This document shows, piece by piece, positions 1-24,847 of a stretch of 24,847 bases of DNA. This DNA comes from a virus. The stretch lies in IMG/VR virus record IMGVR_UViG_3300007276_000284, positions 1 through 24,847 of that record. The stretch is one strand, 5' to 3'. The notes below the pieces were generated by a model. It did no database searches. It saw only the letters and a program-made list of their open reading frames with translations, and was not told where the DNA came from. Position 1 is the stretch's first letter. Each line of letters starts with the position of its first letter. The position numbers and the translations under genes are program-made.

Positions 1-202
1 GTTGCAGCGTTTGTCTCACTGGTACCAGCGTTTGTCTCACTGGTGGCCGCATTGACAGCAGACGTGTTCGCAGCCGCTGCCTTTGTAGTGGCCGTTCCCG
101 CAGCTGTATCGGCATTGGTTTCCGAAGTTGCAGCGTTTGTCTCACTGGTGCCAGCGTTTGTCTCGCTGGTGGCCGCATTGACAGCAGACGTGTTCGCAGC
201 CG
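1..202. repeat. 126-bp-period direct repeat inside the J gene
   Basis: Positions 1-76 and 127-202 are nearly identical, with only three base differences seen (near positions 24, 41 and 67 of the copy). The period of 126 bp is 42 codons, so the reading frame is kept. It encodes the NTSAVNAATSETNAGTSETN-type fibre-shaft repeat of the J protein. The array continues past the left edge, so the number of copies is unknown. Confidence 0.85.
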
Positions 203-3200
203 ATGCACTGCTAGACGCGGCACTTTGAGAGGCAGCAGCACTACTGGCCGAAGAAGAAGCCGCGCTTGCATCGGTGGCCGCGTTCCCCGCTGCTGTAGCA
301 GCAAGAGACTGCGAACTGGCTGCAGCGGACTCTGATCCTGAAGCGTTGGTGGCACTGGTGGCCGCTGCGCTTTCAGACGCAGAGGCGTTACTGGCGGAAG
401 TCCCCGCAGAGACATTGCTCGCTTGGGCGGCAGTTGCACTGTTACCGGCATTGGTAGAGTGAGTTGCAGCGGTAGAGGCTGACCCAGAAGCCGCCGTCGC
501 TGACCCGTCAGCGTTCGAGGCGTATGTCTGTGCTTGATCCCGGGCCAGTTCTGATGCCGACTGGGCGGCAACTGATGCTGTCTGGGAGGCAGCTGATGCT
601 GTCTCAGCCGCCTCGGCAGCAATCTGTGCAGCATCTGCTCCGGAGAGGGCGGCAACTGATGCTGTCTCAGCCGCCTCGGCAGCAATCTGTGCAGCATCTG
701 CTCCGGAGAGGGCGGTTTCTGCCAGAGTCTGAGCGGCTTCTGAGGCTGCTTGGGCTGTGGTGGCGACCGCCGAGGCCACAGTCGCGGTAGAGGCTGCAGC
801 CTGAGCCGCAATCTTGTCATCCAGCGCTGACTGAGCGGCGTTGTCGATTTCAAGAACCACATCTGCCGCCAGATCCGGAACTGTGATTCCCGTCGGTACC
901 ACTTCAATAAACCCGGTTGGGTCGCTCTCTTGTCCAGAGGTGTTCACGGACGTGACAGCGTACCGGGTGAGTGTGTCCCCACTCGGAGGTCGCCGCATGA
1001 AGCTCGTCGTATTGCCGCTGTCGAGATAGCTTAGGGCTGGGTTACCAGCAGTGGCGCCGTAAAATTTGAAGTGGGAAAAGTCTGTTTCTGGAGCTTCGTC
1101 CCCCCGCAATACAATGGTGTCCACACCCGCTGTTGCATTGGCGGTTGTCCAGTTCTGAGGCACCGTCGGCTTGACGTTCCGACCAGAGGTGTTGTGGGTA
1201 TAAACGGCCGATGGACGACCCTTGCGACCGATCGCGTTGATCGCCCGGATCTTGATCTTATAGTCCACACCACTCTGGACATCCGTCAGATAGCAGCTCT
1301 GTCCCCGGACACGACGTTCGTCCCAGCTGTCCACGCCTGCTCGCTTGTAGTAGACGATGAACTCTTCGACGAAGTCCTGTGGGGCATGATCCCACTCGAT
1401 AAAGATACGGTTGCGAACCGTCCCGTCCGCTTCAACAAACGAATGCTCGTCGCCACTTTCCACATTGGTGATGGCTGGGGCAGAGGGGAGACCAGCTCCT
1501 GAGAAATCGTAAGCCACCGTCCCGGTGGAGACCATGTTGTCGCTGTCACCGTATTTGTTCAGGTTGACTTCGACAGCCGTGATCGAAATGAGCTCCGGGT
1601 TTTCCGGACTCTCTTCGATCATCAGAATACGAAAAGGCTTAACCAGTCCAATGTCCACCGAAGACAACGCGAACTGGGCCCGATCAGGGGCATCTCCGGG
1701 CCAGGTGCCCGATTGAATAGTCAGTTCTGTTGCGACCGGCTGACTTGCTTGCACCGTCAGCGAATGAATTCCAGAAGGGGTCTGGATTTCAAATTCAATG
1801 TCAGTGTCGACTGGCAGGAAGACCTGATCCCGCAAGGTGATTGTGTTCCCACTCCGAGATTTCACCCGGCCGCTGACCCCCCAGTTCATCGCTGGATCGA
1901 CGACCCCAACCATGTCGAAGAGTTCGAGTCCGATGCCCATTCGAGCAGTCTGGAATGTGACGGTGACCGTCTCAGTGTTAGCGGTCAGAATGCGACGGAA
2001 AGCACGGCGCTGAGCCTCATAGACGTCGTTACATCCAACCGCGATCATCTCGTCAGAGATACGACCATTCTTGGTGATTGCCGCGGCATCCGATACGTTG
2101 CGAACATCTTCCTGCCAGTCGAGATTAGTGTTCGTGAAGAGGACAGAAAGATCATTTACTCGAGTGGAGACGTCCGAGAACTGGTATTGAAATCCATCAG
2201 CAACCACGCTCTCAGGGCCAAAGATCTGTACCGGAAGACCCGCCTTGTCCACTTTAAGGCGCACCGTACCGTTGAGATCGGTGACTGGTACCCCTCCGAA
2301 GATGGCGGCGAGGTAATAGATCATCTCCATCGCATTGCGAGGCTGATCGATCTTGTCGTTGTAGGTGAAACGGGGTTGATAGGTTCCGGTGTCTCCTCGA
2401 GGCACCAGCTCATCACAGTATTTGGCCGCTTCATAGAACGAGAAACGATCAACCAAGAGGTGGGGGTAGTAGCGCTTGACCCCGTAGGTGGAGTTGGTCA
2501 GCAGATCGTAGAGACACCACACTGGGTTGTCCGAATGGGCCAGTTGGAACGTACCGTTCCATGCACCATCATAGTACCGGGTGATGGTGTCATAGTTCGA
2601 TGGAACCAAGATTAGCTTGGTTGCATAAATCCCCGACATCCCGGGGATCCCTTGGAACTGATCCGACGCCCGACCGACCCCTCGCACCACCGCGAGGTTG
2701 TCATAGGATCGGTTTTCAGCGGTGACCGCCTGATAGCTCTCCCACGAGAAATTCAGTGTCCGGTCAGCGTCATTGTCCGGGCTGTGCTTAACGACCCGGA
2801 TCTCCCAATCGTTGTTGATCCGAGGGACGCCTTTGACAAAATCCTTGGTATACCCTGAGGTGGTTTTGCCCGTCAGTTTGATGGGGGAAGTGTCAAAGAA
2901 ATCCAGCCAGGTGCCGCTTCCGACCTCCCGATACTGGATATCGAACTCAGCTGTGTCTTCCAGCTGATCTCCATCACTGTTGGTTTTCAGAATGGTGCTG
3001 AAGACGATCCGGATTTCGAGTTTGTCGATCTGATTCCGCAACGCCCCCGAGGTCGTACGAACCACCGGGATGGCCTCAGCAAGATTGACCCCAACTTGGA
3101 CGTTGGAGGTGATACCCCCCAGCGTGTTCCGCACCTCACTGGCCACCGTCTCCCCAGCGTAGACGTGCAGTTCAAAGGGATTGAAATTGGGATCCCCCGA

Positions 3201-3395
3201 CGCCGAGACCAAAGGGGTTCCATCCAGCATGAATGATCGGGGGCCTTGGACCAGACCAGCGATCGGTCCTTCACACAATCCAAGAGTGAACTCGACGACG
3301 TCATCTGAAAACAGATCGTCGGGACTGATGGTCGGAGTACTTCCCCCGCTTCCACCAGTACCAGAGCCCGAGAGAGTACGGAGAGGTTTATTCAT
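1..3395 (-). CDS. J: Tail tip/host-specificity protein J with side-tail-fibre-like repeat region (C-terminus beyond window)
   Basis: This is one uninterrupted minus-strand frame of 1131 codons from the ATG at 3395-3393 that is still open at the window edge. The gene forms the central tip of a siphovirus tail and, in the family, contacts the host receptor. The N-terminal half matches J proteins: the stretch with RYYDGAWNGTF and DNPVWCLYDLLTNSTYG (about residues 270-315) is characteristic. A fibronectin type III-like segment follows at about residues 630-735 (YKIKIRAINAIGRKGRPS). From about residue 845 the chain becomes an Ala/Ser/Thr/Asn repeat region with units such as TSETNAGTSETNAAT, as in lambda Stf-type fibre shafts. 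The start overlaps the stop of the upstream tail assembly gene as ATGA, so translation is probably coupled. The receptor-binding end is not visible. Confidence 0.9.
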   Translation of the reverse strand, partial: MNKPLRTLSGSGTGGSGGSTPTISPDDLFSDDVVEFTLGLCEGPIAGLVQGPRSFMLDGTPLVSASGDPNFNPFELHVYAGETVASEVRNTLGGITSNVQVGVNLAEAIPVVRTTSGALRNQIDKLEIRIVFSTILKTNSDGDQLEDTAEFDIQYREVGSGTWLDFFDTSPIKLTGKTTSGYTKDFVKGVPRINNDWEIRVVKHSPDNDADRTLNFSWESYQAVTAENRSYDNLAVVRGVGRASDQFQGIPGMSGIYATKLILVPSNYDTITRYYDGAWNGTFQLAHSDNPVWCLYDLLTNSTYGVKRYYPHLLVDRFSFYEAAKYCDELVPRGDTGTYQPRFTYNDKIDQPRNAMEMIYYLAAIFGGVPVTDLNGTVRLKVDKAGLPVQIFGPESVVADGFQYQFSDVSTRVNDLSVLFTNTNLDWQEDVRNVSDAAAITKNGRISDEMIAVGCNDVYEAQRRAFRRILTANTETVTVTFQTARMGIGLELFDMVGVVDPAMNWGVSGRVKSRSGNTITLRDQVFLPVDTDIEFEIQTPSGIHSLTVQASQPVATELTIQSGTWPGDAPDRAQFALSSVDIGLVKPFRILMIEESPENPELISITAVEVNLNKYGDSDNMVSTGTVAYDFSGAGLPSAPAITNVESGDEHSFVEADGTVRNRIFIEWDHAPQDFVEEFIVYYKRAGVDSWDERRVRGQSCYLTDVQSGVDYKIKIRAINAIGRKGRPSAVYTHNTSGRNVKPTVPQNWTTANATAGVDTIVLRGDEAPETDFSHFKFYGATAGNPALSYLDSGNTTSFMRRPPSGDTLTRYAVTSVNTSGQESDPTGFIEVVPTGITVPDLAADVVLEIDNAAQSALDDKIAAQAAASTATVASAVATTAQAASEAAQTLAETALSGADAAQIAAEAAETASVAALSGADAAQIAAEAAETASAASQTASVAAQSASELARDQAQTYASNADGSATAASGSASTAATHSTNAGNSATAAQASNVSAGTSASNASASESAAATSATNASGSESAAASSQSLAATAAGNAATDASAASSSASSAAASQSAASSSASAANTSAVNAATSETNAGTSETNAATSETNADTAAGTATTKAAAANTSAVNAATSETNAGTSETNAA
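593..715. repeat. 63-bp tandem duplication inside the J gene
   Basis: Positions 593-652 are repeated without change at 656-715, giving a period of 63 bp (21 codons). The duplicated peptide is a GADAAQIAAEAAETAS-type segment in the alanine-rich shaft. Exact identity at the DNA level points to a recent in-frame duplication. Confidence 0.88.
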
Positions 3396-4207
3396 GTGGC
3401 AAGCACCCAAGCAGAGGTTGGAATGTTGGAAGGGGAGGCAACAGCAGATGTGTAGATGGGATTTACGACGGCCTTGTCGATCCCAACGGTGCTGTCGTAT
3501 TCAACATAAACGTTGTCATAGCCGGTGGTGATTTCATTCGCCGGCTTGGTACCCGCAACGGTCTCGGTCACTTCTTCCGGTTCTCCCGTCGCCGGGTTGG
3601 TCCACCACCACTTGGGATTGTCGAACTCAATAGGGGTTACCCCATTTGATCCGGCGTCTCCTGCGGGAGCGACAGCATCCACGTCAAACGACAGGTAATG
3701 CCCTTCGAGCAGCACATTCCCATACGCGAGTGGGATCCGGGTCCCGATTTTGACGGTGTTCCCAGAGGCCCCGAGATATCGAGAACTCTCAGTTCCGTCG
3801 GAGGCACTGGGGGTCGGAGCCAGCAGCTGGAGAAGACCTCCAGACAACATCAATCCCCCGGCCAGGTATAACTGACCTTGGGAGAGCCCTAAGGTTCCGA
3901 TGAAAGCCGGATTGAACACGGCTAGGGCAATCAGCGTGATCCCAAGCAGGACCTGCATCAGGCCCCCCTTCTTCGCGCCCCCAGTGCGGGGATAGACGTG
4001 GATTTCCTCGAACGACGTCTCGGAAAAAAGAGCAATTTCGTTGTCCACCCCCTGAACTGTCACCGGCCAGGGTTGCCCCGCAGGAGGAGTCAGCTCTTCG
4101 ATGGTGGCAAGCGACTGTATTGCCTCAGCAACCGTGGCCGCTTCGACCTCGATAGGATGTGGATATTTGTCAGCCAGATGGCCGTGGAGGATAATCTTTT
4201 TCTTCAT
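3392..4207 (-). CDS. I: Tail assembly protein I (ubiquitin-like N-terminus plus two membrane-like segments)
   Basis: The 271-residue protein resembles lambda gpI, a tail-tip assembly factor. Residues 1-72 look like a ubiquitin-fold domain (KKKIILHGHLADKYP onward), followed by a Gly-Gly/basic linker, RTGGAKKGG (74-82). Two hydrophobic stretches come next (about 84-105 and 113-131), then the conserved region NTVKIGTRIPLAYGNVLLEG (150-169), which corresponds to the VLPVLYGEMRVGS-type segment of gpI. The ATG at 4207 lies inside the end of the JAMM gene (38-base overlap), and the stop overlaps the J start as ATGA. The C-terminal region, about residues 175-271, is longer than I remember for lambda gpI. 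Confidence 0.85.
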   Translation of the reverse strand: MKKKIILHGHLADKYPHPIEVEAATVAEAIQSLATIEELTPPAGQPWPVTVQGVDNEIALFSETSFEEIHVYPRTGGAKKGGLMQVLLGITLIALAVFNPAFIGTLGLSQGQLYLAGGLMLSGGLLQLLAPTPSASDGTESSRYLGASGNTVKIGTRIPLAYGNVLLEGHYLSFDVDAVAPAGDAGSNGVTPIEFDNPKWWWTNPATGEPEEVTETVAGTKPANEITTGYDNVYVEYDSTVGIDKAVVNPIYTSAVASPSNIPTSAWVLAT

Positions 4208-4535
4208 CTATGAGATGCACCAGTCCATTGGAGACGATATAACATCTTACTTCGGATTGGCAAATAATGAAATGCATTTGATTTGGCCACGACTGGAAAA
4301 AGCGGTAGTCATCTATCGACAAATTGGCTGAGCCACTTGGGTGGCTATGCCATGTGGCGACGTTCCCCTCAATGTCTTCAATCACGAAGGTGAACGTTCG
4401 CTCAGGGGTATCAGAATGGTTCGTGACTTCGAGGACCTGATGCTCAAGGTTGATTACCCCACAGCGTTCAACGTCGGGATGCCAGTTCCCTGTCAATTGC
4501 TTCTTGAACTGCTGGATTTCGGAAAACGTCAGCAT
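4170..4535 (-). CDS. JAMM/JAB metalloprotease-like tail assembly protein (N-terminal half of lambda K as a separate gene)
   Basis: A complete JAMM zinc-protease signature is visible: H63-S-H65, seven residues, S73, two residues, D76 (HSHPSGSANLSIDD), with the upstream glutamate E23 in VERCGVI. In lambda gpK a domain of this type is fused to an NlpC/P60 domain; here it stands alone as 121 residues. An ATG four codons upstream (4547) has no Shine-Dalgarno sequence, whereas the ATG at 4535 is preceded by GAGG with 6 bases between, so 4535 was chosen. The gene starts inside the end of the NlpC/P60 gene and ends inside the start of gene I. Its likely role is processing or scaffolding of a tail-tip component, possibly the ubiquitin-like part of gpI. 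Confidence 0.88.
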   Translation of the reverse strand: MLTFSEIQQFKKQLTGNWHPDVERCGVINLEHQVLEVTNHSDTPERTFTFVIEDIEGNVATWHSHPSGSANLSIDDYRFFQSWPNQMHFIICQSEVRCYIVSNGLVHLIDEEKDYPPRPSG

Positions 4536-4968
4536 CGAGGACCTCATGTAGGTGAACGGATTTGTGTGTGGCTTCTTGGGTCTTCGTCACCGCCGGGTGA
4601 CGAAGATGGATCGTCCCCCGACTGGCCCATCGGGGCCTCAGGGGTTCCAGTGTGCTCAGCTGATTGGGGAGGTGATGTAGGATTTGGTTGTCATCCACGA
4701 TGACCACAGCGTGGCTCGATTGGAGAGCCAGGAGGGGCATGAGAAGTGCATCCCCGATCTTATAGGGACGGTCGAAAATCTGCTGAAAACCGAAACCCTC
4801 GTACAATCCGTAGAGGTCCAGATGAGGATCCTCCCAGAACCGATCGGGGCGGGCGAGGTTAGGGAGCTCAACTCCCCACTCCAACTCGTAGTACCGACGG
4901 ACGCATGAGTAGCAGTCCTGCTTCCCATCGACGTAGGGCAGTCCGACGAGTTTATCGTAGCTTGACAT
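4468..4968 (-). CDS. K: NlpC/P60 family cysteine peptidase-like tail assembly protein (C-terminal half of lambda K as a separate gene)
   Basis: The 166-residue protein opens with GLPYVDGKQDCYSCVRRYY, the NlpC/P60 signature of lambda gpK, with catalytic Cys19. His86 in SSHAVVIVDD and a polar residue in ILHHLP (98-99) complete the expected triad. The family cleaves peptidoglycan stem peptides; in tails it is thought to help local cell-wall opening or tip assembly. The chosen ATG at 4968 has GGAG about 9 bases upstream and overlaps the end of the L-like gene by 17 bases. A longer reading from 5022 adds 18 Ser/Arg-rich residues that do not resemble the family. About 40 residues after the HLRH motif form an extra C-terminal tail. 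Confidence 0.88.
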   Translation of the reverse strand: MSSYDKLVGLPYVDGKQDCYSCVRRYYELEWGVELPNLARPDRFWEDPHLDLYGLYEGFGFQQIFDRPYKIGDALLMPLLALQSSHAVVIVDDNQILHHLPNQLSTLEPLRPRWASRGTIHLRHPAVTKTQEATHKSVHLHEVLDADVFRNPAVQEAIDRELASRR

Positions 4969-5440
4969 GTGGGAACTCCGGGGGGAAGTACGCTCTCGCC
5001 GGCAACTTGAACTGGTGTCCATCGAGAACGTCTCGCAGTTCCACCGTGGCCAGTGAATTGTTCAGCTGCATGATCCGGGAAATCCGAAAGCTTTCGGTGA
5101 TCTTGAAATCCCTGTCAGCGTCCAGATCCGCCTTTAAGATCCGGTAGCGCGTCAGGGTCGCGTTGTCGAGCTGGCCGTTGTAGATGTCCGCTGTGAAGAG
5201 CCCTCCGGGATTGGCAAAGGTGAACTTCGGGCGGGCCATCTTACCATCCGCGTCTTGCGTAACCTCGGTCAACACACAGGGCACGTCGTCGTATTGATCC
5301 CCTTGCCAGGTCACTTGTATCTGTGGGGACAACCGGAAAATGGGGCCAGTGGTAAGCTCCAGCTTGAACAATTTGACCAAGCTGTCTGGAGCCAAGTCAT
5401 GCTGAGTGTCGGTGATATTGGCAGGAAGATCAGTTCTCAT
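4952..5440 (-). CDS. L: Minor tail protein L-like, short form
   Basis: Position between M and the K-type genes, together with the pattern of the sequence, identifies this as the L-type minor tail protein of the tail tip. The segments VTWQGDQYDDVPCVLTEVTQ (residues 45-64), ARPKFTFANPGGLFTADI and the closing LDGHQFKLPARAYFPPEF fit the N-terminal domain of lambda gpL and relatives. The protein is 162 residues against about 230 in lambda and has only one cysteine, so the C-terminal iron-sulfur domain known in lambda gpL is missing. The start codon overlaps the M stop as ATGA. Naming as L rests on order and partial similarity seen by eye. Confidence 0.75.
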   Translation of the reverse strand: MRTDLPANITDTQHDLAPDSLVKLFKLELTTGPIFRLSPQIQVTWQGDQYDDVPCVLTEVTQDADGKMARPKFTFANPGGLFTADIYNGQLDNATLTRYRILKADLDADRDFKITESFRISRIMQLNNSLATVELRDVLDGHQFKLPARAYFPPEFPHVKLR

Positions 5441-5820
5441 GGTTGTTCGATCAGCTCCATCTCAAAAGACGGCACCTGTCCGTCCCCACCTTGGATTCCC
5501 TCAGGGATCTCGAGTGGTCGGTTGAATTTGCAGACGACGTCCCCATAAACCGGATGTTCCAGTGTGAATGCAGTGGCCCGTTTGTGGGTGTTGTAGAAGT
5601 CCTCGAGAAAGGCCAGATTGCGCGTCGGGTCGTACACCCGGTCGATGTCATTGGAGATGTCGAGGAAGTACTTCATACCCTGTAGGTTCAGCACGAAAAT
5701 CCGCTGATCCGGGGCTTCCGGGGGAGTGTCGAATTGATAGCTTCTCCCGAGTTGCACCCGAGTTCCACTCTCAGGGTATTTGGTGGAGTAGGTGAAATAC
5801 TTCGCTGGAAAGATCGCCAT
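5437..5820 (-). CDS. M: Minor tail protein M
   Basis: The 127-residue product sits directly after the tape measure gene and before L, the position of lambda gene M. It shows the family pattern: an N-terminal segment with GTRVQLGRSYQFDTPPEAPDQ, a helix around FLEDFYNTHKRATAF (about residues 71-85), then LEHPVYGDVVCKFNRP and a final acidic strand FEMELIEQ. Proteins of this type form a ring at the distal end of the tail tube, below the tape measure. The ATG overlaps the upstream stop as TAATG, so expression depends on the tape measure transcript. Confidence 0.8.
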   Translation of the reverse strand: MAIFPAKYFTYSTKYPESGTRVQLGRSYQFDTPPEAPDQRIFVLNLQGMKYFLDISNDIDRVYDPTRNLAFLEDFYNTHKRATAFTLEHPVYGDVVCKFNRPLEIPEGIQGGDGQVPSFEMELIEQP

Positions 5821-7091
5821 TAGATGGCTCCCATTTGAACGGACTTGATCAGTTTCTTGGTGGTGCCACCCCGGGCGATGTCATCAGCCAGCACCGCTAG
5901 GATGTCGTTCGGGCCCGGGACCGGTTGTTGCTCAGGGGGTACGATCCAGACGTTGGTGGTGCCGATTCCACCCCCTCGGTTGTTGGACGCAGCAGCGACT
6001 CCCATATGGGTGCCTGTAGATGTGACGGCCGTTCCCATCGAGTTCAGCCGGCGCACTTCATCTTGTCCAATTGCCTGAACCGCGGAACGCGTCAGCACTC
6101 CCTCACCCGGCATGAGACTGTAGAGCTGACTGTCGCGATTCAGATTACCCGGAACGATTTCTCCTTGTGCCGCTTTTCGAGCGACCCCACCCTCTTTCAG
6201 GTTGATCGTAGGTAGGCCCATTCCCGCCAGATCCATTCCGGGGAACAACCAGCCCAGTGTCTTTTGTAGGATATAGACCGACATCATCTCAGCAAAGATC
6301 TTGTGGATCGAATTCAGAATACTGATCCCCATCTCTTTGAAGGCGGCACCACCCTTTTTTGTTCCATTCGACCATGACTGAAAGAAACCGGTCAGAGCAG
6401 TTTGCGCTGAGCCAAGGGCACTTGTGATCCCACTGGATAGGGTCTTGCCCAGATTGAGGTTGCTGCTGGCCCAAGTTTGAACCAGAGAGTTCAGATTGAC
6501 CTGCTCAGTGCCAATGTCCTTCGTGACCTTCAGGATGTCTTCCCGGGTCTTACGAATGAACGTCAGCAGCGTCTTCTCTTCGGAAACCAGTTGGGTTGCC
6601 CGACGTTGCTCGACCACACCCAGTGTTCCTAGCTCGCGCTTCTTCTCCAGCTGGGCCAGTTCTGCAGCCCGGATGCCCAGAGCTTTTTCAGCTTCCTCCA
6701 GCACCATTTTCATCTGCTGCATTGCAGCTTGACCGTTGATGGACCCCGTTTCCATCCCAACTTCCGCCCGAGCAAAGCGATCCTTGAAGCCCTCCATCAG
6801 TGTGTTGAAGCCCCGCTTTTCGAACGGGTCACGTCGGCCGGCGCTACCCCCACCTTGCTTACGGGTCTCGATGTTCTCCAGTTGCTTCTTCTGCTCAACG
6901 ATACGAGCATCGATCGCGTCCAACTGTGCAATGACAGCGGGGTCGTTGTTCAGAGGATTGGAGGCGTCGTAATCCTCTACCCCCGCAATGACCTGCTTTT
7001 TCTGCCAGTCGGCAAGGCTATCTAGGCGCGAGCGGCCTTGAATTAACAGAGCATCCCGATCCGCTCCGGGCTTGCGGATCTCTTGTGACAA
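5820..7091 (-). CDS. C-terminal part of the tape measure protein, separated by an in-frame TAG
   Basis: The frame is open from directly after the TAG at 7142-7140 and is in the same phase as the 980-residue frame upstream, so it would continue that protein with GAAQREIAVLSAQVQTLSQ. The first usual start codon is a TTG at 7091, without a visible ribosome site; from there it encodes 423 residues. The middle is coiled-coil-like (MKMVLEEAEKALGIRAAELAQ), followed by a region of amphipathic helices (about residues 215-285). The end carries a tape-measure C-terminal pattern, PGEGVLTRSAVQAIGQDEVR, then NSMG. I read this as the distal third of one tape measure gene, not an independent gene. It overlaps M as TAATG. 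Confidence 0.7.
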   Translation of the reverse strand: MSQEIRKPGADRDALLIQGRSRLDSLADWQKKQVIAGVEDYDASNPLNNDPAVIAQLDAIDARIVEQKKQLENIETRKQGGGSAGRRDPFEKRGFNTLMEGFKDRFARAEVGMETGSINGQAAMQQMKMVLEEAEKALGIRAAELAQLEKKRELGTLGVVEQRRATQLVSEEKTLLTFIRKTREDILKVTKDIGTEQVNLNSLVQTWASSNLNLGKTLSSGITSALGSAQTALTGFFQSWSNGTKKGGAAFKEMGISILNSIHKIFAEMMSVYILQKTLGWLFPGMDLAGMGLPTINLKEGGVARKAAQGEIVPGNLNRDSQLYSLMPGEGVLTRSAVQAIGQDEVRRLNSMGTAVTSTGTHMGVAAASNNRGGGIGTTNVWIVPPEQQPVPGPNDILAVLADDIARGGTTKKLIKSVQMGAI

Positions 7092-7139
7092 GGTCTGTAC
7101 CTGGGCGCTGAGAACCGCAATTTCCCGTTGGGCGGCACC

Positions 7140-7142
7140 CTA
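7140..7142 (-). other. In-frame amber (TAG) codon interrupting the tape measure frame
   Basis: Read on the minus strand, the codons are CTG CGA TAG GGT GCC GCC. The frame on both sides is open and both sides have tape measure character. TAG is used as a normal stop in the terminase and primase genes of the same window. The codon is therefore either a nonsense mutation, a sequencing error or a site of partial read-through. Confidence 0.85.
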
Positions 7143-10082
7143 TCGCAGGGGGGCGCCATCGTCGAAGAGCTCGCTCCCCGTACGTTCCATTTCGCCCCGG
7201 AGTTCCGCCATTCGCTTGAGCAGCGGGGCCAGTGACTCTTCCGACTGAGTACCATTGCTGAGAAGCCCCTGCATCCCACTCTCTAACGTGTCGAGCGATT
7301 GGTCCATCCCCCCCGTCAGGGCACCGAAGCGAGTGTCCCGCAGATGTGGTTGGCCTCTAGGAATGCGTAGGGCGTCTTCCCGAGCCTGACGGTATTGTTT
7401 CTCCAACGCCGCAATCTTATCATCCGTCACTTGGTAGATTGGATCAGCTTGTTGGGAGGCAATCCTCTGGTCATTGGCATTCGAGAGACGGGACTTATCC
7501 AGTGACTGTAACTGAGAGGCAAACTCAATTTGTTTATTCAGGAAGTCATTGTACGTCGTGAGATGTGTGACTTTACCAGCATCCGCCGACGTTGCAGTTC
7601 CGTTTGCAATGTTATTATTTAGTATTGCAATCTGCTCAAGGACCTTAACTTGATACGACTTCAATTCTACTGGATCATTGTTCAACCCAGTCGTCGTTGA
7701 AGCGTAATCAGCGGCTCCCAACAAAGCACTAGCAACATCAGCGACGGGAGTGATAATTTTTGGTGGTCCCCCGGTCATTGGTACCGAAGTTGTATCCCGG
7801 TTGGTGAAATTTGTTTGAGCAGTGCTGGCATTGATCTTAACAATATTGATCAGACCCGCGATTGAAGTACCCTCAATTCCCAAGGAGATAATGAACTTCC
7901 GGGAAAGGGCCCGACGCAGATTACCCAAGTTTGTAATCAGGCCGTTCACCGTCGAGGCTGTCGATGTGACGTCGTATCCCATCCCTACAAACTGAGACCG
8001 AACGTTTTCAATTTCAGCCTGTAGCTGAACCGAACCACTGGTGAGAGTGTCGGAGCGTTCACGCAACTCAGCAATCTTACCATTCACCACGGCGATCTGA
8101 TCGCTGTACTTCTCAGCCACCCCCGTCGCTCGCTCAAGCGTGGCAGCTTGGGTGTCCATGGTGGTATTGGCGAGGGCCGTCTCTCTCGAGAAAGCGGAGA
8201 AGGCAAGGGCCGCAACTCCAACTGCCGCTCCAATAGGTCCAAGGGCGATCCAGAAGGCTCGAGTACCCACCGCTGCGATAGCGGCGCTCGCTCCCACCCA
8301 GCGTAACCCTCCCGCCAGAGCGATCAAACCCGTGACTAGAGATGCAATACGGAACGCGCCCCAGGCGGCAACGAGTGTCGCCACACTAGTCACAACTACC
8401 CGCAACATGTTAGGGTAGGCTCGTAGCCTTTCCCCCACATCCCCCAGCATTTTTGCCATATCGCGCAAGAGCAGGATCATTGGCTCAAATCCTATGGACA
8501 TAACTGACCCTAGGACCGATCCCAGTCGTTTTCCTTGGTTACGGAAAGAGCGCATTTGTGTTTCGTTGGCCTTGATGGACGCAGTGGTTCCCCGAAACGC
8601 AGTTTCCAGATCGAGCATTTGATCTTTATTGGTCGAGAGAGCGTTGAAGGCCGCAGCCGCCCGAACTTCAAATGACCGAATGGCATCCCCGGCGGTGAAA
8701 CCAGCTTTTTCCAAGTTGTTCAGAACCCCGTACAGGCCCTTCGTCCGGATATTCACGTCCTCCATCGACAGACCCAGACGGTGCAGAGTGTTCTTGAACT
8801 CCCCAGAAGGCTTCTGCAGGGCGATCAGGATCTGCCGCATACCAGTACCAAGGGTGGAACCTGAACGGATGCCCGCGTTCGCCATAGCACCCATTGCAGC
8901 TGTCAGCTCTTCAAACTGGATACCGGATTGGGCCGCAATGTTACCGGAATACTGAAGGCCAAGGGTGAGCTTTTCGATGTTCAGCTTCGAGCTGTTCACT
9001 GCCTCGGTCATCACGTTTGCCACATCCCCCATCCGGGAGCTCTCCATATTGAAGACCCCCAGAGTGGAGGTCGCAATATCAACAGCCCGATCGAGATCAG
9101 TTCCTGTGGCCGTGGCCAGGAGGGAGACGGCCGCAACCGCGTCCTCAATCTGCTCCACCGACAGACCGGCCTGACCCAGTGTGACGGCGGCATTCGACAC
9201 TTCGACGGCGGTAAACTTGGTGGCCTCGGAAACGCCGATCAAGCTCTCTCGAAGGTCCTGCATACCAGTGTCAGTGGTGCGCGTGATGGCCTGCAGGTTG
9301 CGCAAACTTTCATCAAGATCGGCGGTGAAACTAAAGGTCGACACAGCCCCCGACTGAGCAGCACTCAAAGCCGCATAGTTGGCCATGAGCCCGGACTGAA
9401 CAGCAAAAAGGCTGGCGCCACCATCTCCGAAGAGACGTTCCATCGACATCTTCCGAGCACGGGCACCGGCTTGTGCATCCGTGAGTTTCTTTGCCTCACG
9501 TGCGGCCTGGGCTCGTTCTTTGGTTTCCTGTTTAAGGAGTTCGACCCGCTTTTCGAGAACGGTCACAATCCGTCGGGCGCTGCGTTCGGCAGAGGTATTC
9601 CCGTTCGCGGCTTCCAGCCCCAAGCGAATTCGGGCAGACTCCAGCTTGTTCTGGACCTGCGCTAGATCGTTTAACCTGTTGAGGGTTCGAGCCTGTGTCC
9701 GAAGATTAAGATTCAGCGCATCCTGAACCTTGAGCTTGTCCTGCGAGAATTTTAAACCCTGTCGGGATAGCCCCAAAAGAGTTTTATTCAACTCAATCAT
9801 CTGAGCTGTGCTGGTGGCTAACCGTTGGGTTTCTGCGACCCGTCGAGCATCCCGAAACCTTGACCCCTCGACGAAGGCTCCTGTGCCCCCCTTACCAATC
9901 TGAATCTCTCGTGCCTTCAAGGCCTTCAAGACTTCCGTGGTTTGTTTGAGGTCCTGCTTTAGCTCACTGGCCCGCTGCTGAGTTTTTTCTAACTCAGCCC
10001 GAAAGGTCTTGACGTCCGCAATGGACTCCCGACTCAGCCGAAGATCAATCCGAGGGGTTTTAGTGCCAGAAGTTCCGCTCAT
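7140..10082 (-). CDS. Tail tape measure protein, N-terminal 980 residues (TP901/PhageMin type)
   Basis: The protein measures tail length during assembly and is later released toward the cell envelope. Residues 1-220 are coiled-coil-rich (TQQRASELKQDLKQTTEVLK). The TP901-type core spans about 245-480, with EATKFTAVEVSNAAVTLGQA, LLATATGTDLDRAVDIATS and AAMGAMANAGIRSGSTLGTG. A hydrophobic block with several membrane-like segments lies at about 560-635. The N-terminus overlaps the chaperone frame as ATGA. The frame ends at a TAG (7142-7140) after SELFDDGAPLR and resumes in phase for 439 more residues, so the intact protein would be about 1420 residues. Around 7550-7860 the DNA is visibly AT-richer than its surroundings and encodes a Thr/Asn-rich linker. 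Confidence 0.9.
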   Translation of the reverse strand: MSGTSGTKTPRIDLRLSRESIADVKTFRAELEKTQQRASELKQDLKQTTEVLKALKAREIQIGKGGTGAFVEGSRFRDARRVAETQRLATSTAQMIELNKTLLGLSRQGLKFSQDKLKVQDALNLNLRTQARTLNRLNDLAQVQNKLESARIRLGLEAANGNTSAERSARRIVTVLEKRVELLKQETKERAQAAREAKKLTDAQAGARARKMSMERLFGDGGASLFAVQSGLMANYAALSAAQSGAVSTFSFTADLDESLRNLQAITRTTDTGMQDLRESLIGVSEATKFTAVEVSNAAVTLGQAGLSVEQIEDAVAAVSLLATATGTDLDRAVDIATSTLGVFNMESSRMGDVANVMTEAVNSSKLNIEKLTLGLQYSGNIAAQSGIQFEELTAAMGAMANAGIRSGSTLGTGMRQILIALQKPSGEFKNTLHRLGLSMEDVNIRTKGLYGVLNNLEKAGFTAGDAIRSFEVRAAAAFNALSTNKDQMLDLETAFRGTTASIKANETQMRSFRNQGKRLGSVLGSVMSIGFEPMILLLRDMAKMLGDVGERLRAYPNMLRVVVTSVATLVAAWGAFRIASLVTGLIALAGGLRWVGASAAIAAVGTRAFWIALGPIGAAVGVAALAFSAFSRETALANTTMDTQAATLERATGVAEKYSDQIAVVNGKIAELRERSDTLTSGSVQLQAEIENVRSQFVGMGYDVTSTASTVNGLITNLGNLRRALSRKFIISLGIEGTSIAGLINIVKINASTAQTNFTNRDTTSVPMTGGPPKIITPVADVASALLGAADYASTTTGLNNDPVELKSYQVKVLEQIAILNNNIANGTATSADAGKVTHLTTYNDFLNKQIEFASQLQSLDKSRLSNANDQRIASQQADPIYQVTDDKIAALEKQYRQAREDALRIPRGQPHLRDTRFGALTGGMDQSLDTLESGMQGLLSNGTQSEESLAPLLKRMAELRGEMERTGSELFDDGAPLR

Positions 10083-10480
10083 TTTTTCCCAAACACGCTG
10101 CTAAATTGCGCAATAGCCTCGTCTCGGGTTTTGGGGATATCCGCGTTACCGGTATCGGCCGATGGTCGCTTGTTATCGCTGAACAGGTCCCCCGCCACCT
10201 TGGCTAGGGTCTGGTACGATTGCACGATTCCGGCCTGCCTCTGACCCAAGTAAAGACGTATCCGCACTCTAAGGTCATTTTGGGTATATTGCCAGTATAC
10301 TTGTCGAATATCTGAGGGGACGCAGTCGAAAACCATAACGACTGCGTCCTGAAAAGTTAGCCCACCCCACCAGGTGAGGTAGGCATCAAGGCCTGAAACT
10401 TCTTCATTCGGCTGTCGACCAGTGTTTTCGCGTTCGTCAACGAGCTCAGAAAAAAATCGGCGACATGCGCCCCCGCCCAA
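10079..10480 (-). CDS. Tail assembly chaperone T extension, made as a GT fusion by -1 frameshift
   Basis: This frame lies in the -1 phase relative to the G-type gene and overlaps its 3' half. It has no convincing start of its own (first candidate TTG at 10480, no ribosome site). The zero-frame gene contains a T TTT TTT heptamer at 10456-10450, at the codons GAT TTT TTT. A -1 slip there gives 103 residues of G followed by SELVDERENTG and 123 residues of T in all, about 226 residues. This is the arrangement of lambda G/GT, where the fusion recruits the tape measure and tail tube protein. The T part contains AYLTWWGGLTFQDAVV and ends in an ATGA overlap with the tape measure start. Frameshifting is inferred, not shown. 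Confidence 0.8.
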   Translation of the reverse strand: MGGGACRRFFSELVDERENTGRQPNEEVSGLDAYLTWWGGLTFQDAVVMVFDCVPSDIRQVYWQYTQNDLRVRIRLYLGQRQAGIVQSYQTLAKVAGDLFSDNKRPSADTGNADIPKTRDEAIAQFSSVFGKK

Positions 10481-10758
10481 TCCAAGAGCTCCATCACGTC
10501 ATCCGTGGTCATATCGAGATTGAAGACGGACAGTTCTTCCACGATTTTGCCCTTGGCATCCCGGCCAGAAAGCAGGCTGACCAGCATTGCCTCACGCAGG
10601 TCGGGATCGTAGCTGATCTGAGCCACGTCATCGATGTCACCGACCCGACGGGCCAGTTCATTCAGCAGGCCGAAGGTCATCTTGATCTCGACCGGTTTTC
10701 CCCCGATCGTAATCTCCAACATATCCTCGACTTTAGCGATCTCTGTGGTCTTAGTCAT
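10357..10758 (-). CDS. G: Tail assembly chaperone G
   Basis: The 133-residue protein lies between the major tail and tape measure genes, the place of lambda gene G (140 residues). It begins MTKTTEIAKVEDMLEITIGG and is largely helical and acidic, including LLNELARRVGDIDDVAQIS (about residues 28-46), which is typical of siphovirus tail chaperones. These proteins coat the tape measure before tube polymerisation and are absent from the finished virion. The ATG at 10758 has AAGG six bases upstream. The gene lies just after a strong terminator, so it depends on read-through from the major tail transcript or on a promoter I cannot see. Confidence 0.8.
   Translation of the reverse strand: MTKTTEIAKVEDMLEITIGGKPVEIKMTFGLLNELARRVGDIDDVAQISYDPDLREAMLVSLLSGRDAKGKIVEELSVFNLDMTTDDVMELLDWAGAHVADFFLSSLTNAKTLVDSRMKKFQALMPTSPGGVG
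10450..10456 (-). other. Slippery heptamer T TTT TTT for -1 frameshifting
   Basis: Seven consecutive T residues on the minus strand lie in the zero frame as GAT TTT TTT CTG, the X XXY YYZ layout. The -1 frame is open from here through the T extension. A weak hairpin (CGTT/AACG, loop GACG) begins about 7 bases downstream; I give it little weight. Confidence 0.75.
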
Positions 10759-10778
10759 TTACTGCCTTTCCCTAAATT

Positions 10779-10813
10779 AAAAACCTCCCGACCGTAATAA
10801 AACGACCGGGAGG
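10779..10813 (-). terminator. Rho-independent terminator after the major tail protein gene
   Basis: On the minus strand an 11-bp stem (CCTCCCGGTCG pairing with CGGTCGGGAGG, two G-U pairs) with an 8-base AT loop is followed by TTTTTAATTT. It lies between the major tail stop (10837) and the G start (10758). Some transcription must pass it for the downstream tail genes, so it may act as an attenuator that favours the major tail protein. Confidence 0.88.
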
Positions 10814-10836
10814 GTTAATCAAGGTGCAGTTTTGAC

Positions 10837-11607
10837 TTACTTCGTGGTCAGCAGCTTCGCCTGCTCGCCTTCGAACTCCGCGTAGTGCGGATCGGTGGTG
10901 ATCTGGTCGAAGAAGGACCACTCGTACGGCAGGTTGTCGAAGCCTTCAGTCGTAAAGCCCAAGGAGAAACCGTTGGTGATACGGATCTTCGGGCAGAGGA
11001 TAACCATCTCAGTGCCGTCGGCGAGCGAGCCCACAACTTTTGCACTCAGGAACGGCTGTTCGGTCTTTGCGCCGATACCGATGACGTTCGACTTGCGCAC
11101 CGTAGCCCCGATTGGCAGGGCCTTGGGCAACGCCTGAGCAAAGTCCAGCTGGCCCACGCCAACCACTGTCAGCTTACGGACATGGATCTTGTCCCCGGTT
11201 CCATCTTGGATCAGGACATAGTCCCCCGCCACGAAGCCGGTTTCATCATCAACAGTAACGGTAGTGTCAGAAACACTGGCCGTTGCCGTCAGTGTCGTCG
11301 CCACGGTTTGCGCGGCCATTCCACTGCCTTCCAAGCCGAGGGAATACGCCAAGTTTTTCGAGGTATACTCAAACGCCTCCATCGACGCTTTGACAACGTT
11401 GCCGGTCATGACCGAGTAGACCACTTGATTTCGTACGCCCTGCGTCAGCTCCGTGTAGGCCGGTTCAGCAGTGGTGCGGAAGTTCTTCACCAGGCCGATG
11501 CTGTGATCTTCAGGGTTCAGGTCAAACAGATCGGTGGTGGCGCCCAACATGACGGTCGCGGTGCCGAGCATGAAGGTACTGGTTTGTGCTTCGCCGTTTC
11601 CGGACAT
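10837..11607 (-). CDS. Major tail (tube) protein
   Basis: Gene order (between the tail terminator and the G/GT chaperones) and sequence indicate the tail tube protein. It begins MSGNGEAQTSTFMLGTATVM, then shows GLVKNFRTTAEPAYTELTQG and MTGNVVKASMEAFEYTSKNL, the usual beta-rich tube pattern. The central part (about residues 100-160, VSDTTVTVDDETGFVAGDYV) looks like an inserted Ig-like or beta-barrel segment. The ATG at 11607 has GGAG nine bases upstream and gives 256 residues. Starts at 11622 (ATG) and 11673 (GTG) are possible but lack spaced ribosome sites. A candidate promoter upstream and a terminator directly downstream make this a nearly separate transcription unit. Confidence 0.85.
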   Translation of the reverse strand: MSGNGEAQTSTFMLGTATVMLGATTDLFDLNPEDHSIGLVKNFRTTAEPAYTELTQGVRNQVVYSVMTGNVVKASMEAFEYTSKNLAYSLGLEGSGMAAQTVATTLTATASVSDTTVTVDDETGFVAGDYVLIQDGTGDKIHVRKLTVVGVGQLDFAQALPKALPIGATVRKSNVIGIGAKTEQPFLSAKVVGSLADGTEMVILCPKIRITNGFSLGFTTEGFDNLPYEWSFFDQITTDPHYAEFEGEQAKLLTTK

Positions 11608-11680
11608 ATCAAAATTCTCCATTATGTGACTGGGTGTCAACTCCGAATATACTTTCAGAACCACAGTCGACACAAAGGTT

Positions 11681-11712
11681 TTTATAGGTTAATTGGGGTG
11701 TATCAAAGTCAA
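11681..11712 (-). promoter_or_regulatory. Candidate promoter for the major tail gene
   Basis: On the minus strand TTGACT (11712-11707) is followed, after 19 bases, by CTATAA (11687-11682), or after 20 by TATAAA. The spacing is longer than ideal. The -35 element overlaps the ribosome-site region of the divergent ribbon-helix-helix gene, so the two units could influence each other. Confidence 0.4.
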
Positions 11713-11725
11713 AGGAGAAATCGAC

Positions 11726-11926
11726 ATGTCAAATTCCCAAGATGACCTTCAAGCCTTTACGGTTCGACTGCCCCGGGGGCTGGTTGCCCAAATCACGGCC
11801 CGGGGTTTGGTGGAACGTCGAAAACGGAACAGTCAGATTCAGTATATGCTGGAACGTCAGATCGAAGACGCTGTGACGTCAGACCTGAAAGTTATTCAAT
11901 CGATGTCAGATTCGACAGAAGCCTGA
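11726..11926 (+). CDS. Arc-type ribbon-helix-helix DNA-binding protein
   Basis: The 66-residue protein has a single ribbon-helix-helix domain: the strand DLQAFTVRLPRGLVAQI (about residues 7-23), helix A to about LVERRKRNS, then helix B SQIQYMLERQIEDA. This matches Arc/MetJ-type repressors that bind operators as dimers of dimers. The ATG at 11726 follows AGGAG with 8 bases between; an upstream ATG at 11693 lacks such a site. It is the only plus-strand gene within the structural block, divergent from the major tail gene and overlapping the end of the tail-terminator gene by 35 bases. Target and regulated genes are unknown; the recurring TTGACTT motifs nearby are candidates. Confidence 0.85.
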   Translation: MSNSQDDLQAFTVRLPRGLVAQITARGLVERRKRNSQIQYMLERQIEDAVTSDLKVIQSMSDSTEA

Positions 11927-12344
11927 GTGCAACCGGTTGGATTGGTTGGGTCTTCGTTGGCAACGGAGATCCAACCCGCACCCCGTTCCCTACGAACAGC
12001 GCTCCAACTTCGTCCCCGGTATCCGCGTCGTAAACTGGGATACAACTGTTCGGTAAAACCCGGTCGAGTAGATGGTGCATCAGTTTCGTCATACGATCGA
12101 GGTTTTTGTCATGTGCAGTGGAAACTGCCAGCATGCACTGGACGGAGTAGAATTCCTCGATGTCCATATGAAGTTCTGACAATCCGATGAAATCCTGATC
12201 TTTTGGCCACTGGCTTTCGTCAGTGAAATCATCCAGATTGACAGCCACCAGTGTCTCCCCCTCGAGGGCCATAGCCTCCTTGAAATCGCTGCAGAAGCGT
12301 AACAGGGATGCCCGGATGTTCCGGAAATGATTGTAACCACTCAT
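11892..12344 (-). CDS. Probable tail terminator protein (lambda U position)
   Basis: The 150-residue product is placed between the gp10-like tail completion gene and the major tail gene, where lambda U lies. It starts MSGYNHFRNIRASLLRFCSD, a helix expected for this fold, and contains a middle strand-rich part (EEFYSVQCMLAVSTAHDKNL, about residues 63-82) and a helix DRMTKLMHHLLDRVLP, a pattern common in tail terminators (an amphipathic helix after a beta strand). Tail terminators cap the growing tube and join it to the head. I do not recognise the sequence beyond this. The ATG at 12344 has GAGG 7 bases upstream, inside the end of the preceding gene. Confidence 0.6.
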   Translation of the reverse strand: MSGYNHFRNIRASLLRFCSDFKEAMALEGETLVAVNLDDFTDESQWPKDQDFIGLSELHMDIEEFYSVQCMLAVSTAHDKNLDRMTKLMHHLLDRVLPNSCIPVYDADTGDEVGALFVGNGVRVGSPLPTKTQPIQPVALRLLSNLTSIE

Positions 12345-12346
12345 TT

Positions 12347-13039
12347 TTAGACCTCAATTCCAAATCGTTCTGACAGAGACAGTCTCAGGTTTGTTGTACC
12401 GTACCAGTCGAGGAACGGGCGGATAAGTGGGCGGGCAGGGTGATTGATTGTCTTACCCCGCATCTTGCCTCGACCGAATTCATTGACCCTTAGAGAGAGG
12501 GGAAACCACGTCATCACACTACGCATCGTCTTCCCTTGGATTTTGGGGAACATCTCGATCTGCATTGAAAAAACCAGCTGGGAAAACGCCACGCTGAACG
12601 GAGCAAACCCTTGTCTCCCGCTCCCTCGGCGATACTGAGGGCGTCCCCCTTTATCGATGAACACCTGGTCCGAGACACCTCGACCGCTCGAATTCAAGTT
12701 CACGTTGGGTTTACCAAAGTCGGTTAGCGGGTTACGGCCCAGAAGATTTTCTTTCAACTCTCCTGAGTATTCGTAAAAGGCATTTCGTCCAGCCTTTCTC
12801 GAAGAGTCCCGATAGCCAGGAGAGAGATTGGCCCACTCAGTACCAATTAGGGGGGAGGCTATTTCACCCCCCATACCCTCAGGTACTACCCAGTCAGAGT
12901 AGAACTCTGCAGTGTAATCTCGAAGAAACTTCGTCAACTCCCGACGAAAGCTCTCAGCAGATAGGCCGGCGGTGTTTATGACCGCTTCCACGAGGACTTC
13001 ATCCGCAAGTGAGAAGACGGCCTCGTTAGCCCTAACCAT
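12347..13039 (-). CDS. HK97 gp10-like tail completion / minor tail protein Z-type
   Basis: The 230-residue protein shows a long N-terminal helix (about residues 10-50, AESFRRELTKFLRDYTAEFY), then WANLSPGYRDSSRKAG. It closes with NEFGRGKMRGKTINHPARPL and IRPFLDWYG; the G-rich turn followed by PARP(L/F)IRP is the hallmark of HK97 gp10 and related virion morphogenesis proteins. These act at the head-tail interface before tail attachment. The start overlaps the previous stop as TAATG. The middle (about residues 95-165) is basic and Gly-rich (RPQYRRGSGRQGF) and longer than in compact gp10 proteins. Confidence 0.7.
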   Translation of the reverse strand: MVRANEAVFSLADEVLVEAVINTAGLSAESFRRELTKFLRDYTAEFYSDWVVPEGMGGEIASPLIGTEWANLSPGYRDSSRKAGRNAFYEYSGELKENLLGRNPLTDFGKPNVNLNSSGRGVSDQVFIDKGGRPQYRRGSGRQGFAPFSVAFSQLVFSMQIEMFPKIQGKTMRSVMTWFPLSLRVNEFGRGKMRGKTINHPARPLIRPFLDWYGTTNLRLSLSERFGIEV

Positions 13040-13557
13040 TACGCTGCTTCCACCATCAACAGCCCCAACACGTCAGCCACCCGGGTTACTCTCATCCCGT
13101 CGAGGTAATCCCCTAGCTGCACAGCCGCCGCGGTGAAAATCCTAGTTTTGGTCTGCGTGAAGTCCTCTTCCTCAATTCCCCTTTGGGGTTCGAGAGCCAC
13201 CGGGAGGCTTTCCGCCAGGATTACGAGTCCAGTGTCTCGATCCATCTTAGTGACTGGATCAACCTCTGTGCCTACCCGTTCCCACTTCACTTGTGTGTTC
13301 ACCTGAACGGCTAGGAAGAGTTTGACTTCCGTTAGAACGTGTTGACCACAAAGTAGATAGTCCACCCCGTAGGTAGTAACTTGGTCCCCGGCCGTGGCCA
13401 GTGCTGCTCGTCCTGTAGTCAGGGAGCGATGCGGAAGATTTTGCAGCTCCTTCCGAGGTCGTGGATACGAGTTTGGATCCCCGAACTCCCCCCGAAACTT
13501 GTGCCCTGCCGCAGTGCGGAAAGTGATAGCAAAGCAATCGCGAATTGGACGACGCAT
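13039..13557 (-). CDS. Head-tail joining protein candidate (unrecognised family)
   Basis: I do not recognise this 172-residue protein by sequence. It lies between the connector-like gene upstream and the gp10-like gene, where head-closure (stopper) proteins are found. It is predicted mainly beta (HVLTEVKLFLAVQVNTQVKW at about residues 80-99; VILAESLPVALEP) and ends YLDGMRVTRVADVLGLLMVE, compatible with the small beta-barrel of stopper proteins. The ATG at 13557 has AGGGGA 5 bases upstream and sits one base after the previous stop; an ATG seven codons earlier is less likely. The function is inferred from gene order only. Confidence 0.6.
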   Translation of the reverse strand: MRRPIRDCFAITFRTAAGHKFRGEFGDPNSYPRPRKELQNLPHRSLTTGRAALATAGDQVTTYGVDYLLCGQHVLTEVKLFLAVQVNTQVKWERVGTEVDPVTKMDRDTGLVILAESLPVALEPQRGIEEEDFTQTKTRIFTAAAVQLGDYLDGMRVTRVADVLGLLMVEAA

Positions 13558-13558
13558 A

Positions 13559-14266
13559 TTATTCCCCTGTAATGACATCCGTTGGGGCGGTCACCACAAA
13601 TGAGGGCCTGCCGGTGTCCACAGTTTCTTCCACCACGTCCAGTAAACTGGTAAGACGTTGACCCAGTCGGGTGCGGATCAAACCGATGTCGAACTCGTTC
13701 ATCCGCTCGAAGGCCGAGTTCTCGGATTTCAACTTGATCGCAGCTCGAAACTGCAAGCTGTTGACCAGTGCCAAGAGCGCCATCACGGCTATAGCCTGGT
13801 TGGCGGCGAGGGCTTTCTCGGTACCGTCTGTCATCGCGTCGGTGAAAGTCGCGCCCCGGTCAGCCGCCAGTTTGAAGTAGGCCCCTAAGAGGTCGATATC
13901 CGCATCTGGTAGTTCTGAGCGATCGAGGCCGATCTCCCGACGGGCATCCTCCGGTGTAACCGTCATCGGAATGAACGGGGTGAGCCGGTAGAACTTTTGT
14001 ACCTGATATTGGGCGCCGCCATAGAAAAAGGTCACCACCACAAAACGAACATCATGGGATTTTCCCACCTCGACCGCATTGTCGGAGGCGGGAATGGTCA
14101 ACGTCGTGGAGGTGGATGTGACGTCGAGCACCACGTCCAGAAGACCAGTGATCGCAACTCCGTCCGAATCCCGCACCGTCGCCAGTGCGCTTGAGGGGAT
14201 TACGAATTCCCCCTCGACCTCGTAGTTGATCAGAAACTGATAGTCTTCATCTGCGGTGCCCCACAT
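13559..14266 (-). CDS. Head-tail connector/adaptor-like protein
   Basis: The 235-residue protein appears to have two parts. Residues 1-100 are beta-rich (VEGEFVIPSSALATVRDSDG, then LDVTSTSTTLTIPASDN). Residues 103-235 begin MTVTPEDARREIGLDRSELP followed by DADIDLLGAYFKLAADRG and helices, which resembles gp6-type head-tail connectors that dock under the portal. The position after the capsid genes supports this. The ATG at 14266 is 7 bases past the previous stop, with AGGGG upstream. The connector assignment for the C-terminal half is moderately supported; the N-terminal domain is of unknown role. Confidence 0.6.
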   Translation of the reverse strand: MWGTADEDYQFLINYEVEGEFVIPSSALATVRDSDGVAITGLLDVVLDVTSTSTTLTIPASDNAVEVGKSHDVRFVVVTFFYGGAQYQVQKFYRLTPFIPMTVTPEDARREIGLDRSELPDADIDLLGAYFKLAADRGATFTDAMTDGTEKALAANQAIAVMALLALVNSLQFRAAIKLKSENSAFERMNEFDIGLIRTRLGQRLTSLLDVVEETVDTGRPSFVVTAPTDVITGE

Positions 14267-14272
14267 CGTTGA

Positions 14273-14629
14273 TTACCCCTTGTCCGCAGCTTTGGCGGGT
14301 GGTTTTGTCTGAGCCTTGGCTTTGGCTTTGGCTTCGGCCTTCGCCTTGGCTTCGGCTTCGGCTTCGGCCTTGGCTTCGGCATCGGCAAAGGTCGAGGTAA
14401 AGGCTGCGACAGCCAGATCTTCATTCCCAGCTTCAGCCAGGAAGGCCTTGAATTCGTCTGCGCCTGCAGAATCCGGCAAACCCGAGGCCAGTACTTTGAT
14501 CTGGCCTCTGCCCGTCCGCTCTTCGAAGAAGTATGACCACGTGACAAGCGACGGTTCCTGCTCGAGGGTGTCCCTTGAAACTGGGTCGATCAGCATGATG
14601 GGGGTCGTGGTTTTTGCGATGGTTTTCAT
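14273..14629 (-). CDS. Small phage protein with Ala/Lys/Glu-repeat C-terminus
   Basis: The chosen ATG at 14629 has AAGGA 6 bases upstream and gives 118 residues. A longer reading to 14686 would run through the terminator hairpin and is rejected. The N-terminal 78 residues (MKTIAKTTTPIMLIDPVSRD; FFEERTGRGQIKVLA) form a small globular unit. The tail from about residue 81 is a low-complexity helix of alternating Ala, Lys and Glu (AEAKAEAEAEAKAKAEAKAK). In DNA this is a run of imperfect GGCTTC/GGCCTT hexamers. Its place after the capsid gene recalls lambda FI, but I see no sequence match, so the function is unknown. Confidence 0.7.
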   Translation of the reverse strand: MKTIAKTTTPIMLIDPVSRDTLEQEPSLVTWSYFFEERTGRGQIKVLASGLPDSAGADEFKAFLAEAGNEDLAVAAFTSTFADAEAKAEAEAEAKAKAEAKAKAKAQTKPPAKAADKG

Positions 14630-14642
14630 GGGGGTTCCTTGG

Positions 14643-14675
14643 AAAAAGAAAGGCCCGCCCGGACGGGGCGGGCCT
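14643..14675 (-). terminator. Rho-independent terminator after the major capsid gene
   Basis: On the minus strand a perfect 10-bp stem (AGGCCCGCCC with GGGCGGGCCT, 5-base loop) is followed by TTCTTTTT. It lies 24 bases past the capsid stop codon and before the start of the next gene at 14629. It is a strong intrinsic terminator, probably leaky, since no promoter is evident before the downstream connector genes. Confidence 0.9.
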
Positions 14676-14698
14676 CTATCATTCAATCCGGTGACGAA

Positions 14699-15886
14699 TT
14701 AGCCAGCGGTGTTCAGCAGCGTCCGGGTGTCACCGAAGGAGAGCTTGTAGCCCGTGACCTCGGAGCGGACATACGTCAGCGCTTGGTTGGTAACCGAACG
14801 CTCGTTCTCAGCGATGCTCGAACCCGCCTCGACCAGCTCTTCCAAGGTTTCACCCTTTGAGAAAGCCATCAGTCGATCGGCCGGCATGGCAGAGCTGAAG
14901 CCGAACTTCACGGTGCCGCCCATGATTGGCAGCTGCAGCTGGGGACCACCGATGGCCGACATAGCAGCGGCGTCAGCACCATCTTTGTTGTTCAGCGTCG
15001 GCATGAACATGAACATCAACTCGACAAAGGTGTCGAAGTTGCCGATCAGGGTGTCCACCGGATTGCCCGCTTTTGCGCGTGTCATCAGGAACTTCGCAAG
15101 GGCGCGATAGTTGTCCTTCAGAGACAGGGTGCCAGTGAAGTCCGCGCCGTACGTGGTCATCGCCACGAGTGGGGCCGCAGCGTTCACACCATCGCCGTTG
15201 ATCAGAACCGAAGTGGCCGCAGCGACTTTGGAGATCTCCAGTTGACGGGCAACACGTGCAGCGAACGGTGTCAGGATGTCCAGGGAAGCGCGCCGGCTGA
15301 ACTCGTAGGAAGTCCGATAGGCAGAGCCATGCTTGAACATCTTCACAGCGGTTTCGCTCGTCCGGATTGTACGAACGGGGATGTTCGCCAGTTCCGGGAC
15401 GATAAACGTGCCACGTTCGTCGGAGTCGTCGTCCACGATGGTCGACACCATTTCGGTACCCGCGATTGTGCGCGATTGGCCGACCATGGCGGCGGTGGAT
15501 TCCAGCTGTTCTTGACGATCCTGCCAGCGCAGCATGTCATCGACAACTTCAGGGAACAACGCCCGGGTACCGGGGAAGGTCTGGAAGGTCTCCGACGCAG
15601 CCTGCAGCAGGACGCCTTGTTCCAGATCGTTGTGATGCGGCAGGTTCAGAAAAGCCAGAGTTGCTTCATAGCCATTCAGCTCAGCATGGGCTTCCTTGTG
15701 ATCCCCTTGACGTGGATCGACGGCGAGGGTCAGATAGTCGCGCAGGTTCAGGCCGACGTCGCGGGCTTGACGAATGAGTGTCGCGGCGGCTTCAGTCGAA
15801 TCGTGCCGGCTGGTGGCTTTCAGATTGCCAACCACCGTCTCGACAGGTTGCCGAGGGACACGCGTGAGATCGAAATGTGCAGTCAT
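14699..15886 (-). CDS. Major capsid protein
   Basis: Gene order (protease/scaffold, decoration, then this gene) and size (395 residues) indicate the major head protein. An N-terminal helical region (about 1-110) precedes a beta-rich segment, IVPELANIPVRTIRTSE then YRTSYEFSRRASLDILTPFA (about residues 160-205), typical of an HK97-fold E-loop and spine. Later come TSVLINGDGVNAAAP and a strand-rich P-domain-like region, GGPQLQLPIMGGTVKFGF. The ending is RSEVTGYKLSFGDTRTLLNT. The ATG at 15886 has GGAGGA eight bases upstream, one of the best ribosome sites in the window. The subfamily is not assigned; a match to known capsids would need a profile search. Confidence 0.8.
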   Translation of the reverse strand: MTAHFDLTRVPRQPVETVVGNLKATSRHDSTEAAATLIRQARDVGLNLRDYLTLAVDPRQGDHKEAHAELNGYEATLAFLNLPHHNDLEQGVLLQAASETFQTFPGTRALFPEVVDDMLRWQDRQEQLESTAAMVGQSRTIAGTEMVSTIVDDDSDERGTFIVPELANIPVRTIRTSETAVKMFKHGSAYRTSYEFSRRASLDILTPFAARVARQLEISKVAAATSVLINGDGVNAAAPLVAMTTYGADFTGTLSLKDNYRALAKFLMTRAKAGNPVDTLIGNFDTFVELMFMFMPTLNNKDGADAAAMSAIGGPQLQLPIMGGTVKFGFSSAMPADRLMAFSKGETLEELVEAGSSIAENERSVTNQALTYVRSEVTGYKLSFGDTRTLLNTAG

Positions 15887-15901
15887 TGCTATGGTCCTCC
15901 C

Positions 15902-16294
15902 TTAGCGTACGATGGTGATGTTTGTGCCGTCGATTTCGACGACCATATTGTCGGAATGATCGACTGCCGCAGCAACCTTGACCGTTCCAGCTGTGGCTGA
16001 TCCCACGACGGTATCACCAACGGCGATGACGCCTTCACCGGTGAATTTGAAACCACCTCGGAGAGAAACGGTGCCCACCAGGACGCCCTCAACTCCGCGA
16101 TCTTCAAACGAGACGAGTTGGCCAATGACCTGTTCGTCGGCGCCAGTCAGTTTCACAGTGTTCGCTGCCGAGCTGTCGAGTGCAACAGCTTTACCGACAT
16201 CGGCGATCGTGATCCCGCTGGCGAGGTAAAAGGGATAGTGAAATTTTTCGTGGGTCATGCCCCGAAGGGAAATGCCCTGACCGATGATCGCCAT
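15902..16294 (-). CDS. Head decoration protein
   Basis: The 130-residue protein sits between the protease/scaffold and capsid genes, where lambda D lies. It has the all-beta, Gly/Val-rich pattern of phage decoration proteins of the DUF2190 or gpD kind: LASGITIADVGKAVALDSSA, then VKLTGADEQVIGQLVSFEDR, GVLVGTVSLRGGFKFTGEGV and VGDTVVGSATAGTVKV. Such proteins trimerise on the expanded capsid and stabilise it. The ATG at 16294 has GAGGAG nine bases upstream. The spacing to the capsid gene is 15 bases, so the two are probably co-transcribed and made in similar amounts. Confidence 0.75.
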   Translation of the reverse strand: MAIIGQGISLRGMTHEKFHYPFYLASGITIADVGKAVALDSSAANTVKLTGADEQVIGQLVSFEDRGVEGVLVGTVSLRGGFKFTGEGVIAVGDTVVGSATAGTVKVAAAVDHSDNMVVEIDGTNITIVR

Positions 16295-16311
16295 GTGTGT
16301 CTACTCCTCGT

Positions 16312-17436
16312 TCAGCGATTGCGTTTGGTCTTAAACGCCGAGGCTTGGAGGATTGGTTGGTCCCCCTTCGACGCATCTTCGACAGCCGAGGCGGCAACTC
16401 CACCGACGGGAATAACCACGGCAGCAGGAGCAACAGGTTCGACTGGATCTTCCTCAGCAGCTTTCTCCAGTTTGAGCTCCGCGAGCTCTGCCTGGGTAGC
16501 TTCGAGTTCGGTGGTCAACGACTCGACCGTCGGCTCAGCCGAGGGTTCAGATTCGTTGTCAGCAGTAAATTTCGCGATCATAGGGGCCAGCTGGGTTTGC
16601 AGGGCTTCGATCGCGGTTTGTGCATCGAATGCCGGTGCTTCAGCAGCGGCGGCTTCAAGGGTGGCAGCTTCAGCTTCAGCAGTGGCAGCTTCAGCCGCCA
16701 GCTCTTCAGGGGTTTTTGACACAGGGCTCTCCATCATAGTTGCGGTGAACAGGACGAGAGCCTCAAGGGGCGTACCGTCAGCAGCCATTCGGTCGTACTC
16801 GTCTTTGGTGATGAGCTGCTTCGTGCGGCTCAGAATTTTGGGTTGGGAGGAGGCGCCTCGGGACACGAGCGAAAGCTCCATCCACTTGTCCAGCCCCTCA
16901 AGCTTCAGGTGCGTGTCGTCCTCACCCAAAGTGTGGCCATTCGCGCAGGTCTTTTCCCAGAGGTTGGTAAAGTCCGCGTCCGCGCCGAAGTAATCAAAGC
17001 CACACTTCGAACACAGGGCTTGCTTCGCCTTCACGCCGACAGAGACTTCGTCCAAGATCGCGAGATTGATCTTCTGGATCAGATCTTTTTCCGCCAGCGG
17101 CAGATAAAACATTGCCTTTAGCGTGACCGTCCCGTCGATCTCGTCGTGTAATCCCGCTCGAAAGACGCGACCCTTCGGAATCTCCCCCCCCTGTAGGTGC
17201 AGAGTGTGTAGGGGAACGCTCTCTTCGCCGCTGTTCAGCGCCTCGGCCATTGCCTGAAGCATGCCTCGTGTCGGGCGAGCGTCATGATAAATCGAGCCAG
17301 GTTTGTGCAACGGCTTGGTGGACAGCGCGGCTGCTTCGAATACGACGATATTGTCCCGATCGATCGTGGTTTTAGTCACGTGTTCGATTTGGGCGACAAT
17401 CTCGTCAGTGATCTCTACTTGTTTTTGGCGTGTCAT
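16312..17436 (-). CDS. Prohead protease fused to scaffold-like acidic tail, with CxxC/CxxxH insertion
   Basis: Residues 1-230 look like a prohead serine protease. VPLHTLHLQGGEIPKGRVF (74-92) matches the histidine region, LDEVSVGVKAK (128-138) the region of the nucleophile (candidate Ser132), and MELSLVSRGASSQPKIL the closing strand. Between the last two lies CSKCGFDYF...TCANGHTLG with C142, C145, C164 and H168, a likely zinc knuckle. From about residue 235 the protein is Ala/Glu-rich and coiled-coil-like, as in a capsid scaffold (AAEAATAEAEAATLEAAAAE). Lambda C/Nu3 uses an internal start for the scaffold; the ATGs here at 16737 and 16734 lack a ribosome site. The start codon at 17436 has only a weak ribosome site. 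Confidence 0.75.
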   Translation of the reverse strand: MTRQKQVEITDEIVAQIEHVTKTTIDRDNIVVFEAAALSTKPLHKPGSIYHDARPTRGMLQAMAEALNSGEESVPLHTLHLQGGEIPKGRVFRAGLHDEIDGTVTLKAMFYLPLAEKDLIQKINLAILDEVSVGVKAKQALCSKCGFDYFGADADFTNLWEKTCANGHTLGEDDTHLKLEGLDKWMELSLVSRGASSQPKILSRTKQLITKDEYDRMAADGTPLEALVLFTATMMESPVSKTPEELAAEAATAEAEAATLEAAAAEAPAFDAQTAIEALQTQLAPMIAKFTADNESEPSAEPTVESLTTELEATQAELAELKLEKAAEEDPVEPVAPAAVVIPVGGVAASAVEDASKGDQPILQASAFKTKRNR

Positions 17437-17446
17437 CCGATTGGTT

Positions 17447-17500
17447 CACAAAGTTGACTTGGTGCGTTGATCCGAAAGATACAGGAGAACGCGAAGTCAA
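17447..17500. promoter_or_regulatory. Gap element with near-palindrome and two inverted TTGACTT motifs
   Basis: CACAAAGTTGACTTGGTG (17447-17464) is an 18-base near-palindrome with one mismatched pair outside the centre. A second TTGACTT lies on the other strand at 17500-17494, 33 bases away. The pair sits just upstream of the protease/scaffold gene on the minus strand. It may be an operator or promoter element; no convincing -10 box is seen at standard spacing. Confidence 0.35.
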
Positions 17501-17515
17501 AGCAATGGGTCCATT

Positions 17516-17890
17516 TCAGAATTTACGATATTCCTTCCGGGCCCGCAGTAAACTACCGATGGCCACTAGAAGAACCAGTCCGGTTAAAACTACGGGATTC
17601 CAAAAGAGACTGACGGGTAGGATCATCTGAGAGAGAGCCCCGCATCCAAAAAACACTGAATCAACCAGTCCGTCCTTCAGACTGCCACCCCGCAAAAAGT
17701 AATCTCCCCCCTCTTTCACAACGAGGTAGAAGAGCGCGACAAGGATTGGGGCGTAGGGAGCAGTCCAGAGAAAAAGTGAGGCTCCCCACATCCCAAGTAA
17801 GATGTGGGTGCCCTGATTAGCCCCCCAACCGTACCAGGAGGACTGCTCCCCCGGGGTACTTAGGGTTCTGAGCATTTTCCAGAGAACCAT
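17516..17890 (-). CDS. Small multi-pass membrane protein of unknown function
   Basis: The 124-residue protein has three or four hydrophobic segments (about 28-43, 45-58, 77-94 and 98-115). Polar loops contain GWGANQGTHILLG, VVKEGGDYFLRGGS and LKDGLVDSVFFGCGALSQ, and the end is basic (RARKEYRKF). It is translationally coupled to the portal gene (TAATG overlap) and followed by a gap with candidate regulatory motifs. Lambda has no membrane protein at this place. A holin or a superinfection-related membrane protein are possibilities, but the charged residues next to the membrane segments are unusual for a simple holin. I assign no function. Confidence 0.75.
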   Translation of the reverse strand: MVLWKMLRTLSTPGEQSSWYGWGANQGTHILLGMWGASLFLWTAPYAPILVALFYLVVKEGGDYFLRGGSLKDGLVDSVFFGCGALSQMILPVSLFWNPVVLTGLVLLVAIGSLLRARKEYRKF

Positions 17891-19365
17891 TAGGCCGGCT
17901 CATTTTTGACATTGTCACCTTTGGCTGCGTCACTGCCCGAAGGGGTCAGACCCTTTCCGAGGGGATCCGCGTTGGGACTGACTTTCTCTTCTTCCACCAC
18001 CACAGACTTCTGTTCCATGAAGCCCGTGCCTGAAAGCTCCGGGGCATCATTAGGTCGCATCCGGCCATACATCTCGAGATGATATTCATCGTCGCTGATA
18101 AGACCCAGCGAGAGATCGGCTTTCAGTCTGGCGGCGCGCATGGTCAGCTGTGGTTCGAGTTCTGTCTGTGGTCGCAACTCCACCGAGCGGAACCGGCAGT
18201 GAACCTGGCTCTCCGATTTCAGAACCACACGCAGGGCCATGGTGAGCATCTGCGCCCACATCTCAGCCACCGGCTCATTCAACGCTTCGGCATGCATCGA
18301 GAAGATTCGCGCCTCGACGGAGGCGGTGTTGACCCCGCTCTCGCCCCGACCCAGGATGGTGGCCATAGAGCGTAGGCCCGCTTGGTTCATCGCATTCAGG
18401 GCATTGATGATGCTGTCGATGTCCATCCCGTTGGAGGGGTTCTTGTCATTGAAGACATTCATGTCAACGGAGTTGGTGTGAACCACGGCTTGATCAGCCT
18501 GCAGACTTCCAAGAGCCGCTTGAACCCGGCTGATCTCCTGCTCGATGAATGTCCGCTGCTTTTGACCATCGGACTGGATATCCGCTGGAGCGTTTTTCAA
18601 CAGCACTTCTTCCAATACCGTGGCTTCGATCCGAGGGAAGCCAGTTGTCTTCATGATCCGGTAGAGGTCGTTGATCACCTGTTGTCGGGCAGCGACGGTG
18701 TTGATCGCGCTGACAAACGGGGAATAGGTGTGGATCGAGGTGGGATCCCGCCGGAAGAAGCTGACAAAGAACGTCGGGATGTCCAGACTGATCTCTTCGT
18801 TTGAGGTTGGCGCGCGTTGCTGAGGCACAAAGTGATTGGGCTCAGTTTCGAACCACTCCAGTGTAGCCGTATCCACATGCCGTACTTCCACTGGAGCCTG
18901 CGTCTTGTCAAACACCAGTTCGGCGCCGATGCCACCTCGCAGCAGGAGCATGTACCGAAGGTTTTCAGAGAGCGCCCGGATCGAGGGCTTCATCATAAAC
19001 CCCTTCGAGTAATCGAAGCGGGTGGTCAGGGATGCGAGGATCTCATTCAGGGCGATTTGCCCTTTACGGTCCAGTTTCCCATCTCGGTCCTTGACGATAA
19101 AGAGCGGCTCCGTATCAGCGACGGTCAAAAAGGCGTTCACCGCAGCTGAGACATCCGGATCGTGAACGAACAGTGTCTTCAGAAGGGTACGGCTGTCGTC
19201 CGATACCCGAGACGTGAAAAGATCCGCCAGGTGGTCCCGATAGGTGGGGGCTGAAAGAACCTGATCCGTCCGATCAGCTGCATAAGTGTTCGTCTGCGCC
19301 TGCCCCTTTGGATTGACGCGTTTCGGAAACACCACTTTCATGAGTTTGCTTAGAGGGCCAGCCAT
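17890..19365 (-). CDS. Portal protein
   Basis: The 491-residue protein between the terminase and the protease is the dodecameric vertex ring through which DNA enters. Features of portals seen: YRDHLADLFTSRVSDDSRTL near the N-terminus; PVEVRHVDTATLEWFETEP (about 158-176); a long helical region with NDLYRIMKTTGFPRIEATVL (about 232-251) and AALGSLQADQAVVHTNSVDM (about 285-304); GMDIDSIINALNAMNQAGLR then ATILGRGESGVNTASVEAR; and LISDDEYHLEMYGRMRPNDA near the end. The last 50 residues are acidic and flexible. The ATG at 19365 has AGGA seven bases upstream. No separate lambda W-like joining gene is seen next to it. Confidence 0.85.
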   Translation of the reverse strand: MAGPLSKLMKVVFPKRVNPKGQAQTNTYAADRTDQVLSAPTYRDHLADLFTSRVSDDSRTLLKTLFVHDPDVSAAVNAFLTVADTEPLFIVKDRDGKLDRKGQIALNEILASLTTRFDYSKGFMMKPSIRALSENLRYMLLLRGGIGAELVFDKTQAPVEVRHVDTATLEWFETEPNHFVPQQRAPTSNEEISLDIPTFFVSFFRRDPTSIHTYSPFVSAINTVAARQQVINDLYRIMKTTGFPRIEATVLEEVLLKNAPADIQSDGQKQRTFIEQEISRVQAALGSLQADQAVVHTNSVDMNVFNDKNPSNGMDIDSIINALNAMNQAGLRSMATILGRGESGVNTASVEARIFSMHAEALNEPVAEMWAQMLTMALRVVLKSESQVHCRFRSVELRPQTELEPQLTMRAARLKADLSLGLISDDEYHLEMYGRMRPNDAPELSGTGFMEQKSVVVEEEKVSPNADPLGKGLTPSGSDAAKGDNVKNEPA

Positions 19366-19382
19366 TCAAACATCCTATAGGT

Positions 19383-19389
19383 TTGACTT
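19383..19389 (+). promoter_or_regulatory. TTGACTT motif in the terminase-portal gap
   Basis: The 85-base gap between the terminase stop (19451) and portal start (19365) contains CCTATAGG followed at once by TTTGACTTGACATATACC on the plus strand. The heptamer is shared with the gaps at 10832, 11706, 17454, 17494 and 21257. Its function is unknown. Confidence 0.3.
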
Positions 19390-19450
19390 GACATATACCA
19401 GAGGGGACTACCCAACGACTAGGGGGCTTCTAGTAAAACTGCATTCGAGA

Positions 19451-21196
19451 CTATACAAGCCCCCCGGGGGTGATCTTTTGTTTGCCAAAAAGGTTAGACG
19501 ACTGTCCCCCTACAGACGCTCCTGCGATCGCAACCACGGAGCGGGGGTCATCGAAGAGCCCCCGTTGATTTTCTTTCAACTTGATTCCGAGAGCTAGGAA
19601 AACTCCCGCGTGAAAGTAGTGGTCGTTGCCCGTCAGCTTGACCCACTTAGCTTCGGTCTCCGGATTTTCGTCCCTGACCATATCCTTCAGGTGGTCGCTA
19701 ATCATAGTTTTCTGGTTTCCATAGCCAGAGAACCGCCACCACTTCCGTCTTATCGCCGCTGCTACAATGTCGATAGCCTGTGTTCGGTTGGCTTGGGCGT
19801 GAGTGACCTCCTCACTGAGTTGGTCCTTCACCAGATTGACAGTTTTCTGTCCTCGGTATTCCACAGGAAGGATCTTTCCCTTTGAAAGCTCCCAGATGTC
19901 GTCAGCATTTGGAGTGTAGGGAAATCGGTCGCAAGCTCCCCCGATCACGTTGTAGGACGCAAGGATCTCTTCGACGTGATTGTTCAGCTCCTTGATTGGT
20001 ACCACCGCGAAGCGAACGATCTCAAGGTTCTCGACCCCGTTCCCTTGTCCTACAACAACATGACAGACTTGTCCGACGTCAATTCCCACCCAGGTGGGTT
20101 TCGTCTTGTCGATCTTGGGGATCTCCATCTGCGGAGTGAAACAGGCTTCAATGTCCGCGTCAGAGAGCCGGCCATTGCCCGCGGCATCTGCTTCCCCCAG
20201 CACAGTATTCCGCCAGCCCCTGAGAAAGTCCCGGGCTCTGTATTTGAGCAGCTGGGTGACGATGTACTCCACCGACAACCGGTCAGTCGAGAAAGGGGAA
20301 ACGCGGTACCCTCGGTGGTGGCTCCTCGAGGGATACTTCGGGATCCATTCCCGCATCGCAGTGTCCCCAAGAGGGAGAGGTGCGTGGCATTTCTCGCATT
20401 TCGCATACGAGTTCATCAAGTCGATCTTACCTTTGTCGATCTGATCGGTGTCGATCTCGGTCAGATCGTTGATGTCATCTGAGAGGCCCGGGATGCAAAC
20501 AAACTGTGGCCGGAAGATCGGGTCATTCCAGTGGTTGCAGGCGACACATTTGCAGAGATAGACGTGCTGATCAGAGGCGAGATACCCTTTGTCGACACCA
20601 AAGTTGGAGAACGTCGGGGTCGAAAATCGTTGGTTCATCTTCCAGTCAGAGTTCTGCAGACGAGAGTTGAAGAGGGCCAGCATCTGTTGATCGGTCAGAT
20701 CGATCTCGTCATTCATCACCACATCGGCCGAGATTGAGGTGGCATCCCCCTCCGTTGCACCGGTCACAAACATGAAACTCGTGCCTACCTGGTAGAGACC
20801 CATTGAGCGCGTTGGCTTCTCACCTGTGCGGGTTTCAAGATTAAATGCCTTCTCCTCCTCGACCAATGGCCGGATCCGGGTGGTCGACATCCGCTTGAAC
20901 ATCTTCTCATTGGGCATCGTGAAGATCAGCGTCGTGCCTCGGTTTCGGGCGATGAACCCCAACGACTTTCGGATCTGAATTTCGGACAGTCCCACCTGTG
21001 AAGGCTTGATGCAGTCGAGGTTGGGATGCAGGTCATCCGCAATCTTTTGCTGGAAGGGATACCGGTCAAACGAGAAAGGTCTCCCCCGCAATGTCGTGTT
21101 TTGGCAGATCCAGTCTCCGAGGGCCATGTCCTCGCTGTCGATATTATAGCGGGCTTCGATCCGTCGAACGAGTTCCGCGAGGTAGGGGTTGGACAC
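19451..21196 (-). CDS. A: Terminase large subunit, lambda gpA family
   Basis: The 581-residue protein has the layout of gpA-type terminases, which cut and translocate DNA into the prohead. The ATPase has a Walker A-like loop KPSQVGLSEIQIRKS (64-78, K-x4-G-x-S as in gpA), the segment GTTLIFTMPNEKMFKRMSTT and a Walker B strand ADVVMNDEID (157-166; D163, E164). A zinc-finger-like insert has C215, C217, C220, C267 and C270. The nuclease part shows acidic residues D374 (WVGIDVGQ), D424 (GACDRFPYT) and D526 (TGNDHYFHAG). The start is GTG at 21196 with GGAG seven bases before it, and the stop is TAG. No Nu1-like small subunit precedes it on this strand. Confidence 0.93.
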   Translation of the reverse strand: MSNPYLAELVRRIEARYNIDSEDMALGDWICQNTTLRGRPFSFDRYPFQQKIADDLHPNLDCIKPSQVGLSEIQIRKSLGFIARNRGTTLIFTMPNEKMFKRMSTTRIRPLVEEEKAFNLETRTGEKPTRSMGLYQVGTSFMFVTGATEGDATSISADVVMNDEIDLTDQQMLALFNSRLQNSDWKMNQRFSTPTFSNFGVDKGYLASDQHVYLCKCVACNHWNDPIFRPQFVCIPGLSDDINDLTEIDTDQIDKGKIDLMNSYAKCEKCHAPLPLGDTAMREWIPKYPSRSHHRGYRVSPFSTDRLSVEYIVTQLLKYRARDFLRGWRNTVLGEADAAGNGRLSDADIEACFTPQMEIPKIDKTKPTWVGIDVGQVCHVVVGQGNGVENLEIVRFAVVPIKELNNHVEEILASYNVIGGACDRFPYTPNADDIWELSKGKILPVEYRGQKTVNLVKDQLSEEVTHAQANRTQAIDIVAAAIRRKWWRFSGYGNQKTMISDHLKDMVRDENPETEAKWVKLTGNDHYFHAGVFLALGIKLKENQRGLFDDPRSVVAIAGASVGGQSSNLFGKQKITPGGLV

Positions 21197-21256
21197 CTGA
21201 ATTCTCCAAAAGTGGTCTGCCCTGAACCATTACCCCGTCTACAGTCACCAATCAAG

Positions 21257-21263
21257 TTGACTT
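21257..21263 (+). promoter_or_regulatory. TTGACTT element in the divergent terminase/replication gap
   Basis: The 154-base gap (21197-21350) separates the divergent terminase and replication operons. ATCAAGTTGACTTTGAT (21251-21267) has inverted ends (ATCAA/TTGAT) around the shared TTGACTT core. TTGACT could be a -35 box for the plus-strand genes, but the bases 16-18 positions further on (around ACGAAA) are a poor -10 box. Confidence 0.35.
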
Positions 21264-21350
21264 TGATTTCCCGAAATAGACGAAAAGGATTACTTCCCCT
21301 CTCAGGTAAAACCCTCTATGTCACTTTTACCCTAACCCGGAGCATCCCAC

Positions 21351-21836
21351 ATGAGCGTCTTCTACCCCTCTCTTCCTGAGGGCACCACATTTGCCCTCGA
21401 CGTCATCCTGCAGCGCTTGGCTGAGGATCCAGAGTTCCTCCAGCAAAGCCCATATAGTCCTGACGAGATCGCGGTCCTTGAGAAGTTCACCGGGATTGGT
21501 TCCACGATGGAAGACGAAGCGGAGGAAATTGACTTCGAAGGGTTGGACAAATGGGATCTCCTCGAGAAGGAAAGCCGGTCCCTGTTCAAGGCTCTTACCG
21601 ACGCGGGCAAGATTCTCGATCACAAAGATAACTCGGAGAAGATGGCCTATTTTCGTACCGCTACCTCCCTGCTGGAAAAGATCGTCGCCATTCAGGAACG
21701 TACCGCCAACCTGAAAGCCATCCACCATTTTCACACCACCGTTTTGACGATCATGGAGGACGAATTGAGCGCTGCTCAACGCACTAACATCATTGACCGT
21801 CTCAAAGAGGCCATCACCCCGGAGACTCCACTTTGA
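21351..21836 (+). CDS. Unknown acidic helical protein, possible terminase small subunit
   Basis: The 161-residue protein is acidic and helical, with EEIDFEGLDKWDLLEKESRS (about 58-77) and a C-terminal set of helices, KMAYFRTATSLLEKIVAIQE then LKAIHHFHTTVLTIMEDELS. I cannot place it in a family with certainty. The gene is divergent from the large terminase and no other small subunit is present, so a DNA-packaging or DNA-binding role is possible; a replication accessory role is equally open. The ATG at 21351 has GGAG about 9 bases upstream. The stop TGA overlaps the TTG start of the primase-helicase, so the two are co-translated. Confidence 0.7.
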   Translation: MSVFYPSLPEGTTFALDVILQRLAEDPEFLQQSPYSPDEIAVLEKFTGIGSTMEDEAEEIDFEGLDKWDLLEKESRSLFKALTDAGKILDHKDNSEKMAYFRTATSLLEKIVAIQERTANLKAIHHFHTTVLTIMEDELSAAQRTNIIDRLKEAITPETPL

Positions 21837-24289
21837 ACATCCCCATTTTTGCCAACACCGCCCCCACCTATTTTGCCGCAGGCATGCCAGTCATTCCCCT
21901 TTACGAACGGGAGAAACGCCCGGTTCCGATGGACTGGTCCCAGTATCACGACAAACCAGTGCAGCCAGACCAGCAGGCGGATTGGATCCACTCCTGTTCT
22001 CAGGGCAACATCGGCATCGTGTTGGGCCAGCAATCTGGTATGTGCATGCTCGACATCGACAGTGAAGACGAGGGGGTCGTCGCTCTGATCCAATCACTGG
22101 TCCCCGAGTCCCCTTGGCGTCGAGTAGGCCAGAAGGGTATGGTCCTTGCTTTCCGTTACAGCGGATTGAAGACTTTCCGTCTGAAATCCGCCTCCGGGGA
22201 AAGCATCGCCGAACTGCTCAGCGAGCGTACCCAGGTGGTGCTGCCTCCTTCGATCCATCCCAAAACTCAGATGCCCTACAAGGCCAACTGTGACTTGCTT
22301 TCCGTCGTGGACCAGCTGCCTGTTCTCGATCCCCAGATTGAGAACATCCTTCGGGGTGCCCTGAAAGAGCATGGTGTCGAGTTGAGCCTTTCCGGCTCCA
22401 GCCGGGTGACCGATTATGTCTCACTGGGATCCCGGGACACCACTCTGACCCAGCATGCTGGTCTGTTCGCCTTTGCTGTGATGCGGGGTGAGCGATCACT
22501 GAAAGATGCCATAGGAATGTTGCGGGCAGTCAGCATTGATTTTGTTGAATCCGTGGCCGGGGATGGAATGGACGTTGAAAAACACGTCGATAACCTGATC
22601 AAATTCCTCCATCGGGACGTGATCGATAAGAACAAACAGCTCCCAGAGGGATGGGACGATGGTCTCACCCTCGAGGATAAGGAGGCTTTGGGTCTCCAAT
22701 TCGATCGAGAGCATGAAGAATGGTCCTTTGAGGAGATGCAAAAGTTCCTCGTGGAGGAATTTGAGCGTCATCCAGAGCAAAGTAACGGCCGATTGCGGAC
22801 AATTGACGTGGTTTTGGACCGTATTTCACGCTCCACCAACCTGACATCACTCGAAGAAGGGCGTTTGCTCCAATATATCGCCGATACCTCGGGAATGAAC
22901 CTTCGAGTGCCCACTTTGAAGGCCCGTGTTCGCGAACTACGTCAGCACGGTATCGAGGGCGCCGATCACAATGAGATCGCCCAAGCAGTGCTCACCGACC
23001 TAGAACAGGTCAATGAAGTCCGTCGTTTTGGCTCTGAACTCTGGCAATACAAGGGATCTCATTGGGAACCGATCCCGATGGAGGAGGTGATGGCCCGGAT
23101 TTCGCAGGATTATGGTCAGTTGGCTGCGGGTCGTCGCCATTCGGACCACCGGGGGATCTATGCCACCCTCATGAACATCGCCACGCATGGGATCAAGACT
23201 CTCGACCTCAAAGGGGTCAACTTTGCCAACGGGTTTCTGGATGAAAACCTTAAGTTGCGCGAGCACCTCCCTGACTTTGGCATGACCTACACACTCCCCT
23301 TTCGGTACATGCCCGACCAGGCGGGGAACTCCCCACATTTCTTCAACTTCCTCGACGACTGCTGGGGTCACGATCCCGATTACCAGTCGAAGAAGGACGC
23401 GCTACAGGAAGCGCTGTGTGTGACTTTGTTTGGGCTCGGCCCCCGATACCAACGGGTTATCCTGTGTCAGGGGGTGGCCAAGAGTGGTAAAAGTCAGCTT
23501 CTTCTGATCGCTCAGTCGTTGGTTCCCGACGATGCCAAGTGTTACGTCCCCCCAAACGACTGGGGTGACAAATTCCTGCCAACTCGCATGCACGAAAAGC
23601 TGATCAACGTCTGCGGAGAGTTGAGCGAAAAGAAGAAGATCGATGGACAGAAGTTCAAAGATATCGTCGACGGCGCGTCCATGTCCGGTCAACAGAAGGG
23701 TATGCAGATTTTCGAGTTTCGGCCTGTCTGCACCCACTGGTTCGCTTCGAACCACACCCCAAAAACCGAAGATACCTCTGAGGGCTTCAATCGCCGCTGG
23801 TTGATTCTCGAGTTCAATAAGCCCGTCCCACCAGAGAAGCGTCGGACAGACATCGGAGACATCATCGTCGCAGAAGAACGGGAGGCGATCGTAGCCTGGG
23901 CGGTTCAGGCTATGGAGCGTCTACAGCAGCAGAACGAATATACCCTTCCAGCCTCACACACCCAATTGGTCCGGGAGGTGGCACAGGAGAACAATTCCGT
24001 ACGTTTTTTTATGCAGGAGTCCCCGACGGTTCGGGTGGTTCCAGCGGATCCGGAGGATTCTTCCGAGAAACCATTGAGCCGCATCTCAGAGAACAAGCTG
24101 TACAAAGAGTATTGGAGTTTCTGCTTCGGGCCGGGGGGTGCGAAGCCTGTTGGTTCGAGGGTCTTCCGGCAGCGTATGCGGGAGATGCAGTCCGAGATGG
24201 ACTTCCACCTCCAGTTCGAGACGAACGCGATGGGCGTCCAAGAGGCATTCTACACCTCCGTCACAGTTGTGAACGTACCGACAATGTAG
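21833..24289 (+). CDS. Prim-pol primase fused to D5-type SF3 helicase
   Basis: The 818-residue replication protein combines an archaeo-eukaryotic-type primase/polymerase domain and a superfamily 3 helicase. The prim-pol part (1-200) starts APTYFAAGMPVIPLYEREKR and has the catalytic acid pair D74-I-D76 in GMCMLDIDSED and H142 in VLPPSIHPKTQMPYK. A helical middle (about 260-450) joins to the helicase: Walker A GVAKSGKS (547-554), the Walker B region KLINVCGELSE (589-599) and motif C WFASNHTP with N640, followed by FNRRWLILEF. The start is TTG, overlapping the upstream stop, with GGAG eight bases before it; the next ATG (21884) would cut into the domain. It probably primes and unwinds phage DNA. 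Confidence 0.92.
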   Translation: MNIPIFANTAPTYFAAGMPVIPLYEREKRPVPMDWSQYHDKPVQPDQQADWIHSCSQGNIGIVLGQQSGMCMLDIDSEDEGVVALIQSLVPESPWRRVGQKGMVLAFRYSGLKTFRLKSASGESIAELLSERTQVVLPPSIHPKTQMPYKANCDLLSVVDQLPVLDPQIENILRGALKEHGVELSLSGSSRVTDYVSLGSRDTTLTQHAGLFAFAVMRGERSLKDAIGMLRAVSIDFVESVAGDGMDVEKHVDNLIKFLHRDVIDKNKQLPEGWDDGLTLEDKEALGLQFDREHEEWSFEEMQKFLVEEFERHPEQSNGRLRTIDVVLDRISRSTNLTSLEEGRLLQYIADTSGMNLRVPTLKARVRELRQHGIEGADHNEIAQAVLTDLEQVNEVRRFGSELWQYKGSHWEPIPMEEVMARISQDYGQLAAGRRHSDHRGIYATLMNIATHGIKTLDLKGVNFANGFLDENLKLREHLPDFGMTYTLPFRYMPDQAGNSPHFFNFLDDCWGHDPDYQSKKDALQEALCVTLFGLGPRYQRVILCQGVAKSGKSQLLLIAQSLVPDDAKCYVPPNDWGDKFLPTRMHEKLINVCGELSEKKKIDGQKFKDIVDGASMSGQQKGMQIFEFRPVCTHWFASNHTPKTEDTSEGFNRRWLILEFNKPVPPEKRRTDIGDIIVAEEREAIVAWAVQAMERLQQQNEYTLPASHTQLVREVAQENNSVRFFMQESPTVRVVPADPEDSSEKPLSRISENKLYKEYWSFCFGPGGAKPVGSRVFRQRMREMQSEMDFHLQFETNAMGVQEAFYTSVTVVNVPTM

Positions 24290-24350
24290 CGGTGTGGTCC
24301 GACGCCCATGCTAAGGTCAAAAGGGATATAATCCGTGCCAAGCGACGGCG

Positions 24351-24379
24351 TTGACCCTAGGATCTGGTTCGTCTAAGAC
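24351..24379 (+). promoter_or_regulatory. Promoter of the tRNA-Thr gene
   Basis: TTGACC (24351-24356) and TAAGAC (24374-24379) are separated by 17 bases, and the mature tRNA starts 8 bases later. A short hairpin TCGTC-TAA-GACGA covers the -10 box. Another TATAAT at 24327-24332 lacks a recognisable -35 box. Confidence 0.55.
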
Positions 24380-24387
24380 GAGCCTAT

Positions 24388-24463
24388 GCCGGCATAGCTC
24401 AGATGGTAGAGCACCTGACTTGTAATCAGGGGGTCGCGGGTTCGAAGCCTGCTGCCGGCACCA
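24388..24463 (+). tRNA. tRNA-Thr (anticodon TGT), CCA encoded
   Basis: A full cloverleaf is visible: acceptor stem GCCGGCA/TGCCGGC, D arm from AGCTCAGATGGTAGAGC, anticodon stem CCTGA/TCAGG with loop CTTGTAA (anticodon TGT at 24421-24423), T arm GCGGGTTCGAAGCCTGC, discriminator A and an encoded CCA. It decodes ACA. It stands alone with its own promoter, more like a chromosomal gene than a phage tRNA cluster. It may mark the phage/host border or be carried by the phage; see the finding on this end. Confidence 0.95.
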
Positions 24464-24534
24464 CTACCTTAGTTGGCTTATTAGGGCCAAGAGGACAAAT
24501 CCCCATATTATGACGTAGCTCCAGCGGGGGTATT

Positions 24535-24663
24535 TCATCCCCTAGAGATATAGTCGATCTCCCCGCGTGTCAAACCGATGTCCTTGAGCATCTTGTCGTC
24601 AAGGCTGTGAAGAGCAGATTTTGTGCGGGCGACCTGAAGATGTCGAAGGATTTTTTTAAGCAT
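24535..24663 (-). CDS. DUF1127 family small protein
   Basis: The 42-residue protein MLKKILRHLQ...LHSLDDKMLKDIGLTRGEID carries the DUF1127 motif LDD(K/R)ML.DIGL(T/S)R, a short helical, Arg-rich domain widespread in alpha- and gammaproteobacteria. Members in alphaproteobacteria have been linked to RNA turnover and to phosphate and carbon metabolism, but I do not transfer a function here. The ATG at 24663 is chosen because upstream codons run into low-complexity repeats (KRKRKRKRKG); the ribosome site is weak. The gene faces the tRNA gene across 71 bases that hold a small hairpin (TTGGC/GCCAA) and nothing else I recognise. Confidence 0.8.
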   Translation of the reverse strand: MLKKILRHLQVARTKSALHSLDDKMLKDIGLTRGEIDYISRG

Positions 24664-24750
24664 GTGATCTTGTAACTGAAGTCGAGGCTCAAGTGGCCTG
24701 CTGTTTTTACATGCCGGGTATGCGGGTTCTGGTTCGCAGAATCTGACCCC

Positions 24751-24780
24751 CTTCCGTTTCCGTTTCCGTTTCCGTTTCTG
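24751..24780. repeat. TTCCGT hexanucleotide tandem repeat
   Basis: Four consecutive TTCCGT units (24752-24775) followed by a diverged one (TTCTGG) make a microsatellite about 90 bases upstream of the DUF1127 start on the minus strand. Such tracts change length by slippage and could alter spacing in an upstream region. Confidence 0.8.
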
Positions 24781-24847
24781 GTTCTGGTCAGCACGACCCA
24801 CTTCCGTTTATGGTTCGGGTAAGCACGACCAACTTCCATTTCTGGTA
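24769..24847. repeat. Degenerate 32-bp tandem repeat at the right edge
   Basis: TTCCGTTTCTGG at 24770, TTCCGTTTATGG at 24802 and TTCCATTTCTGG at 24834 begin units with a period of 32 bp; the shared interior contains AGCACGACC. About two and a half copies are visible and the array may continue beyond the window. There are no unique spacers, so it is not a CRISPR array. No gene is seen in 24664-24847. Confidence 0.7.

Follow-up and report, generated by a model that had tools for sequence, protein, structure and literature searches.

An antisense Arc-type ribbon-helix-helix gene at the tail-terminator/major-tail junction of a phage family, a probable local regulator of the tail-tube gene

The antisense gene and its neighbours in the window

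The window, which is the whole stretch of DNA that was analysed, is a virus record of 24,847 bases with its structural genes on the minus strand in the order terminase, portal, major head, genes without functional match, tail-terminator-like gene, major-tail gene, tail chaperone frames and tape measure. The labels 'tail terminator' and 'major tail' are gene-order names. The terminator-like gene gave no PHROG or Pfam match. The strongest match of the major-tail gene was a PHROG of 'unknown function' (1.5e-75), and the second was a weak match to a tail assembly PHROG (3.7e-6). A gene for a small ribbon-helix-helix (RHH) protein lies between the two, divergent from the major-tail gene.

10837 to 11607, minus strand: major-tail (tail-tube) gene, named by gene order, ATG at 11607, matching phrog_28493
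11712 to 11717, plus strand: Shine-Dalgarno sequence of the RHH gene, AAGGAG, 8 nt upstream of the ATG at 11726
11726 to 11926, plus strand: RHH (Arc/AmrZ-type) regulator gene of 66 codons, antisense to the structural operon
11892 to 12344, minus strand: tail-terminator-like gene, named by position

The original prediction had described an antisense gene at this junction, divergent from the major-tail gene and overlapping the terminator-like open reading frame by 35 bases at its 3' end, and all three points were borne out. In contrast, no start codon is present at 11681, where the gene had been said to begin. The mechanically called open reading frame runs from a TTG at 11693 to a stop ending at 11926, and the ATG at 11726 is the likely start because AAGGAG precedes it by 8 nt. 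The ribosome site had also been expected to overlap the promoter of the major-tail gene. This was not the case, as the Shine-Dalgarno sequence is clear of the best candidate promoter (−35 at 11675-11670 and −10 at 11651-11646, minus strand), and this promoter is instead adjoined by an 18-bp repeat (11673-11690).

Conservation and predicted fold of the junction gene

Relatives were gathered through scans with the major-tail protein (for one scan, the best 80 of 112 confirmed matches) because a single-protein scan with the RHH protein gave only a contig identical at the gene. Together with four added phage loci (2-1, Lumi, KB12-38 and fJoAci01) and the window, the scans gave 89 loci, of which 72 were distinct; JWF and Seuss were present as IMG/VR copies (L163 and L209, respectively). 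When a profile match at E <= 0.01 was taken as the criterion, an RHH gene was found at the junction in 56 of the 72 distinct loci (4 of them weak, E 0.001 to 0.01), and it was opposite to the tail-gene strand in all 56. No second RHH match was found in any of the 72 loci. Antisense frames at the junction were counted when they started with ATG and had at least 36 codons; another antisense ORF was present in 9 loci, 8 of which form one group, no antisense gene was present in 6, and 1 further locus was truncated. Some antisense gene was therefore present in 65 of the 71 informative loci. One of the six loci without such a gene, L182, has a 47-codon antisense frame that does not resemble an RHH gene.

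Most loci are centred on the tail gene and span approximately 4 kb on either side of it, so distant RHH genes would escape except in ten whole records. In 8 of these ten, the RHH gene was found in a single place each, the same junction (one of these records is a contig that matches the window exactly at this place). The position was constant over major-tail identities down to approximately 36% to the window, and the gene was flanked by the same two structural genes in the annotated records that contain it and, judged by profile, at most loci. Among isolated phages, it is present in JWF, 2-1 and Lumi, and in a divergent form in Seuss. In 52 of the 56 RHH loci, its 3' end overlaps that of the convergent gene, the overlap being 4-83 nt in 51 loci and 113 nt in one.

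The dN/dS ratio in the antisense frame was 0.06-0.20 in all 18 pairs of close relatives, a set that the window's own gene lies outside of, indicating that selection maintains the antisense frame as a gene in the phages compared. These findings confirm that the RHH gene is real. The reading as a chance open reading frame was rejected in view of the conserved position and the purifying selection in relatives. The gene had originally been described as an inserted, moron-like unit, and occurrence at random positions in relatives had been set beforehand as the finding that would speak against a regulatory reading. The opposite was found, namely one fixed junction that is not sporadically occupied (RHH gene in 56, another antisense ORF in 9 and none in 6 of 71 loci).

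The window RHH protein alone scored 13.6 bits against Pfam Arc (PF03869), below the 20.4-bit cut-off. Among the 35 RHH family members, Pfam Arc matched 28 at E <= 0.1 (best 2.6e-8) and Pfam FitA-like_RHH matched 23. Against solved structures, the family profile matched AmrZ at 2.2e-7 and Arc and Mnt at 0.003. The AF2 monomer model of the window protein (pLDDT 88.7) has an extended N-terminal stretch, although without a DSSP strand call, followed by helices 17-30 and 34-65, and agrees with the beta-alpha-alpha topology of the RHH (Arc/MetJ) fold. Foldseek with this model placed AmrZ and then Arc on top (E 0.026 and 0.14, prob 1.00 and 0.97, respectively), with zero matches at E <= 0.001, and VIA-align returned mostly RHH chains (antitoxins, CopG, NikR, Arc etc.) at Z 5.1-7.3, a range that the tool grades as middling. 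The stretch A-F-T-V-R-L-P was aligned to Q-F-N-L-R-W-P of Arc, the positions of which make the DNA contacts in that protein. The predicted RHH fold is weak from the window protein alone and clear as a family.

In the L205 group, the junction protein was modelled as a double beta-alpha-alpha (pLDDT 87.2). It is encoded at 3601-3939 of L205, with counterparts at the corresponding position of L194, L204, L207, L208 and L210. The best structural matches of the model were chains of the F-plasmid relaxosome (TM approximately 0.6, E 0.004), with nothing under E 0.001. The match table gives the name of the complex, and we take the matched chains to be TraY, a single-chain double RHH protein. The predicted beta-alpha-alpha repeat is what the L205-group gene shares with these chains, and its place at a phage tail junction is what sets it apart. 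The L205-group and window RHH family profiles showed weak similarity (hhalign 33%), and no Pfam RHH match was found in the four proteins scanned from the nine loci with another antisense ORF (three of them from the L205 group). A single-chain double RHH protein is thus predicted to replace the single RHH protein at the same junction in this group.

A separate arrangement was observed in L169 (2749-4825), where two tandem major-tail genes lie behind one antisense RHH gene, which is placed before the first copy.

The divergent region and the putative tail-tube transcription unit

The following features were identified in the region between the two divergent genes and past the end of the major-tail gene.

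11673 to 11690: operator-like site, reading CAAAGGTTTTTATAGGTT on the plus strand, two AGGTT repeats with a 10-bp period (AACCT-N5-AACCT on the minus strand)
11659 to 11662: third half-site in inverted orientation (tail strand GGTT), within the −35/−10 spacer of the tail promoter
11646 to 11675, minus strand: candidate sigma70-like promoter of the major-tail gene, TTGTGT at 11675-11670, 18-nt spacer, TATATT at 11651-11646
11626 to 11653, plus strand: possible RHH promoter, GTGACT-16-TATACT (9/12), overlapping the tail promoter; at chance level, from the window alone
10784 to 10813, minus strand: intrinsic terminator past the major-tail gene, 12-bp stem and T run

On the tail strand, positions 11690-11673 read AACCTATAAAAACCTTTG, that is, two AACCT repeats spaced 10 bp. 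The exact form occurs once in the window. It was found at the junction in the window's record and in 5 of 9 relatives searched (6 of 10 records), with one exact match elsewhere, and on this distribution the motif was rejected as a genome-wide phage promoter. Of the 72 distinct loci, 24 had the core ACC-N7-ACCTT in the 130 nt preceding the tail ATG, compared to a mean of 0.175 and a maximum of 2 in 200 shuffle rounds. In the alignment of 23 sites, which excludes L009, ACC and AACCTT were invariant and the flanks variable. A GGT followed ACCTT by 11-12 nt in 21 of the 24 sites (background 4.9% for offsets 10-12), and a TAnnnT −10 was located at a fixed distance from the site in 22 of the 24 loci, a count given without a background. 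The fixed spacing of site, −10 and GGT indicates that the repeats would touch the −35 and that the inverted half-site would lie between the −35 and the −10. Part of the conserved ACCTTTG block could belong to the promoter rather than to an operator.

When 20 records were scanned with a looser form of the pattern, 15 of the 16 records in the site-bearing class had it at the junction. There were 13 non-junction matches in the 20 records. Of these, 7 were at the major-tail stop of a single clade; the remaining 6, which include one directly past the tail gene of L147, equal the number obtained with the reversed control pattern. The form AACCTNNAANAACCTTTG matched 107 stretches of the viral collection, and therefore the pattern alone is unspecific to the phage family. 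In L143, L144, L149, L151, L152 and L157, AAGGTT-N6-GGT overlaps the major-tail TAA stop on the strand opposite to that of the junction site, and it is missing there in L142 and L156. This element is possibly a second operator or an mRNA element.

The site ACC-N7-ACCTT was not present in 48 of the 72 loci, 32 of them with an RHH match. No operator was demonstrable in these loci, and single-sequence repeat tests were mostly non-significant (p <= 0.05 for inverted repeats in 8 of 56 and for direct repeats in 5 of 56). The repeats TATGC-N5-TATGC of Seuss were noticed by eye.

The RHH beta strand was also compared with the site. Strands whose three outward residues are A/G/S, S/T and R occurred together with the site in 23 loci, neither was found in 29, and 4 loci were discordant (3 with the strand alone and 1 with the site alone), the strand class having been picked post hoc, after the data had been viewed. 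The association was strong as a plain table. On the tail-protein tree it was non-significant: the supported branches yielded 3 independent pairs, of which usually 1 was concordant, none discordant and 2 uninformative, and all branches together yielded 7. Two neighbouring cases without the site, L140 (Q) and L168 (R), were consistent with the pairing, and L166, L167 and L174 were inconsistent with it. With the tree considered, covariation of the beta strand with the site is suggestive.

The candidate tail promoter was below the threshold of the consensus scan, which found 3 promoter-like sites in the region compared to a shuffle mean of 1.5. The tail promoter is thus a candidate backed by comparison, not by consensus score. 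For the RHH gene, no firm promoter emerged: extended −10 matches were found at the site in 9 of the 24 loci, the window not among them, and the plus-strand match of the window at 11626-11653 is within chance. An intrinsic terminator was found after the major-tail gene in 39 of 68 loci compared to 9 of 680 random windows, and terminators are also annotated there in the JWF and Seuss records. With a promoter and a terminator of its own, the tail-tube gene would be separable from its neighbours. The site lies 13-18 nt from the RHH start in JWF, 2-1 and L143 and 35 nt from it in the window. Given the gap of 13-18 nt, RHH transcription in these three could start downstream of the site only with a very short leader.

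Proposed role and alternative explanations

The original prediction that the RHH gene controls expression of the tail-tube gene held in outline. An operator-like site common to relatives beside the tail-tube promoter makes such control the most likely role, as judged from sequence comparison. We consider it probable that the gene product is an Arc-type protein that acts locally on a transcription unit dedicated to the tail tube, more likely as a repressor than as an activator, and that it probably regulates its own gene as well. This proposal draws on the gene itself, the RHH fold prediction, the position, the selection seen in relatives, the geometry of site and promoter in 24 loci and the terminator, all of them computed; from these we infer binding at the site, repression over activation, autoregulation and timing.

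According to this proposal, an Arc-type RHH protein devoted to one adjacent promoter would bind the AGGTT/AACCT half-sites at 11673-11690 and 11659-11662, over or beside the −35 of a host-type promoter that would drive the tail-tube gene as a separate unit with its own terminator. The bound protein would block this promoter and lower tail-tube transcription, and it would also limit its own synthesis, since the site is located in or just upstream of the RHH leader. The tail-tube gene might then be silent in lysogens or in the early phase of infection, or its expression might be limited until the product is needed. Of 16 related virus records, 9 were found to encode a tyrosine integrase, among them the one from which the close relative L137 was taken, and this makes lysogeny, and a role in lysogens, plausible for many relatives. 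No integrase match was found in JWF and Seuss in the same search; the Lumi paper terms JWF temperate (PMC9959647).

In the usual description of tailed phages, the structural genes form a single late operon that is switched on en bloc. If, across a phage family, the tail-tube gene has a promoter, a terminator and a dedicated antisense regulator of its own, this would amount to a circuit that determines how much of one virion protein is made, or when. The RHH gene is probably a built-in switch for tail-tube production and not a chance insertion, and of the two ideas in the original prediction, the regulatory one is supported and the one of insertion is not.

A literature search by title or abstract start returned nothing on an RHH gene at this junction, most subscription journals being outside its coverage. 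The product of gp017 of Achromobacter phage JWF (YP_009224023.1), named 'Arc-like DNA binding domain protein', is a homologue at the same junction and on the same strand, with the same site class. The Arc-like name appears in the JWF record only; phage 2-1 has a 'hypothetical protein', and the gene is unannotated in Lumi and Seuss. Among solved structures, AmrZ of Pseudomonas aeruginosa was the top match by both sequence and Foldseek, and it represses its own promoter (PMC3325190). AmrZ differs in being a chromosomal protein of 108 aa with several target genes, whereas the phage RHH protein seemingly has one local target.

In phage P22, arc and mnt lie in the late operon as the 'ant moron' and are thought to affect the tailspike level by read-through (PMC2629481). 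The likeness to P22 is in the Arc-family RHH genes among virion genes and in a presumed effect on a downstream tail gene. In contrast to the Arc and Mnt repressors, which control an antirepressor gene, the RHH protein of the phage family has its putative site abutting the tail-tube promoter. Furthermore, the RHH gene is not adjacent to an antirepressor (ant) gene, its neighbours being the terminator-like and major-tail genes. The same paper describes the immunity I region of P22 as being in high flux, with ten types in sixteen genomes, whereas here one antisense gene occupies a fixed junction. The P22 region is also marked by the sar antisense RNA; an Rfam gathering scan of the window gave nothing but a tRNA, a result that bears on sar only if Rfam includes it.

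Activation of the tail-tube promoter is the main rival to repression, because RHH proteins do both, as described for AmrZ, the closest solved relative (PMC3325190). The RHH protein would be bound at approximately −36 to −51 and would help RNA polymerase at a weak −10. The two direct repeats are located directly upstream of the −35 in 24 of 72 loci, the region just upstream of the −35 is a common activator position, and the −10 of the tail gene is often weak (e.g., TAGCAT and TACGAT). Nevertheless, the inverted GGT between the −35 and the −10 (21 of 24) and the overlap of ACCTT with the −35 suit blocking better, and we regard activation as unlikely.

Less probable is a moron-like accessory gene that is expressed in the lysogen and has its target elsewhere in the host or the phage, the conserved intergenic stretch then being an autoregulatory site plus the tail promoter. 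The presence on the opposite strand of a lone small gene that has its own ribosome site, the 6 of 71 informative loci with no antisense gene and the integrases of many relatives would agree with it. In contrast, the site abuts the tail promoter, and its matches beyond the junction in 20 records are the 7 at the tail stop of one clade and 6 others, a number equalled by the reversed control. The position constant to approximately 36% major-tail identity is also unlike that of the fluctuating ant moron of P22 (PMC2629481).

There is also a slim chance that the junction gene is a late immunity determinant, in which the RHH protein of a prophage would shut the tail-tube promoter of incoming phages with a matching operator. 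If so, matching incoming phages would assemble heads and no tails, and the changing beta strands and sites, together with the double-RHH swap, would represent diversified immunity specificity, like that of prophage repressors, acting on a virion gene.

The original prediction had also suggested that the gene might reduce read-through from the head genes. Convergence of RHH transcription on the upstream operon is possible, and the convergent 3' overlaps in 52 of 56 loci would suit transcriptional interference or an antisense RNA that curbs read-through. We consider such interference very improbable as the main effect of the gene, as the protein sequence itself is conserved, not just transcription, and the predicted fold is of a DNA-binding protein type. 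The reading as an orphan antitoxin of an RHH-type toxin-antitoxin system, for which the many RHH antitoxins among the structural neighbours and the FitA-like_RHH matches in 23 of 35 members could be cited, is barely credible and was rejected on the gene order, with structural genes on both sides in annotated records and by profile in most loci and no adjacent toxin gene, and on the lack of a PADLOC match among the three junction proteins of the window (0 of 3).

Other features of the window were observed in passing. The tape-measure gene (5820-10082, minus strand) is split into two long ORFs of 980 and 423 aa with one PHROG for both, the break near 7091-7140 being either a sequencing or assembly error or genuine. 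Past the major-tail gene, 10079-10758 (minus strand) holds two overlapping frames, the first with a tail-chaperone PHROG and the second without match, which look like a G/GT-type programmed frameshift; slippage at the tail-chaperone frames is annotated in the Seuss record. An Rfam gathering scan of the window returned a single kind of match, a tRNA, and a tRNA-Thr (TGT) gene is located at 24388-24463 on the plus strand, past the primase gene.
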